Shown piece after piece: positions 1 to 64,000 of a DNA stretch of 64,000 nt (position 1 is its first letter; the number at the start of each line of letters is the position of its first letter). Origin of the DNA: Rhizobium sp. RU36D. Lineage in GTDB: Bacteria > Pseudomonadota > Alphaproteobacteria > Rhizobiales > Rhizobiaceae. The notes under the pieces were generated by a model, which worked only from the letters and a program-made list of their open reading frames with translations, had not been told where the DNA came from and searched no databases. The position numbers and the translations under genes were made by a program. The stretch is from NCBI RefSeq assembly GCF_900176345.1, contig NZ_FWXU01000006.1, forward strand, positions 186,001 through 250,000. The letters run 5' to 3'.

Positions 1-223
1 TGCCGAGCTTGAAGGCGAGGTCGATGATCGGGATCACCGAGCCACGGAGGTTCATCACACCGATGACGTCAGCCGGCGCATGCGGGATTGGCGTCGATGG
101 AGCCCAGCCGCGGATTTCGCGGATCGTCGTCGTCTTGACGCAGAATTCCTGGTCGTGAAGACGGAAGGCGATGATTTCGAGGGTGTCGCCGCCGAAACTT
201 GTAGAGCTGATCGGTGTTGCCAT
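1..223 (-). CDS. cheW: Chemotaxis coupling protein CheW (partial, 3' end outside window)
   Basis: Adaptor that links chemoreceptors to the CheA kinase in the cytoplasmic signalling array. The minus strand from the ATG at 223-221 gives about 74 residues starting MATPISSTSF, with the CheW-type beta-barrel pattern (FCVKTTTIREIRGW, then GVMNLRGSVIPIIDL) before the window ends. Its ATG shares one base with the receptor stop codon (TAATG), and GGGAAG inside the receptor tail serves as ribosome binding site, so the two genes are probably translationally coupled. The rest of the domain is outside the window, so a CheV-type fusion cannot be excluded. Confidence 0.85.
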   Translation of the reverse strand, partial: MATPISSTSFGGDTLEIIAFRLHDQEFCVKTTTIREIRGWAPSTPIPHAPADVIGVMNLRGSVIPIIDLAFKLG

Positions 224-2022
224 TAGAATTCTTCCCAACTTTCCTGAGCCTGAGCAGTAGCGACTGCGCCTGTCGTCGCACGGGCGACCTTTGCCAAAAG
301 AGCCCGCGCCGGCGATGCGACTGGCCGGGCGGCAGGTTTGGTGTCTACTCGCGCTAACTTCACTGTAGCGGAAGAGTGTTGCTCAAACCTAAACTGAGAA
401 ACAAGGTTTCGCAGGGTTTCTGCTTCCCGCGCCAAGCTGTGGCTGGCGGCCGTTGTTTCCTCGACCATGGCCGCGTTCTGCTGCGTATTCTGGTCCATGG
501 CGTTGACCGCCTTGTTGATCTCTGCAAGACCTGTTGCCTGTTCTCGCGATGCCTCGACAATAGCCGAGACATTGCGATTGATATCCTGCACCTCGACGAC
601 AATTTGCTGCAGCGCCTTGCCGGTTTCGCCGACCAAGGCCACGCCATTGCGGACATGCTCGCTAGACGTCGTGATGAGGGTCTTGATTTCCTTGGCGGCG
701 CTGGCAGATCGCTGCGCCAGTTCGCGGACCTCTTGCGCCACGACGGCGAAGCCTTTGCCGGCTTCACCCGCACGAGCGGCTTCGACACCGGCATTCAAGG
801 CCAAAAGGTTGGTCTGGAAGGCAATGTCATCGATCACACCGATGATGTTGCTGATTTCCTTCGAGGAGTTCTCGATCTGGCCCATGGCGCCAATGGCCTT
901 GGTGACCACTTCTCCGGAGCGTTCCGCGCCCGTCTTCGTCTTGGCGACAAGGCTTCCGGCTTCGGCTGCGCGTTTTGAACTGTCGCTGACAGTCTGGGTT
1001 ATCTCCTCCAGGGCTGCCGCGGTCTGCTCGATGGCGGCGGCCTGCTGTTCGGTGCGCTTGGCGAGTTGGTCCGACGCCGATTGTATTTGCGTCGAGCCGG
1101 AAGCGATGGCGCCGGTGTTTTCGCCGACAACGCTCATCGCACGACAGAGCTTTTCCGCCGCATTGTTGAAGTCAGTGCGGATCCGCTCCAGTGAGGGGAT
1201 GAATGGCTTATCCAGGCTGACCATGAGATTGCCGCCGGAAAGCTGCTCCAGCCCGACAGCGATGTCTTCTACGGCGCGCACCCGCTCGGTGATGTCGGTT
1301 GCGTATTTGACGACCTTGAACACCTTGCCGTTCATGTCGAAGATCGGATTGTAGGAGGCCTGGATCCAGACCACCTTGCCGCCTTTGCCGATACGCTTGA
1401 ATTCTTCTGCGACGTATTCCCCGCCTGACAGCTTGCGCCAGAAGGCGCGATAGTCTTCGCTCTTGATATAGTCTTGATCGCAGAACATCGCGTGGCTCTT
1501 GCCCTTGATCTCGGGCAGGGTGTAACCCAGCGTGGTCAGGAAGTTTTCGTTGGCGGTCAGGATCTCGCCTGATGGCGTGAACTCGATGGAAGCCTGGACG
1601 CGACAGATGGCTTCGAGCTTGCCGGCATCTTCGGCACATCTAAGCTTTGCCGCGGTAATGTCAGTGGCGAATTTGACGACCTTGTAGGGTTTGCCGCCGC
1701 GCGAGACCGGATTGTAGGAGGCCTGTATCCAGACTTCCTTGCCATCCCTGGTGATGCGCTTGTATTCGCGTGCATCGAAGGTACCACGCGCCAGTTGCGC
1801 CCAGAAATCTCTGTACTCCTGGCGCTGCGTGTAAGCCTGATCGCAAAAGATGCGGTGATGCTTGCCGATGATGTCCGAGGCCTTGTAGCCAAGGAGGGAA
1901 CAGAAATTCTCGTTGGCCGCAAGGATGTTGCCCTGAAGGTCGAATTCGATAATGGCCTGTGACTTGCTGACGGCAGCAAGGATCGCCTGCGCGTCCGGAG
2001 CGAACGCGGATAAAATGGACAT
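223..2022 (-). CDS. Soluble methyl-accepting chemotaxis protein with two PAS domains
   Basis: Chemoreceptor controlling CheA. I chose the ATG at 2022 (MSILSAF) because GAAAGAGG lies just upstream; a longer reading from 2082 lacks a good binding site. The 599-residue protein has two similar PAS domains (about residues 20-125 and 140-248; both contain the strings WIQASYNP and ATDIT), a HAMP-like stretch near 250-305, and a classic signalling hairpin with the tip FQTNLLALNAGVEAARAGE. No signal peptide or membrane segment is visible, so it should be cytoplasmic and sense an internal cue such as redox state or a bound cofactor. The C-terminus ends SWEEF, resembling the CheR/CheB docking pentapeptide (NWETF type). 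It is followed directly by cheW. The ligand is unknown. Confidence 0.93.
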   Translation of the reverse strand: MSILSAFAPDAQAILAAVSKSQAIIEFDLQGNILAANENFCSLLGYKASDIIGKHHRIFCDQAYTQRQEYRDFWAQLARGTFDAREYKRITRDGKEVWIQASYNPVSRGGKPYKVVKFATDITAAKLRCAEDAGKLEAICRVQASIEFTPSGEILTANENFLTTLGYTLPEIKGKSHAMFCDQDYIKSEDYRAFWRKLSGGEYVAEEFKRIGKGGKVVWIQASYNPIFDMNGKVFKVVKYATDITERVRAVEDIAVGLEQLSGGNLMVSLDKPFIPSLERIRTDFNNAAEKLCRAMSVVGENTGAIASGSTQIQSASDQLAKRTEQQAAAIEQTAAALEEITQTVSDSSKRAAEAGSLVAKTKTGAERSGEVVTKAIGAMGQIENSSKEISNIIGVIDDIAFQTNLLALNAGVEAARAGEAGKGFAVVAQEVRELAQRSASAAKEIKTLITTSSEHVRNGVALVGETGKALQQIVVEVQDINRNVSAIVEASREQATGLAEINKAVNAMDQNTQQNAAMVEETTAASHSLAREAETLRNLVSQFRFEQHSSATVKLARVDTKPAARPVASPARALLAKVARATTGAVATAQAQESWEEF

Positions 2023-2074
2023 GGATACCTCTTTCTCAGATACCGCAGCGCTGTGGTCTTCGGGTGCAGCATCC

Positions 2075-2127
2075 ACTCTCAAGCGAGAGTGACAATTTTT
2101 CTTGACACAAGTCTCAGCAAAAATTGT
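2075..2127 (-). promoter_or_regulatory. Stacked palindromes upstream of the chemoreceptor
   Basis: Three dyads lie 53-105 bases before the receptor ATG: ACTCTC-4-GAGAGT (2075-2090), ACAATTTTT (2092-2100) paired with AAAAATTGT (2119-2127), and CTTGACACAAG (2101-2111) inside the latter. They could be operators or a structured leader. No regulator can be assigned from sequence alone. Confidence 0.4.
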
Positions 2128-2296
2128 TAAGCCAGAGTTTACAACGTGAAGCCTTGGCGCCTAAATATATAATAAAACTATTCCGTACTAATATATCGAT
2201 CCCAGCATCTTCGCGTCTTCTAAGATACTGAAACTTTTGATTGTTTATGTGTGCGATCCAAGCGCAAAAGCCGCAGCTTCGTTTTACTTGAGATGG

Positions 2297-3232
2297 CTAG
2301 GCTGGTCTGGTCAGGCGGTCCAGAACCCGGCGACCGAATAGGCTGGCTGTCAACTCCACGAGAATGCGCGCACTTTTTCCGCGATCATCGAGAAACGGGT
2401 TGAGTTCGACCAGGTCGAGCGAAGAGACCAATCCGCTGTCGTGCAGCATCTCCATGATGAGATGCGCTTCACGAAAGGTGGCGCCGCCCGGCACAGTCGT
2501 GCCGACGCCGGGTGCGATATCGGGATCCATGAAATCGACGTCGAGGCTGACATGCAGGAGCCCGTTTTCGGCTTCCACCTTAGCCAGGATGGATCGCATG
2601 ATGGCCGCCATGCCCAACTCGTCCACGGCGCGCATGTCGAAGACCACCACGCCGGATGCCTGGATCTGCTCGCGTTCATGGTCGTCCACGGAGCGTATCC
2701 CGACCTGGTAAACACGTCGTGGGTCTACGAAGGGCCTGTTTGCCGGCAGGATGGGCGCGAATTCGGCCTGGCCGCAAAAGAATGCCACGGGCATGCCATG
2801 CAGGTTGCCGGAGGGGGAGGTGTCGGGTGTATTGAAGTCCGCATGGGCGTCGAGCCAAACCACAAAAAGCGGTCGACCAAGTACCGCCGCATGGCGCGCC
2901 ATTCCCGAAACACTGCCCATGGACAGGCTGTGATCCCCTCCCAGGATGACTGGAACGGAGCCAGAGGCGGCGGCCTCAAAGGTCGCCTGCTCCAGCGCAC
3001 GCACCATCGCGCCGACGGTGGAAAGATTATGGGCATTTTCGTGGGTGGGCAGATCCGTTGCCGGCTGCGGCTTCAAGTCCCCCTGGTCGCTCACCCCATA
3101 GCCGAGGCTGGACAAGGCCTTCCACACACCGGCAATACGCAGCGCTGCTGGCCCCATGGCGGCACCCTGCTGGCCGGAACCCTCTTCCAGCGGCACACCG
3201 ATCAAGGTTACGGCTTTCGACATATTGCTCAT
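2297..3232 (-). CDS. rocF: Arginase
   Basis: Hydrolyses L-arginine to ornithine and urea using a binuclear Mn centre. The 311-residue product carries the ureohydrolase metal motifs in order: GGDHSLSMG, DAHADFNT and DVDFMDPDIAPG. Start at 3232 (MSNMSKAV) is favoured by AGGAG seven bases upstream; MSKAV at 3223 is possible. Length fits bacterial arginases (about 300-310) rather than longer agmatinases, though agmatinase-like substrate use cannot be ruled out by eye. No ornithine cyclodeaminase or LysR-type regulator sits next to it here; its neighbours are the chemoreceptor downstream and tamB upstream, so it is probably transcribed on its own. Confidence 0.9.
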   Translation of the reverse strand: MSNMSKAVTLIGVPLEEGSGQQGAAMGPAALRIAGVWKALSSLGYGVSDQGDLKPQPATDLPTHENAHNLSTVGAMVRALEQATFEAAASGSVPVILGGDHSLSMGSVSGMARHAAVLGRPLFVVWLDAHADFNTPDTSPSGNLHGMPVAFFCGQAEFAPILPANRPFVDPRRVYQVGIRSVDDHEREQIQASGVVVFDMRAVDELGMAAIMRSILAKVEAENGLLHVSLDVDFMDPDIAPGVGTTVPGGATFREAHLIMEMLHDSGLVSSLDLVELNPFLDDRGKSARILVELTASLFGRRVLDRLTRPA

Positions 3233-3343
3233 CGGTAAGTCTCCTGTCCGGTGGGGCCGCATAATTCCGCCATGGCCTGTCCTGGAAAAGAGGCAATGCT
3301 GGCAGAATCGACTGATGTTTGATCAGTTTGTCAGGTCCTCATG

Positions 3344-3378
3344 AAAAAATGTTCGGCCGACCCCTGGCGATCGACCGA
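3344..3378 (-). terminator. Intrinsic terminator of tamA-tamB
   Basis: Directly after the tamB stop, TCGGTCGA (3378-3371) pairs with TCGGCCGA (3360-3353) across a 10-base loop, followed by six T residues on the minus strand (3349-3344). Confidence 0.7.
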
Positions 3379-6300
3379 TCAGTATTCCTTTTCATAGAAG
3401 ATGCCGCCGCCACCACCACCGGCGCCAGCCTCACCTTTCAGCTTCAGGCCGCGGCCAATGTCCAGATTGATGACGGCTTTTGCACCGCTGGTGCTGTCCT
3501 GCTGCACTTCGAGATAGGTGCGGTCGTTGAGATACTTGCCCGCCGTTACCCGTGCATTGCCTCTCTCATCGGTGCCGACATCGAGATCATCGACGCCAAG
3601 GCCGCTTCGCAGGCTTTGGAACAGCGAGGTCGAGCGCCCGCCGGCCAGTTGGCTGACGCTATCGGCCAGCTGGGCGATCTGCAGGGGGGACAGTTTCGCC
3701 ATGGATTGGCCGAAAATCAGCTGCGCAAGAATCTCGTCCTGGGGCAGGGCCGGCGATGAGGAGAAGCTGATTTCCGGATCGTTGGCGGGGCCGGAAACAC
3801 CCACCGTGATGGTGGTCGCACCCGAGGTCGTGGTCGCTGTCATCTCCAGGATCGGGATCAGCGCCCCGCCGAAGGTGATCGTCGCGCTGGTGAATTCGAG
3901 CCGCTTGGTCAGGATCGACAGCCGTCCGCGGCGCAGCGTGAAGGCGCCCGATACCTCTGGCGCTGCGGCGGTGCCGCGGATTGTCAGCGCTCCGCCCAGT
4001 TCGGCGTCGACCCCGCGTCCGCGGACATAGATCTGCGAATTGGCGTCGATGCGCAGATCGAGGCCGATCTGGCTGCCGCTGCCGTTGCTTTCCTTGCGTG
4101 TCACGTCTGCCAGCTGCGCCTTCACCTTTGCCGGCGCGTTGCGGTGGGTCACATCCAGCTGGGCCAGGGATGGCGGAAGCCGTTCCGGAATGGTGATCGA
4201 TGTCTTGTCGAGCGTTACCGCTCCCGAGAGCACCGGTGAGGACAACAGCGGTCCCTGCAGGCGCAAAGTACCGCTGGCCGTTGTGGCGAGCATGGTGCCG
4301 TCGACATAGCTCGCCTTGTCCAGGATGAGCGAGATGTCTGCGGGAAAGCCCGCGGCCCTGATATCGATCGTGCCGCTGCCGCTGATGCCGCCGCCACTGG
4401 CGAGCGATCCGCTGAGGCCAGAGATCGTCACGCGGTCGCCTTCGAGCCGAGCGTTGAAGCCCAGTCCTTCGATCGCCAGGTTTCGCCTGACATCGACAAG
4501 CCTGATGCCGTTAGCGCTGATGCTGGCTGCGATCGCTGGCGCGGGCAGGTTGCCGGAAATGCTGGCCGTCAGATTGCCCGAGCCTTCCGCCGTCAGGCCT
4601 TGGGCGGCAAGCTGGGATGCAACGAGGGCGAAGGGAACGGAACCATTGAAGTTCATCTGGATGGCGCGCGCGCCCGTGAGCGACAGGTTCCCGCCGCCCC
4701 GGACGGACAGCCCGCTTGCGCCCGACAGCGTTAGATCGACCTGCAGCCGGTCACCGGCAAAGGTTCCATTCGCGGCTACGTCGACAGGCGGCAGTCCTGC
4801 GGACCGAAGTTGGGTGACGGAGCCGGCGCTCCAGTTGAAGCGATAGTCGACATTGGGACTGGTCAGGCTGCCGCGTGCGGAAACCTCGCCTGATATCGTG
4901 CCCGTGGCGCCGAGTCCCGGGGAAAAGGTATCGGCAATCGCGGCTGGTAAGCCTGAGAGGGTGCCCGTCAGGTCAAGCGTTTCGCCGGCTTTGCCACTGA
5001 GCCTGATCTGGCCGCCACCGGCGGACAAGGCCAGTTCGGCGATTTCGGCCGTGCCATCGGCGATCCGAACGGAGGTCGGTTTCGTGAGCGAAATCGCAAT
5101 GCCGCGCGGTGCTGCCTGGAAAGAGGCGATATTGGCCAGGATCGCTGTTCCCTGCTGTTCCACCGATGCCTTGGCGGTCACCGGTGCGTTGTCGTAGCGC
5201 GCCGAAAGGTCGAGATCGGTTGTCGAGCCGCGACGGGTGAAGGCAAGCGTTGGCGCGTCCACACGATTGGCGCCGACGGACAGGGCCGAGGCTTTGACGG
5301 TTCCGTTCGCGGCAAGTGCGGCCAGATCCGAGATCGCGAGCGAGATCTCCGGCTGCGTTAGACTTATGTTATCCCGTCGCAGGCTGGTGCCGGCCGCCGA
5401 GATGGAGACGGCCATGGCATTGCCCGAGCTATCGACACGGACATTGCCCTTGAGGTCGCCCTCGGCGCGTTGCCCCGCCAGGGCGGCCAGCAGGCTGATA
5501 TCGGGGAAGTCAAAGGTGACGGCGCCATCCGGCCGGAAGTTGGCATCCAGCCGAAGGGCGCCGCTCAGCTTGTTGGGGCCGACGGAAAGCGAGAGATCGG
5601 GGATGACGGTGCCACCATTTTCCGGGCGCAGCGTTGCCGCAGCATCGATCGGCTTGCCGTCGATCTGGCCCGAGGCGGCGATCGTGGCGGCAAGCGCGTT
5701 GGGGTCAGCCGTACCGCTGGCGTCGAGCGTCAGCCCATCCACCTGATAGCCGGCCATGCGAATCGTATCGGTGGTGGCCTTGGCCGTCACGTCCAGCGAC
5801 TGCAAGGGACCCTCGGCCGAAACCGTGACGTTGGCGGCGCCTTGTGCGTCGGGCAGAAGCTGGCCGAGTTCGGGGACGGTGCCCTGCAATTCCGTCTTGA
5901 GAATGCCTTCGCCAAGGGTCGCGCTACCCGTGGCATCAAACAGGCTGGATCGGATGACGACATCGGAAAGGGCGACGGTGTCCGGGCGCTGGAAGCTGAC
6001 GGCACTTGAAAGCGCGATGGTCCCGGTGAACTTTTCTGCGATGGTGGGTGGCAAGACACCCGGCAGGGCGAACAGTTTCACGGTGGCGTCTACGCTGCCA
6101 TTCACGAGATCATATTCGCCGGTGCCGGAGCCGCCGATGCTTGCGCTTTCGATGGTCGCTTCGGCAAAAGCGATGCGCTCGGGCGAAACGGTCAGGGGCG
6201 CCTTGATCCGCGCCGGAGCCTTGATCGCACGGTCCACAGCTTCCTCGGTAAAGCGGCTGCGGGCAATCGCGGCATCGACCATCACCTCGCCGCTGCGGGT

Positions 6301-7542
6301 CGAGAGGTTGAAAGCCGCGCTTGTGGCGGAGAGGGAGACGCCTTCAAGACGGCCTTGCGGGTGTTCCGCAAAATCAAGGTCCGCCTTGAGGTCAAGCGCC
6401 ACGGCGTCTGCCGGGCCGATAACGGAGAGGCGCAGATCGGATATCGCGGTCTTGAGCGCGCCTTCGGCCAGCGGCCATTCGAATGGCACCGCGCCATTCA
6501 ACCCCTTGGCATCGATTCTGAGATCGTTGGTGCCTGTGGGGTCGTAGCGGCCGGTCGCGGCAAGGCTGAGGCTTGCTGTCGTCAGTATTCCCCGCTCGAT
6601 GTCGAGTTGGCCTGTATTGCTTATGGATGCGGCGAAATCGATGCCAGTATCGCCCTCAAAAAGGGCTCGTACAGTGGGCGGCAGCAAGGCATCGAAACGA
6701 CCGTTGCCATTTGCCGTGACCTGCCGCAAGCCGGGACCGAGGATCTTGTGGGTCGCCGCCAACGACAGCGTCGGTCCGTCCGTAATGGAGGCTGTGAAGG
6801 TTGCCTTCCAGTCCGACAACGGGCCTTCGCCCTTCAGTGTCATGCCGAAAGCAGGCTGGCCGGGCAGGCGCAATAAGCCGGACAGTGTGCCGCCCTGCGG
6901 TTCCTGCAGGGCCAGATCGAGATCCAGCCGGTTGGCGGCGGGTACATAGGCGAGATCGGCGTTCAACCGCGCGCCCACTGCTGCAAGCTCGGTTGCCGCG
7001 ATGCTTGAGATGACGGAACTCTCGTCGATTGCGACGGATCCCTTGAGCGACAGCTCCATCCGCCGTCCTGCAAGCGCCTGGCCCACGATTGCCCTTCCGA
7101 TCTCGACACGGTCGATGTCCACCCGGATCGGCAGGAGTGAACCTTGGTTATCGGTAGTGCTTGCGGCTTCATCCGCCCTTGGCGCGCGCGTCACCTCGAC
7201 CGTGGCGGCGGTTATCGCGCTGGCCTTGAAAACGCCGCTCAGCAGCGCTTGCGGCGACCAATCAATCACGACCTCCGTCGCTTCGGCATAGATGCTGTCC
7301 GCATCGCCGATCTGGATGGAGGGTAGGCGCAGGTGCCCTGTCAGCAGCGGGCCGGGCGGCGCCAGCGCAATGGTGCGGTTCTCATTGGATAGCAGCTTCA
7401 CGGCCAGCGAAGCGACGATATTGCCGCCGGCCGTGGTATAGCCGCCCAGCAGGAAGATCGCGCCGGTAAGCACAACCACAGTCAGCACCAGAAACGCGAT
7501 GATGCGGAAGATGTGCCTGAAGATGCGCGTGAGAATTTTCAT
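3379..7542 (-). CDS. tamB: Translocation and assembly module subunit TamB (DUF490)
   Basis: Very long inner-membrane-anchored periplasmic protein, an AsmA/TamB-type beta-helical bridge that works with TamA in outer-membrane protein assembly and probably phospholipid transport. The 1387 residues start with a basic stretch and one membrane anchor (residues about 11-33, IIAFLVLTVVVLTGAIFLLGG), continue with repetitive Gly/Ala/Ser-rich beta-strand sequence, and end with the conserved DUF490 domain (about 1030-1387) including ATITFGGALIP, PEISFSSSPALPQDEIL and FGQSM. It lies 63 bases after tamA in the same direction and ends at an intrinsic terminator. Length is normal for alphaproteobacterial TamB. 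No frameshift is seen. Confidence 0.93.
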   Translation of the reverse strand: MKILTRIFRHIFRIIAFLVLTVVVLTGAIFLLGGYTTAGGNIVASLAVKLLSNENRTIALAPPGPLLTGHLRLPSIQIGDADSIYAEATEVVIDWSPQALLSGVFKASAITAATVEVTRAPRADEAASTTDNQGSLLPIRVDIDRVEIGRAIVGQALAGRRMELSLKGSVAIDESSVISSIAATELAAVGARLNADLAYVPAANRLDLDLALQEPQGGTLSGLLRLPGQPAFGMTLKGEGPLSDWKATFTASITDGPTLSLAATHKILGPGLRQVTANGNGRFDALLPPTVRALFEGDTGIDFAASISNTGQLDIERGILTTASLSLAATGRYDPTGTNDLRIDAKGLNGAVPFEWPLAEGALKTAISDLRLSVIGPADAVALDLKADLDFAEHPQGRLEGVSLSATSAAFNLSTRSGEVMVDAAIARSRFTEEAVDRAIKAPARIKAPLTVSPERIAFAEATIESASIGGSGTGEYDLVNGSVDATVKLFALPGVLPPTIAEKFTGTIALSSAVSFQRPDTVALSDVVIRSSLFDATGSATLGEGILKTELQGTVPELGQLLPDAQGAANVTVSAEGPLQSLDVTAKATTDTIRMAGYQVDGLTLDASGTADPNALAATIAASGQIDGKPIDAAATLRPENGGTVIPDLSLSVGPNKLSGALRLDANFRPDGAVTFDFPDISLLAALAGQRAEGDLKGNVRVDSSGNAMAVSISAAGTSLRRDNISLTQPEISLAISDLAALAANGTVKASALSVGANRVDAPTLAFTRRGSTTDLDLSARYDNAPVTAKASVEQQGTAILANIASFQAAPRGIAISLTKPTSVRIADGTAEIAELALSAGGGQIRLSGKAGETLDLTGTLSGLPAAIADTFSPGLGATGTISGEVSARGSLTSPNVDYRFNWSAGSVTQLRSAGLPPVDVAANGTFAGDRLQVDLTLSGASGLSVRGGGNLSLTGARAIQMNFNGSVPFALVASQLAAQGLTAEGSGNLTASISGNLPAPAIAASISANGIRLVDVRRNLAIEGLGFNARLEGDRVTISGLSGSLASGGGISGSGTIDIRAAGFPADISLILDKASYVDGTMLATTASGTLRLQGPLLSSPVLSGAVTLDKTSITIPERLPPSLAQLDVTHRNAPAKVKAQLADVTRKESNGSGSQIGLDLRIDANSQIYVRGRGVDAELGGALTIRGTAAAPEVSGAFTLRRGRLSILTKRLEFTSATITFGGALIPILEMTATTTSGATTITVGVSGPANDPEISFSSSPALPQDEILAQLIFGQSMAKLSPLQIAQLADSVSQLAGGRSTSLFQSLRSGLGVDDLDVGTDERGNARVTAGKYLNDRTYLEVQQDSTSGAKAVINLDIGRGLKLKGEAGAGGGGGGIFYEKEY

Positions 7543-7605
7543 GCTAGCTGCTGCATTCCCTTTATGGCCCTGATGCCATTGGTGTCCGAGAGCCGATCCC
7601 CGGAC

Positions 7606-9525
7606 CTAGAAACTCTGACCGATGCCAGCGTAAATCCCGTATTGGCTGCCACCGGGATAGCGATCCAGGGGAACGGCGAAATCGAGGCGGATCGGCCCGA
7701 ACGGCGTCGCGTAACGCAAACCTATGCCGGCACCCATCCTGATATCCGAGAAATCGGGATAATTCGCGGCAGCGACCGTTCCCGCATCGATAAAGGGCAC
7801 GATCCCGATCGAATCCGTTACCTTGATACGCGCTTCCAGCGAGCCCAAGGCATAGGAGCGTCCGCCGGTGGCGTCTCCCTTGGAATCATAGGGCGAGATT
7901 TCTTCATAGGCGTAACCACGCACCGACCCGCCGCCGCCGGCGAAGAAGCGGCTGGTCGCGGGAATGTCGGCCAGGCTGCCGGTGTCGAACAGGCTGCCTG
8001 CGGCCACCCGGCCCGCGAAAACGACCCGGTCTTCCGCTCCGATGCCATAATAGGCAGAGGCCGAGCCTTCGAACGAGGCGAAAAAGGTGGATCCGTATAT
8101 GTCATAGCTCGGCGTGGCATTGGCGCTCAGCCGATAGCCTTCCGTGGCATCCAGGGTATTGTCTCTGGTGTCCCTGATGTAGTCGAACGGTGCGGAAAAC
8201 GTGAGGTAGCGTCGCCGTCCAAACGCATCTTCGATGTCGGCCCATTGCAAGGAGACACCGCCCGAGACGGTGTCCACATCCGTGATCTCGTATGACAACG
8301 AGGTCAGGCCGGTGATCGAGGCCACGTCGTAGGAGGTCGTGTCCTGCGTGGCTGCCTTTATGCTGGCATTCAGGGTGGCTTCCGGAAAGAAAGCGCCCGG
8401 CTTGCTGAAAATGATGCCGGCCGCATAATCCAGCTCTTTCAAGTCGCGCGTATCGCCAAGCCGGCCGACAGAGCCCTCGATCCGCAGGGATTCGGCATTG
8501 CCGAAGAGGTTACGGTGGCCCCAATAGCCCTCAAGCCCCAGCCCATCGATGCTGGAGACCGTAGCACCGACGCCGAAATAGCGATGTTTGCCCTCGGAGA
8601 CCTCGATCTGAAGCGGCAGCGAGCCGTCTGCGGCCAGCTCTTCGGCTTCCCGGATGGTGACGCTGGAAAAGACCCCGAGCTTGCGCAGACGCTCTGCACT
8701 CTTGCGGATCTGCTCCGGCGCGTAACGCTCGCCCGGACGAAGGCGTGAATACCGTTGGACGAAGCCGGAATTGACCTTTTGCGTGCCCGTAACGGAAACG
8801 TCGCCAAGATTTGCAACCGGGCCGGATTTGGCAACGATGGTGACATCAAGGGTTCGCGTCTCGTGATCCGCGACGACATCGCGGGAGGTGACGCGCGCCA
8901 TGGGGCGGCCTTCCGCCTTCAGATCGGCAACGATTCGGTCGCCTGCTTTCAGGATATTCAGGGAGCCAGCATCGCCGCCTGGCACCAGGTCGTAATCGGC
9001 GGGATCAAGACGTGCCGCATCTTCCTTCAAGGCGATATTGCCCAGCGTGAAGACAGGCCCGGGCTGGACTCTGATTTCAACCGGGATCGGGCCTGAGCGG
9101 GTAAATTCGGGATCGGGGGGCAGGTCGTTGATATCGGTACCATTGACGGTCACCGTGACGGTGCCGCCGTAGCGCGCGTTCTCATAGAGTGCGGCCACCA
9201 GCCTGTCGCGGTCGTCGCGGGCCTTGATGACAAGACCGAGATCGCCCGATGCCGGCGTTCCTTCGTCGCGCTTCAACAGCGAGCTATTGTTCAAAGCTTC
9301 GGTGAGCTTTGTATCCGCATCGCTGGTATCCAGACGAATGGAATATGGAACGGGATCGATGACCTCGACATCGGTCTCATTCTTGTCGCCGAAGAGCGTG
9401 ATGCCAAAAATGGTGAGCGCATGCGCTGGACTGGCCCAGCCGATCGGTAGGGCAAGGCACAGCAAGGCGGACAGAAGCAGACCTGTCTTAGAAAACGCAA
9501 TACAATCGTTCGGTCTCGTCGTCAT
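7606..9525 (-). CDS. tamA: Outer-membrane translocation module TamA (BamA/Omp85 family)
   Basis: Omp85-type beta-barrel partner of TamB. From the ATG at 9525 (MTTRPND) the product is 639 residues: signal peptide ending SPAHA about residue 36, POTRA-type repeats to about residue 300, then the 16-strand barrel (bacterial surface antigen domain) with the loop-6 signature GSVRGYAYEEI and a C-terminal aromatic residue (GIGQSF). The start is uncertain: an ATG at 9558 (MSANEKL) and a TTG at 9603 are in frame, and none has a strong ribosome binding site; 9525 gives the shortest n-region. It forms an operon with tamB. Roughly 90% sure of family, less of the exact start. Confidence 0.9.
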   Translation of the reverse strand: MTTRPNDCIAFSKTGLLLSALLCLALPIGWASPAHALTIFGITLFGDKNETDVEVIDPVPYSIRLDTSDADTKLTEALNNSSLLKRDEGTPASGDLGLVIKARDDRDRLVAALYENARYGGTVTVTVNGTDINDLPPDPEFTRSGPIPVEIRVQPGPVFTLGNIALKEDAARLDPADYDLVPGGDAGSLNILKAGDRIVADLKAEGRPMARVTSRDVVADHETRTLDVTIVAKSGPVANLGDVSVTGTQKVNSGFVQRYSRLRPGERYAPEQIRKSAERLRKLGVFSSVTIREAEELAADGSLPLQIEVSEGKHRYFGVGATVSSIDGLGLEGYWGHRNLFGNAESLRIEGSVGRLGDTRDLKELDYAAGIIFSKPGAFFPEATLNASIKAATQDTTSYDVASITGLTSLSYEITDVDTVSGGVSLQWADIEDAFGRRRYLTFSAPFDYIRDTRDNTLDATEGYRLSANATPSYDIYGSTFFASFEGSASAYYGIGAEDRVVFAGRVAAGSLFDTGSLADIPATSRFFAGGGGSVRGYAYEEISPYDSKGDATGGRSYALGSLEARIKVTDSIGIVPFIDAGTVAAANYPDFSDIRMGAGIGLRYATPFGPIRLDFAVPLDRYPGGSQYGIYAGIGQSF

Positions 9526-9630
9526 ATCCGGCATGCACAGCTTTTCGTTTGCCGACATTGATGGCGCCTGATGTGCCACCCTGTGGTCCGAACCTAACCG
9601 CAAACGCGCGGCAAAGGAAATTGTTCAAAC

Positions 9631-9677
9631 AAAAAAGCTAAAATTGCAGCGACGATGCGGCCGGTTAAGGCCGCATC
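9631..9677 (-). terminator. Terminator-like hairpin after the glycine-zipper gene
   Basis: A perfect 9-bp stem, GATGCGGCC (9654-9662) with GGCCGCATC (9669-9677) and a 6-base loop, lies 17 bases past the stop at 9695. On the minus strand a TTTT and then a TTTTTT follow, but the longer run is 17 bases from the stem, so efficiency is uncertain. Confidence 0.55.
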
Positions 9678-9694
9678 GATAAGCAAGCCCGCTA

Positions 9695-9946
9695 TCAGCA
9701 GCGGTCGATGTAGCGACGGCCATAACGGTCACGATAGTAGCACTGGCCGGGCTGGTCGGCGACATTGCCGATGACGGCGCCGGAAACACCGCCGATGGCC
9801 GCGCCAACGGCTGCGCCGCGTACGTCGCCCGTGATTGCTCCGCCGATGATCGCGCCGGCGCCGGCGCCGATTGCGGCGCCCTTTTCAGTCTGGGTGCAGC
9901 TTGTGATCGCCAGTGCGACCAATACCAACACGAGGGCTTTCTTCAT
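9695..9946 (-). CDS. Small glycine-zipper lipoprotein
   Basis: An 83-residue secreted protein. The N-terminus MKKALVLVLVALAITSC is a lipoprotein signal with the lipidated Cys at 17. Residues about 24-65 are a Gly/Ala-rich zipper (AAIGAGAGAIIGGAITG and GAAVGAAIGGVSGAVIG), the pattern of YMGG/OmpA-linker-like glycine-zipper proteins that insert in or associate with membranes. The tail QCYYRDRYGRRYIDRC has two cysteines and many Arg/Tyr. GGAGAG lies upstream of the ATG. Such proteins are common in rhizobia and often stress-linked; the exact role is unknown. Confidence 0.85.
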   Translation of the reverse strand: MKKALVLVLVALAITSCTQTEKGAAIGAGAGAIIGGAITGDVRGAAVGAAIGGVSGAVIGNVADQPGQCYYRDRYGRRYIDRC

Positions 9947-10258
9947 GTTTTCTCTCCACTGATTTTCTTTGTCAGACAGCGTCCGCGTCCAGTGCCCCGA
10001 TGAATCGGAAAGCGCCCTTCATGCCTTCGGCTGTCCCCGCGATTGGGGAGAATATATTTCGTCGCGCGAATGTCCACGGCCCCCATCTGAAATTGCCTAA
10101 TGGTTTCGCCTCTGTGTGCGTGAAGTCACAAGACATGCCCGCCGTTGCTGCATTGCAGCATGCAAAAATCGCAGAGCGCACCGAAAGTAGTTGTTGATCC
10201 CTTGCTTAAAAAGACAAATGATATCGCCGTGTCAGGGAGAGACACGAGGAGGATCAAC
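9947..10258. other. Divergent intergenic region (glycine-zipper gene / cox operon)
   Basis: About 310 bases without a credible gene, holding the promoters of both flanking genes. Visible structures are TGCTGC-ATT-GCAGCA (10146-10160), and a small hairpin GTGTC (10229-10233) with GACAC (10241-10245) directly before the GAGGAGG ribosome binding site of the first cox gene. No recognisable regulator box was identified. Confidence 0.5.
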
Positions 10259-10747
10259 ATGGCAAAAGTGACGCTGACGGTGAATGGCCGGGCGGTGAGC
10301 GGCGAATGCGAGGACCGCACGTTGCTCGTGAATTTCTTGCGCGAAAAGCTCGCTCTGACGGGAACGCATGTGGGATGTGACACCACGCAATGCGGTGCTT
10401 GCGTCGTCCATATGGATGGCAAGTCCGTGAAGAGCTGTTCTGTCCTGGCTGTCCAAGCGTCCGGGTCGACGGTCACGACCATCGAAGGACTTGCGTCGGG
10501 CGGGGAGCTTCATCCCGTGCAGGCGGCCTTCAAGGAGCATCACGGTCTACAATGCGGCTTCTGCACGCCCGGCATGGTGATGACCGCGGTGGACATGATC
10601 AACCGCCATGGCGGTGCGCTGGATGAAGCGACCGTGCGGCACGAACTGGAAGGCAATATCTGTCGTTGCACCGGCTATCACAACATCGTGAAAGCCGTTC
10701 TCGCTGCCAATGCGGAGATGCATGCAGGTCGCCAGGCCGCTGAGTGA
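10259..10747 (+). CDS. coxS: Molybdenum hydroxylase small subunit, 2Fe-2S (CoxS-like)
   Basis: Iron-sulphur subunit of a xanthine-dehydrogenase-family molybdoenzyme; passes electrons from the Mo site to FAD. The 162-residue product has the plant-type ferredoxin cluster ligands C40, C45, C48 and C60, and the second-cluster ligands C99, C102, C135 and C137 (QCGFCTPGM and CRCTGYHNI). The ATG at 10259 follows GAGGAGG. First gene of an S-L-M operon. The symbol reflects family only; the substrate need not be CO. Confidence 0.92.
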
Positions 10748-10756
10748 GGCAATAGC

Positions 10757-10823
10757 CAGTAGGCAGTAGGCATTAGTTCACGCGACATCGCGGCCACATT
10801 GCCTCAAATCCTACTGCCTACTG
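10757..10823. repeat. 14-bp inverted repeat with CAGTAGG units between coxS and coxL
   Basis: CAGTAGGCAGTAGG at 10757-10770 is exactly complementary to CCTACTGCCTACTG at 10810-10823, with a 39-base spacer; a further related CTACTGCC unit follows at 10832-10839. The repeat fills the 132-base gap between the first two cox genes and could fold into a strong mRNA stem. Confidence 0.75.
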
Positions 10824-10879
10824 CCCATTGGCTACTGCCTAATCCTGTCCCCTATCCCTATTCTCTGGAGGAGATGAAC

Positions 10880-13228
10880 ATGGGTATTGAAGGAATTGGC
10901 GCGCGTGTGGCGCGCAAGGAAGACAAGCGCTTCCTGACCGGCAAAGGCCGGTATACTGACGACATGATCGCTCCCGGCATGAAATATGCCTATTTCGTGC
11001 GTTCGCCGCACGCCCATGCCAAGATCAGGAGCGTTGATGCCAGTGCCGCGAAGGCCATGCCCGGCGTCATCGATGTTCTCGATGGCAAGCAACTGCTGGC
11101 TGACGGCATCGGAAACCTGATCTGCGGCTGGATGATCCACTCCAAGGATGGATCGCCGATGAAGATGGGAGCCTGGCGGCCCCTGGCCCACGAGACCGTT
11201 CGCTATGTCGGCGATGCCGTGGCAATCGTCGTGGCGGATAGTCTGGGCGAGGCACGTGATGCGGCGGAAGCCGTGGTCGTGGAATATGAGGAGTTGCCCG
11301 TCGTTACCAGCGCGGTTGCAGCGCTTGAAGCTGGCGCGCCAAAGCTGCATCCGGAAGCGCCTGGCAACCTGATCTACGACTGGGAGATCGGCGACAGCGC
11401 GGCGGCCGACCAGGCGATCGCCGCTGCCGCTCACGTGACGGAAATCGAGATCCACAACAACCGCCTGTCGCCCAACCCCATGGAGCCGCGCGCGACGCTT
11501 GGCATCTATGATTCGGCCGAGGATCACTACACCTGCTACACAACAAGCCAGAATCCGCATGTGGCCCGGCTCGTGATGAGCGCCTTCTACAATGTCGCGC
11601 CCGAAAACAAGCTCCGCGTGATTGCGCCCGATGTCGGCGGCGGCTTCGGGTCGAAGATCTATATCTATCCCGAAGAAATCGTCTGTCTCTGGGCGTCGAA
11701 GAAGACCGGCGTACCGGTCAAGTGGACCTCCGACCGCACGGAAGCCTTCCTGACGGACGCCCATGGGCGTGACCATGTATCCAAGGTCAAGATGGCCTTC
11801 GACAAGGACAACAAGGTCATCGGCCTGAAGGTCGACACGATCGCCAATCTCGGCGCCTATATGTCGCTATTCTCGTCGTCGGTGCCGACCTATCTCTACG
11901 CAACCCTGCTGTCGGGCCAGTATGCGATCCCGGCGATCCATTGCAATGTGCGGACCGTCTATACCAATACGGCGCCGGTCGATGCCTATCGCGGGGCAGG
12001 GCGGCCGGAGGCCACCTATCTGCTCGAACGGACGATGGAAACGGCGGCACGCGAGCTTGGCGTGTCACCTGCAGAACTTCGCCGGCAGAATTTCATCCGC
12101 ACCTTCCCCTACCAGACACCCGTGATCATGAATTACGACGCGGGTGACTATGAGGCCTCGCTGGAGGCTGCGATGGCCGCCGCCGATTGGAACAGCTTTG
12201 CCGCCCGCAAGGCCGAAGCGGCCGGACGCGGCAAGAAGCGCGGCATCGGCATGAGCTGCTATATCGAGGCCTGCGGCATTGCGCCTTCGGCCGCCGTTGG
12301 TTCGCTTGGTGCGGGTGTGGGCCTCTGGGAATCGGCCGAGGTCCGCGTCAATGCCGTGGGAACTGTCGAGGTGCTGACCGGTTCGCATAGCCATGGCCAG
12401 GGTCACGAGACGACCTTCGCGCAGCTGGTCAGCGAGCGGCTCGGCATGCCCTTGGAAAACATCAACATCGTGCACGGCGATACCGACAAGGTGCAGATGG
12501 GGATGGGCACATACGGGTCGCGCTCGGGCGCGGTCGGCATGTCGGCCATCGTCAAGGCGCTCGACAAGGTCGAGGCGAAGGCCAAGAAGATCGCCGCCCA
12601 CCTCATGGAGGCGGACGAAAGCGATATCGTCATCGAAAATGGCGAGCTGAAGGTGGCGGGCACGGACAAGTCGCTGCCGTGGTTCCAGGTGGCGCTGGCG
12701 GCCTATACGGCCCACAACCTGCCGGCCGGCATGGAGCCGGGTCTGAAGGAAGGGGCGTTCTACGACCCCTCAAACTTCACCTTCCCGGCGGGCTGCTATA
12801 TCTGCGAGGTGGAGGTCGATCCGGAGACCGGCAAGACCGATATCATCCAGTTCGTGGCTGCCGATGACTTTGGCAATATCATCAACCCGATGATCGTCGA
12901 GGGACAGGTCCATGGCGGTATCGCCCAGGGGATCGGCCAGGCGCTGTTGGAAGGGGTCCACTACGACCCTAAAACGGGACAGCTCCTGACGGCCAGCTAC
13001 ATGGACTATGCCATGCCGCGCGCCGACGACCTGCCGTCGTTCCAGGTGTCGCACCAGAACACGCCATGCCCGGGCAATCCGCTCGGCATCAAGGGCTGCG
13101 GGGAGGCCGGCGCCATCGGCTCGCCGCCGGCGCTGATGAATGCCATCACCGATGCCATCGGCAACAACCAGCTCAACATGCCGGCCACCCCGCTTGCGGT
13201 GTGGAACGCCATGCAGGCCAGTCACTGA
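10880..13228 (+). CDS. coxL: Molybdenum hydroxylase large subunit, form II CoxL-like
   Basis: Catalytic molybdopterin-cytosine-dinucleotide subunit of a xanthine-dehydrogenase-family hydroxylase; 782 residues. I chose the ATG at 10880 (MGIEGIG) because GGAGGAG precedes it by about six bases; an ATG at 10874 is also in frame. The sequence has the family elements GGGFGSK, the active-site loop AYRGAGRPE and [14 protein letters not shown] near the C-terminus with the catalytic Glu. The loop AYRGAGR marks form II; bona fide form I CO dehydrogenase has AYxCSFR. Gene order S-L-M is also that of form II. The enzyme therefore probably hydroxylates an aldehyde, purine or other N-heterocycle, with CO oxidation unproven. 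No cox accessory genes are in the window. Confidence 0.9.
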
Positions 13229-13243
13229 ACGGGAGGGACGACC

Positions 13244-14038
13244 ATGTATTCAACAAGTTACCATCGTGCGTCCTCGCTGGAGGATGCAGCAAAGATGATT
13301 GCCGGCGCCGAAGACGGAAAATTCGTCTCCGGCGGTCAGACGCTGATTTCGACATTGAAGCAGCGGCTGGCGCAGCCGAGCGACCTGATTGACCTGCGCC
13401 ATGTCAGTTCCTTGAAGGGCATTTCGGTCGATGGCCGCAGTGTGCGAATCGGTGCGGGGGTCACCCATGCCGAAGTAGCCTCGTCCACGGCAATTGCGGC
13501 TGTCTGTCCGGCACTCTGCCATCTCGCCGGCTTGATCGGTGACCCGCATGTTCGACACATGGGCACGATTGGCGGGTCGATCGCCAACAATGATCCGGCC
13601 GCCGATTATCCTGCGGCCATGCTGGGTCTCGGGGCAACCATCATCACCGACCGGCGGGAGATCGCCGCCGATGACTTCTTCACCGGTCTGTTTGAAACGG
13701 CGCTGGAGGAAGGCGAGATCATCACCGCCGTTGCGTTCACGGCGCCTGACAAGGCGGGCTATGCCAAGTTTCCCAATCCCGCGTCCCGCTATGCCATGAC
13801 CGGCGTATTCGTGGCACAGGTCGGGAGTGGCGCGCGTGTCGCAGTCACCGGTGCGGGTTCCGACGGTGTGTTCCGGCATGGGGGCTTGGAAGCGGCGCTG
13901 GCTTCCGGTTTTAACCCGGATGCCCTGGCCGGCGTTACGGTCGAGACGTCGGGCTTGATGGAAGACATGCATTGCAGCGCCGCCTATCGTGCGAACCTCA
14001 TCAAGGTGATGGCGAAACGGGCGGTCGCGGCCGCCTGA
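13244..14038 (+). CDS. coxM: Molybdenum hydroxylase FAD-binding subunit (CoxM-like)
   Basis: Flavoprotein subunit passing electrons from the 2Fe-2S centres to an acceptor. The 264-residue product has the two FAD motifs of the family, here FVSGGQTLI (near residue 30) and TIGGSIANNDPAADYP (near 107), and the C-terminal CO-dehydrogenase flavoprotein domain. It begins 15 bases after coxL with GGGAGGG upstream, and is followed by a hairpin terminator, so the operon is coxS-coxL-coxM only. Length (264) is typical of the form II proteins. Confidence 0.9.
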   Translation: MYSTSYHRASSLEDAAKMIAGAEDGKFVSGGQTLISTLKQRLAQPSDLIDLRHVSSLKGISVDGRSVRIGAGVTHAEVASSTAIAAVCPALCHLAGLIGDPHVRHMGTIGGSIANNDPAADYPAAMLGLGATIITDRREIAADDFFTGLFETALEEGEIITAVAFTAPDKAGYAKFPNPASRYAMTGVFVAQVGSGARVAVTGAGSDGVFRHGGLEAALASGFNPDALAGVTVETSGLMEDMHCSAAYRANLIKVMAKRAVAAA

Positions 14039-14063
14039 TCTCCAGAATCACTTGCCTTGATAC

Positions 14064-14087
14064 AAGGGGCGATTTCGGTCGCCCCTT
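14064..14087 (+). terminator. Hairpin terminator after the cox operon
   Basis: AAGGGGCGA (14064-14072) pairs perfectly with TCGCCCCTT (14079-14087) over a TTTCGG loop, 25 bases after the coxM stop. The following tract (GGTATTTCC) is only weakly T-rich. Confidence 0.6.
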
Positions 14088-14114
14088 GGTATTTCCAAGG
14101 CATTTTCAGCTTGC

Positions 14115-14128
14115 TTGACGCAGATCAA
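14115..14128. promoter_or_regulatory. FNR/FixK-type box upstream of hemA
   Basis: TTGAC-GCAG-ATCAA matches the anaerobox consensus TTGAT-N4-ATCAA with one mismatch. A plausible promoter (TTGACC at 14132, CTATTT at 14154, spacing 16) would place the box centre near -44, a class II activator position. FnrL/FixK control of hemA is established in other alphaproteobacteria; here it is inferred. Confidence 0.55.
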
Positions 14129-14276
14129 TTTTTGACCGGAAGGGATCGGTTAGCTATTTTCTGGAAAGATTCAAAAACGCGCGCCATTTGTCGCAGTTTA
14201 GAACGAATTTACATTCCTGGGGTTGACCGCATGCGCCGGTGGCCACAATAAGGAAACAAAAGGCTGGAGTGCGGCG

Positions 14277-15491
14277 ATGGATTTCGAGAGTTTCTTCAAA
14301 AGCGAGTTGGCGGGGCTCCACGAGGAAGGCCGCTACCGCGTTTTTGCTGACATCGAGCGCCAGAATGGCAATTTCCCAAAAGCGACCCGCTACACCAATA
14401 ACGGCACGCAGGATGTGACGGTCTGGTGTTCCAACGACTATCTCGGCATGGGCCAGAACCCGATCGTGACCGAGGCGATGAAGCAGGCGATCGATCACTG
14501 TGGCGCGGGTGCGGGAGGCACCCGGAATATTTCTGGCACCAACCACTACCATGTTCTGCTGGAGCGCGAACTTGCCGATTTGCATGGCAAGGAATCGGCG
14601 CTTATCTTCACCTCCGGTTACGTATCGAACTGGGCGGCGTTGGGCACGCTGGGCCAGAAGATTCCGGGCCTGATCATTTTCTCCGACGCGCTGAACCACG
14701 CCTCGATGATCGAGGGCATTCGCTATGCGAAATGCGATCGCGTGATCTGGAAGCACAATGACCTGAAGGATCTGGAAGCCAAGCTGGCTGCCGCCGATCC
14801 CAAGGCGCCGAAGATGATTGCCTTCGAATCGGTCTATTCTATGGATGGCGACATCGCGCCGATCAAGGAAATCTGTGATCTGGCCGACAAATACGGCGCC
14901 ATGACCTATCTGGACGAGGTGCATGCGGTTGGCATGTATGGCGCGCATGGCGGCGGTATCGCGGAGCGCGAAGGCCTGATGCATCGCCTGACAGTCATTG
15001 AAGGCACGCTCGGCAAGGCCTTTGGTGTCATGGGCGGCTATATCGCAGCTTCGGCCGCGCTTTGCGACTTCGTCCGCTCGTTTGCGTCGGGTTTCATCTT
15101 CACGACCGCGCTGCCGCCGGCGCTTGCGGCTGGTGCGCTGGCTTCCATTCGTCATCTGAAGTCGAGCCAGATCGAACGCTTCGCCCATCAGGAGCGTGTG
15201 CGGCGGCTGCGGTCCATGCTGGATGCCCGCGGCATTCCGCACATGGTCAATCCGAGCCATATCGTGCCTGTCATGGTTGGCGATGCGGCCAAGTGCAAGT
15301 GGATCTCGGACCTGTTGCTCGACAATTGCGGCATCTATGTCCAGCCGATCAACTACCCGACGGTGCCGAAGAAGACCGAGCGCTTGCGCATCACGCCAAC
15401 GCCGCTGCACAGCGATGCCGATATCGACCACCTGGTCGGCTCGCTGCACCAGCTCTGGTCGCGTTGCGCCCTGGCGCGCGCTGTCGCCTGA
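14277..15491 (+). CDS. hemA: 5-aminolevulinate synthase
   Basis: PLP enzyme condensing glycine and succinyl-CoA to 5-aminolevulinate, the first step of haem and corrin synthesis by the C4 (Shemin) route used by alphaproteobacteria. The 404-residue product has CSNDYLGMG, the [11 protein letters not shown] substrate motif, [11 protein letters not shown], and the PLP lysine in TLGKAFG (K247). ATG at 14277 (MDFESFF) is preferred over an upstream in-frame start at 14223, and fits the usual N-terminus of the family. Single-gene unit with its own promoter region (FNR-type box) and a terminator directly after the stop. It supplies precursors for the corrin pathway that includes cobST later in the window. 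Confidence 0.96.
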
Positions 15492-15519
15492 CACCAGTCG
15501 ACGATTTCTTGGAAGACGA

Positions 15520-15544
15520 AGCCGCCCTTGTCAGGCGGCTTTTT
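15520..15544 (+). terminator. Intrinsic terminator of hemA overlapping the end of dxr
   Basis: GCCGCC (15521-15526) pairs with GGCGGC (15534-15539) over a 7-base loop, followed by five T residues. The dxr stop codon (15531-15533) lies inside the loop, so the convergent gene ends within the terminator. Confidence 0.8.
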
Positions 15545-16724
15545 CGATTCGGCTGACCACGTCGGTTGCCCGCTGGCGGGCTTCCGCATCGGCGTGAAAG
15601 ACATCCTCGATAGTCAAAGCCGCGCCGTGGCCGACCATTTCGTCCATGACCGCCTCGGCCACATCCGCCATCGCAAGGAAGCCGATGCGGCTATCGCAGA
15701 AGGCCTGGAATGCGGTCTCTTCGGCGGCATTCATGACGGCGCCTTGCAGGCCGCCGCGCTCCAGCGCGGTGCGCGCCAGCCGCAAGGCCGGGAACCTGAC
15801 GGCATCGGGCGCCTCGAAATCGAGCCGGGCGAGCTTGGCGAAGTCGAGCCGCTCGACATTGAGGGCAGGACGACGGGGATGGGTAAGCGCGTAGCCGATC
15901 GCCGTGCGCATGTCAGGGCTGCCGAGCTGGGCGATGACCGAGCCATCGGAATAGCCCACCATCGAATGCACGATGGACTGGGGGTGGACGATCACCTCAA
16001 TCTGGTCGGGACGAACATCAAAGAGATGCTTGGCCTCGATCATCTCCAGCGCCTTGTTGAACATCGAAGCACTGCCGACGGAGATCTTCAGCCCCATGGA
16101 CCAGTTGGGATGGCTGCGCGCCGTTTCCACCGTCACATTGGCCATCTGTTCGCGACTGTATGTGCGGAAGGGACCGCCCGAGGCCGTCAGCACAATGCGC
16201 TCCAGCGCATGGCGTTGATCGGCCTCTAGGCATTGGAAGATCGCGCTATGCTCGCTATCGACTGGGATGAGCCGGCCACCGCCCTGCCGGACGGCGGAGA
16301 CGAAAAGGTCGCCGGCGGAAACCAGGCATTCCTTGTTGGCGAGCGCAATATCGGCGCCCCGGGCTGCGGCGGCAAGGGTGGGCGCCAGGCCCGCTGTGCC
16401 GACGATGGCAGCCATGACCGTATCGGCGTCACGGGTTGCGGCCTCCAGAAGGCCAGACCGTCCGGCTGCCACCTCGATGCCGCTGCCGGCCAGTGCGTCT
16501 TTCAGCGCCTGATAGTGCCGTTCGTCTGACGTGACGGCCAACTGGGCGCGATGCTGCCGGGCTTGGTTCGCCAGCAGCGCGATATTGCCGTGGCCGGTGA
16601 GCGCCACCACTTCGAAATTTTCGTCTGCACGAAGCTGCTCGACGACATCGAGCGTGTTGCACCCGATGGAGCCGGTTGAGCCGAGGATCGTCAACCGACG
16701 CGGCGCCTTGCTGTCAGAGGTCAT
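15531..16724 (-). CDS. dxr: 1-deoxy-D-xylulose 5-phosphate reductoisomerase
   Basis: Second enzyme of the MEP isoprenoid pathway: NADPH-dependent rearrangement of DXP to 2-C-methyl-D-erythritol 4-phosphate, cytoplasmic and metal dependent. The 397-residue product shows the NADPH motif GSTGSIG (residues 14-20), the NKE motif, PVDSEHSAIFQ with metal ligands, the flexible active-site stretch around HPNWSMGLKISVGSAS, and SMFNKALE. Full length compared with family members (about 390-400). It ends inside the hemA terminator, and its upstream side is now occupied by the IS element. No other MEP or lipid genes adjoin it in this window. Confidence 0.96.
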   Translation of the reverse strand: MTSDSKAPRRLTILGSTGSIGCNTLDVVEQLRADENFEVVALTGHGNIALLANQARQHRAQLAVTSDERHYQALKDALAGSGIEVAAGRSGLLEAATRDADTVMAAIVGTAGLAPTLAAAARGADIALANKECLVSAGDLFVSAVRQGGGRLIPVDSEHSAIFQCLEADQRHALERIVLTASGGPFRTYSREQMANVTVETARSHPNWSMGLKISVGSASMFNKALEMIEAKHLFDVRPDQIEVIVHPQSIVHSMVGYSDGSVIAQLGSPDMRTAIGYALTHPRRPALNVERLDFAKLARLDFEAPDAVRFPALRLARTALERGGLQGAVMNAAEETAFQAFCDSRIGFLAMADVAEAVMDEMVGHGAALTIEDVFHADAEARQRATDVVSRIEKAA

Positions 16725-16800
16725 GGAAAATCCAGAGATGTCTGCCTTTCCCCTAGCGTCTACAAGGGAATAGCCGGGGCAGCAAGCTCAAGCTTAAATA

Positions 16801-16817
16801 AGGGCGTTTCAGACGCC
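16801..16817 (+). repeat. Left copy of 17-bp target duplication (hairpin sequence)
   Basis: AGGGCGTTTCAGACGCC, identical to 18360-18376. The repeat is itself a hairpin (GGCGT-TTCAG-ACGCC), so the element appears to have duplicated a stem-loop target. Confidence 0.75.
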
Positions 16818-16831
16818 GCCAGACTGCTGAC

Positions 16832-16861
16832 AAACCCGTCGATTTTCTCGGCGGGTTTTTT
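16832..16861 (+). terminator. Terminator hairpin inside the left end of the IS
   Basis: CCCGTCGA (16835-16842) pairs with TCGGCGGG (16848-16855, one T-G wobble) over TTTTC, followed by TTTTTT. It would stop plus-strand transcription entering antisense to the transposase. Confidence 0.65.
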
Positions 16862-16935
16862 GCGTTTCTTGGAGCTCACGCTCAGGTGGTGTTTTGAGCG
16901 ATGTTGCGGTGCAGTTGGAAGGGGGGTGAGAGCCT

Positions 16936-18321
16936 TTATCCGCAGGCTGTCTTTGGGGCTTTGGTCATCGCGGTGGCGATCTTCTTGATGTTTTGGGCGC
17001 TCGCTGCCAGCAGGCATTGCCACCTGACCTTGATGAGACCGCGGAAGCGGGCGTAGCGGTGGCCGTGTAGCTGTTTGGCATCGGCGAAGGAGCGTTCGAC
17101 CGTCTCCTTTCGTCTTTTGTAGATCGCCTTGCCCCAGGGCGTCTTGCGATTGGCGTCGGTGCGATCGCGGGCGTCTTGCCAGACATGGCGGGTGATGGTC
17201 CGCTCGGCTTTGGCGTTTGAGGTGCACGACGCCAGAAGCGGGCAGTCGCGGCACAGGGATGGGTCAGAGCGGTAGTGCTTGTAGCCGTTACGGTCTGTGG
17301 TGGCGTAGGTGAGCAACTGGCCTTCAGGACAGCGGTAGCCGTCGGTATCGGGTTCGTAGACGAACTTCGATTGGCGCATCATCCCGTCCTTGGGCGGGGT
17401 CGGGTTGCGATAGCCGGTTACGCCCAGGATGCCTCTGTCCTCCAGCCCCTTGGCGATGCCTGATGTGGCATAGCCTGCATCGAGCCCCACAGCTGCGACA
17501 TCCAAGTCGAAGCGCTCACGCTGCCGGTCGAGCCGATCCAGATAGACGATACTGTCATGCACATTGGCCGGCGTCACATGGGTGTCGGTGATGATGGCAT
17601 GGCTGCCATCAACCGTGCGATGATCGAGATAAAAGAAGCCCTTGGGCTTGCCGTCGCGCACCATATAGCCGCTGTCCGGGTCTGTGCGGCTGACCTTGGT
17701 TTCCTTGACCTCCGGCTCGCGCTCCTTGTCCTTCAACGGCGTCTGGCCATGGGCGGCGCGTTCGGCCTCAATCGCCCGGTCGAGATCAGCCCAGTAGTCG
17801 GCCCGCGACTTCTGGAGCATCTCAAGATCATATTTGCCCTTGTTGGCATTGGCCTTCAGATGCGTGGAATCCGTATAGAGCACGGTGCCATCCACCAAGC
17901 CGTGGCCGATCGCCTGCTCCACGATCGCATCGAAGATGTCCTGGGCGACGGACGTGTCGTTGAAGCGGCGGCGGCGGTTCTGGGAAAGCGTCGAGGCATC
18001 GAAGACTGGGTCGGTCAGCTTCATCCGCAAGAACCAGCGATAGGCGACATTCACCTCGATCTCGCGCACCAACTGCCGCTCGGAACGCACGCCGAACAGG
18101 TAGCCCAGAAACAGCGCCTTGAACATCAGCGTCGGGTCGAGCGGCGGGCGGCCATTGTCGGCGCAGTAAAGGCCGGCAACGCGATCATGGATGAAGGAAA
18201 AGTCGATCACTGCATCGATCTTGCGAAGCAGATGATCTCTAGGCACCAGGCTGTCGAGCGTCACCATCTCGACAGCCGTCTGTTCGGGAGCAGGTTTCTT
18301 CAACATGTCCCAGTGAATCAT
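16936..18321 (-). CDS. IS1182-family transposase
   Basis: DDE transposase of 461 residues. The N-terminal IS1182-type domain (PRDHLLRKIDAVIDFSF, then RPPLDPTLMFKALFLGYLFG) is followed by the RNase-H-like catalytic region: first Asp in YTDSTHLKANANKGKYD, second Asp in VGLDAGYATSG, and the Glu in YKRRKETVERSFADAKQLHG (Y-R-E type signature). A cysteine cluster (CRDCPLLASC) precedes the last catalytic part. The frame is uninterrupted and the three acidic residues are present. The ATG (18321) abuts a 10-bp hairpin that hides its ribosome binding site in read-through transcripts. C-terminus ends TKAPKTACG. Confidence 0.92.
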   Translation of the reverse strand: MIHWDMLKKPAPEQTAVEMVTLDSLVPRDHLLRKIDAVIDFSFIHDRVAGLYCADNGRPPLDPTLMFKALFLGYLFGVRSERQLVREIEVNVAYRWFLRMKLTDPVFDASTLSQNRRRRFNDTSVAQDIFDAIVEQAIGHGLVDGTVLYTDSTHLKANANKGKYDLEMLQKSRADYWADLDRAIEAERAAHGQTPLKDKEREPEVKETKVSRTDPDSGYMVRDGKPKGFFYLDHRTVDGSHAIITDTHVTPANVHDSIVYLDRLDRQRERFDLDVAAVGLDAGYATSGIAKGLEDRGILGVTGYRNPTPPKDGMMRQSKFVYEPDTDGYRCPEGQLLTYATTDRNGYKHYRSDPSLCRDCPLLASCTSNAKAERTITRHVWQDARDRTDANRKTPWGKAIYKRRKETVERSFADAKQLHGHRYARFRGLIKVRWQCLLAASAQNIKKIATAMTKAPKTACG

Positions 18322-18347
18322 AAACCCCTGGATGTGGCCAGGGGTTT
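18322..18347 (-). promoter_or_regulatory. Hairpin sequestering the transposase ribosome binding site
   Basis: AAACCCCTGG (18322-18331) pairs with CCAGGGGTTT (18338-18347), loop ATGTGG. On the minus strand the 3' arm carries AGGGG directly before the ATG at 18321, so transcripts arriving from outside the element would bury the start site. Confidence 0.6.
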
Positions 18348-18359
18348 GTCAGCAGTCTG

Positions 18360-18376
18360 AGGGCGTTTCAGACGCC
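18360..18376 (+). repeat. Right copy of 17-bp target duplication (hairpin sequence)
   Basis: Identical to 16801-16817. With the next C this copy keeps a 6-bp stem (GGGCGT/ACGCCC) downstream of lpsL, so terminator function may survive on this side. Confidence 0.75.
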
Positions 18377-18426
18377 CCTAATGCTATTATCGGTGCGCAA
18401 CTCGGAAGATGACGCTCTGCCTATCC

Positions 18427-19440
18427 CTAGAGATAGGCGCGAGCCTCCATGTACCAGTCGACGAAGGCCTTCACGCCCACGTCAAGCGTGGTTTCCGGCT
18501 TCGATCCGGTCAGTGCAACCAGCAGATCGGGGCTGGCATAGGTGCGTGGCACGTCGCCCTTCTGCATCGGCAGCATTTTCCGACGGGCTGGCCTGCCGAT
18601 GATCTTCTCGACCGTTTCCACGAAATCGAGCAGGCCTACGGGCTGGCCGCCGCCGATATTGACGACGCGATACGGCGCCTCATGGGAGAGCGTGTCGATC
18701 ACCCCTGACTTTTCAACCCGCGTCTCCGGCAAGGGCACCACGTGGGACAGCTGGATGATGGAATCCACGAGGTCTTCCACGTATGTGAAATCCCGGCTCA
18801 TCTTGCCTTCGCCGTAGATTTCGATCTCGTCGCCGTCAACGATCGCCTTCACGAACTTGAACAGAGCCATATCCGGCCGGCCCCAGGGTCCGTAGACCGT
18901 GAAGAAGCGGAATGCGGTCGTCGGGATCTTGTGCAGATGGGCATAGCTATGCGCCATCAGTTCCGTGGCCTTCTTCGTTGCGGCGTAGAAGGTAAGTGGT
19001 TCATCGGTCTTGTCGGATTCGCGGAACGGGATCGACGGGTTCGCACCATAGACGGACGAGGTCGATGCCAGCATCAGATGCTTGACGCCGACATCCTTGG
19101 ACAGTTCAAGAATGTTCCAGGTGCCGGACAGATTGGAATCCAGGTAGGCCTTAGGATTTTCAAGGCTGTAGCGAACACCGGCCTGAGCAGCCAGGTGCAC
19201 GATCACATCAGGTGCGTCGCCCGCAATGGCCTTGTCGAGGGCTGCGCGCTCCTCCAGCATCCCGATGCTCGGCTTGAATGCGGGGAACTGATTGAGGGCG
19301 GCGTGCCGCGCCTCCTTCAGCTTGAGGCTGTAGTAAGGGGTCATGCCATCGAAACCGATGACCTCATGACCCTCCTGCAGGAGCTTGCGGGCCAGATGGA
19401 ATCCGATGAAGCCAGCCGTGCCCGTGATGAGATACCGCAT
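18427..19440 (-). CDS. lpsL: UDP-glucuronate 4-epimerase (LpsL-like)
   Basis: Short-chain dehydrogenase/epimerase converting UDP-glucuronate to UDP-galacturonate, a donor for lipopolysaccharide core and capsule in rhizobia. The 337-residue product has the NAD motif GTAGFIG (residues 7-13) and the catalytic YAATK with an upstream Ser (ASTSSVYG). Residue pattern near the N-terminus ([16 protein letters not shown]) is typical of GalA/GlcA-type epimerases. The start overlaps the rkpK stop as TGATG, and RkpK makes the substrate, so the pair forms a short pathway. A related activity such as UDP-GlcNAc/GalNAc epimerisation is less likely. Confidence 0.9.
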
Positions 19441-20756
19441 CAGGCATCGCCTCCGGCGCGACCGACGCCATGATATTCGAAGCCGTGGCGGGTGACTTCG
19501 GTCTTCGGATAGACATTGCGCAGGTCAACCAGCAGCGGATTGTTCATCGTGGCCTTCAGGCGACGGAAGTCCAGTGCACGGAAGGCATCCCATTCGGTGA
19601 CAAGAACCAGCGCATCGGCCTTCTCGGAAATGCTGTAGGCATCCTGGCCATAGTTGACCGGACCGAGCAGATCGCGTGCCGCTTCCATGCCTTCCGGATC
19701 GTAAGCATGGACTTCCGCACCATTGTCCTGCAGGGCCTGGATGATGGAGATCGACGGCGCTTCGCGCATGTCATCCGTGTTCGGCTTGAATGTCAGTCCG
19801 AGGATCGCGATCTTCTTGCCGCGCACGGACCCGCCGCAGGCGGCAATCACCTTGCGCGCCATGGCACGCTTGCGATTGTCATTGATCGCGACGGTGGTTT
19901 CGATCAGACGCATCGGGCTTTCGAAGTCCTGCGCGGTCTTGACCAGAGCCAAAGTGTCCTTGGGGAAGCAGGAGCCGCCGTAACCGGGACCGGCATGAAG
20001 AAATTTCTCGCCGATGCGCTTGTCCATGCCAATGCCCTTGGCCACCTTCTGTACGTCGGCACCGACGCGTTCGCACAGATCGGCGATCTCGTTGATAAAG
20101 GTGATCTTCATCGCCAGGAAGGCATTGCCGGCATACTTGATAAGCTCCGATGTCCGGCGCTCGCAGAAGAACAGCGGTGCTGCGTTGAGCGACAGCGGAC
20201 GATAGACCTCCTTCATCACCTCGATGGCGCGCTCGTCCGTCGTTCCGATGACGATGCGGTCCGGGCGCTTGAAGTCGTCGATGGCCGCGCCTTCGCGCAG
20301 GAATTCCGGGTTGGACACGACAGCGATGTCGGCCTCGGGATTGGCTTCGCGGATCACGCGCTCCACTTCGTCACCGGTGCCGACAGGAACAGTCGACTTC
20401 GTTACGACAACTGTGAAGCCGGTGGAGGCCTGTGCAATCTCGCGGGCTGCAGCATGGACATAGCTCAGGTCGGCATGGCCATCGCCGCGACGGGACGGCG
20501 TGCCGACTGCGATGAACACCACATCGGCATCCTTGACGGCGGCGGCAAGATCCGTCGAGAAGGAGAGGCGGCCAGCCTTGTAGTTAGACTCGACCAAGGC
20601 ATCGAGGCCCGGCTCATAGATCGGGATCACGCCATTCTTCAGGGCCTCGATCTTGGCTTCGACCTTGTCGACGCAGATCACGTCGTGCCCGAAGTCTGCA
20701 AAGCAAACTCCCGATACAAGACCAACATAGCCGGACCCAACCATCGTTATACGCAT
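19440..20756 (-). CDS. rkpK: UDP-glucose 6-dehydrogenase
   Basis: Oxidises UDP-glucose to UDP-glucuronate in two NAD-dependent steps. From the ATG at 20756 (MRITMVG; a start at 20768 is also in frame) the 438-residue product has the Rossmann motif [38 protein letters not shown], the catalytic cysteine in [12 protein letters not shown], and [16 protein letters not shown]. Full length for the UDP-Glc/GDP-Man dehydrogenase family. It feeds LpsL, encoded immediately downstream with overlapping codons. In rhizobia RkpK is needed for K-antigen and LPS synthesis. Confidence 0.94.
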
Positions 20757-21085
20757 AGCTTCTCTCAAAAAATACTTGCGGAGGATAGAAGCGGAGGAAG
20801 CCCCACGCTCCGTGGCGTTGTATGTCCCGTTTCACGTCGCATATTTTCAGCTTGAAAAAAAGCGAATATTGCAGGTGCGAATAGCCGGACGCCAAATGTC
20901 GTTAATTCGAAGGTCTGGAAAAATTGCCCTGCTACCTGTTCGGCAGATGGCATGCGCAGGCCATCTTGAACCGCGCGGCAGTCAGGTGGAATGGCGGCCG
21001 TCGTTCCAGGCAGAACCTGCCGTCCAAACCACGCCCAATCGGATGGTGCCGCGCCTTGCCTGCGGATAGACTGTCATCACACCGC
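20757..21085. other. Intergenic region upstream of rkpK
   Basis: About 330 bases between rkpK and the 77-codon gene, both on the minus strand. It should hold the rkpK promoter. Visible dyads: AGATGGC (20945-20951) with GCCATCT (20960-20966), and GGCAG-AAC-CTGCC near 21009-21021. ORFs here have no supporting start site or family signature. I see no RNA gene. Confidence 0.45.
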
Positions 21086-21319
21086 TCAGTCGAAGTGACC
21101 GGAGACCGGGTCGTAACGCTTGCCGTCTGCAAGCATGGCCAACTCGACGAGCTCGTCCTCGTCGCAAATGCCGTTTTCGAACAGATAGACAACGAGATCA
21201 GCTGCGTTCTCCCGCCGGATATCTTCCGATCCCAAGGCTCCGCGCAGTTGTATGCGGCGGATCGCTCTTTCAACCGCGTCGGCCTTTCCGATCGCAATTG
21301 TAGGGGGTGACGAACCCAT
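21086..21319 (-). CDS. Conserved-looking small protein of unknown function (77 aa)
   Basis: I do not recognise the family. The product (MGSSPPTIAIGKADAVERAI...DPVSGHFD) is soluble, with alternating charged and hydrophobic residues that suggest two or three helices; an acidic stretch (NGICDEDELVELAMLADG) lies near the C-terminus. Support for a real gene: GGGAGG eight bases upstream of the ATG at 21319, and a perfect 8-bp hairpin just before that site (21341-21361). It lies between rkpK and tRNA-Arg. Confidence 0.65.
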   Translation of the reverse strand: MGSSPPTIAIGKADAVERAIRRIQLRGALGSEDIRRENAADLVVYLFENGICDEDELVELAMLADGKRYDPVSGHFD

Positions 21320-21340
21320 GATGGTGTCCTCCCGTCAACT

Positions 21341-21361
21341 CGACCGCATCAGTTGCGGTCG
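21341..21361 (-). promoter_or_regulatory. Hairpin in the leader of the 77-codon gene
   Basis: CGACCGCA (21341-21348) is exactly complementary to TGCGGTCG (21354-21361), with a 5-base loop, and ends about 10 bases before the GGGAGG ribosome binding site. It may be an operator or a leader structure. Confidence 0.4.
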
Positions 21362-21457
21362 TCGATGCAAGTCTATCACACGATCTGGTTTTTTTAAGAC
21401 GATGCCGGCCCGGTAAGGAAACAAACATTTCCTGGGCTGCGGAATATGACCTTGAAG

Positions 21458-21534
21458 TGGTGATCCCGGCGCGATTCGAACGCGCGACCCCCAGATTAGG
21501 AATCTGGTGCTCTATCCTGCTGAGCTACGGGACC
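21458..21534 (-). tRNA. tRNA-Arg (anticodon CCT)
   Basis: Minus strand 21534 to 21458 folds as a cloverleaf: acceptor GGTCCCG with CGGGATC, discriminator A and encoded CCA; anticodon stem CCAGA/TCTGG around loop TTCCTAA (anticodon CCT); T-loop GTTCGAATC. It reads AGG codons. No integrase or attachment duplication is visible beside it. Confidence 0.95.
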
Positions 21535-21602
21535 AGCGGCCACATCCATACAAAAGGTGAGGCCGCAAGCCAAGCCTTTTCTCGGCTGTGCCGTATCGCC
21601 GG

Positions 21603-22766
21603 TTATTCCGTCAGGCGTTGTTCCGCCAGCCTCACCCAATAGGAAATGCCATAGCCGAGGGCCTCGTCGTTGAAGTCGTAGGCCGGGTTGTGCAGGCCTG
21701 CAGTGTCGCCATTGCCGATCATGATATAGGCGCCGGGCCGGGCCTGCAGCATGAAGGCAAAGTCCTCGCCGGCCATGGAGGGATCGACGTCGTCGTTGAC
21801 CAGCTGCTCGCCCACCACGTCGATGGCCGCCTTGGCGGCATGCCGGGTTTCCGTTGGATGGTTCGAGGTCACGGGACAGGCCCGCTCATACTCTACCGTC
21901 ACCTCGGCGCCATGAGCGGCTGCAATTCCGGCTGCGATCTGGCGGATCCGAGCTTCCGCCATGTTCCGCACGCTTTCATCATGGGTGCGCACCGTGCCGG
22001 AGAGATGCGCGATCTCCGGGATGATGTTGTGCGTGGTGCCCGCATGAAACTGGGTGACCGAGACCACCACCGAGCGCACGGGATTGGCGTTGCGCGAGGC
22101 AATCAGCTGCAGGCCGCCGACGATTTCTGCGCCGATCGCAATCGTGTCGATGGTCATGTGCGGCTCTGCCGCATGGCCGCCGCGGCCGTTGATGGTCACG
22201 AAGAACTTGTCGGGAGCGGCCATGATGCCGCCGTTGCGGATGCCGAAACTGCCGAGCGGCATGCCGGGCATGTTGTGCATGCCATAGACTTCCTCGATGC
22301 CGAATCGCTCCATCAGCCCGTCTTCGACCATCGCCCGGGCGCCAGCGCCACCTTCTTCCGCCGGCTGGAAGATCACGACGGCCCGCCCATTGAAGTTACG
22401 GGTCTCGCAGAGATGTTTGGCCGCGCCGAGCAGCATGGCGGTGTGGCCGTCATGGCCGCAGGCATGCATCTTGCCCGGCGACTTCGATGCCCAGGGCTTA
22501 CCGGTGATTTCCTCCAGCGGCAGGGCGTCCATGTCGGCCCGGAGCCCGATGGCCCTGTCGCTCTCTCCGCGGCCCTTGATTACGCCGACGACGCCGGTGC
22601 GGCCGATGCCGGTCACGATCTCGTCGACACCGAATTCCTTGAGCTTTTCTGCCACGAAGGCTGCCGTGTTGTGCACCTCGTAGAGAATCTCCGGATGGGC
22701 ATGCAGGTGGTGTCGCCACTCGCGGGCCTCGTTCTGGAGTTCGGCTGCGCGGTTCAGTAAGGGCAT
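21603..22766 (-). CDS. M20-family amidohydrolase (hippurate / N-acyl-amino-acid hydrolase type)
   Basis: Zinc- or manganese-dependent cytoplasmic peptidase-like hydrolase, 387 residues. The M20D motifs are present: HLHAHPE near residue 21, LRADMDALP, the metal-binding HACGHDGH, PAEEGGAGA, HNMPGMPLG, and SMAGEDFAFM with GLHNPAYDFND near the C-terminus. The central dimerisation domain contains GRGGHAAEPH. The family cleaves N-acyl or N-benzoyl amino acids or indole-amino-acid conjugates; the substrate cannot be read from sequence. It is divergent from the DD-carboxypeptidase gene. The ATG at 22766 begins MPLLNRAAELQ. Confidence 0.9.
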   Translation of the reverse strand: MPLLNRAAELQNEAREWRHHLHAHPEILYEVHNTAAFVAEKLKEFGVDEIVTGIGRTGVVGVIKGRGESDRAIGLRADMDALPLEEITGKPWASKSPGKMHACGHDGHTAMLLGAAKHLCETRNFNGRAVVIFQPAEEGGAGARAMVEDGLMERFGIEEVYGMHNMPGMPLGSFGIRNGGIMAAPDKFFVTINGRGGHAAEPHMTIDTIAIGAEIVGGLQLIASRNANPVRSVVVSVTQFHAGTTHNIIPEIAHLSGTVRTHDESVRNMAEARIRQIAAGIAAAHGAEVTVEYERACPVTSNHPTETRHAAKAAIDVVGEQLVNDDVDPSMAGEDFAFMLQARPGAYIMIGNGDTAGLHNPAYDFNDEALGYGISYWVRLAEQRLTE

Positions 22767-22918
22767 AGGTCGTTCCTGTGATGAATTGCGGGACTTGGAC
22801 CGGTCGCGCGAAAGTGACTTGAGTAATCGGTGCGATCAGTCCGCTTTGCCATTGCAAGGCTATATAGGGTAAATATAAAACCCTTACGAGCCTTTATCAG
22901 ACCGTCGGAGGTCCAGAC

Positions 22919-24034
22919 TTGACCAGAAAGATTTCACGTTCGCTTCTCAAGGCGTCCAGATTTGCGCGGCTTGGCGCAATTATGGTCGCTGCGCTGGTTG
23001 CGTTGCCGATGGTTGCTTCAGCAAATCCGGTCATGGTTGTGGATGTTGCGACGGGACGGGTGGTCGAGCATCGCGATGCCTTCCGCAAATGGTATCCGGC
23101 ATCGCTGACGAAACTGATGACGGCCTATACCACGTTCAAGGCGATCCGGCGTGGAGAAGTCACCTTGCAGACGCCGGTGACCATGACTAAACGTGCGGCG
23201 TCGGAGCCGCCAAGCCGGATCGGTTTCAAGGTCGGCTCGCAGATGACGCTGGACAGTGCCCTCAAGATCATGCTGGTCAAATCGGCAAACGATGTTTCGG
23301 TCGCGGTGGCGGAAACGGTCGGCGGCTCGCTTGAGAATTTCATGGTGCGGATGAATGCGGAAGCGGCGGGCCTCGGCATGACCTCGTCGCGATTCATCAA
23401 TCCGCACGGGCTACCGGGTGCCGGGCAATACACCACGGCACGCGACCTCGCGATCCTGTCTCTGGCGATCCGCCGCGAGTTTCCGGAATATGCCGGATAT
23501 TTCTCGCTGGAAGGCATCGATACCGGCAAAAAAGTCTATGCCAATTACAACCTGCTGATCGGCCGGTTCGACGGGGCTGACGGCATGAAGACGGGGTATA
23601 TCTGCGCCTCGGGTTTCAACCAGATATCATCTGCAACCCGCAACGGGCGCACGGTCATCACCGTGGTGCTAGGCGCCGATAGCCTGGGTGCGCGCGCCGA
23701 CATGTCCGCGGATCTCCTGCAGAAGGCGCTGGTCAGCCGGCCGGAAGGACCCAAGATCGAAACTCTTGCGCCCTATGGCGAAGGCCGCGACGTGGTGACC
23801 GATATCAGCGCCGAGATTTGTAACCCGAAGGCACGGCAGGTGCGCAGCGAAGGCCGCGACGATGCCGGGCGCATGAAGATGCTGTCGCCCTACATCCATG
23901 AATTGGCGCATCCGCCGCGCCCTGTGTTTGCCGGCGTTATTCCGGGCACGGAGCCGGTCGACGCGAAGCCGGAAAAGGGTGGGGCTAACAAGATTGCCAA
24001 CGTGCCGATCCCGATTCCTCGCCCGACATTCTGA
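22919..24034 (+). CDS. D-alanyl-D-alanine carboxypeptidase (S11 family)
   Basis: Penicillin-binding DD-carboxypeptidase trimming peptidoglycan pentapeptides in the periplasm; 371 residues. The start is a TTG at 22919, supported by GGAGG eight bases upstream and a good signal peptide (basic n-region, hydrophobic core, cleavage after MVASA near residue 35); the next ATG would lose the n-region. Catalytic motifs: SLTK (S62-K65), SAN in KSANDVSVAV, and KTG in GMKTGYICASG. The C-terminal about 90 residues are Pro/basic-rich and do not resemble the PBP5 beta domain. The cobW-like gene follows after 11 bases. Confidence 0.93.
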   Translation: MTRKISRSLLKASRFARLGAIMVAALVALPMVASANPVMVVDVATGRVVEHRDAFRKWYPASLTKLMTAYTTFKAIRRGEVTLQTPVTMTKRAASEPPSRIGFKVGSQMTLDSALKIMLVKSANDVSVAVAETVGGSLENFMVRMNAEAAGLGMTSSRFINPHGLPGAGQYTTARDLAILSLAIRREFPEYAGYFSLEGIDTGKKVYANYNLLIGRFDGADGMKTGYICASGFNQISSATRNGRTVITVVLGADSLGARADMSADLLQKALVSRPEGPKIETLAPYGEGRDVVTDISAEICNPKARQVRSEGRDDAGRMKMLSPYIHELAHPPRPVFAGVIPGTEPVDAKPEKGGANKIANVPIPIPRPTF

Positions 24035-24045
24035 GTGCCAAGACC

Positions 24046-25164
24046 ATGACAATGTTCCAGGGGCGTGACCGCGTTGCCGTTTCCGTTCTCACGGGGTTTC
24101 TAGGCGCGGGTAAGTCCACGCTTCTGAACCGGATCCTCAAGGATTCCGCCATGAAGGACGCGGCTGTCATCATCAACGAGTTCGGCGAGGTCGGGATAGA
24201 CCATCTGCTAGTCGAGTCCTCTGGTGATGGCTTGATCGAGCTATCTGACGGATGCCTCTGCTGCACGGTTCGCGGCGAACTGGTCGATACACTGGCATCG
24301 CTGATGGACGGCATGCAGACCGGTCGCATCAAGCCCTTGTCGCGCATCGTCATCGAGACGACGGGACTTGCCGATCCAGCGCCGGTACTCCAGTCCGTTA
24401 TCGGCAATCCGGTGATCGCGTCGAATTTCGAGATCGAGGGCGTCGTCACGGTGGTGGACGCCGTGAACGGCCTGTCCACGCTCGATCGCTTTGAAGAGGC
24501 GGTCAAGCAGGTCGCTGTCGCAGACAGGCTGGTCCTGTCGAAAGCCGCGCTTGTTGCGGACGAAGAGGGCCTCGTTGCTCTCAAGGGGCGCTTAGCGCAA
24601 CTCAATCCGCGCGCGCCGCTGATGGATGGCGACGCAGATGAGACTGGCCGTGCCAGCATCTTCGAAAACGGGTTGTACGATCCGGCCACGAAGATTGCCG
24701 ATGTCGATCGGTGGCTGAAGGACGAGGCGACGTCGGATCACCATCACCATCATCATCACGATCATCATGACGTGAACCGGCATGGCGAGAGTATCCGGTC
24801 CCATTCCATCATCCATGACAGGCCGATCGATCCGGCCGCGATCGAGATGTTTGTGGATCTGCTCCGCTCTGCCCATGGAGAGCGGCTGCTGCGCATGAAG
24901 GCGATCGTTGCCTTGGCGGACAATCCGGATCGGCCGCTGGTGCTGCACGGCGTGCAGTCCGTCTTTCATCCGCCCGTGCGGTTGCCTGCCTGGCCGGATC
25001 CCGCGGACCGCCGCACGCGCCTTGTGCTGATCACGCAGGATATGCCCGAGTCCTACGTTGAAGATCTGTTCGCGGCCTTCATCGGCGCGCCTCGGATCGA
25101 CCGGCCGGATCGTGAGGCCCTTGAGAACAATCCGCTGGCGGTGTCGGGGATGACGTTCCGCTGA
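24046..25164 (+). CDS. COG0523 (CobW/Nha1-type) metal-related GTPase
   Basis: G3E-family GTPase of the CobW/YeiR/ZigA group, often a metal chaperone, 372 residues. It has Walker A GFLGAGKST (17-25), the metal-binding C70-L-C-C73 motif, ETTGLADPAP, and a histidine-rich loop (H232-H241 plus other His to about 260) that should bind Zn, Co or Ni. The C-terminal CobW domain includes LLRMKAIVALAD and LVLHGVQSVFHPP. Odd point: the G4 guanine-specificity motif, normally NKxD or TKxD, reads SKAA (165-168). It starts 11 bases after the carboxypeptidase stop and is not near cobST. Not necessarily cobalamin-related. Confidence 0.88.
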   Translation: MTMFQGRDRVAVSVLTGFLGAGKSTLLNRILKDSAMKDAAVIINEFGEVGIDHLLVESSGDGLIELSDGCLCCTVRGELVDTLASLMDGMQTGRIKPLSRIVIETTGLADPAPVLQSVIGNPVIASNFEIEGVVTVVDAVNGLSTLDRFEEAVKQVAVADRLVLSKAALVADEEGLVALKGRLAQLNPRAPLMDGDADETGRASIFENGLYDPATKIADVDRWLKDEATSDHHHHHHHDHHDVNRHGESIRSHSIIHDRPIDPAAIEMFVDLLRSAHGERLLRMKAIVALADNPDRPLVLHGVQSVFHPPVRLPAWPDPADRRTRLVLITQDMPESYVEDLFAAFIGAPRIDRPDREALENNPLAVSGMTFR

Positions 25165-25186
25165 CGTGAAGCGGATCAGTGCTGAG

Positions 25187-25420
25187 TCAGCCCTTGCGGA
25201 TCAGGAAACTGTGCCCGCTTTCGGTGCGGTTGTTCTCGAGCAGTTCGTGGCCCTCTTCCCGACAGAAATGCGGGATGTCGATTCCTGCCAGAGGATCCGT
25301 CGTCTCGACCGAAAGCAGATTGCCTGACGACAAGGTCGCCAGGCGTTTGCGGGTTTTCAGCACCGGCAGCGGACACTTCAGCCCTTTGAGGTCCAGCGCG
25401 ACCGTCTCAGGCGACTCCAC
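25187..25420 (-). CDS. TusA/SirA-family sulfurtransferase-like protein
   Basis: A 77-residue protein with the family CPxP motif at C16 (LKCPLPVLKTRKRL), the site that carries persulfide in TusA, and a second-half pattern TTDPLAGIDIPHFC. The family donates sulphur for tRNA thiolation or Mo-cofactor maturation; the exact role here is unknown. The start is GTG at 25420, only five bases after the stop of the L,D-transpeptidase gene, so it is likely co-transcribed. Convergent with the COG0523 gene. Confidence 0.86.
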   Translation of the reverse strand: MESPETVALDLKGLKCPLPVLKTRKRLATLSSGNLLSVETTDPLAGIDIPHFCREEGHELLENNRTESGHSFLIRKG

Positions 25421-25425
25421 CCTGC

Positions 25426-26676
25426 TTACCAGATCTTCCAGAATGGCTTCTTGGCTTCAGCTGATGGTGCCACCTGTGCCTGCTCCCTTGGATCAGGCGT
25501 CGGGATCGGAGTGCTGCCTGCCGCTGCCGCCACCTGCGGAGCGGGCTGTGCCGGCGTCGCAACTGGCTGGGATTGCGGTGCAACGGGCTGCGACTGAGCT
25601 GCTGCTGCGGCCGGGCGACCAGATGCCGTGGAAAGCGACGGCGCCACGGACATCAGGGCCTGCTGGCTGTTTTGTGCGGTGGCCGTTTCGATGTCGAGGA
25701 AACGGCCGGCTTTCAGCGCCGAACCGGTCGGTGCATAGGCCAGGTCGCGACCCTTGCGCTGATTGGCCACAAGTGCCTTGCGCTCGGCTTCGGTCGGGTC
25801 ATACCAAATTTTGCCGTCGTATTTCTTTGCCGCCTTTTCGAAGTCGCGGGCATAGGCGACCTCGTAGGTTTTCAGTGCTGAGGCGAGCGCCGGTGGCGTC
25901 GACATCGGCGGGCAGGCTGCACCGGCATTGAAGGACGCATTGCCTTCGACGGATTGGTTGAAAACGTATTTGCGCTCACAGACATTCACGTCCGGCGGGC
26001 GTTTGGTCACCTCGAAATTGTCGTAGCCAACCTTCAGCATCTTCCAGAATTCGAAGTGCGGGCTGTGTTGGTGACGCGCCATGTTTTCCGCCGTCATGCG
26101 GAAGGGGAATGCCTGGAGCTGGATCGTCTTTTGGCCGCCCTTAAAGGCGTCGCGCGCAAAGGCATAGATTTCCAGCATCTGGCCGTCTGTCATCGAGTAG
26201 CAGCCCGATGACGAGCAGGCTCCGTGGATCATCAGGTTGCTGCCGGTGCGGCTGTTGGCCTGGTCGAAGCGGTTGGGAAAGCCGGTGTTGATGGCGAGGT
26301 AATATTTGGAATAGGGGTTAAGATGCGCGGGCGAGAGCGGGTAGAAACCCTCCGGCGCCTGCCGGTCTCCCTCCTTGACCTTCGGACCGAGACGGCCGGA
26401 CCAGGCACAGATCTGGTATTCCGTGATCTTCTCGAAGCGATTGTCGGTCTTGGCCTTCCAGACCTCCAGGACACCCTCTTCCTTGAAGATGCGGATCGCG
26501 ATCGGCGAGTTGCGATCCATACCCTTGGCCTTCATCTGCTGAAGGATGCGAGGCGGCAGGGGATGCTCAACCTTGTTGGCAATGGTCTTGGGGTCGAAGG
26601 CTTCATCCATGGTGTCGTTGCAGCCGACCAGAACGGCAGCTGCAAGGAACAGAACGGCGGCTGATGTCAAACGCAT
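25426..26676 (-). CDS. L,D-transpeptidase-family lipoprotein (YafK-like)
   Basis: Periplasmic YkuD-domain protein, 416 residues. The lipobox LVGC puts the lipidated Cys at 19. The catalytic motif is in IHGACSSSGCYSMTD (around residue 150), and APEGFYPLSPAHLNPYSKYYLAIN is the substrate-side strand pattern seen in YafK/DpaA-type proteins, which cut or form peptidoglycan cross-links or lipoprotein links. The C-terminal about 90 residues are low-complexity Ala/Pro/Gln and end in KPFWKIW. Upstream on the same strand are accA and xerD, 166 bases away; TusA follows closely. Whether it makes or breaks bonds cannot be told from sequence. Confidence 0.88.
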   Translation of the reverse strand: MRLTSAAVLFLAAAVLVGCNDTMDEAFDPKTIANKVEHPLPPRILQQMKAKGMDRNSPIAIRIFKEEGVLEVWKAKTDNRFEKITEYQICAWSGRLGPKVKEGDRQAPEGFYPLSPAHLNPYSKYYLAINTGFPNRFDQANSRTGSNLMIHGACSSSGCYSMTDGQMLEIYAFARDAFKGGQKTIQLQAFPFRMTAENMARHQHSPHFEFWKMLKVGYDNFEVTKRPPDVNVCERKYVFNQSVEGNASFNAGAACPPMSTPPALASALKTYEVAYARDFEKAAKKYDGKIWYDPTEAERKALVANQRKGRDLAYAPTGSALKAGRFLDIETATAQNSQQALMSVAPSLSTASGRPAAAAAQSQPVAPQSQPVATPAQPAPQVAAAAGSTPIPTPDPREQAQVAPSAEAKKPFWKIW

Positions 26677-26842
26677 TGCGAAGGGCTCATCTCAAACTTT
26701 TTGCGGCGATTCGATAGCTCGCCGAGCACGATCATAGGCCTTGCGGTTTTTCAAAAGGTAAATGCAATCTTTCCATCGGGACTTCAATTTATCGTGTATA
26801 CCAGCACCTGAGCAGGATTATGGCATCCACGATACCCAAGCA

Positions 26843-27796
26843 TCAAAGATGCCGACCGATTTCCAGGAACTTCTGACGCCGCGCGGAACGAACCTGATCG
26901 CCTTGCATATCCGCAAATTCGGCAAGTGCAGAGGCAATCACGTCACCGGTGCGATCGATCACCGATTCCGGATCGCGATGGGCGCCGCCCACCGGCTCGG
27001 TAATGATGCCGTCGATAACGCCGAGTGCCTTCAGATCATCTGACGTAATCTTCATGTTGGTCGCGGCTTCCTTGGCGCGGGCAGAATCGCGCCAGAGGAT
27101 CGAGGCTGCACCCTCCGGCGAAATGACCGAATAGATCGCATGCTCCAGCATATAGACCCGATTGCCGGTCGCAATCGCGATGGCGCCACCCGAGCCCCCT
27201 TCGCCGATGACGACGGAGATAATCGGCACCTTCACATTGAGACACATTTCGGTGGAACGTGCGATGGCTTCCGCCTGGCCGCGCTCTTCCGCACCGATGC
27301 CCGGATAGGCGCCAGCCGTGTCGATCAGCGAGACGATGGGCAGCCCGAACCGGTCCGCCATTTCCATGACGCGGATGGCCTTGCGATAGCCTTCGGGACG
27401 GGCGCTGCCGAAATTGTGTTTCAGCCTCGTCTTGGTATCGTTGCCCTTTTCCTGGCCGATCACGGCCACGGGCTGGCCACGAAAGCGCGCGAGCCCGGCC
27501 TGGATTGCGGCATCCTCGGCGAACTTGCGATCACCAGCGAGCGGGGTAAAATCCGTCAGCAGGCGCGTGGCATAATCGACAAAATGCGGCCGCTGCGGGT
27601 GGCGCGCGACCTGGGTTTTCTGCCATGCGTTCAGCTTGGAATAAATCTCTTCCATAGCCTCGCGGACACGCGTCTCAAGGCGGCCGATTTCTTCCGAGGT
27701 GTCGATACTCTCGTCTTCGCCGGCCAGCTTCTTAAGCTCGTGAATCTTGCCTTCGAGGTCTGAGATAGGTTTTTCGAAGTCGAGATAATTGTGCAT
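26843..27796 (-). CDS. accA: Acetyl-CoA carboxylase carboxyltransferase subunit alpha
   Basis: Alpha half of the carboxyltransferase that makes malonyl-CoA for fatty acid synthesis. From the ATG at 27796 ([10 protein letters not shown], the typical family N-terminus) the product is 317 residues; upstream in-frame codons to 27835 are judged leader. Motifs: [15 protein letters not shown] coiled region, [33 protein letters not shown], and [11 protein letters not shown] with the oxyanion glycines. Transcribed after xerD (63-base gap). The beta subunit gene is not in the window. Confidence 0.97.
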
Positions 27797-27859
27797 CAAA
27801 TCCGTTTCCGATCGTTTCGCCCTGCGGATTTTCATCCTCAGGTACCGGCGCTGCCGGTC

Positions 27860-28879
27860 CTAATCCCGTTTTTTGCCCTGTTTGGCAAGGGGGTGATGGT
27901 TTTGAACCAGTTGGTGCAGGCGTTCTTCCAGTACATGGGTATAGATTTGTGTCGTTGAAATGTCGGAATGGCCGAGCAGTTCCTGGACGACGCGCAGGTC
28001 CGCGCCGTTCTGCAGCAGATGACTGGCGAAGGCGTGGCGCAAGACATGGGGTGAGACCGCTTCGGGATCAAGCCCGGCCCTGATGGCAAGCCCCTTGAGG
28101 TCGCGGGCAAAGACCTGGCGGGGAAGATAGCCCTCCTTGCTGGCGGCGGGAAACAGCCAGGGGCTCTGCTGCTTCTGGTTCGCTTCAAGCTCGGCGCGGA
28201 TCTCCCCATAGGTCTTCAAGGCTGCGATGGCGGTCCGCGACAGGGGCACCATGCGCTCCTTGTTTCCCTTCCCGCGGATGACGAGAAAGCGGCCCTCCTG
28301 GCCCAGGACCCGCGCCGGCAGTGAGACCAGTTCGCTGACGCGCATACCCGTCGCATAGAGCAGTTCCAGAAGGGCCAGCAGGCGCACCGCCCCCAGCCGA
28401 TCTGGCCCCGGCATCGCCGCCTCCTGTTCTGCCAGTGTCAGAAGCCGCCCCACGTCGTCCACGCTCAGGATCTTTGGCAGCGCGCGTCCCTTCTTTGGTG
28501 CGTCGAGGGTGGAGGTGGGATCATCCTGTCGCAACCCCTCCGCATAGAGGAACTTGTAGAACTGGCGCATGGACGAGAGGTGCCGCGCCTGTGTCGTCGC
28601 CTCGAAGCCGCGGGAGGCCAGGTCGGCGAGATGGGCGGCAAGATCCGTCGCCTCGGCCGTCATCGGGGTCGTTCCCCGCCTGGTCAGGAAATCGTGGAGA
28701 TCGTCCAGGTCGCGCTGATAGGACTGCAGCGTGTTGATGGCCGCGCCCCGTTCGGCGCTCATCATTTCCAGGAAAGCCTCGATGCGGGCACGGCTGAGAT
28801 CGGACACTCTATCTGCCAGCTTAAGGGCGCGTGGGATTGACGCGTTCGGAGGGGACGCGGACGGTGACTTCCCGCTCAC
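27860..28879 (-). CDS. xerD: Site-specific tyrosine recombinase XerD
   Basis: Chromosome-dimer-resolving recombinase that works with XerC at dif during division. The 339-residue product has an N-terminal SAM-like core-binding domain (about 25-130; [14 protein letters not shown]...) and a catalytic domain with all five key residues: R in GMRVSEL, K in [11 protein letters not shown]-x-x-R in [15 protein letters not shown] in LGHSDIS and the Tyr nucleophile in TQIYTHV. The likely start is GTG at 28879 with GGAG five bases upstream; this overlaps the upstream 50-codon gene by 59 bases. A GTG at 28807 would avoid the overlap but has no binding site. It lies upstream of accA. Confidence 0.94.
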
Positions 28880-28973
28880 GAGGCTCCACGAACGTCACCA
28901 GAGACCACATCACGCCATAGACCATGGCCGCGAGGGTCGCGAGCACGAAGAGAAATCGGAACAGGGTCGGCAT
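28821..28973 (-). CDS. Small single-pass membrane protein (50 aa), unknown function
   Basis: A 50-codon ORF reading [20 protein letters not shown] and onward: a short basic N-terminus, one hydrophobic helix (about residues 4-30), then a polar tail ([21 protein letters not shown]). Its 3' part overlaps the start of xerD by 59 bases in another frame. The ATG at 28973 and the orderly membrane-helix-plus-tail design argue for a real gene, and the arrangement in front of xerD resembles other rhizobia as I remember them. No function can be assigned. Confidence 0.65.
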
Positions 28974-29129
28974 TGTTGTCACGCCCTTCGGTCAGGATAC
29001 CGGGTTCTTTATGATCGCGGATGGCTGAAAGTGCAAGAAGTCAGCGCCGGATGCGCAGTTTCCCCGCGCATGGCTTGACGCCTCGGGTTCATTTGTCAAT
29101 ACCGTTGGAAAACATGTGCGAAAAGGCCG

Positions 29130-29732
29130 ATGACCGACTTGATCCTATCTCCAGCCCCCAAGCTGAGCGAGCAGGCGCTTAAGGCGCTGGGGCGACGAAA
29201 TCTTGTGCTGGTGGGCCTCATGGGCGCCGGCAAGTCGGCGATCGGCCGCATGGTAGCAGGCTATCTTGGACTTCCCTTTATCGATACCGACCATGAGATC
29301 GAGCGTGTGTCGCGCATGTCGATCAGCGAACTGTTCGCCGCCTATGGCGAAGAGGAATTCCGGGCGCTGGAAACCCGAGTGATCAAGCGCTTGCTGAAAT
29401 CCTGCCCCCGGGTCATTTCGACGGGCGGCGGCGCCTTTATTAACGAGCGCACCCGCAAGCAGATCGAACGGGGCGGCGTTTCCCTGTGGCTGAAGGCGGA
29501 TCTCGATGTATTGTGGGAGCGGGTCAACAAGCGCGATCATCGGCCATTGCTGAAGACCGAAAATCCGAAGCAGACGCTCGAAAACCTCATGCGTCAGCGC
29601 TATCCCATCTACGAGCTTGCAGATCTGTGCGTGCATTCGCGCGATGTCCGCAAGGAAGTTATTGCCGAAGAAGTTCTTGCCGCCATTGCCGGCTTGACGA
29701 GTGAGAGTGCCCGAAATGTCCGACATGATTGA
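29130..29732 (+). CDS. aroK: Shikimate kinase
   Basis: Phosphorylates shikimate at O3 using ATP, the fifth step of the shikimate pathway. The 200-residue product has Walker A GLMGAGKS (about 30-37), the shikimate-binding Asp and Arg in FIDTDHEIE and FRALETRVI, the GGGAF motif, and the LID Arg in RPLL. AAAGG precedes the ATG. Its last 17 bases overlap the start of aroB, the normal aroKB arrangement in proteobacteria. A 20-residue N-terminal extension before the core is typical of alphaproteobacterial forms. Confidence 0.96.
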   Translation: MTDLILSPAPKLSEQALKALGRRNLVLVGLMGAGKSAIGRMVAGYLGLPFIDTDHEIERVSRMSISELFAAYGEEEFRALETRVIKRLLKSCPRVISTGGGAFINERTRKQIERGGVSLWLKADLDVLWERVNKRDHRPLLKTENPKQTLENLMRQRYPIYELADLCVHSRDVRKEVIAEEVLAAIAGLTSESARNVRHD

Positions 29733-30852
29733 CTCCGCGACGACCGAACGCCTTGTTCACGTACCCCTTGGCGACCGTGCCTATGATATTCTGATCGGCC
29801 CCGGGATGCTGGAGCGGGCAGGCGGAGAAATCTCGACCCGGATCAAGGGTCGCCGCGCCGCTATCGTCACCGACGAAAACGTGGCTGGCCACTATCTGGA
29901 AAACCTGATCGACAATCTTGGCTCCGATGGCATCGAGGCGATTTCGCTGATCCTGCCGCCGGGCGAAAAGACCAAGAGCTTCGAGCACCTGACACGGGTC
30001 TGCGACGCTCTGCTGGAAGCCCGTATCGAGCGCAATGACGCCGTCATCGCGCTTGGCGGCGGGGTGATCGGCGATCTTACCGGTTTTGCGGCCGGCATCG
30101 TCAGGCGCGGTGTGCGCTTCGTGCAGATCCCGACGACACTTCTATCTCAGGTCGATTCGTCGGTTGGCGGCAAGACGGGCATCAACACGCGCCACGGCAA
30201 GAACCTCGTCGGCGTGTTCAACCAGCCGGATCTAGTGCTCGCCGACACATCTGTATTGGACACTTTGACAGCGCGGGAATTCAGGGCCGGCTATGCCGAA
30301 GTCGCCAAATACGGTCTGATCGACCAGCCGGACTTCTTTGCCTGGCTGGAAACCAACTGGCAGGATGTGTTCTCCGGCGGTCCCTCCCGCATCGAGGCCA
30401 TTGCCAGGAGTTGCCAGGCCAAGGCCGATGTCGTCGTGGCCGACGAACGGGAGACCGGCCGCCGCGCGCTGCTGAACCTGGGGCACACTTTTGGACATGC
30501 TCTGGAGGCAGCGACCGAATATGACAGCAGCCGTCTCGTGCATGGCGAGGGTGTGGCGATCGGCATGGTGCTGGCGCATCAGTTTTCCGCGCGCATGAAC
30601 CTTGCCAGCCCCGATGATGCGCTGCGGGTCGAGGCGCATCTGAAGGCTGTGGGCCTGCCGACGCGGATGGATGACATTCCCGGAGATTTGCCGCCGCCCG
30701 ACGTGCTGATGAAGGCGATCGGCCAGGACAAGAAGGTCAATAGCGGCAAGCTGACCTTTATCCTGACGCGCGGCATTGGCCAGTCCTTCGTCGCCGATGA
30801 CGTGCCGTCGTCCGAAGTCGTCAGCTTCCTGACGGAAAAAAGGAAAAAATGA
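29716..30852 (+). CDS. aroB: 3-dehydroquinate synthase
   Basis: NAD- and Zn/Co-dependent enzyme converting DAHP to 3-dehydroquinate. I chose the ATG at 29716 (MSDMIDSATTERL); MIDS at 29725 is the alternative. The 378-residue product contains PPGEKTKSFEHL, ALGGGVIGDLTGFAAG, IPTTLLSQVDSSVGGKTGIN, and the metal ligands E in RAGYAEVAKYGLI, H in NLGHTFGHALE and H in LVHGEGVAIGM. It overlaps aroK upstream and CorC/HlyC downstream (ATGA), forming a three-gene operon. Confidence 0.96.
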   Translation: MSDMIDSATTERLVHVPLGDRAYDILIGPGMLERAGGEISTRIKGRRAAIVTDENVAGHYLENLIDNLGSDGIEAISLILPPGEKTKSFEHLTRVCDALLEARIERNDAVIALGGGVIGDLTGFAAGIVRRGVRFVQIPTTLLSQVDSSVGGKTGINTRHGKNLVGVFNQPDLVLADTSVLDTLTAREFRAGYAEVAKYGLIDQPDFFAWLETNWQDVFSGGPSRIEAIARSCQAKADVVVADERETGRRALLNLGHTFGHALEAATEYDSSRLVHGEGVAIGMVLAHQFSARMNLASPDDALRVEAHLKAVGLPTRMDDIPGDLPPPDVLMKAIGQDKKVNSGKLTFILTRGIGQSFVADDVPSSEVVSFLTEKRKK

Positions 30853-32156
30853 CCTTGGAATACCTGCTCTCGATCCTGTCCGAATACTGGCACCTGTTGC
30901 TGGCAATCCTGGGATTGATCGCGGCTTCGGCCTTCTTTTCCGGGTCGGAAACGGCGCTGACGGCAACGTCCCGGGCGCGCATGCACACGATGGAGGTCAA
31001 TGGCGATCCGCGCGCGGCCATCGTCAACGCCTTGATTGTCCGCAGGGATCGCCTGATCGGGGCGCTGCTGATCGGCAACAACCTGGTCAATATCCTTGCC
31101 TCCTCGCTGACGACAAGCCTGTTCCTGGGTCTGTTCGGGGATACGGGTGTCGCTCTGGCCACAATCGTGATGACTGTCCTGCTGGTCATCTTTTCTGAGG
31201 TGCTTCCCAAGAGCTGGGCGATATCTGCGCCGGATCGTTTTGCGCTGACGGTGGCGCGCGTTGTTCGCGTCTTCGTTCTCGTCGTCGGCCCGTTGTCGTC
31301 CGGTGTAAACCTGATCGTGCGCGGGCTTTTATCATTGTTCGGACTGACGCTGTCCAAGGAAGTGTCCATGCTCTCGGCCCATGAAGAACTCCGAGGCGCG
31401 GTGAATCTGCTGCACCGAGAGGGCTCCGTGATCAAGGCCGATCGCGACCGTCTCGGGGGCGTGCTGGATCTCGGCGAGCTCGAGGTTTCCGACGTGATGA
31501 TCCATCGCACGCGCATGCGGGCCGTGAATGCCGACGACCCGCCGGAGGTGGCCGTTCGTGCCGTGCTGGAAAGCCCCTATACGCGCATGCCGGTCTGGCG
31601 CGGAACCACCGAAAACATCATCGGCGTCGTGCATGCCAAGGATCTGCTGCGCGCGCTGGCGGAGCCGAATGTCGAGCCGACCAATCTCGATATCGTCAGG
31701 ATCGCACAAAAGCCCTGGTTCGTGCCGGATACCACCAACCTCAAGGACCAGCTCAATGCCTTTCTCCGTCGCAAGGTGCATTTCGCTGTCGTCGTGGACG
31801 AGTATGGCGAGGTTCAGGGCATCGTGACGCTTGAGGATATCCTTGAGGAAATTGTGGGCGATATCGCTGACGAGCATGATCTGGAAATTCAGGGCGTGCG
31901 GCAGGAGGCCGATGGATCGATCGTCGTCGATGGCGGCGTGCCGATCCGCGACCTCAACCGTGCCATGGACTGGCAGTTACCGGATGAAGAGGCGACGACC
32001 ATTGCGGGTCTCGTGATCCATGAATCCAAGAGCATACCCGAGGAACGCCAGGCATTTACCTTCTACGGCAAGCGCTTCATCGTCATGAAGCGGGAGCGCA
32101 ACCGCATTACGAAACTGCGCATCCGACCGTTGGAAGAGGCTGCCAAGGCGGGTTGA
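30849..32156 (+). CDS. HlyC/CorC (CNNM/DUF21-CBS) transporter-like membrane protein
   Basis: 435-residue protein with an N-terminal DUF21 (CNNM) membrane domain of about three or four helices (residues 1-180; AFFSGSETALTATSRARM is the signature), a CBS pair (about 205-330; VMIHRTRMRAV, HFAVVVDEYGEVQGIVTLEDILEE) and a C-terminal CorC_HlyC domain. Such proteins are linked to Mg/Co efflux or Na-dependent Mg transport. ATGA overlap with aroB indicates co-transcription with the shikimate genes. Substrate and direction of transport are inference. Confidence 0.93.
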   Translation: MTLEYLLSILSEYWHLLLAILGLIAASAFFSGSETALTATSRARMHTMEVNGDPRAAIVNALIVRRDRLIGALLIGNNLVNILASSLTTSLFLGLFGDTGVALATIVMTVLLVIFSEVLPKSWAISAPDRFALTVARVVRVFVLVVGPLSSGVNLIVRGLLSLFGLTLSKEVSMLSAHEELRGAVNLLHREGSVIKADRDRLGGVLDLGELEVSDVMIHRTRMRAVNADDPPEVAVRAVLESPYTRMPVWRGTTENIIGVVHAKDLLRALAEPNVEPTNLDIVRIAQKPWFVPDTTNLKDQLNAFLRRKVHFAVVVDEYGEVQGIVTLEDILEEIVGDIADEHDLEIQGVRQEADGSIVVDGGVPIRDLNRAMDWQLPDEEATTIAGLVIHESKSIPEERQAFTFYGKRFIVMKRERNRITKLRIRPLEEAAKAG

Positions 32157-32193
32157 AAACCGTCGGAGCCAGGGCCATCTAGGCCCAGGGGAA

Positions 32194-32475
32194 TTACCAG
32201 CGCGTCGGTTCTCCGGGGGCGGCGGCATCGATGGCCAGCGCATGCAGACCCGCATCGAATTCGCTCTTCAACAGATCGGTGATGGCGCGATGGCGCGAGA
32301 GCCGCGTCAGGCCTGAAAACTTTGCCGAGACGATGCGAACCCGCATATGCGTTTCGCCATCCTCCGTCATGCCGGGCTGATGGCCTGCATGATGGTGGCT
32401 TTCATTGAGGACATCGAGCCGTTCCGGCGCGAATGCCTCCACCAGCTTCGTTTCAATCGCTGATCTGATCGACAT
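32194..32475 (-). CDS. BolA-family protein
   Basis: 93 residues starting MSIRSAIETKLVEAF, chosen because GGAGG lies upstream and longer readings have no family similarity. The class II KH-like BolA fold is seen in ERLDVLNESHHHAGH, ETHMRVRIVSAKFSG and the HRAITDLLKSE helix; the conserved His in the C-terminal part (GLHALAIDA) is a cluster ligand in BolA-monothiol glutaredoxin complexes. BolA proteins act in Fe-S trafficking and stress-linked morphology. Divergent from the J-domain gene, with 95 bases between. Confidence 0.93.
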   Translation of the reverse strand: MSIRSAIETKLVEAFAPERLDVLNESHHHAGHQPGMTEDGETHMRVRIVSAKFSGLTRLSRHRAITDLLKSEFDAGLHALAIDAAAPGEPTRW

Positions 32476-32570
32476 GGCGCGAATGCCTCCGGAAAAAGCC
32501 CTCACAAAGCCCAGAACAATCTGATTTGTCAATTCTTGTCGTGCCCGGACCAAAGGACCATAATTACCGG

Positions 32571-33197
32571 ATGAAACTCGATTCAAAATATTTCGACCGG
32601 ATTCGTACCCGCCGCAAGCGGCCCCAGGAGAGCGAACCGACCAACCCGGTTTGCCAGTGGGACGGGTGCGAGAAGCCGGGGGTGCACAAGGCACCGGTCG
32701 GGCGCAATGCCGAGGGCCAGTTCTTCCTGTTCTGCTTTGAGCATGTGAAGGAATACAACAAGGGCTACAACTATTTTTCCGGTCTCTCGGATACGGAGAT
32801 TGCCCGCTACCAGAAGGAGGCGATCACCGGTCATCGCCCGACCTGGACCGTTGGCGTCAACAAATCGGCGAAGTCCAGCCCGCTGCATTCCACCGCCCGC
32901 TCCGGCAGCGCCGGTGCCCAGGCGCGGATGAAGGACCCGTTCGGCTTCGTGTCCCAAGGGCGCGGCAATGGGCCGCGGCTGCAGCCGCAACTGCGAAAAC
33001 TGAAGACTTTGGAGGCGAAAGCCTTCGATACCCTCGGCCTCGGCGGCAATTCCACGGCCTCGGAAATCAAGAGCCGCTACAAGGAACTGGTAAAAAAACA
33101 TCATCCGGATGCAAATGGCGGAGATCGGGGCTCTGAAGAGCGCTTTCGCGCTGTCATACAAGCATATCAATTGTTAAAGCAGGCTGGTTTCTGTTAA
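32571..33197 (+). CDS. J-domain (DnaJ-like) protein with N-terminal Cys/His cluster
   Basis: 208-residue co-chaperone-like protein. The J domain is at the C-terminus (about residues 145-205), with the HPD signature in [10 protein letters not shown] and helix IV-like [16 protein letters not shown]. The N-terminal part has a possible zinc site, CQWDGC near residue 22 followed by CFEH near 45, and a central linker rich in Gly/Ser/Arg. The start at 32571 ([11 protein letters not shown]) is the conventional one for this alphaproteobacterial DnaJ-domain family; the longer frame lacks a binding site. It lies upstream of cobST, 65 bases away; the role is presumed to be Hsp70 stimulation. Confidence 0.87.
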
Positions 33198-33262
33198 TCG
33201 AAAACGCTACGGAAAAAGCCTTGATTATGCGGCCGGCGGGACCCGACCGGCATGGAGTCACG

Positions 33263-34255
33263 ATGAGCAAGATTGAACTCGATATTACCAATCTCCCGGA
33301 TACGACCGTTTCGGTCAGGGATGTCTTCGGGATTGACACCGATATCCGCGTCCCGGCCTATAGCAAGGGCGATGCCTATGTGCCCGACCTCGATCCGGAT
33401 TACCTTTTCGACCGCGACACCACGCTCGCCATCCTCGCGGGCTTTGCTCATAATCGCCGCGTCATGGTGTCGGGCTTCCATGGTACCGGCAAGTCCACCC
33501 ATATCGAGCAGGTCGCAGCCCGGCTGAACTGGCCTTGCGTGCGCGTCAACCTCGACAGTCATGTCAGCCGTATCGATCTCGTCGGCAAGGACGCCATCGT
33601 GCTCAAGGATGGCAAGCAGATCACCGAATTCAAGGACGGCATTCTGCCTTGGGCCTATCAGCACAATGTTGCGCTCGTCTTCGACGAATATGATGCCGGC
33701 CGTCCGGATGTCATGTTCGTCATCCAGCGCGTGCTGGAATCGTCGGGCCGCCTGACACTGCTGGACCAGAGCCGTGTCATCCGTCCTCACCCTGCCTTCC
33801 GCCTGTTCGCGACCGCCAACACGGTTGGCCTCGGCGACACGACCGGCCTCTATCACGGCACGCAGCAGATCAACCAGGCGCAGATGGACCGTTGGTCGAT
33901 CGTGACGACGTTGAACTACCTGCCGCACCAGAAGGAAGTCGATATCGTCCTGGCGAAGGTCAAGAGCTTTGCCGGCAGTGAGTCCGGCCGCGAAACCATC
34001 TCGAAGATGGTTCGGCTGGCCGATCTCACACGCTCGGCCTTCATCAATGGTGATCTCTCCACGGTCATGAGCCCGCGTACCGTGATCACCTGGGCTGAAA
34101 ATGCCGAGATCTTCGGCGACGTCGCCTTCGCCTTCCGCATCACCTTCCTCAACAAGTGCGATGAACTGGAGCGGACACTCGTGGCCGAACAGTATCAGCG
34201 TGCCTTCGGCGTCGAGCTGAAGGAAAGTGCTGCGAACATCGTATTGGGTGCCTGA
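33263..34255 (+). CDS. cobS: Aerobic cobaltochelatase subunit CobS
   Basis: AAA+ ATPase subunit of CobNST, inserting Co2+ into hydrogenobyrinic a,c-diamide in aerobic B12 synthesis. The 330-residue product starts with the conserved CobS N-terminal region ([20 protein letters not shown]), then Walker [10 protein letters not shown], Walker [10 protein letters not shown], sensor [10 protein letters not shown] and the arginine-finger region. The ATG at 33263 follows a weak GGAG. CobT follows after 11 bases. The large CobN subunit is not in the window. Confidence 0.96.
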
Positions 34256-34266
34256 GGAGAGGCTGC

Positions 34267-36165
34267 ATGGCCGGACGCGGCGATAATTCCAAGGCCAAGC
34301 CAGGCGCCCCGGCGGACACGGAGCCGTTCCGCCGGGCTGTTGCCGGCTGCGTGCGCTCGATTGCGGCCAGCAGCGAGGTAGAAGTCGTTTTCGCCAATGA
34401 GCGTCCGGGACTGGCCGGCGAACGGGTTCGCCTGCCCGAACTGTCCAAGCGACCGACGGCGCAGGAGCTTGCGGTTACGCGCGGCCTGGGTGACTCCATG
34501 GCGCTGAGGCTCGCCTGCCATGATGCCAAGGTCCACGCGACAATGGCGCCGGCGGCGCCCGATGCCCGTGCGGTCTTCGACGCCGTGGAGCAGGCTCGTG
34601 TCGAATCAATCGGTGCGCTCAGGATGGCGGGCATGGCATCGAACCTGAGTTCGATGAATGCGGAGAAATATGCCAAGGCGAATTTCGCCGGCATCGCCAA
34701 GCAGGAAGACGCGCCTTTGCCGGAGGCGGTCGCAATGCTCGTGCGGGAGACGCTGACGGGCGAGCCAGCGCCGGCCAGCGCCGGCAAGGTGCTGGACCTC
34801 TGGCGTCCCTATATTGAGGAAAAGGCAGGCGGCGATCTCGCCAACCTCAAGACGGCGATCAACGATCAGGAATCCTTTGCCAGGGTCATCCGCCACATGC
34901 TCTCGTCGATGGAGATGTCGGAAGATCTGGGCGACGATACCGAACAGAGCCAGGACGAGGACAATACCGACGAGGAGCAGCCGCGCTCCAACGAGGAGGA
35001 GCAGAACAGCTCCGAAGACGAGGCCGGGTCCGATCAGGCACCTGCGGAGGAAAGCGAAGCCTCCCAGGAGCAGATGGATGACGGCGAGATGGACGGCGCC
35101 GAAATCTCCGACGAAGACATGATGGAGGACGGCGACGAGGATTCCGAGACGCCGGGCGAAATGCGCCGGCCGGCGAGCCCGTTCGACGACTTCAACGAGA
35201 AGGTCGACTACAAGATCTTCACGCAGGAATTCGACGAGATCACCACGGCGGAAGAACTGTGCGACGAGACGGAACTCGACCGGCTTCGGGCCTTTCTCGA
35301 TAAGCAGTTGGCCCATCTCCAGGGTGCCGTTGGTCGGCTGGCGAACCGGATGCAGCGCCGCCTGATGGCGCAGCAGAATCGCTCCTGGGACTTCGACCTG
35401 GAAGAGGGTTATCTCGACAGCGCCCGACTGGTGCGGCTCGTCATCGACCCGATGCAGCCGCTGTCCTTCAAGATGGAGCGCGATACCAAGTTCCGCGATA
35501 CCGTCGTCACCCTGGTTATCGACAATTCCGGCTCCATGCGCGGTCGCCCGATCACGGTTGCCGCGACCTGCGCCGACATCCTGGCCCGCACGCTCGAGCG
35601 TTGCGGCGTCAAGGTCGAGATCCTCGGCTTCACCACGAAGGCCTGGAAGGGCGGCGCGTCTCGTGAGAAGTGGCTGGCGGGCGGCAAGCCGCCGACACCT
35701 GGCCGACTCAACGATCTGCGCCACATCATCTACAAATCCGCCGATGCGCCGTGGCGCCGGGCGCGGCGCAATCTCGGCCTGATGATGCGGGAAGGCCTGC
35801 TCAAGGAAAACATCGACGGCGAAGCCCTGATGTGGGCCCACCAGCGGCTGATCGCGCGCCCTGAGCAGCGCAAGATCCTGATGATGATTTCCGATGGCGC
35901 GCCGGTCGATGATTCCACGCTTTCGGTCAATCCGGGCAACTATCTGGAACGGCATCTGAGGGCCGTCATCGATCAGATCGAGACCCGCTCTCCGGTGGAA
36001 TTGCTGGCGATCGGTATCGGTCATGACGTGACCCGCTATTATCGCCGGGCCGTGACCATCGTCGACGCCGACGAACTGGCGGGCGCCATGACCGAGCAGC
36101 TTGCCGCCTTGTTCGAAGATCAGGCTGTGAGCCCGCGTCGCGGCCGCGGACGCCGGGCTGGCTGA
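34267..36165 (+). CDS. cobT: Aerobic cobaltochelatase subunit CobT
   Basis: Partner of CobS in the cobaltochelatase, 632 residues. The N-terminal CobT domain (to about 220) is followed by a long acidic linker (about 222-300, rich in Glu/Asp) and a von Willebrand A-type domain at the C-terminus with the MIDAS motif DNSGSMRG (near 420) that coordinates Mg. C-terminus is basic (RRGRGRRAG). GAGGAGAGG precedes the ATG. Operon with cobS. Confidence 0.96.
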
Positions 36166-36175
36166 CAGTGATATC

Positions 36176-36196
36176 GGGAGCCGGACAGCGGCTCCC
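36176..36196 (+). terminator. Possible cobST terminator hairpin
   Basis: GGGAGCCG (36176-36183) pairs with CGGCTCCC (36189-36196), loop GACAG, 11 bases after the cobT stop. There is no T-tract, so termination is uncertain. Confidence 0.4.
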
Positions 36197-36312
36197 GGTT
36201 GAGACCTGGCCGGTTTGGTGGCCCTGAGATCACTGGCCGTAACATCGCACTTTGCGGCTATGCAAGATCGATGGCATAACGGAAACCAGATTCGAACCCG
36301 CAGGCATCACCT

Positions 36313-37305
36313 TTGCACCTTCGCTCCATCAGCCTTCTCGCCGCCCTCTTGCTCGCCACCTCCAGCCTGACGGCAAGTGCCGAGCAGGCGGTTGTCGAGA
36401 GTCGGCAGATCACGCAGTTTCGAAACGGTTCGGAAGAAACCCGTTTCGGTCCCTTCGAATTCCTTGGCGGCATCGAGATGAATTCGCCTGATGAGCGCTT
36501 GTTCGGCGCCTGGTCGGGCCTGCGCACGCGTGGAGACGGGCGCAATTTCGTCGGCGTTCTCGATACCGGTCACTGGATATGGGGCGCTCTGGAACGTGAC
36601 GCATCCGGCCGCATCAGCGGCCTTTCCGGCGTTTCCATGGAGAAGATGCTGAACGCTTCCGGCGGGACGGATCCCGGCAAATCCCGCATGGACGCCGAGA
36701 GCCTGGCGCTGAGGCAGAACGATATTCTTGTCGGCTTCGAGCAATGGCACCGTGTCGATGTCTATTCCGGCAGTGAGCTTTCCACATCGCGTCCGCGTCG
36801 ATCTCTGCCGTTGCCATTTCCCACCTCGCGGCTGCGTGGCAATGGCGGGCTGGAAGCGCTCGCCGTTGCGCCATCCGGCAGTCCGCTGAAGGGGGCTGCC
36901 GTGGCCATCGCCGAGAAGAGCGTGGACAAGAATGGGCGCCTCTATGCCGGGATCCTAGACGGTCCGTTGAAGGGCGCGTTTTCGGTCGTGCGACGGGACG
37001 ACTATGACGTGACGGACGGCGCCTTTCTGGCCAATGGCGACATGCTGCTGCTGCAACGCCGGTTTTCCCTCGCCACTGGTGTTGCCATGCGGATTGCGCG
37101 GATCCCGGCGGGGGATATTCGCCCCGGGGCAGTAATCGAGCCGCAAATCCTGCTGGAGGCTGGCTCCGGCTACCAGATCGACAACATGGAGGGGCTCGAT
37201 GTCTTCACCGGCCCTGATGGCTCCACGCGTATCATCCTTGTGTCGGATGACAATCACTCGATCCTGCAGCGCAACCTGATGCTGGAGTTCAGGTTGCTGC
37301 AGTAA
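36313..37305 (+). CDS. Secreted esterase-like / phytase-like domain protein
   Basis: 330-residue exported protein of the phytase-like (esterase-like activity of phytase, COG4246) family. A TTG at 36313 is the only workable start: it gives a clean signal peptide (MHLRSISLLAALLLATSSL, cleavage after TASA). The body shows the family's beta-propeller features: FLGGIEMNSPDERLFGAWSGL, SRMDAESLAL, GNGGLEALA and NMEGLDVFTGPDGSTRIILVSDDN. Substrate is unknown; phytase activity should not be assumed. Convergent with yhhQ (4-base gap). Confidence 0.8.
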   Translation: MHLRSISLLAALLLATSSLTASAEQAVVESRQITQFRNGSEETRFGPFEFLGGIEMNSPDERLFGAWSGLRTRGDGRNFVGVLDTGHWIWGALERDASGRISGLSGVSMEKMLNASGGTDPGKSRMDAESLALRQNDILVGFEQWHRVDVYSGSELSTSRPRRSLPLPFPTSRLRGNGGLEALAVAPSGSPLKGAAVAIAEKSVDKNGRLYAGILDGPLKGAFSVVRRDDYDVTDGAFLANGDMLLLQRRFSLATGVAMRIARIPAGDIRPGAVIEPQILLEAGSGYQIDNMEGLDVFTGPDGSTRIILVSDDNHSILQRNLMLEFRLLQ

Positions 37306-37309
37306 GCTA

Positions 37310-37945
37310 TCAGGCGGTCCGGGCAGCGTTGACCGGCTTCAGCACGTTCATCAGCGCGCCATAGGGCAGCAGCATGGCAAGGCCCACCAGCATCTTCACC
37401 GCGAAATCGCCGAGCGCCCAGGAGATCCAACGCGGGGCTTCCGTTGCGAGCACGCCCAGGATCGGTGCCGAGCCGATCGCGAACTCGTCGTTCGCACCGA
37501 GTAACACGAAGGCGGGCGCGAAGGAGAGCGAAAAGAAGATCGCGGTATCCAGCACCGAACCCAGCAGCGAGCCGACCAATGGAGCCTTCCACCAGGACTG
37601 CTGGCGCAGGCGATTGAAGAGGGTGATGTCGAGCAACTGGCCCGCCAGGAAGGCAGAGCCGGAGGCAATCGCAATGCGAGGCTGCGAGGTGATGAAGGAC
37701 AGGGCCACGCCGACCACGAAGCCCAGGAAAACCACCTTACGCGCAGCCGATGGTCCGAACTGCCGGTTGGTCAGGTCTGTGATCAGGAAGGCGACGGGAT
37801 AGGTGAAGGCGCCGTAGGTGAGCAGGTCGCCCAGGCTGATGCCGGCCAGTGTGCCGGAAAGCGGGAACTGCACGAGGAAGTTCGAGGCGACCACGATCGC
37901 GGTCATCAAAAGGCTGTAGACAGCAATATGCTTCATGTTCAGCAT
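37310..37945 (-). CDS. yhhQ: Queuosine precursor transporter (YhhQ/VUT family)
   Basis: Integral membrane protein of the DUF165/Vut_1 family, which imports queuosine precursors (preQ0/preQ1) for tRNA modification. The 211-residue product has about six membrane segments, with the conserved YPVAFLITDLTNRQFGPSAARK and SSVLDT-like GSVLDTAIFF elements. The ATG at 37945 is preceded by AGGA eight bases away; a second in-frame ATG is at 37936. The start codon and the binding site lie in a candidate preQ1 pseudoknot (37942-37971), which supports the ligand assignment. Confidence 0.9.
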   Translation of the reverse strand: MLNMKHIAVYSLLMTAIVVASNFLVQFPLSGTLAGISLGDLLTYGAFTYPVAFLITDLTNRQFGPSAARKVVFLGFVVGVALSFITSQPRIAIASGSAFLAGQLLDITLFNRLRQQSWWKAPLVGSLLGSVLDTAIFFSLSFAPAFVLLGANDEFAIGSAPILGVLATEAPRWISWALGDFAVKMLVGLAMLLPYGALMNVLKPVNAARTA

Positions 37946-37971
37946 TTTTTTATCCTGGGTGATGCCACCAG
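37942..37971 (-). promoter_or_regulatory. Candidate preQ1 class I-like riboswitch (H-type pseudoknot) of yhhQ
   Basis: On the minus strand, CTGG (37971-37968) pairs with CCAG (37958-37955) around loop TGGCATCAC; an A-rich tail (GATAAAAAA) follows, and GCAT in the loop (37965-37962) is complementary to ATGC (37945-37942), which includes the start codon. This P1-loop-A-tail-P2 order and the CACCC..ATAAAAAA sequence resemble preQ1-I aptamers. It would hide both the AGGA binding site and the AUG. Not verified against a covariance model; the usual UUC loop element is missing. Confidence 0.5.
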
Positions 37972-37995
37972 TTGGAGGGATGATGATGTCAAATG

Positions 37996-38029
37996 AAAAG
38001 GCCTGGCCGACGAATGCCGGTCAAGCCTT
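37996..38029 (-). terminator. Intrinsic terminator of rpmB
   Basis: A 12-bp stem (one mismatch, one G-T) between 38029-38018 and 38009-37998, followed by TTTT on the minus strand. It lies 28 bases after the rpmB stop and separates rpmB from yhhQ. Confidence 0.78.
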
Positions 38030-38057
38030 CAAGACTTATAGAAGATATCAGTGCAGC

Positions 38058-38348
38058 TTACGCGGCTTCTGCAGTCTTCTTGACGATCTGGCGGCGCAGC
38101 AGGCGAGCGCGCATGCTCAGTTCGTTCTCGCTGGCCTTCAGCAGGAAGGCGTCGAGGCCGCCACGATGCTCGACCGAGCGCAGGGCTGCTGCCGAAACGC
38201 GCAGACGATAACGCTGGCCAAGCGCATCAGAGATCAACGTGACGTCGCACAGGTTCGGCAGGAAGCGGCGCTTGGTCTTGTTGTTGGCGTGGCTGACGTT
38301 ATTGCCCGTCTGGACGCCCTTGCCGGTCAATTCACAACTACGGGACAT
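38058..38348 (-). CDS. rpmB: 50S ribosomal protein L28
   Basis: Large-subunit ribosomal protein, 96 residues from the ATG at 38348 ([29 protein letters not shown]), a very clear L28 N-terminus. The protein is longer than the roughly 78-residue E. coli form, as usual in alphaproteobacteria, with the C-terminal extension [17 protein letters not shown]. It is monocistronic: L33 is not next to it, and a terminator follows. Confidence 0.97.
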
Positions 38349-38592
38349 GGTACACCTATTCTCTCGGTCATCGGGTGTGCAAGCCAGCAAACGCACGGCG
38401 GCAATCCCAATGAGCATGATTGGAAAGTTGCGGTTCTATAGTCAGACTGGTCGGCGCCGTCAAGCCAAACCTTGGAATTTCTCGCATTGCGATCGAAGAA
38501 CATGCTATTTTATTGCCACAGTCTCGGCCATAAATGACGTCTGCACGCCAAAGTCACCGCTTCCTGTCCCAACTCTTGCTGGATTTGAACCC

Positions 38593-39366
38593 ATGCTGCG
38601 CCATGCGCTTGCTCTTGTCGCGTCGATATCACTGACCCTCACTGCCGGCGCCGTCAAGGCGGACGATATCCGCTACCAGACCGATTACAGCGTGACGCTG
38701 GCAGGCATGACGGTAGCGAAGGCTTCCTTCGTGACGGAGGTCTCGAAGAAAAACTACACCATCTCCGGCAGCTTCAATGCCGCTGGCCTTGTCGATGTCT
38801 TCACTGACATATCTGCGCAGACCAGTGTTTCGGGACGGCTTGCGCGAAACCGGATGGAGGCGCGCCGCTATTCCCTGGTCTACAAGTCCGGGCGTGTCGT
38901 CAGGACCTATGACGTGCGCTACCAGAACGGCAATGTGACCGAGACCACACTGGAACCCAAGCCCAATGGTCGGCCCGATACCTGGATACCGGTGAGCGAC
39001 AACGATCTGAAGGCGGTGTTTGATCCGATCACCGGGCTGATCCTGCCGCAAAGCGGCGCACTGTGCCCGCGCACCGTGCCCGTCTATGACGGTGAAAGCC
39101 GCATGGACCTCGTGCTGGCCCCCAAGGGCACGAAAAAGGTCAAGCTCGACAAGGTCGAGACAGAGGTGGTCGTTTGCGGGGTCCGCTACGTTCCCAAGTC
39201 GGGTTATCGCAAGGGCCGCGATGACATCGAGTATATGAGCAAGGCGACCGGCATGGAAATCTGGTTTGCCAAGAATGACATCCTGAAGGTATACGCTCCG
39301 GTCTATGCACGCGTGCCGACACGGGTCGGTCCGTTGCATATCAAGGCCGTCGCATTGGGCGGCTGA
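38593..39366 (+). CDS. DUF3108 exported protein
   Basis: 257-residue protein of unknown function with a Sec signal peptide (MLRHALALVASISLTLTAG, cleavage after VKA). The mature part is mostly beta-strand (YQTDYSVTLAGMTVAKASF) and matches the DUF3108 pattern, including CPRTVPVYDGESRMDLVL and a second Cys in VVCGVRYVP, possibly a disulfide pair. The ATG at 38593 was chosen because upstream codons in the same frame have no secretion signal. EamA gene follows 35 bases later. No function can be assigned. Confidence 0.85.
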   Translation: MLRHALALVASISLTLTAGAVKADDIRYQTDYSVTLAGMTVAKASFVTEVSKKNYTISGSFNAAGLVDVFTDISAQTSVSGRLARNRMEARRYSLVYKSGRVVRTYDVRYQNGNVTETTLEPKPNGRPDTWIPVSDNDLKAVFDPITGLILPQSGALCPRTVPVYDGESRMDLVLAPKGTKKVKLDKVETEVVVCGVRYVPKSGYRKGRDDIEYMSKATGMEIWFAKNDILKVYAPVYARVPTRVGPLHIKAVALGG

Positions 39367-39401
39367 CGGAGGCGCGGGCCGTTTCCCGCCGGGAAAAGGC
39401 C

Positions 39402-40271
39402 ATGAAACTGAAAGCCACGCTGATTGGATTTACCGCGATCCTGATGTGGGCCTTTCTTGCGCTCTTCACCGCTGCCTCCGGCAAGATGCCGCCGTTCCAG
39501 TTGACCGCGATTACGTTTTTCATCGGCGCCCTTCCGGGCATCGTGATCTTTGCGGTGCGTCCCGAGAGGCTGTCGCACCTGAAGCAGCCTGCCAAGGTCT
39601 GGATCACCGGCATTGCTGGCTTGTTCGGCTATCACTTCCTGTATTTTACCGCCTTGAGAAACGCGCCGGCCGTTGAGGCCAGCCTGATTGCCTATCTCTG
39701 GCCCTTGTTTATCGTCGTCGGCTCAGCCTTGCTGCCCGGTGAGAGGCTGCGATGGTATCATGTGGCCGGCACCGTTTTTGGCCTTGCCGGCACGGCGCTT
39801 ATCGTGGCCGGCAAAGGCGTGTCCTTCGAGGGAGCCTATGCACTCGGCTATGGTGCGGCACTGGCCTGCGCATTCACTTGGTCAGCCTATTCGCTGATGT
39901 CGCGGAAGTTTGCGGCTGTGTCCACCGATGTTGTCACCGCGTTTTGTCTGGCGACATCGGTGCTATCGCTGGTTTGCCACCTCGGGCTTGAGACGACCGT
40001 CTGGCCGGAAAGCACGGGCGAGTGGATTGCCGTGATCGGGCTCGGCCTGCTTCCCGTCGGGGCCGCCTTCTATGCCTGGGACTACGGTGTGAAGAACGGC
40101 GATATCCAGGTGCTGGGCGCGGCAAGCTATGCCGCTCCGCTCCTGTCCACGCTTGTCCTGATAGGTTTTGGATTTGGCGAGCCCAGCCTGCGGGTCTTGA
40201 TCGCCTGCATCCTGATCACCGGAGGCGCCGTGCTGGCGGCAAAGGACATGCTGCTTCGGCGCGGCGGATAA
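39402..40271 (+). CDS. EamA/DMT-superfamily transporter (YddG-like exporter)
   Basis: 289-residue protein with ten predicted membrane helices in two EamA repeats (about 1-135 and 150-285), second repeat beginning GYGAALACAFTWSAYSLMSRK. The sequence FYFTALRNAPAVEASLIAYLWPLFIVV matches the YddG-type aromatic amino acid exporters, but substrate prediction in this family is weak. Lies 35 bases after the DUF3108 gene. Confidence 0.88.
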   Translation: MKLKATLIGFTAILMWAFLALFTAASGKMPPFQLTAITFFIGALPGIVIFAVRPERLSHLKQPAKVWITGIAGLFGYHFLYFTALRNAPAVEASLIAYLWPLFIVVGSALLPGERLRWYHVAGTVFGLAGTALIVAGKGVSFEGAYALGYGAALACAFTWSAYSLMSRKFAAVSTDVVTAFCLATSVLSLVCHLGLETTVWPESTGEWIAVIGLGLLPVGAAFYAWDYGVKNGDIQVLGAASYAAPLLSTLVLIGFGFGEPSLRVLIACILITGGAVLAAKDMLLRRGG

Positions 40272-40382
40272 AGCACGGCGAGACCTTCGGCATGTTTTTG
40301 TCCGGAAAACGGTGGCGGCTTTCGGGAGACTTGCCCTTGTCGCCGGCTTGACGACGAAGCGACAAGGCATCACACTGTTGCC

Positions 40383-41015
40383 ATGATATTTCTTTATTTA
40401 GCCATAATCTGTGGCGCCGCTTATTTCTTCATCCTGACGCGCCCGGAAAGCAATTTCCGCGCTGCGGCGAAGGCATCGGCGAATGTCCTGTTCGCGGTCT
40501 ACCTGCTCTCAACCAACGGGCCTCTGCTGCTGATCGCCACCATGCTGATTGCCGCCATTGGCGATGTCGTGCTCGCCTTCAAGGGCGAGCGGCGGTTCGT
40601 GATCGGTCTGTGGTGCTTTCTCTTTGTCCTGATCCTGTATTCCATCCAGTTCTATCAGGCGGGAAATTACGCGGTGGTGCAGGACGATCCATGGCGTTGG
40701 GTTGGCGCCGTGCTCATCGTGCTGTCAACGATCGTGCTGCTGAAAAACCTCTGGAAGCCCGCGGGCACGCTTGCTCCGGCGGTCGCGGCCTATAGCGCGG
40801 CCATGCTGGTCATGGGCCTGTTATCGCTGATCGTGCCGTCGCCCATGGTGTTCATCGGAGCGGCGCTGTTTCTCACCTCGGATGCCGTGCTGGCCATGGA
40901 AACCTTCACCTTGTCCGATGACCAGCCGCTGCGGCGGGTTACGGGTTTCATCGTCTGGGGGAGCTATTTCATCGCGCAATGGGTTCTGGTGCTGGCCCTG
41001 ACTGGCGCATTTTAA
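40383..41015 (+). CDS. YhhN-family (lysoplasmalogenase-like) membrane protein
   Basis: 210 residues, about eight hydrophobic segments. Family signatures GDVVLAFKGE and ALFLTSDAVLAMETF hold the conserved acidic residues of the TMEM86/YhhN family, whose characterised members hydrolyse lysoplasmalogens. Activity in this organism is not shown. Its stop codon TAA overlaps the convergent DUF985 gene stop, sharing a TTAA palindrome (41012-41015). Confidence 0.87.
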   Translation: MIFLYLAIICGAAYFFILTRPESNFRAAAKASANVLFAVYLLSTNGPLLLIATMLIAAIGDVVLAFKGERRFVIGLWCFLFVLILYSIQFYQAGNYAVVQDDPWRWVGAVLIVLSTIVLLKNLWKPAGTLAPAVAAYSAAMLVMGLLSLIVPSPMVFIGAALFLTSDAVLAMETFTLSDDQPLRRVTGFIVWGSYFIAQWVLVLALTGAF

Positions 41016-41437
41016 TTCTTACCTGGTTCCCACTCCGGCGATGCCATTTCGAAGCTGGCATAGTCGAAGCCCGGGGCGACGGTGCAACCCACCAATGTGA
41101 ACTCGCCCAGGCTTTCCGCCGCCTGCCAGCCATTGGCCGGAATGACAGCTTGCGGACGCTCGCCGCGCAATATATCTGCGCCCAAGACGATGGTCTCTAC
41201 CGTCAAGCCATCCTCCGAACTGTAGAGCGCAAGCGGCGCCCCGGCATAGTAGTGCCAAACCTCTGCGGCATCCCGAACCCGGTGCCAGTGAGACCGTTCG
41301 CCTGACTTCAACAGGTAGTAGATCGCGGTCGAGTGGCCACGCCTGCCGCCGGCCGGATCGCGATAGGTCTCGACAAACCAGCCACCTTCCGGATGGGGCT
41401 GCATGGCAAGGGCTGTGATGATATCCTCGGCTTTCAT
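41012..41437 (-). CDS. DUF985 cupin protein
   Basis: 141-residue cupin (Cupin_5/DUF985). Core elements: HPEGGWFVETYRDP, TAIYYLLKSGERSHWHRV with a likely metal-binding His pair, EVWHYYAGAPL, and LVGCTVAPGFDYASFEM near the end. Its ATG overlaps the gloB stop as TGATG, so it is co-transcribed with gloB. Family function is not established. Confidence 0.88.
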   Translation of the reverse strand: MKAEDIITALAMQPHPEGGWFVETYRDPAGGRRGHSTAIYYLLKSGERSHWHRVRDAAEVWHYYAGAPLALYSSEDGLTVETIVLGADILRGERPQAVIPANGWQAAESLGEFTLVGCTVAPGFDYASFEMASPEWEPGKN

Positions 41438-42207
41438 CAGAAATTGTCCTTGCGCTTGCGGATTTCGGCGAACACCTCTTCATTGGTGCGGCTTTCCATG
41501 AGGAGGCCGCGCCTGATGGACGGGTCGGCTGCGCGCAGGAAGGGGTTGGTTTCCTTTTCGAGACCAATCGTTGTGGGAATTGTGAATTTTCCCTCGGCAC
41601 GCAGGGCTTCGATCTCGGCGGCCCGCTGCCGCAGCCTGGCATTGTCGGGATCGATGGTCAGTGCGAAGCGGGCATTGGACAGGGTATATTCGTGGCCGAA
41701 ATATACGGCAGTCTCATCGGGCAGAACGGCCAGCTTCTGAAGCGAATGCCACATGTCGGACGCGGGGCGCTCGAACAGGCGCCCACAGCCCAGGGCAAAC
41801 AGCGTATCGGCGGCAAACAGCAGCTTGCTGTCGGGCAGGTGATAGCAAATATGGCCCGCTGTATGACCTGGAGTTTCGATGACGTTGACGCGATGGCTGC
41901 CCCACTCGAAGCTGTCCCCGTCGCCCATCGCACGGTCGAGGCCGGGTATCGCGACGGCCTCGTCGCGCGGGCCGATGATCTCACAGCCAAAGCGTTCCTT
42001 CAGGGCCAGGTTTGCTTCGACATGGTCGCCATGATGGTGCGTGGTGAAGATATGGGTGAGGCTCCAGCCGCGACGTTCTGCGGCGCTGAGGATCGGTTCC
42101 AGCTCGGGCGCGTCGATCGCGGCCGTCAGATTGCTGTCAGGACAATGAAGGAGCACGCCGAAGTTGTCGCTCCGGCACATGAAAATTTCCAGTTCGAGCG
42201 ATTTCAT
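41437..42207 (-). CDS. gloB: Hydroxyacylglutathione hydrolase (glyoxalase II)
   Basis: Zinc-dependent metallo-beta-lactamase-fold hydrolase splitting S-D-lactoylglutathione in methylglyoxal detoxification. From the ATG at 42207 ([15 protein letters not shown]) it is 256 residues, the usual length. Metal motifs: [20 protein letters not shown] and FGHEYT; C-terminal glutathione-site region [15 protein letters not shown] longer reading to 42723 is a frame continuation without a start signal. It overlaps the DUF985 gene downstream and is divergent from the methyltransferase gene. Confidence 0.95.
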
Positions 42208-42291
42208 GCTGAAAATCCGATTGATGGCAGATGCGGCGAATGTAGCGTCTTCATGCTTGAAGTCCAACGGGCGCCTGATATCAATTAAGCC

Positions 42292-43056
42292 ATGCAAGTC
42301 GATATCGTCGATCTCCGGGAATTCTATCATTCGACGCTCGGCCGCCTGGCGGAGCATTCCATATCGATGGCGCTGAGTACACTGTGGCCGCGATTGCCGC
42401 AGGAGCGGCTCGTTGGTTTGGGATATGCCGTGCCGTTTCTGGATCGCCTGCGTGGTGATACCGAGCGCACGTTCGCGTTCATGCCCGCCGGGCAGGGGGC
42501 GGTGAACTGGCCGGTGGGCGAGCTTTCCTCCACCGCCCTCGTCTTTGACGAAGAACTGCCTCTGCCGGATGCCAGCATCGATCGGGTGTTGATGGTGCAT
42601 TCGCTGGAATTTGCGGAGAACCCGCGCGAGACCTTGAAGGAGATCTGGCGCATTCTGGCGCCGGGGGGACGGCTCGTCATCGTCGTGCCCAACCGGCGCG
42701 GCGTCTGGGCGCGGCTGGAGCACACGCCTTTCGGATCGGGCCGGCCATATTCGCGCGGTCAGCTTACCGGGCTGCTGCGGGAAACCAATTTCACGCCCAG
42801 TGCCAGCGCGGAGGCGCTTTTCTTTCCGCCCTCGAAGATCCGCACGATCCTCAAGCTCCGGCGCGGGTTCGAACGCATGGGACGGATCGTCTGGCCAGCC
42901 TTTTCCGGCGTCATCCTGGTAGAGGCGCAGAAGCGTCTCTATCAGGGGCTGCCGGTTGCGGCGCGGGCATCGCGGCGTGTCTTTGCCCCAGTCCTGGCGC
43001 CGCAGGGCGTGCCGACGACGCGTAGCGGCCTCGACAAATCCAGCATTCAGCTTTAA
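42292..43056 (+). CDS. SAM-dependent methyltransferase (type 11-like)
   Basis: 254-residue protein with a class I methyltransferase core. Visible pieces are [17 protein letters not shown] (motif III-like), [19 protein letters not shown] and [15 protein letters not shown]. The N-terminal SAM-binding glycine motif is weak ([13 protein letters not shown]), typical of this rhizobial group. Substrate unknown. hisC begins 70 bases later, and gloB is divergent. Confidence 0.82.
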
Positions 43057-43126
43057 TCCACACGGCGTCCTTTAAGGCGTCGTGATCGGGCTTCGGCCTG
43101 TCCCGTTTCTAGAAAGAGCCATTGCG

Positions 43127-44236
43127 ATGAGCAGCGAGTTGAACCAGCCCGTCCCCCGTCCGGGAATTCTTGATATTGCCGCCTATGTGCCGGGCAAGGA
43201 GCATGCCCCTGGAGTTGCACGGGTGTTCAAACTGTCATCCAACGAGACGCCGATGGGCCCGAGCCCGCGCGCGATCGAAGCCTTCCGCCAGGGCGCCGGC
43301 CATCTGGAGCTTTATCCCGATGGCCAGGCCATGGCGCTGCGCGAGGCAATCGCGGAAAAATATGGGTTGAACCTCTCCAATATCCTGTGTGGAAATGGCT
43401 CGGACGAGCTGCTTGGCCTGCTTTGCCACGTCTACCTCTCCCCCGGGGATGAGGCTGTTATCACCGAGCATGGCTTCCTGGTCTACAAGATCCAGATCAT
43501 GGGCGCGGGTGCCACGCCCGTGGTTGCCAAGGAAAAGGATTGCACCGTCGACGTGGACGCTGTGCTGGCTGCGGTGACGCCGAAGACCAAGATCGTGTTC
43601 ATTGCCAATCCCGGCAATCCCACCGGTACCTATGTGGCGGCCAGCGAAATTCGCCGGCTGCATGCCGGTCTGCCGAAGCATGTGCTGCTGGTCCTGGATG
43701 CGGCCTATGCCGAATATGTTCGTCGCAACGACTATGAGGCCGGGATCGAGCTCGTTTCCTCGGCGCGCAACGTGGTCATGACCCGTACCTTCTCCAAGGT
43801 CTATGGTCTTGCTGCCCTACGCATCGGCTGGATCTATGCGCCGGCTGCTATCATCGATGCGATGAACCGTGTGCGCGGGCCGTTCAATCTCAATGCTCCG
43901 GCAATTGCTGCCGGTGCCGCCGCGATCCGTGACCAGGACTTCGTCGACAAGGCCGTGGAGCACAACCTGCTGTGGATCGACAAGCTGACTCATGCGCTGA
44001 CAGACCTTGGGTTGAAGGTCACGCCGTCGGTTGCGAATTTCGTGCTGATGCATTTCCCCGATGTCGATGGCAAGCGCGCTGCCGACGCCGATGCCTTCCT
44101 GACCAGCCGCGGCTATATCCTGCGGGCGGTGAAGGGCTATGGCTTTGCGAACTCGCTGCGCATGACCATTGGCAGCGAAGAAGCCAATCGGGGCGTGATC
44201 GAGACGCTTGGCGAGTTCATGGGGCGCAAGGCATGA
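43127..44236 (+). CDS. hisC: Histidinol-phosphate aminotransferase-type enzyme
   Basis: Fold-type I PLP aminotransferase, 369 residues from the ATG at 43127 ([12 protein letters not shown]). Motifs: [43 protein letters not shown], the PLP Lys in [15 protein letters not shown], and the C-terminal Arg in [13 protein letters not shown]. HisC-family members in alphaproteobacteria often also act on aromatic (prephenate or phenylpyruvate) substrates; the ATGA overlap with tyrC supports a role in tyrosine or phenylalanine synthesis as well. Confidence 0.92.
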
Positions 44237-45171
44237 AGACGGTTCTGTTCAACAAGATTGCCCTGATCGGCATCGGGCTCATCGGCTCATCCATTGCCCG
44301 CGACATCAAGGCGCTGGGCCTCGCGAACGAGGTGATCATCTCAAGCCGCAGCCGCGAGACATTGCGACGGGCCGAACAGCTCAAGCTTGGCCACACCTAT
44401 GTGACGTCTGCCACCGAGGCGGTTGTCGATGCGGACCTGACGATTGTCAGCGTCCCGGTCGGCGCTTCCGAGACAATTGCCAAGCAGATTTCCGAAACGT
44501 TGAAGCCCGGCTCGATCGTCACCGATGTCGGTTCCACCAAGGCCTCCGTCATCTCCCAGATGCTGCCGCATATTCCGGCTGACGTTCACTTCATTCCCGG
44601 CCATCCGCTGGCCGGCACGGAAAAGTCCGGTCCCGATGCCGGATTTGAGGGTCTGTTCAAGGGCCGCTGGTGCATCCTGACGCCGGTTGAAGGCACCGAT
44701 CCGGATGCCCTTTCCAAGCTCAAGGTCTTCTGGTGGGCGCTGGGGTCCAAGGTCGACGAGATGGATCCGGAGCATCACGACAAGGTGCTGGCGATCGTCT
44801 CGCATCTGCCGCATATCATCGCCTACAACATCGTCGGCACGGCTGATGACCTGGAGACGGTGACCGAATCCGAAGTCATCAAGTATTCGGCCTCTGGTTT
44901 CCGCGATTTCACCCGCCTTGCCGCGTCCGACCCCACCATGTGGCGGGATGTGTGCCTGCACAACAAGGATGCCATCCTGGAGATGCTGGCGCGCTTCTCG
45001 GAGGACCTTGCCTATCTGCAGCGTGCGATCCGTTGGGGCGAGGGCGACAAGCTGTTCGAGCTTTTCACCCGCACGCGTGCGATCCGCCATTCGATCATCG
45101 AAGCCGGCCAGGACGTGAATGTGCCTGATTTCGGTCGCCACGCCTTCGACCCCAAGGCTCCGAAGGCTTAA
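44233..45171 (+). CDS. tyrC: Prephenate/arogenate (cyclohexadienyl) dehydrogenase
   Basis: NAD(P)-dependent oxidative decarboxylation of prephenate or arogenate towards tyrosine. The 312-residue product ([15 protein letters not shown]) has the Rossmann motif [24 protein letters not shown], the catalytic His in [11 protein letters not shown] and [16 protein letters not shown] overlap with hisC. No chorismate mutase or ACT domain is fused. Whether prephenate or arogenate is preferred is not readable. Confidence 0.94.
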
Positions 45172-45187
45172 GGCTGACCCTGCCGCC

Positions 45188-46201
45188 TCAAAGCGGCGGC
45201 AGGGTGCCGATCGGAATGAAGCTCAGCATCACGACGCCGTTTTGCACCACGATGCGGGCGCTTGATGTATCGGCGCCCTTGGCAAGCGAGCGCAAGATGG
45301 AGGTCGCGGCGTTGGCGAGGGGCTGCATCTCGGGCAAGGCGGCTGCAATCGTCGTATTCCAGGCAGAGAGTTTCTCGATCGTCAGGTTGAATTCTCCTGA
45401 GATCAGGCCATCGTCTCCAATCGAGTAGGGTCCGCTGAAGGTGATCACCCGACCCTCGCCGAGATCCGCGACGAAGCGGCGCAGTTCTCCCGAGGCGCCG
45501 TAGAGCGCCGTACGGTAATCACTCGTGCCGTTCAGCAGCGTGGCCCGGTCGGTAACGACAAGATCGACGCTGGCGGAAATGGGGGGCAGTGCTTGCGCGA
45601 GGCCGCGGGCCGTGCCTGTAACATTTTCCAGCAGCGAGGCGATTTCCAGATTGGCCTCATTGCGGCGCACATGGGTTTCGCCACGGGCTGCAACCACATC
45701 GAATGTCTGGCCACTCACGGTTTCCGTCAGGCTGGCCTTCAGGTCCTTCACCTCGAGAGAGCTTGCCTGCAGCCCGCCATCCCCGGTTCTCGTGCTGGCA
45801 TGCAGCATTGACCATTCGGCGGAGCCGGTGAGGCCGAGGGCAGAGCGGATCTGGCCGGGGCCATCGAGTTCCCAGACGATGTGCGAGGGATTATAGACTT
45901 GGGCCGCAGAGCGGAACGCTCCGAAGGTGGCGGACACGCCATTTTGCAGGTCGTCTATCTGCAGGCTGCTGCAGAAAACGCCGATGCGAAAGGGATAGCC
46001 GTGGCTGGCCGGATCGGCGCAGGCGATTTTCGGCGCTGTCGTCGTGTCGTTCTCGATCGAGGCCAGGATGCCTGTTTTCAGTTGATCGGCTGCAATATAC
46101 CAACCGATCGTGTAGACAGCGATGGCAGCGACAATGGTCAGCCCCAGCTTCAGGAATTTCCGGCTCGTTGTCGACCGGGGCGCGCCGCTTGACGTTGGCA
46201 T
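45188..46201 (-). CDS. DUF2125 membrane-anchored protein
   Basis: 337 residues from the ATG at 46201 (MPTSSGAPRS), chosen for GGAG six or seven bases upstream. One N-terminal membrane helix (about 20-40, LGLTIVAAIAVYTIGWYIAA) anchors a periplasmic part containing two cysteines (IACADP and FCSSLQIDD, about 14 residues apart) and long beta-rich stretches. The DUF2125 family is of unknown function in alphaproteobacteria. Divergent from the ChaC-like gene. Confidence 0.85.
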   Translation of the reverse strand: MPTSSGAPRSTTSRKFLKLGLTIVAAIAVYTIGWYIAADQLKTGILASIENDTTTAPKIACADPASHGYPFRIGVFCSSLQIDDLQNGVSATFGAFRSAAQVYNPSHIVWELDGPGQIRSALGLTGSAEWSMLHASTRTGDGGLQASSLEVKDLKASLTETVSGQTFDVVAARGETHVRRNEANLEIASLLENVTGTARGLAQALPPISASVDLVVTDRATLLNGTSDYRTALYGASGELRRFVADLGEGRVITFSGPYSIGDDGLISGEFNLTIEKLSAWNTTIAAALPEMQPLANAATSILRSLAKGADTSSARIVVQNGVVMLSFIPIGTLPPL

Positions 46202-46253
46202 GTGCCGCTCCAATGTTGTGCGAATAGCGAAGGGTGAGGCTTTGAACTCGGAT

Positions 46254-46778
46254 ATGGACGAATTTTGGGTATTTGGCTATGGCTCGCTCATGTGGAATCC
46301 GGGCTTTGCCTATGAGCAGAGGATCGAGGCCCGGGCCAATGGCTATCGTCGATCCCTCTGTGTCCGCTCTTTCGTGCATCGTGGAACGCCTGAAAATCCG
46401 GGGCTGGTGCTGGGACTGGATCGCGGTGGATCTTGCCGCGGCATTGCCTTTCGCGTCGCTGATGCGGTGCGCGAGGAGGTCATCGCCTATCTGCGCGAAC
46501 GCGAACTTGTAACAAATGTCTATCTGGAGCGCCGGCTGCCGGTGACCCTGAAAGACGGGCGACGCGTCCCGGCGCTGACCTATGTCGTCGACAGGGCGCA
46601 TCAGCAATATGCCGGTGCGCTTGACGTCAGAGAAGCTGCGGCGGTCGTCAGCCAGGCCTCGGGGAAATCAGGGCCCAATCACCTCTATGTCGCCAATACG
46701 CTGTCGCACATGCAGGAGATGGGCATTCGCGATCAATGGCTGGAGCAGGTTGCCGCCATGGTCATGCCGGCTGCATAA
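46254..46778 (+). CDS. ChaC-like gamma-glutamylcyclotransferase
   Basis: 174-residue protein of the glutathione-specific gamma-glutamylcyclotransferase family, splitting glutathione to 5-oxoproline and Cys-Gly. The diagnostic N-terminal motif FGYGSLMWNPGF binds the glutamyl group, and RSFVHRGTPENPGLVLGLDRGG and EREL in the middle provide the catalytic-acid region. ATG at 46254 (MDEFWVFGYGS) is the family start; a TTG at 46242 has a nearer binding site. Convergent with plsC. Confidence 0.92.
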   Translation: MDEFWVFGYGSLMWNPGFAYEQRIEARANGYRRSLCVRSFVHRGTPENPGLVLGLDRGGSCRGIAFRVADAVREEVIAYLRERELVTNVYLERRLPVTLKDGRRVPALTYVVDRAHQQYAGALDVREAAAVVSQASGKSGPNHLYVANTLSHMQEMGIRDQWLEQVAAMVMPAA

Positions 46779-46790
46779 GTCTTTTGGAGC

Positions 46791-47615
46791 CTAGATGGCC
46801 TCGCTGCCATGCTGATGCGGATGGCCCTTGGTCGCGCCGGATTTGAGGGCGGCTATGCGGGCAGCAGCGGTGGGCGGTATTGGCAGGTTCGGGTTTTCCT
46901 CTGCCGTCTTCACCAGAAGTTCGTCACTGGCATCCTCCAGCGTATCGATCAGGTGATCGAAGAAGGCATCGGGATCCATTCCCGGCTGGATGGGCGGCAG
47001 GATCCTGACCGTGAAATGGCCGGGATAGCGGAAGAACTTGCGCCGCGGCCAAAACAGGCCGGGATGCATGGCAACGGGAACCACGGGCAGTTGCAGGTCG
47101 CGGTAGAGGCGGGCGATGCCATATTTGTAGACGGGTTCCGCGCCTGGTGCGCGACGGGTGCCTTCAGGATAGATGATCAGTTGCCGGCCGTGCTTCAGCT
47201 CTTCCTTGGTGCGGACCATGACCTCGGCCATGACCTTGCCCCGCGCGCCCCGATCGACGGGGATCATGCGCTGCTTCCAGGCATACCAGCCAAACAGCGG
47301 TATCCACATCAGCTCACGCTTGAGAATGTAGACCGGATCATCCAGCCAGGGCAGCAAGGCATAGGTATCCCAGAAGGACTGGTGTTTCGGCGCGAGAATG
47401 TAGGCTCCCTGGGGAATGTTCTCGAGCCCTTCGATGGTGAAGGTCGTGCCGACGATCTTACGCATCAGCCAGTGGCAGGACTTCGCCCAGTTCTTCGGAA
47501 TTTCGAACGCCATCTTCCGGGGGATGATGAAGTAGATCGGCGACAGAACGATCATGCGGATGATCAGGTTCGCATAGAATGCCGTGTTGAAAAGGATCGA
47601 TCGAAACGCAATCAT
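46791..47615 (-). CDS. plsC: 1-acyl-sn-glycerol-3-phosphate acyltransferase
   Basis: Membrane acyltransferase making phosphatidic acid from lysophosphatidic acid. The 274-residue product has one or two N-terminal hydrophobic segments, the catalytic HX4D motif in APKHQSFWDTYAL, FGWYAWKQRMIPVDRG and the substrate motif IIYPEGTRRAPG. The C-terminal tail is Pro- and His-rich (KGHPHQHGSEAI). It follows the YdcF gene by 31 bases on the same strand. Confidence 0.92.
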   Translation of the reverse strand: MIAFRSILFNTAFYANLIIRMIVLSPIYFIIPRKMAFEIPKNWAKSCHWLMRKIVGTTFTIEGLENIPQGAYILAPKHQSFWDTYALLPWLDDPVYILKRELMWIPLFGWYAWKQRMIPVDRGARGKVMAEVMVRTKEELKHGRQLIIYPEGTRRAPGAEPVYKYGIARLYRDLQLPVVPVAMHPGLFWPRRKFFRYPGHFTVRILPPIQPGMDPDAFFDHLIDTLEDASDELLVKTAEENPNLPIPPTAAARIAALKSGATKGHPHQHGSEAI

Positions 47616-47646
47616 AGAGCCGCTACCCCGAAATGAAGCGCTTTGC

Positions 47647-48405
47647 CTACACGATATCGGATCGCAGCGGAAGCATGCGCGAACGCATCAACAGCGTGCG
47701 GACGCCCGACTGGGTCGATCCGCCGGTTCTCAATCCCGGACTGGTGCCCCAGCCGGCAAGCTGGCGGGCATAGACAATAAGCGTCTTGCCATACTCGATG
47801 ATCAGGGTCCTGAGCAGGTCGGGATCGGCATACCAATCCGTCGATTTCATATCGGTATTCACGACGGGATATGGGATGAACTGGGTGGCGTGATCGACAC
47901 GGCGCAGTTCCATCAGGCTGCGCTGCATGTGGTAATTGTTGGTCACGACCAGAACGCTGCGATAGCCCTTGTCGTGAATCCAGCGCGTGATTTCATTGGC
48001 ATTGCCGATGGTATCAAGCGCATCGTAGCCGATGTCGACGCAGCAGTTGAAAAGGTCGGTGGAGCTCTGCGTCATCTTGCGGATGCGGGCCGGTGAGGTC
48101 GAGGGATGAGCGCCCGAGATCAGCAGGCGCTTGCCGGAACCGGCGCGCAACAGTTCCACGGCCTGGTCGATCCGTTGATAGCCGCCGGTCAGGACGACGA
48201 TCGCGTCGGCCCTTGGGCTTTCGGGTGGGGCAAGGGTTGCAACGGAATCGGCAAATCGCAGGAAGCCGCCGATGAAGATCGCAAGAGAGAGCACGGCCAG
48301 AATTCCGCCGATGCGGAGCATTCTCCGGAACCGGCCGCGACGGTCGAAGAACCCGCGGTCGCCGTTGCCCGGCGGGTGCGCCGACAATGGTTCCTCTTCA
48401 GTCAT
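47647..48405 (-). CDS. YdcF/SanA-like (DUF218) membrane protein
   Basis: 252 residues from the ATG at 48405 (MTEEEPLSAH), with AAGGGG as binding site; an ATG at 48417 has none. One N-terminal membrane helix (about 30-50), then a DUF218 domain with PRADAIVVLTGG, GKRLLISG, TIGNANEITRWI and VLVVTNNYHMQRSLMELRR. Relatives (ElyC, SanA) affect envelope polysaccharide precursor use and vancomycin resistance. Upstream of plsC, probably co-transcribed. Confidence 0.88.
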   Translation of the reverse strand: MTEEEPLSAHPPGNGDRGFFDRRGRFRRMLRIGGILAVLSLAIFIGGFLRFADSVATLAPPESPRADAIVVLTGGYQRIDQAVELLRAGSGKRLLISGAHPSTSPARIRKMTQSSTDLFNCCVDIGYDALDTIGNANEITRWIHDKGYRSVLVVTNNYHMQRSLMELRRVDHATQFIPYPVVNTDMKSTDWYADPDLLRTLIIEYGKTLIVYARQLAGWGTSPGLRTGGSTQSGVRTLLMRSRMLPLRSDIV

Positions 48406-48538
48406 TTGCCCCTTCATATCACGTGAATAGCGTCAAACTACGTTTGCGAACAGGCTGATTTGTGGCAATTCAACAGGGTTTGTGCCAGCCTCCGGTTCGT
48501 AAGGTTCATGGATATTGGCGCGCTCGCGCCTGTTGCCC

Positions 48539-49552
48539 TCAATCATTGAACAACCCGTCGGTGCGCGCGGGATCGGACCGGATCGCGTCGATTTCGTAGA
48601 TCGTTCGCATGACGGTGATTCGTGCCGTCACCGTGGTCAGCAAGGCAATGACGATCATGGTGGCGAAAATGCCGAGATAGCCTAGCAAGCCGACGCTGAA
48701 GGTGCCGAACAGGGCGGCCGCCTGGTCGCTCTCCGGGGTCGCGATCGTCTGGTTCTGCCAGAAGCCCGCGACGGCAAACAGTCCTGCCGCCAGCAGACCG
48801 CCGGCACCGGCGCCCTTGAGGCTGATCTTGAGGAAATGCCGCTGAAACTCCCGGGCGACGAACGCGCTTTCCGCGCCGACGAAATGCAGCACCTCGATGA
48901 TGTGCCGGTTGCCCGACAGTGCGCCGCGGGTGGCGAAGACGACGGTCAGGATCATCGCGGTAAACACCAGGAACAGGATGCCGAAGCCGATCATGACCGT
49001 GGTTCTGGCCATCGACACCAGCCGGTTCACCCAGGTCCTGTGATCGTCAAGGAAGGCTTGCGGCACCTCGGCCTTCAGGAGATCCCGCATGGCGGCAAAG
49101 TCGGGCGGATTGGCCTCGTCGATGGTCACGACGACAAGGCGTGGAACGGGCAGGTCGTTGATATCGAGACCCGTGCCGAGCCAGGGCTCCAAGAGGCGAG
49201 TGGTGGCCTGGTCGTCCATGATTTGGCCGCTGCGAGTGCCGACGAAGGTCATGGCGAGATCGCGCGCGCGATTGAGTGCCTGTTCCATATCCAGCCCTTC
49301 CTGGGGCTTGATCTGGATGGTGATCTCGCGGGCAATCTGGCTCTGCCAGCCAGCGGCCGTCGCACGCACCATGCTGACGGCGCCGAGCGTGAGGCAGGCC
49401 AGGAACGCCATGATGGCGATCACCACCATCAGGGCGTTGCCCTGGATGTTTGCGGGCGGCAGAATGGGGCCGGTCGGCCGCACCTGCATCGGTGGGCGCC
49501 GCGGCTGGGTCGGCGCGGGCTGACCCGTCACTGCCTTGTCGATCTTATTCAT
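48539..49552 (-). CDS. ftsX: Cell division protein FtsX
   Basis: Permease-like half of the FtsEX complex, which controls peptidoglycan hydrolysis at the septum. 337 residues: a Pro-rich cytoplasmic N-terminus, a first membrane helix (about 39-63), a periplasmic extracellular loop (about 65-180), and three further helices with the FtsX/MacB signature region (RGALSGNRHIIEVLHFVGA). The first 8 bases overlap the end of ftsE. Confidence 0.94.
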   Translation of the reverse strand: MNKIDKAVTGQPAPTQPRRPPMQVRPTGPILPPANIQGNALMVVIAIMAFLACLTLGAVSMVRATAAGWQSQIAREITIQIKPQEGLDMEQALNRARDLAMTFVGTRSGQIMDDQATTRLLEPWLGTGLDINDLPVPRLVVVTIDEANPPDFAAMRDLLKAEVPQAFLDDHRTWVNRLVSMARTTVMIGFGILFLVFTAMILTVVFATRGALSGNRHIIEVLHFVGAESAFVAREFQRHFLKISLKGAGAGGLLAAGLFAVAGFWQNQTIATPESDQAAALFGTFSVGLLGYLGIFATMIVIALLTTVTARITVMRTIYEIDAIRSDPARTDGLFND

Positions 49553-50204
49553 AAATGTCCAACCGCCCTTCGGTCAGAATCATCCGGCGGGCCTCCACCT
49601 GATCCATCAGCGCCAGATCATGGGTGGCGATAATGACGGCGGTTCCAAGGCGGTTGAGCTCCAGGAACAGGCTGAGTAGGCGCCGCGCCATCGGCGGGTC
49701 GACATTGCCCGTGGGCTCATCGGCCAGCAGCAGCTCCGGACGGTCGATCAGGGCGCGGGCGATGGCGACGCGCTGCTTCTCCCCGCCAGACAGGACGGCA
49801 GGCAGAACATTGATGCGCTCGCCCAATCCGACCCATTTCAAGAGTTCCAGCACGTCCTGGCGATAGGAGCTTTCTTCCTTGCCGCGCACGCGCAGCGGCA
49901 GCGCGACATTCTCATAGGTGGTGAGATGATCAAGCAGCTGGAAATCCTGGAAGACGATGCCGACCCTGCGGCGCAGCATCGGCAATTCGTTTCGCGGAAT
50001 CCGGGATATGTCGCGGCCAAAGCTGCGGATGAGGCCACGCGTCGGCTGCAGCGACATGAAGAGCAGGCGCAGCAGGGTCGTCTTCCCGGCGCCAGAGGGG
50101 CCGGTCAGGAATTGGAACGACCGTTTGGGCACGTCGAAGGTCAGGTCCCGCAACACTTCCGGACCCATCCCATAGCGCAAGCCGACGTTTTCGAAATGGA
50201 TCAA
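49545..50204 (-). CDS. ftsE: Cell division ATP-binding protein FtsE
   Basis: ABC ATPase partner of FtsX, 219 residues. Walker [12 protein letters not shown] (about 36-46), Q-loop in [23 protein letters not shown] signature [15 protein letters not shown], Walker [13 protein letters not shown] and the switch His in IATHDLALM. Translation of ftsX probably depends on it (8-base overlap). Upstream lies a perfect palindrome at 50241-50263. Confidence 0.96.
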
Positions 50205-50240
50205 CGGGCAACCAGCCTATCAAGATTTGAGAACAGGGAC

Positions 50241-50263
50241 TTGTTAACACAAAGGGTTAACAA
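50241..50263. promoter_or_regulatory. Perfect TTGTTAAC/GTTAACAA palindrome between ftsE and the 50403 gene
   Basis: TTGTTAAC (50241-50248) and GTTAACAA (50256-50263) with a 7-base spacer, 37 bases from the ftsE start. The TTAA halves are 9 bases apart, not the 7 of the CtrA consensus. A second hairpin, GCCCAG-6-CTGGGC (50356-50373), lies before the 50403 gene. Operator function is inferred. Confidence 0.5.
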
Positions 50264-50402
50264 CCGGTAAGCGCCTTTGCCCGCAGGCTTCCGCGGCATG
50301 GCTTTAGCGAAGCATTAACCATTTGAATTTACGACTGGGAAGGATTCGTTTCAATGCCCAGATTTTGCTGGGCGCAACAGGCTGGGCCGGAGGCGAAAAC
50401 CC

Positions 50403-51077
50403 ATGGGCGCATTCCGTATGCGGCGCGAGCCGCAGCATCAGGACTTCGATGTGTTGCCACCTTCGCACCGCCAGCGGACGGCATCGCAACTTGCAGCCGG
50501 TTTTGAAGACGACGTCAGCGATGCGCATTTCGTCGTGATTGACGACAGGCCGCATACCGCTTCTTGGCATCAGGGCAACGACAACAAGCCCTCTCAGGCG
50601 GGCCGTCAAGGCCATTCCCGGTATGAGGTCATGTTCGCCCACCTTGCCTTGCAGGGAGAGGCTTTTCTGGAGCGCTTTTCCGAGCGCGCTTTTGCCGTCA
50701 TGGTGGCACTGATATTCGGTGTCGTCTTCATGCTGGCCAGCGGGCTGGCGGCGACGCAGACATCAAGTCCATCGGCTGGCGCGCCGAGGCTGGATATAAC
50801 CCATGCCACGCTGACGCCGCAGGACAGGAACGGCATGCGCGTGTTGCTCATCAACGGCATCGTTGAAAACCGCAGCGAGACGTCTCAAGCCGTCCCGCGG
50901 ATCCGGGCCGATATTCTGAACGGCGGTCGGCTGGTCGCCAGTACCTTTATCGACACCGATATTGCGATGCTGGAAGAAGGGCATAGTCGCGGATTTGCCG
51001 CGCGGATCCAGCATCCCGGTGGAAAATCACCGGACTTGCGCCTTTCCTTCGTTGAACAGGATGTCTTGGCGCGTTGA
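50403..51077 (+). CDS. Membrane-anchored protein, DUF3426-like C-terminus
   Basis: 224 residues. A polar N-terminal half (about 1-95) precedes one strong hydrophobic segment (AFAVMVALIFGVVFMLASGLAA, about 97-120). The C-terminal part (LDITHATLTPQDRNGMRVLLINGIVENRSETSQAVPRIRADILNGGRLVAS) looks like the FxLYD/DUF3426 beta-domain. No N-terminal CxxC zinc ribbon (MJ0042) is present, unlike many DUF3426 proteins. The ATG at 50403 has GGAGG nine bases upstream. hpt follows 79 bases later. Confidence 0.78.
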   Translation: MGAFRMRREPQHQDFDVLPPSHRQRTASQLAAGFEDDVSDAHFVVIDDRPHTASWHQGNDNKPSQAGRQGHSRYEVMFAHLALQGEAFLERFSERAFAVMVALIFGVVFMLASGLAATQTSSPSAGAPRLDITHATLTPQDRNGMRVLLINGIVENRSETSQAVPRIRADILNGGRLVASTFIDTDIAMLEEGHSRGFAARIQHPGGKSPDLRLSFVEQDVLAR

Positions 51078-51156
51078 TCATGCTATCGCGCAGCCTTCAA
51101 ATGTCGGCGGCAGCGCTCAAGCATCATTCCGCCGGCTGGCCTACAGGAGCGATATC

Positions 51157-51699
51157 ATGATCACAGTGCGCGGAAAGACCATCGAGCCCCTGTTCACCGC
51201 CGAACAAATTGCCGAGCGCAATGAAGCGCTGGCGGCGCAGATTGCTGCCGGGCCGAGCGAAGACCTGCTGGTCATCTCAGTTTTGAAGGGATCCTTCATC
51301 TTCGCGGCAGACCTGATCCGCGCGCTGCATCACGCCGGACTTGCACCCGAGGTGGAATTCATCACCCTGTCCAGCTACGGCACGGGCACGGTCTCTAAGG
51401 GCGTGCGCATCATCAGGGACATCGACAGCGATGTGAAAGGCCGCAATGTGCTGCTGATCGATGATATCCTGGAATCCGGCCGCACGCTGCTGTTTGCCAA
51501 GGAACTGATGTATGAGCGCGGCGCGGCCAATGTCAGCCTTGCCGTGCTGCTGGACAAGCGGGTGAAGCGCCAGGAGGTGCTGGAAGCCGATTATGTCGGT
51601 TTCGAATGCCCAGACTATTTCGTCGTCGGCTATGGCATGGACGTTGCCTATGCCTTCCGCGAGCTTCCCTTTGTCGGCGTCGTCACCGGCGACGCGTGA
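51157..51699 (+). CDS. hpt: Hypoxanthine phosphoribosyltransferase
   Basis: Purine salvage enzyme converting hypoxanthine (and guanine) with PRPP to IMP (GMP). From the ATG at 51157 (MITVRGKTIEPL, AGGAG upstream) the product is 180 residues. Motifs: VLKGSFIFAADLIR, the loop SSYGTGTVSKG, PRPP-binding VLLIDDILESGRTL and the base-binding region ADYVGFECPDYFVVGYGMD. Upstream in-frame codons overlapping the preceding gene are not supported by a binding site. Confidence 0.94.
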   Translation: MITVRGKTIEPLFTAEQIAERNEALAAQIAAGPSEDLLVISVLKGSFIFAADLIRALHHAGLAPEVEFITLSSYGTGTVSKGVRIIRDIDSDVKGRNVLLIDDILESGRTLLFAKELMYERGAANVSLAVLLDKRVKRQEVLEADYVGFECPDYFVVGYGMDVAYAFRELPFVGVVTGDA

Positions 51700-51872
51700 C
51701 GTCAAGGCGTGGGGCGATCCAGGCCTCATGCCCCCACGCGAGATGGTTTAGCACATCCGGATAAGCCAACGGCTCATTAACCACCTGTGCCACCTCAGGT
51801 CAGTTGTTTACCGATCGCAAACACATAACTGGTGATTTGCGTCCCGGGACAGTTCACTGACGGGATAGCAGA

Positions 51873-52232
51873 ATGGCCAAGATCTTGATCACCGAAGACG
51901 AGGATTCCCTCCGCTCCTTCGTCGCCCGTGCGCTGCGGTTGGACGGTCACGAGACCCATGAAGCGGCCGATGGCGCGGAAGGACTGGAAAAGCTCGACGG
52001 TGCCGGCTTCGACCTCATTCTCTCGGATATTCGTATGCCGGTCATGGACGGCATCGCCTTCGCGCACCAGGCGGCATCGCGCTATCCCGGAATCAAGATC
52101 CTGCTGATGACGGGCTATGCCGATCAGCGCGAGCGCGCCGACGACCTGATGGAAAAGATCATCGATGTCGTGGAGAAGCCGTTCGCCCTGCCTGATATCC
52201 GCAAGGCGGTGGCGCGGGCACTCGCCGCCTGA
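51873..52232 (+). CDS. Single-domain response regulator (CpdR-like)
   Basis: 119-residue CheY-like receiver with no output domain: acidic pocket EDED at 8-11, phospho-acceptor D52 in LILSDIRMP, switch Thr in LLMTGYAD, and Lys in VVEKPFALPD. Similar lone receivers in alphaproteobacteria include CpdR, the ClpXP adaptor in cell-cycle proteolysis; the assignment to CpdR rather than another lone receiver is inferential. Divergently placed between hpt and the TIGR02302 gene, whose 3' ends converge. Confidence 0.85.
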   Translation: MAKILITEDEDSLRSFVARALRLDGHETHEAADGAEGLEKLDGAGFDLILSDIRMPVMDGIAFAHQAASRYPGIKILLMTGYADQRERADDLMEKIIDVVEKPFALPDIRKAVARALAA

Positions 52233-52259
52233 CGCTTTCGAGCTGCTATGCCTGCGGGA

Positions 52260-54860
52260 TCAGAGATCCAGCAGGCGTTCCAGGTAACGACGCTCGTTTT
52301 CCTGCGTTCCGCCCTGGCCCAGCTTTTCGCGGATCGCTTCCAGAATTTCACGGGCGCGCTGAACGTCGATAACGTCAGGCACCTTCACGCCGCCGTCGTA
52401 ATCGGGGCCGGCCAACTGCCGCTGTCTGCCAAGGGGATCCCGGCCGTTCTGGCCGCCCTGACCCTGCTGGCCCGGACCCTGACCCTGGCTTTCGCCCGGC
52501 TGACCCTGCTGCATGGCCTGCATCATCTGGTTCATCATGTTGCGGGCACCCTGGCGCAACGCTTCCATCGCCCGGCCCTGGCCTTCGACAGCTTCGCCTC
52601 CGCGTGATTCGCCCAGGGCTTCGCCGGCGCCGCGCATCTCGCGGCCGGCCTCGCCGAACTGTTCGCCCGGCTCCATGCCCATGCCTTTGAGGCCTTCCTG
52701 AAGTTCCTTCAGCTTGTCGCCCAGCCCATCCTGTTGCGCCCGCAATTGCTTCAGGGCTTCACGCAGCTGTTCTGCCGTCATCCTGTCCGTCGGGGACTGC
52801 TGGCCGTCCTGCGGCTGGTCCAGGAACTCTCCATCCTCGCCTTCGCCAGGATCGCCCCGCTGCATGCGGTCGCGCAATGCCTGGTCCAGCCTGAACGTTT
52901 CGTCCATCAGCCGTTGCTGTTCCTGCATCAACTCGCCCAGCTTGTCGATCTGCTGGCGCATCTGGCTGTTCTGCTGTTGCTGTTGGCCCTGCTGGGGTCG
53001 TCCGGCCTGCAGATTGTTCATCATCCGCTGGAGTTCCGAGAGCATCTGCATGGCCTGATCGCGATTGCCCGAGCGGGCCAGGTTCTCGATCTGGTTCAGC
53101 ATGTTCTCCAGGTCCTGCTGCCGCAGCACGTTCTGGGCCTGTTGCTGGTTCTGGGGCTGGTTTGCGTTGGGTGCGCGCTCCATCAGCGCCTGCAGGAATT
53201 CCTGCATCGCCACGCGCAACTCGTCCATCAGCTTGGCGATTTCCTCATCCGGCGCGTTTCGCTCGAGTGCTTCGCTCAGCGCCTTCTGTGCATCCCGCAG
53301 CCGCTGCTCGGCCAGCGACAGATCGCCGTCCTCGATGCCCAGCGCGATTTCCCAGAGATAATCGGCCGTGTTCTTCAGGTCCTCTTCCGTGCGCGCGAGC
53401 GTCATGCGCGCCCTAGCCGACTCGATCAACAGGTAGTGACCGAGATTTGGAATGGTTTCGTCCGGGCGTAGCGTCAACGCCTCGTTCAGCGCGATCGCGC
53501 GCGGCATGGCCCTGGTATCGAGGGCGAAAACCTGGCGCTGCTCGGCCACGGCGCCCGCCAAAGGCTCGAAGAAATTGCGGGCCGGCATGGTCATTACATG
53601 CGGTGGGCTGCGGCCGATCTGACCGGCGCCATCCCGCGCCACCAGTACGATGCTCACCTTCTTGCCCGACAGCGGATGCTCCGACAGATTGCGGCTGGAC
53701 AGCCCCTTGGCTTCTCGTGCGTTCATGCGCGGCAGGTCAAGCTTGTATTCCGGCAGCGGGTAAAGCGGCGTCGCGCCTTCGGCCGCATCGACCGGCGTGA
53801 TCTCCGCATGGGCGGCCTGAAGGCCATAATCATCCCTCGCGGTGAAGCCTATTTCCAGCGCGCCGTTCACGCTTCGCTTCGGCTGCCCGTCGAAGGCGAT
53901 CTCGGGCACCTTGTCGGCAATAATCCCGATTTTCCATGCCTGGTCGTTTATCGATAGCGTACCGCTGTCGGCGATCTGAAACTCATGGGACCGCGCAACA
54001 GACGCAGCAGGCAAGGAGGCGGCAGGTTGTGCCGCGGCGGCGGCATCAGGCTCAGCGGCGGCGATCTCGATCGCCTCGCCTTCCTCAGGCTTGAACAGCA
54101 CCTTTTCTTCACCGATGCCGCCACTGATGCGCACGGTGACCGTCGAGTTCTGCGGAACCGAGACTTCCGGTGCCAGCGCGCCATCGCGGCTGGTCAGGAA
54201 TACGGGGGCGCGGCCCGTATAGGATGGCGGGGTGATCCAGGCATCCAGGCGAAGACCCGGAGCCTGTGTCTGTGACGCAGTTCGGAAAAACGCGTCCGTG
54301 ATGCTGCCGGCGCCATTGGAACCGGAATAGGCAAAGGCGATCACCACGGTCAGGGCTGGGACGGCGCGCAGCGCAAACCGGTCATAGCGCGAGATATCAG
54401 GTCGCGGCAGCCCTGCATCCAGATCGGCAATGCGCTTGGCCATGCGGCGCTGATGCTCTTCCCACAAAGCGCGGCTGACCGGGTTGTCGAAGGCAGGAAC
54501 ATCGGCCTGAACAGCGACGGGCTGGTGAGGAAGGTTGTTGCGCTCCTCCAGCAACCGATCTGCATCGGAGGCCTGTGGCCATCTGACCTTCAGTAGCGGC
54601 AGCAGTGACGCCAGCGCCAGGAAAATGAGGATGAAGACAAGCGGGAATCGGACCCAATCCGGCATCATCCGGAATAGTCCGAACCAGGCGATGGACACGA
54701 AGATTGCTGCAATGCCCAGGGCCGGGAGGAACAGCGGGATAAGCCGCTCGGCAAACAGCACGAGCCGTGCGAAGAAACGCTTCACCGCGACGCGGCGCGC
54801 GAGCGACGGGTCGGTGCGGAAGGCGCCTTGCTTGCTGCTGCCCCGATCGAGAGCATTCAT
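52260..54860 (-). CDS. TIGR02302-family (DUF4175) membrane protein
   Basis: 866 residues. Two close N-terminal membrane helices (about 35-80: FLPALGIAAIFVSIAWFGLF and VRFPLVFILIFLALASLLPLL) plus a third near 170-190, a large periplasmic-looking beta-rich middle part, then a long helical, Gln- and Met-rich region (about 560-790; QNQQQAQNVLRQQ and similar) and a Gly/Gln-rich stretch before the C-terminus (YLERLLDL). Restricted to alphaproteobacteria, function unknown. The start ATG at 54860 follows GGGAG at 11 bases. It may form an operon with lysA through the small ORF upstream. Confidence 0.88.
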   Translation of the reverse strand: MNALDRGSSKQGAFRTDPSLARRVAVKRFFARLVLFAERLIPLFLPALGIAAIFVSIAWFGLFRMMPDWVRFPLVFILIFLALASLLPLLKVRWPQASDADRLLEERNNLPHQPVAVQADVPAFDNPVSRALWEEHQRRMAKRIADLDAGLPRPDISRYDRFALRAVPALTVVIAFAYSGSNGAGSITDAFFRTASQTQAPGLRLDAWITPPSYTGRAPVFLTSRDGALAPEVSVPQNSTVTVRISGGIGEEKVLFKPEEGEAIEIAAAEPDAAAAAQPAASLPAASVARSHEFQIADSGTLSINDQAWKIGIIADKVPEIAFDGQPKRSVNGALEIGFTARDDYGLQAAHAEITPVDAAEGATPLYPLPEYKLDLPRMNAREAKGLSSRNLSEHPLSGKKVSIVLVARDGAGQIGRSPPHVMTMPARNFFEPLAGAVAEQRQVFALDTRAMPRAIALNEALTLRPDETIPNLGHYLLIESARARMTLARTEEDLKNTADYLWEIALGIEDGDLSLAEQRLRDAQKALSEALERNAPDEEIAKLMDELRVAMQEFLQALMERAPNANQPQNQQQAQNVLRQQDLENMLNQIENLARSGNRDQAMQMLSELQRMMNNLQAGRPQQGQQQQQNSQMRQQIDKLGELMQEQQRLMDETFRLDQALRDRMQRGDPGEGEDGEFLDQPQDGQQSPTDRMTAEQLREALKQLRAQQDGLGDKLKELQEGLKGMGMEPGEQFGEAGREMRGAGEALGESRGGEAVEGQGRAMEALRQGARNMMNQMMQAMQQGQPGESQGQGPGQQGQGGQNGRDPLGRQRQLAGPDYDGGVKVPDVIDVQRAREILEAIREKLGQGGTQENERRYLERLLDL

Positions 54861-54889
54861 CCATCAGGTCTCCCGTTGGCCTTTGCACA

Positions 54890-54985
54890 TCAGGGGCGAT
54901 CCCCCAGCGCGAAAGATGATGCAGCAACGATAGCACCGTTTGTGGCGAAGACGAGGGCGCAGCAGAGCACCCCCGGCATTTTCAT
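54890..54985 (-). CDS. Possible 31-residue hydrophobic peptide
   Basis: A short ORF between lysA and the TIGR02302 gene on the same strand. It reads MKMPGVLCCALVFATNGAIV and ends ALGDRP, signal-peptide-like. GGGA lies seven bases upstream. It could be a leader or small exported peptide; chance occurrence is quite possible. Confidence 0.3.
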   Translation of the reverse strand: MKMPGVLCCALVFATNGAIVAASSFALGDRP

Positions 54986-55012
54986 CGCAATTCCCTGAAA
55001 TGTGATCGCAAT

Positions 55013-56281
55013 TCAGTCGAGCCAGGCAGGCACGGAATCGAGGCCGATCAGTTCTTCATAGGTGGAGCGGGGGCGAATCACGTGGAATTCGCCATCCTTG
55101 ACCAGCACTTCGGGAATCAGCCGCCGGGTGTTGTAGGTCCCGGCCTGGACAGCGCCATAGGCGCCGGCTGAGCCCACCGCCAAAAGATCGCCAGGCTTGG
55201 GCATGGACATTTCGCGGTCCAAAGCCAGGTAGTCACCGGTCTCGCAGACAGGGCCGACGACGTCGGCGCGGATGCGCGGTGCGTTGGCCGCAGACAGCAC
55301 CACGGGCTTGATCTCGTGGTGCGCCTCGTAAAGGGTCGGCCGGATCAGGTCGTTCATCGCCGCATCGACGATCACGAAGGTCTTGTCCCCGCCATCCTTC
55401 ACATAGATGACCTCAGTGACCAGGATGCCGGCATTGCCGACGATCAGGCGGCCCGGTTCCGTAACGATCTTGCAGTTCAAGCCGGCCAGCTGATCCTTGA
55501 CGATCCGGGCATAGGCATCGGGTTCCGGAGGTGGATTGTTGTCGTCCTTGTAGGGAATGCCCAGGCCTCCGCCGACATCGACATGGTCGATCTGATGGCC
55601 ATCGGAGCGCAAGGTCTCGACCAGTTCGCGCAACAGGCGGAATGCGTCTTCAAACGGCTGCAACTCGGTGATCTGGCTGCCGATATGCATGTCGATGCCG
55701 GAAACCTGGATGCCAGGCAGTTCTGCGGCCCGTGCGTAGACCGCGCGGGCGCGCTCGTAGGAGATCCCGAACTTGTTTTCCTTCTTGCCGGTCGAGATCT
55801 TCGAATGGGTCTTGGCATCCACATCAGGATTGATGCGGAACGACACATGCGCCTTTTTCCCGGCCTTGACGGTACGCTGGTTCAGGACTTCGAGTTCCGG
55901 CTCTGACTCGACATTGAAGCAGTAGATGCCAGCCTCGAGCGCAAGATCCATCTCGCTCGGCGTCTTGCCGACGCCTGAGAACATGATGCGGTTGGCCGGA
56001 ATGCCGGCGGCCAGAGCCCGACGCAACTCGCCTTCGGAGACGACATCGACGCCGGCGCCAAGGCGGCCGAGCGTCTTGAGGACTGCCTGGTTCGAATTGG
56101 CCTTCATGGCATAGCAAACCAGCGCGTCCACGCCTTCGAAAGCCCTGGAGAAGACTTTGTAGTGGCGTTCCAGCGTGGCCGTCGAATAGCAATAGAAGGG
56201 CGTGCCGACGGCTTCCGCGATGGTGGGAACGGCCACGTTTTCGGCGTAGTAGACGCCGTCACGATATTCGAAATGGTTCAC
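55013..56281 (-). CDS. lysA: Diaminopimelate decarboxylase
   Basis: Last step of lysine synthesis, meso-diaminopimelate to lysine; PLP-dependent, alanine-racemase fold. The 422-residue product has the PLP Lys in CYAMKANSNQAVL, GIDMHIGSQI, DVGGGLGIPY, EPGRLIVGNAG and the active-site Cys in GPVCETGDYL. It follows lptM by 15 bases and argH, as in many proteobacteria (argH-lptM-lysA). Confidence 0.97.
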   Translation of the reverse strand: MNHFEYRDGVYYAENVAVPTIAEAVGTPFYCYSTATLERHYKVFSRAFEGVDALVCYAMKANSNQAVLKTLGRLGAGVDVVSEGELRRALAAGIPANRIMFSGVGKTPSEMDLALEAGIYCFNVESEPELEVLNQRTVKAGKKAHVSFRINPDVDAKTHSKISTGKKENKFGISYERARAVYARAAELPGIQVSGIDMHIGSQITELQPFEDAFRLLRELVETLRSDGHQIDHVDVGGGLGIPYKDDNNPPPEPDAYARIVKDQLAGLNCKIVTEPGRLIVGNAGILVTEVIYVKDGGDKTFVIVDAAMNDLIRPTLYEAHHEIKPVVLSAANAPRIRADVVGPVCETGDYLALDREMSMPKPGDLLAVGSAGAYGAVQAGTYNTRRLIPEVLVKDGEFHVIRPRSTYEELIGLDSVPAWLD

Positions 56282-56296
56282 GGAGATTGCGCCTTG

Positions 56297-56485
56297 TCAG
56301 AGAAGTCGATCGAGCACGAAGGGCCGGTCTTCGACCGTATTCTTCGGGTTCGAGGTGCGCTGGTTCTGCTGCTCAATCGGCATGTCAGGCGGATCGAGAT
56401 CGGCCTTGCGGCCGCAGCCTGACAGAATGACCAGCAGGCTCGCAATCAATCCGGTTGTCACCACAATGCTTTTAAGTGTCTTCAC
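56297..56485 (-). CDS. lptM: Small LptM/YifL-like lipoprotein
   Basis: 62 residues from the GTG at 56485 (MKTLKSIVVTT), with GAGGT five bases upstream; an ATG at 56515 gives a 72-residue reading with a weaker binding site. Lipidated Cys24 follows LSG, then GRKADLDPP, matching the CGxKGxLxxP pattern of LptM, a lipoprotein that aids assembly of the LPS transporter LptDE. The rest is a short, Pro- and Gln-rich tail. Synteny between argH and lysA supports the call. Confidence 0.83.
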   Translation of the reverse strand: MKTLKSIVVTTGLIASLLVILSGCGRKADLDPPDMPIEQQNQRTSNPKNTVEDRPFVLDRLL

Positions 56486-56587
56486 CTTGACCTCATCGAG
56501 CGCCGAGCCATTCATATGAAAGCCTGTAGCGAAAAATCCGCGCCTTGTGCACCCACATTCTTTTGATGGGCCTGTCAGGCGCGTTGA

Positions 56588-57991
56588 TCAGTTTCGGCTG
56601 CGCCACCAGGCAATCTGGCGGCGAACCTCCTGAGGTGCCGTGCCGCCGAAGCTGACGCGGCTCGCCACGGAAGCCTCGACGGTCAGGACGTCGAAGACGC
56701 CTGATGTGATGGCGGGATTGATCGCCTGCAGGTCTTCGAGCTTCAGTTCCGCAAGATCGCATCCCCTGGATTCGGCCAGTGCCACGGCTTTGCCGGTGGC
56801 ATGATGGGCGTCGCGGAAGGGAAGCCCTGCCTCGCGCACCAGCCAGTCGGCCAGATCGGTCGCCGTGGAATAGCCCGAGCCTGCGGCCTGCTTCATCTTG
56901 TCGGCGCGAATGGTCATGTCTGAGACCATGCCGGTCATGGCGGCAAGCGCCAGTTCCAGGCTTTCGGCGGCATCGAAGACCTGTTCCTTGTCTTCCTGCA
57001 TGTCCTTGGAATAGGCGAGCGGCAGACCCTTCATCACGGTCAAAAGGGCGATCAGCGAGCCGTTGATGCGGCCGGTCTTGGCGCGCACCAGTTCTGCCGC
57101 GTCGGGGTTCTTCTTTTGCGGCATGATTGAGGAGCCGGTCGAGAAGGCATCCGAGAGCCGGATAAAGCCGAATTGCGGCGTCGACCAGATGACGATTTCT
57201 TCCGCCAGCCGGGAGAGATGGGTCGCGCAGATCGCGGCGATCGACAGGAATTCGAGCGCGAAATCGCGGTCGGAGACCGTGTCGATCGAGTTGCGGGTCG
57301 GCTCGCGGAAGCCGAGCGCCTTGGCCGTCATATGGCGGTCGATCGGGTAGGGCGTGCCGGCCAATGCGGCGGCGCCAATCGGGCTTTCATCCATATGCTC
57401 GATCGCGTGGCGCACGCGGGCGCGATCGCGGCCGAACATCTCGACATAGGCCATGCAGTGGTGGCCGAAGGTCACGGGCTGCGCCGTCTGCAGATGGGTG
57501 AAGCCGGGCATGACGGTGTCCGCATGTTCCTCGGCGCGAGTGAGGAAGGCGCTGATCAGTGCCGTCAGCGCGATTTCGACCTTTTGCAGCTCTTCCTTGA
57601 CCCATAGCCGGAAATCGAGCGCCACCTGGTCGTTACGCGAGCGAGCGGTGTGCAGTCGGCCCGCTGCCGGACCGATCAGGGTCGCAAGGCGCGCCTCCAC
57701 ATTCATATGAATGTCTTCAAGCTTGCGGGAGAACTCGAAGCGGCCTTCCTTGATCTCTGACAGAATCGTGTTCAGGCCGTCGATGATTTTGATTTTGTCT
57801 TCGTCGCTGATGATGCCTTGATGCGCCAGCATGGTCGCATGCGCTATAGAGCCGCGGATATCCTGGGCGTAAAGCTTCTTGTCGAAACCGATCGAGGCAT
57901 TTATCTCCTCCATGATCGCAGCCGGACCTGAGGCGAAGCGGCCGCCCCACATTGCGTTGGAGGTTCCTTCGTCCTTGGTGCCTTCGGCCAT
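56588..57991 (-). CDS. argH: Argininosuccinate lyase
   Basis: Cleaves argininosuccinate to arginine and fumarate. 467 residues ([19 protein letters not shown]). Family signature [12 protein letters not shown] (about residues 290-302) with catalytic Ser, plus [12 protein letters not shown] and [14 protein letters not shown]12-AGGA binding site lies upstream. Only 23 bases separate its start from the divergent tlpA start. Confidence 0.97.
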
Positions 57992-58014
57992 GCTTGCTGA
58001 TCCTGGAGAATTGA

Positions 58015-58674
58015 ATGACTCAGAAGAGACCCTTAGGCCTTCCCTCGGTCAAGCTGATTGCGATTGCGGCGTTCGCCGGGATCGTTGCCGGCGCGGTGGC
58101 GGTATACGTGAAGGAGACCGGGTCTGGCAAGGTTGAGAGTGCTGCTGTCGGCCAGTGTGAGGGCGAGGTGGCGACGGCCGAGGCGCTGAAGGCCTTCACG
58201 AGGGGCGAAGTGGCCGCCATGGTTCCTGCCAATCCGCCGCGCAAGCTGGCGGGCCTGTCCTTCGTGGATGCAGAGGACAAGGCAAAATCCCTTGATGATT
58301 TTGCCGGCAAGACCGTCCTGCTCAATCTCTGGGCCACCTGGTGCGTGCCTTGCCGCGAGGAAATGCCGGCGCTGAATGCGCTGCAGAAGGAAAAGGGCAG
58401 CGATGCCTTTCAGGTGCTGGCCATCAATATCGACACCGGGGATGCGACCAAGCCCAGGGGATTTCTGGAGGAGACCGGTGTCGACAGTCTTGGCCTCTAT
58501 CGCGACAGCTCCATGGGCGTCTTCAACATCATGAAGAAGGAAGGCCTCGCTTTTGGCCTGCCGGCAACGCTTCTGATCGATGAAAAGGGTTGCCTGCTCG
58601 GCGCCATGAACGGCCCAGCCGTCTGGGACAGTGCTGATGCCAAGGCGCTGATCGACGCCGCTGTCGGAGGCTGA
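58015..58674 (+). CDS. tlpA: Thiol:disulfide interchange protein TlpA-like
   Basis: Membrane-anchored periplasmic thioredoxin-like protein, 219 residues. N-terminal helix (about 11-31) anchors a domain with the redox pair C110-V-P-C113 in [16 protein letters not shown] and a cis-Pro in [10 protein letters not shown] further Cys at 48 precedes the domain. TlpA reduces copper-chaperone and cytochrome-oxidase-assembly substrates in Bradyrhizobium. GGAG is six bases before the ATG. Confidence 0.93.
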
Positions 58675-58728
58675 TGGCGGCTGATCCCCCTATCAGCGGG
58701 TTGCCATCGACCGAATGGCACGTTAATA

Positions 58729-58800
58729 GGCCCCTATCCACAAGGACCCGGTGAAAATCCGGGTGGCTCTTCCGGCCGCCGATCCGCCGGACAACCCTCA
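58729..58800 (+). ncRNA. sul1-like structured leader upstream of the SulP gene
   Basis: Between tlpA and the SulP gene lie two stable stems: ACCCGG (58746-58751) with CCGGGT (58759-58764) around GTGAAAAT-type loop, and TCCGGC (58771-58776) with GCCGGA (58786-58791). This is the position and general look of the sul1 RNA motif, reported upstream of SulP-type transporters in alphaproteobacteria. I identify it from memory of the motif; a covariance search is needed to confirm it. Confidence 0.6.
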
Positions 58801-58859
58801 TCCATAGAAGCCTAACTCGCCGCTGCATCAGCCGCGCTGCTTCTTTCTTGCGGGATTTC

Positions 58860-60359
58860 ATGCTCTATAAAAATTTCGACATCGCCCGATACCGCCATGA
58901 GTGGTTCGGCAACATTCGCGCCGACCTGTTGTCCGGCCTGCTCGTCGCGCTCGCGCTGATCCCGGAAGCGATCGCCTTCTCGCTGATCGCCGGAGTCGAC
59001 CCAAGAGTCGGGCTCTATGCATCCTTCTCGATTGCCGTCATCATTGCCTTCGTGGGCGGACGTTCGGGGATGATCTCGGCGGCAACGGCCGCCACGGCCG
59101 TCCTGATGACACCGTTGGTCAAGGATCACGGGCTTGAATACCTGCTGGCTGCCAGCGTTCTGGCGGGGCTGTTGCAGATCCTCGCAGGTTTCCTGAGGCT
59201 CGGAACGGTCATGCGCTTCGTGTCGAAGTCTGTCATGACAGGCTTCGTCAACGCACTAGCTATTTTGATCTTCATGGCGCAGTTGCCGGAGCTCATTGGG
59301 GTGACGCCGATGACCTATGTCCTTGTGGCAGCGGCGTTGGCGATCATCTACCTGTTTCCGCTTGTCACGCGCGCAGTTCCATCGCCGCTGGTCGGCATCG
59401 TGGTGCTGACCGCGCTCAGTCTCTATTTCGGATTCGATGTGCGCACTGTAGGAGACATGGGAGAGCTGCCGTCGGCACTGCCAAGCTTCCATCTGCCAGT
59501 GGTGCCGCTGACGCTCGAGACGTTTTGGATCATTCTCCCCTATTCAACGGCGGTTGCCGTGGTCGGCCTGCTGGAATCGCTGATGACCGCCCAGTTGATT
59601 GATGAAGTGACGGATACGCCGAGCGACCGGCATCAGGAATGTATCGGTCAGGGCATTGCCAATTCGATTACCGGCTTCATCGGTGGCATGGCGGGATGCG
59701 CCATGATCGGTCAGTCCATGATCAATGTTAAAGCGGGCGGACGGGGACGCTTGTCCACCTTCGCTGCCGGGATCCTGCTGCTGATCCTCTGCGTTGCGTT
59801 GGGAGACTGGGTCAGCCTGATCCCCATGCCCGCGCTGGTGGCCATCATGATCATGGTGTCGGTCGGTACCTTCTCCTGGGCCTCGATCCGAAATCTCCGG
59901 CATCATCCGCGCTCGTCATCGATCGTGATGCTCGCCACAGTCGTCGCGGTTGTCGGCACGCATAATCTGGCGATCGGTGTTCTGGTCGGCGTGCTGTTGT
60001 CCGGGATCTTCTTTGCGTGGAAGATCGCGCAGATCTTCGGCCTATCGTCTCAATTGTCGGATGACGGCCGCACGCGCGTCTATACGATCGTCGGCCAGTT
60101 GTTCTTCGCTTCCGTGGAGCACTTCAACCGGTCATTTGACTTCAAGGAACGGCCTGAAAAGGTCGTGATTGATGTCAGCGGTGCTCACATCTGGGACATT
60201 TCCAGCGTCGCGGCCCTGGATCTCGTTGTTCTGAAGTTCCGGCGCCAGGGTGCGGACGTCGAGGTCATTGGACTGAACGCTGCCAGCGAGACGATCGTTG
60301 ACAGACTTGCCATCCACGACAAGCCGGGCGCCCTTGAATTGCCGGCCGCCGCCCACTGA
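58860..60359 (+). CDS. SulP-family anion transporter with STAS domain
   Basis: 499 residues. About ten to twelve membrane helices; signature [27 protein letters not shown] near the N-terminus and [22 protein letters not shown] in the middle. The C-terminal STAS domain (about 390-495) has [21 protein letters not shown]. Transports sulphate, bicarbonate or another anion, not determinable here. The ATG at 58860 is preferred to the TTG at 58848. Preceded by a sul1-like leader. Confidence 0.92.
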
Positions 60360-60389
60360 CGACGGCTTAAGGGCTCTTGCCGATCCGCC

Positions 60390-61271
60390 TCAGCGGGTCG
60401 GCACCGGGTGCTCGCCGCGATAGTCGTAGAAGCCGCGGCCGGATTTTCGGCCGAGCCAGCCAGCCTCGACATATTTGACCAGCAGCGGGCACGGGCGATA
60501 CTTGCTGTCAGCCAGGCCGTCATGCAGCACCTGCATGATAGACAGGCAGGTGTCGAGGCCGATGAAGTCGGCGAGCTGCAGCGGGCCCATCGGGTGGTTG
60601 GCGCCGAGACGCATGGCCGTATCGATGGCTTCAACTGAGCCGACGCCTTCATAAAGCGTGTAGATCGCCTCGTTGATCATCGGCAGCAGAATGCGGTTGA
60701 CGATGAAGGCCGGAAAATCCTCAGCGACGGTGATCGTCTTGTCGAGCGATTTTACGAAGTCACGCGCCGTCGAGAAGGTCACTTCGTCCGTTGCTATGCC
60801 CCTGACAAGCTCGACGAGCTTCATCACCGGCACAGGGTTCATGAAGTGGATGCCCATGAACCGCTCCGGGCGATCCGTCGATGCAGCGAGCCGGGTTATC
60901 GAGAGCGACGACGTGTTGGTGGCGAGCAGCGCCTCGGGCTTCAGCACCGGGCACAACTGGGCGAAGATCTTGCGCTTGACGGATTCGTCTTCCGTCGCAG
61001 CCTCGATGACGAGGTCCATGCCGGCCATATCATTGATGTCGGCGGTGCCGGAAATACGGGCGAGCGTCGCCTTGCGATCATCCTCGGCAAGCTTTCCGTT
61101 GGAAACCTGCCGTGCGAGATTGCCGTTGATGGTGGCAAGGCCGGCTTCGATGCGGTCCTTGGAGAGATCGTAGATGGTGACTTTATAGCCTGCCTGGGCC
61201 GAGACATGGGCGATGCCGCAGCCCATCTGTCCGGCTCCGACGATCCCGATGTTCTTCAATGCCGTGTCCAT
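60390..61271 (-). CDS. hbd: 3-hydroxybutyryl-CoA dehydrogenase
   Basis: NAD(P)-dependent oxidation of (S)-3-hydroxyacyl-CoA, 293 residues. Rossmann motif [12 protein letters not shown] (residues 12-23), [13 protein letters not shown], catalytic His in [13 protein letters not shown] and the [14 protein letters not shown] helix of the C-terminal dimer domain. Typical length for the single-domain form. Follows etfAB on the same strand, so it probably feeds electrons via the electron-transfer flavoprotein context to butyrate, PHB or beta-oxidation metabolism. Confidence 0.94.
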
Positions 61272-61409
61272 CGCCTGGTTCTCTCCCTTGATCGGTCGGG
61301 TACTTCTGCCCGCTCACGAAATTCGCCGGACTGCTGAAGCAGCCCGGCGAATTGATAGCCCCGTACGCGATGTTTTTCCAGCTTTTTCGCAAGTGCGAAG
61401 GGGCTGGCG

Positions 61410-62339
61410 TTAGAGCGACTTTTCGAGTTCCGGCAGGGCTTCGAAGAGATCGGCCACCAGTCCGTAGTCCGCGACCTGGAAGATCGGTGCTTCCTCGTCC
61501 TTGTTTATGGCGACGATAACCTTCGAATCCTTCATGCCGGCGAGATGCTGGATGGCGCCCGAGATGCCGCAGGCGATGTAGAGGTCAGGAGCGACCACCT
61601 TGCCGGTCTGGCCGACCTGCCAGTCGTTCGGAGCGTAGCCCGCATCGACGGCAGCGCGCGATGCGCCGACGGCGGCACCGAGCTTGTCAGCGAGCGGCAG
61701 GATGACCTCCTGGAACTTCTCGGAAGAGCCAAGCGCACGGCCGCCCGAGACGATGATCTTCGCCGAGGTCAGCTCCGGACGGTCCGACGACGACAGCGCG
61801 TCGGAGACATGGCTGGACAGGCCGGGGTTCGCCGCTGCTGCAACCGTCTCCACCGCTGCAGATCCGCCTTCGGCGGCTGCCGAGAAGGAGGCCGTGCGAA
61901 CGGTGATCACCTTCTTGGCATCGGTCGACTGTACGGTCTGGATGGCGTTGCCGGCATAGATCGGGCGCTTGAAGGTATCGGCCGAAACCACCTCGATGAT
62001 TTCGGAAACCTGCATCACGTCAAGCAAAGCGGCGACGCGCGGCATGACATTCTTGCCAGTTGCCGTTGCGGCCGCGATGATCGTGTCATAGCTGCCGGCG
62101 AGCGAAACCACGAGTGCCGCGAGCGGTTCTGCCAGGTTGTTGGCATAGTCGGCGCTGTCGGCGAGAAGGACCTTGGAGACGCCGGTGAGCTTGGCAGCCG
62201 CATCGGCCGCCGCCTTGGCATTGATGCCGGCGACAAGCACATGCACGTCGCCGCCGATCTTGGAGGCGGCAGTCAAGGCCTTGGCGGTCTGGTCGGACAG
62301 GGTTGCGTTGTCGTGTTCTGCCAGGAGAAGAATAGCCAT
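61410..62339 (-). CDS. etfA: Electron transfer flavoprotein subunit alpha
   Basis: Carries electrons from acyl-CoA and related dehydrogenases to ETF-quinone oxidoreductase. 309 residues with the FAD-binding half at the C-terminus: [62 protein letters not shown] and [12 protein letters not shown]. Directly follows etfB (21-base gap). Confidence 0.96.
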
Positions 62340-62360
62340 GGTAAAATCCTTTCTATCCGA

Positions 62361-63107
62361 TCAAAGCACACCAGCGGTCTTCAGGCTGGACACCAGCTCG
62401 GCGACGTTCTTGACCTTGACGCCGGCCTGACGGCCACCCGGTTCCTCGGTCTTCAGCACCTTGAGGCGTGCTGCGGTATCCACGCCGAAATCCGCCGGGT
62501 TCTTCTTGTCGAGCGGCTTCTTCTTGGCCTTCATGATGTTCGGCAGCGAGGCATAGCGCGGTTCGTTCAGGCGCAGGTCCGTGGTCACCACGGCCGGCAG
62601 CTTGACATTGATGGTCTGCAGGCCGCCATCGACTTCGCGTGTGACATCGGCGGAGCCATCCTTGATCTCCAGCTTGGAGGCGAAGGTCGCCTGCGGCCAG
62701 CCGAGCAGTGCAGACAGCATCTGGCCTGTCTGGTTGCTGTCGTCATCGATCGCCTGCTTGCCGGTGATCACAAGGCCCGGCTGTTCGGCTTCGATGACGC
62801 CCTTGAGGATCTTGGCGACGGCGAGCGGCTCAACCGCGTCCTCGGTCTCGACGAGGATCGCACGGTCGGCACCCATGGCAAGACCGGTGCGCAGGGTTTC
62901 CTCGGCCTTGGCCGGACCGATGGAAACGACCACCACTTCGGACGCCTTGCCGGCTTCCTTCAGCCGCAGCGCTTCCTCAACCGAGATCTCGTCGAAGGGG
63001 TTCATCGACATCTTCACATTGGCAAGTTCGACACCTGAACCATCCGACTTCACACGGATCTTGACGTTGTAATCAACAACCCGCTTTACCGTGACTAGGA
63101 CCTTCAT
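62361..63107 (-). CDS. etfB: Electron transfer flavoprotein subunit beta
   Basis: Small ETF subunit, AMP-binding, 248 residues ([20 protein letters not shown]). Motifs: [16 protein letters not shown], the [18 protein letters not shown]-type signature (here [18 protein letters not shown]) and [18 protein letters not shown], with [12 protein letters not shown] near the C-terminus. First gene of the etfB-etfA-hbd run. 185 bases separate it from the rhomboid gene. Confidence 0.96.
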
Positions 63108-63292
63108 CGCTTCCTTCCTTATTTGCTGTTCGACCCCGAAAATGCGCCCTCAGTGCCGCCGCCGATGGTCGATTGGCGACATCGATACGCATTTTTCGTC
63201 CAAACACAACGTCAAGCCGATGCCGCGTACCAATTTGTCTCAGCAATATCTGCCGTTTACGTTCACGTCAATAAAAATGCCGACTGCTGCAG

Positions 63293-64000
63293 TCATCTGC
63301 CCCAATGGATGGGCTTGCGGTTTTGTGGCGGAGGTGCCGGCGGTGCGGTTACAACGGGAGCTTCGTGCTCGACAGCCTTCGGCGTGACGATCGTCCGGTC
63401 GAAGAGTGGGACGCCACGACGTCGCAGAATGACCACCAGAACCGCGCCTGCGAGGATGCCGCCCACATGAGCGCCCCACGACACGTTGCTTTCATGATCG
63501 GTGGCCAGCATGAAGAACTGCTGGCCGATCCATAGGATCAACGGCAGGAAGGCGGGCAGGGGCAGGGGGAAGCGGAAGAGCACCAGCACCCAGACCCGGA
63601 CCTTGGGGTGCAGCATGATATAGGCGGCCACCACGCCGGCAACCGCGCCTGACGCGCCGATCAGCGGATTCTGTGACAGCGGCGCGATCATGCCATGAAA
63701 CAGCGCACCGGCCGCCGCGCATGCCATATAGAAGATCAGAAACTTCACATGGCCCAGCGCGTCTTCGACATTATCGCCGAACACCCAGAGGAAAAGCATG
63801 TTCGAGGCAAGGTGCCAGACGTCGCCATGCAGGAAAGAGTAGGTCAGCAGCGTGGCGTTTTCGGGAACGAGCACGAGGGCCGGATCAAGCGTGGCGCTGC
63901 CGAACATGACCGCAGGAATGAAGCCAAGGCTCAAGACCCCGGAATCGGCAAATGCGGCAGGAAGCAGGAGGCCGGTGAATAGCCAGACCAGCGTGTTCAA
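63293..64000 (-). CDS. Rhomboid-family intramembrane serine protease (partial, 5' end outside window)
   Basis: Membrane protease; 235 residues visible, N-terminus cut by the window edge (the first visible codon is a TTG inside the frame). Six-helix core with the catalytic Ser in NPLIGASGAVAGVV and the catalytic His in WGAHVGGILAG, plus HxxxN in FLHGDVWHLASNMLFLWVFG. C-terminal tail is Pro-rich and cytoplasmic (APVVTAPPAPPPQNRKPIHWGR). Substrates unknown. Confidence 0.88.
   Translation of the reverse strand: MNTLVWLFTGLLLPAAFADSGVLSLGFIPAVMFGSATLDPALVLVPENATLLTYSFLHGDVWHLASNMLFLWVFGDNVEDALGHVKFLIFYMACAAAGALFHGMIAPLSQNPLIGASGAVAGVVAAYIMLHPKVRVWVLVLFRFPLPLPAFLPLILWIGQQFFMLATDHESNVSWGAHVGGILAGAVLVVILRRRGVPLFDRTIVTPKAVEHEAPVVTAPPAPPPQNRKPIHWGR

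Follow-up and report, generated by a model that had tools for sequence, protein, structure and literature searches.

The start of yhhQ in the window (the whole stretch of DNA analysed, 64 kb) raises the question of whether the 30 nucleotides around the start codon form a riboswitch, as a sequence-only reading had proposed, and by what means so small an RNA could control the gene behind it. Direct reading of the minus strand from 37971 to 37942 gives CUGG-UGGCAUCAC-CCAG-GAUAAAAAA-AUGC as RNA and CTGG TGGCATCAC CCAG GATAAAAAA ATGC as DNA (Table 1), and confirms all the parts claimed at the outset: the CTGG/CCAG stem, its loop, the A-tract and the complementarity of GCAT to an ATGC containing the AUG. 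The gene had been named a queuosine-precursor transporter, and YhhQ indeed scores 88 bits against TIGR00697 (cut-off 51); against the narrower model NF008406 it reaches 119.5 bits, below the cut-off of 252. P1 of the window consists of two inner G-C pairs followed by U-A and C-G, CAC precedes its 3′ strand, and the loop reads UGG, i.e. it is devoid of U7 and C8 and allows a fourth P2 pair between positions 8 and 31. The expectation that the ribosome-binding site and the AUG would both be buried holds for the AUG, which lies in P2, but not for the whole of AGGA, of which only the AG lies in P1. This AGGA is not universal among relatives, because L3 opens with GA in only 142 of 170 family genomes (with G in 164).

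Table 1. Coordinates in the window of the element at the yhhQ start, its parts and the neighbouring genes
Feature	Position	Strand	Basis or remark
Whole element, 30 nt	37942..37971	-	class-I preQ1-like H-type pseudoknot; overlaps the yhhQ start
P1 5′ strand, CTGG	37968..37971	-	CTGG/CCAG in 169/170 genomes, CCGG/CCGG in 1/170
U6 equivalent	37967..37967	-	U in 170/170 loci
P2 5′ strand, GCAT (positions 8-11)	37962..37965	-	complement of ATGC
C14 equivalent, specificity cytosine immediately 5′ of the P1 3′ strand	37959..37959	-	C in 170/170 genomes
P1 3′ strand, CCAG	37955..37958	-	sequence and family comparison
Ribosome-binding site AGGA, AG within P1	37953..37956	-	sequence
L3, GATAAAAAA, A-tract; final A is the A27 equivalent	37946..37954	-	sequence and family comparison
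P2 3′ strand, ATGC (start codon and first base of codon 2)	37942..37945	-	sequence and family comparison
yhhQ, queuosine-precursor transporter (TIGR00697), proposed regulated gene	37310..37945	-	211-aa ORF, profile match
rpmB (ribosomal protein L28), upstream gene	38058..38345	-	profile match

The pseudoknot at the yhhQ start is correctly observed and lies above chance. A relaxed class-I preQ1 fold descriptor, defined only after the family had been seen, finds exactly one place in the 64-kb window, the yhhQ start, and no match in 200 first-order Markov windows on both strands. All 170 family loci, among which one genome appears twice, satisfy it as well, a figure to be read alongside the pattern by which these loci were picked, which already demanded P1 with its closing G-C pair, the A-tract with A27 and the TG of the start codon, and left the loop CAU (C9, A10 and U11) free. 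A strict descriptor derived from the E. coli switch (UUC loop, pair 10-29 left free) recovers 83 of the 85 family loci with a UUC loop, 78 of 80 enterobacterial loci and nothing in 200 random windows; it has no match in the 64-kb window because the loop there is UGG. The folding energy of the window RNA is ordinary (z -0.26 to -0.40), its best nested fold being a rival hairpin, and that of the E. coli yhhQ switch is likewise ordinary (z 0.29). The case is therefore built on comparison and not on stability.

Within the family sampled, the element is widespread. A covariance model built from 17 variants matches 176 of 199 genomes, once in each, and two further genomes (G102 and G174) carry the element by pattern. 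The yhhQ gene is present in 188 of the 199, and the 11 genomes devoid of it all fall among the 23 without a model match (G181, G182 and G191 by subtraction). The element is found in 30 of the 30 nearest family loci, in 67 of the first 70, and in 170 of the 180 family genomes whose yhhQ leader was read, being absent from ten. In two of the ten, the small genomes G111 and G006 of one genus, the element before yhhQ looks decayed by eye (L172 and L182), and the model gives a weak 12.8 bits at the leader of L172. The family is taken to be the Rhizobiaceae because a Sinorhizobium meliloti record carries the same element beside rpmB.

In the genomes searched, strong matches are confined to this one family. 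None of 384 other alphaproteobacterial genomes matches, the window's own genome being the only hit among 385 under search filters that miss weak ones; nor is the element present at 29 yhhQ loci taken from other families of the class. An order-wide pattern allowing 3 mismatches occurs in 8 of 199 genomes, six of them within the family; the two matches outside it (L076 and L077) have 3 mismatches. Across the phylum, the AUG variant appears in 15 of 349 genomes, and 9 of these are family elements. Five of the 6 non-family strings were rejected for want of a flanking P1; the remaining one, L157, whose CTGG/CCAG encloses a loop longer by one base, was rejected because it has no A-tract and looks coding by eye. 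One record in the collection (L073, NZ_CP119142.1, Neisseria gonorrhoeae) is filed as a plasmid yet is chromosome-sized, at 2.17 Mb.

The pairing of the loop with the start codon is supported by the variation among relatives. The UUC expected in the loop is missing from the window, as had been noticed, and occurs in half of the family (86 of 170 genomes), with G7 instead of U7 in 84. Among the 170 genomes a UGGCAU loop is followed by AUGC in 69 of 69 cases and a UGCCAU loop by AUGG in 15 of 15, so that, with G at position 7, position 8 and the base that follows AUG form a pair, G-C or C-G. After UUCCAU (n = 86) come AUGA (42), AUGC (28) and AUGU (16), and AUGG never; such avoidance of an 8-31 pair is expected if C8 is occupied in the C8-A28-U11 base triple described for the E. 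coli crystal (excerpt of PMC10622847). When the data are reduced to 97 rows of genus plus form, 46 of 46 G-loops are paired, a value reached in 0 of 100000 permutations that ignore relatedness between genera. Mapped onto a tree of 116 YhhQ rows, the loop form has switched at least 13 times. All 6 independent pairs located on supported branches show UGCCAU and AUGG changing jointly (p 0.03); for UGGCAU and AUGC this holds in about 3 of 4 independent pairs, with no opposite case (p 0.25). A covariation score on the 17 variants does not exceed that of shuffles (168 of 500 as high). Covariation among relatives, suggested earlier as a check, is thus found between loop and AUGN; P1 is nearly invariant, with one compensated change inside the family (U-A to C-G, giving CCGG/CCGG in G005, locus L171, model score 39 bits) and two compensated pairs relative to the enterobacterial stem. 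Pairs 9-30, 10-29 and 11-28 are constant across the family, U6, C9, U11 and C14 are kept in every family element read, and position 13 is A in 151 of 170 genomes (84 of 86 among UUC forms).

Conservation of this kind could in principle come from a coding sequence, the true yhhQ start lying upstream and the element encoding an N-terminal peptide, and the window frame is indeed open 5′ of the ATG (236 versus 211 aa). The loop, however, is 9 nucleotides long in 165 genomes and 10 in 5, and L3 measures 8, 9, 10 or 13, length changes that break any shared upstream frame and refute a coding role. The identity of codon 2 also tracks the loop base: it is restricted to L/P/Q/R after G8 and to D/E/G/V after C8 in G-loops (5 of those 15 lying outside the yhhQ frame), and ranges over F/H/I/K/L/N/P/Q/S/T after UUC loops. 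A coding explanation therefore deserves practically no credence. In 165 of the 170 genomes the pseudoknot AUG shares the frame of YhhQ (140 loci called by motif and 25 by eye, one genome counted twice; G005 was called by eye). In the five others, which are all UGCCAU/AUGG (L167, L173, L175, L180 and L181), this AUG lies in a different frame, AGGA is lost and an ATG in the yhhQ frame stands about 12 bases downstream. The GGA of AUGGA could serve there as ribosome-binding site for the downstream ATG; if so, these five loci would hide their ribosome-binding site as the E. coli switch does and would represent intermediates.

The closest known relative is the preQ1-I type III switch of E. coli (PDB 8fza; excerpts of PMC11625349 and PMC10622847), which belongs to the same gene and is also an H-type pseudoknot with a 9-nucleotide loop. 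In the numbering of its crystal, P2 comprises U11-A28, C10-G29 and C9-G30, preQ1 is read by U6, C14 and A27, and U7 and C8 form base triples (excerpts of PMC10622847 and PMC11625349); in class I, U6 contacts preQ1 at its N9 edge (excerpt of PMC11625349). C9-G30, U11-A28, U6, C14 and the A-tract are common to this switch and the family. The UUC forms have U7 and C8 in addition and are identical to the E. coli aptamer at positions 6-9, 11, 14, 27, 28 and 30 (and at 13 in 84 of 86). Pair 10-29 is A-U in the family and C-G in E. coli, a swap by which the buried AAGG becomes AAUG, with the start codon. P1 also differs, being CUGG/CCAG in the family versus NGGG/CCCN in E. coli type III, and the window form departs further through G7 and the fourth P2 pair, 8-31. 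The E. coli leader and 78 of 80 enterobacterial relatives read NGGG UUCCCUNAC CCCN ... AAAAAGG, and L3 of the E. coli leader contains the GGUUAAUC linker quoted in PMC10622847 (excerpt). What comparison of sequences demonstrates is the existence of the element and its tie to yhhQ, the pairing of loop with AUGN and the identity of positions in the pocket with those of the proven E. coli switch.

Profile searches see little of this likeness. With the family covariance model the E. coli element scores no more than 5.2 bits (E 0.44 in 1.8 kb). A search with the Rfam preQ1 models (including RF00522), which the sequence-only reading had put forward as a check, yields no match at E ≤ 10 in the window, nor in 20 relatives; the proven E. 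coli yhhQ switch is equally unmatched at that threshold, so that the silence of Rfam is evidence in neither direction.

The fold of the window element is that of class I, with a short P1 hairpin, an A-rich L3 and P2 formed between loop and 3′ tail, and so are its key bases: U6, C14, the closing G-C pair of P1 and an A before the P2 3′ strand. It shares with type III the AC before the P1 3′ strand. Its loop is UGG instead of UU in a pyrimidine-rich loop (UU occurs in 86 of 170 relatives), its P2 3′ strand is the AUG instead of a ribosome-binding site AAGG/GGA, and its P1 does not have three conserved G-C pairs. Because the window form fails these three type III features, it is best filed under preQ1-I as a variant and not as a type III member, in line with the earlier suspicion of a divergent or new variant. 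We take the loop of the type II Bsu switch to differ from that of the family. Type II switches (Tte, Bsu) have in common with the family the AC before the P1 3′ strand, an A-rich L3 and U6, and in Tte part of the ribosome-binding site is buried, as here; the P2 contacts of Tte are different and its pseudoknot loop is larger (excerpt of PMC11625349). Type I switches (Can, H. influenzae, N. gonorrhoeae) carry UU after the P1 5′ strand, as do the UUC family forms, but have UC before the P1 3′ strand, where the family has A13 in 151 of 170 genomes, and bind two ligands (excerpt of PMC11625349). The original likening to preQ1-I aptamers is borne out, as far as comparison goes, by the family-wide conservation, the compensatory G-C/C-G pair and the near identity of UUC relatives to E. 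coli type III. preQ1 riboswitches have been placed mostly in Firmicutes and in one or two proteobacterial lineages (excerpt of PMC3766115). Among the matches listed in open-licence PMC text, none reports, in its title or the beginning of its abstract, a preQ1 riboswitch from Rhizobiaceae or one lying on a start codon.

The reading favoured here, to which we assign a probability of roughly 80%, is that the element belongs with the class-I preQ1-type riboswitches and would control yhhQ at the level of translation, the start codon being built into the pseudoknot. P1 (CUGG/CCAG) would fold first. When preQ1 is plentiful, either imported or made by QueF from imported preQ0, it would stack between P1 and P2, where U6, C14 and the A before the AUG would read it; P2 would then close by pairing of the loop (G)CAU with AUG(C), so that the 30S subunit would be unable to place the start codon, the AG of AGGA being meanwhile held in P1. 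In the absence of ligand, P2 would open and yhhQ would be translated. We infer preQ1 as the ligand, the off direction and the mechanism in the cell.

The queuosine pathway offers a plausible setting. The window genome has QueF, Tgt and QueA and no convincing QueC (best match partial, 1.1e-6), and thus probably imports preQ0 or preQ1 through YhhQ. Among the 101 family genomes G000-G100, strong QueC matches are found in about 30 (31 used), QueF in 58 and QueA in 99. Of the 86 element-bearing genomes in this set, 36 have neither QueF nor QueC by strong matches (G005, G007, G009 and G045 being uncounted), and preQ1 itself would need to be imported there. Loop form shows no clear link to the presence of QueF or QueC in the same set, in which the 'none' row includes the model-matched G005, G007, G009 and G045. 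QueA acts on preQ1-tRNA. The two genomes devoid of QueA (G006 and G091) have yhhQ and no intact element, which fits preQ1 better than queuine as ligand; with two cases only, this is suggestive.

The same pseudoknot and the same logic could serve another ligand, such as preQ0, queuine, guanine or another 7-deazaguanine. The 36 genomes without QueF and QueC lend themselves to this idea, and G7, standing in for U7 in 84 of 170 genomes, could reshape the pocket; set against it are the retention of U6 and C14 throughout, QueA in 99 of 101 genomes and, for what two cases are worth, the QueA-less genomes just mentioned, and we judge a different ligand rather unlikely. The element might alternatively work without any ligand, as a structured initiation region whose pseudoknot holds down the translation of yhhQ or serves as binding site for a protein or a small RNA. 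Thirty nearly invariant nucleotides that include a ribosome-binding site and a start codon could owe part of their conservation to these two signals alone. Nevertheless, the five loci that have lost AGGA and start yhhQ downstream still keep P1, loop and A-tract, and the invariant C14 and U6 are unpaired and yet correspond to the ligand-reading bases of class I. Given also the resemblance of the element to the proven aptamer of E. coli yhhQ, a ligand-free role seems improbable.

The preferred preQ1 reading can be carried a step further, tentatively and with less than even confidence. The family may hold a fourth type of class-I aptamer for preQ1: the start codon would act as ceiling of the ligand pocket, and the ligand would clamp the AUG. 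The G-loop forms, including that of the window, would extend P2 to four pairs reaching into codon 2, having given up the U7 and C8 triples for a new pocket with perhaps a changed ligand preference, and the family would contain intermediates between sequestration of the ribosome-binding site and sequestration of the start codon. If the preferred preQ1 reading is true, one of the smallest riboswitches known works with no need to hide the ribosome-binding site: swapping one compensatory pair shifts the lock from AAGG to AUG and even determines codon 2 of YhhQ, and a nutrient would shut off its own importer. A 2024 review predicts that translational riboswitches independent of the ribosome-binding site exist and are poorly found by searches tuned to that site (excerpt of PMC11625349). 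The family supplies natural variants (176 of 199 sampled genomes) that Rfam does not detect where tried. It also suggests that queuosine-precursor salvage is under regulation in these bacteria, a good many of which appear to lack the capacity to make preQ0.

Some observations concern the surroundings of the element. Between rpmB and the element, at about 37997-38029 on the minus strand, a GC-rich inverted repeat followed by TTTTCATTT resembles an rpmB terminator by eye, and several relatives have similar AAGGCTTG...AAGCCTTTT strings at this place; yhhQ may require its own promoter in the short gap after this putative terminator. A promoter and terminator scan lists nothing on the minus strand, this inverted repeat included. 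In many close relatives CTCC stands immediately 5′ of P1 (region 37942-37978, minus strand), and in the best nested fold of the window RNA UCC pairs with the GGA of the ribosome-binding site; this pairing of the leader might constitute a second layer of control. Elsewhere in the window, on the plus strand at 58741-58796, the sul1 RNA motif (RF03058) is a strong Rfam match, with 80 bits for a cut-off of 36.2.
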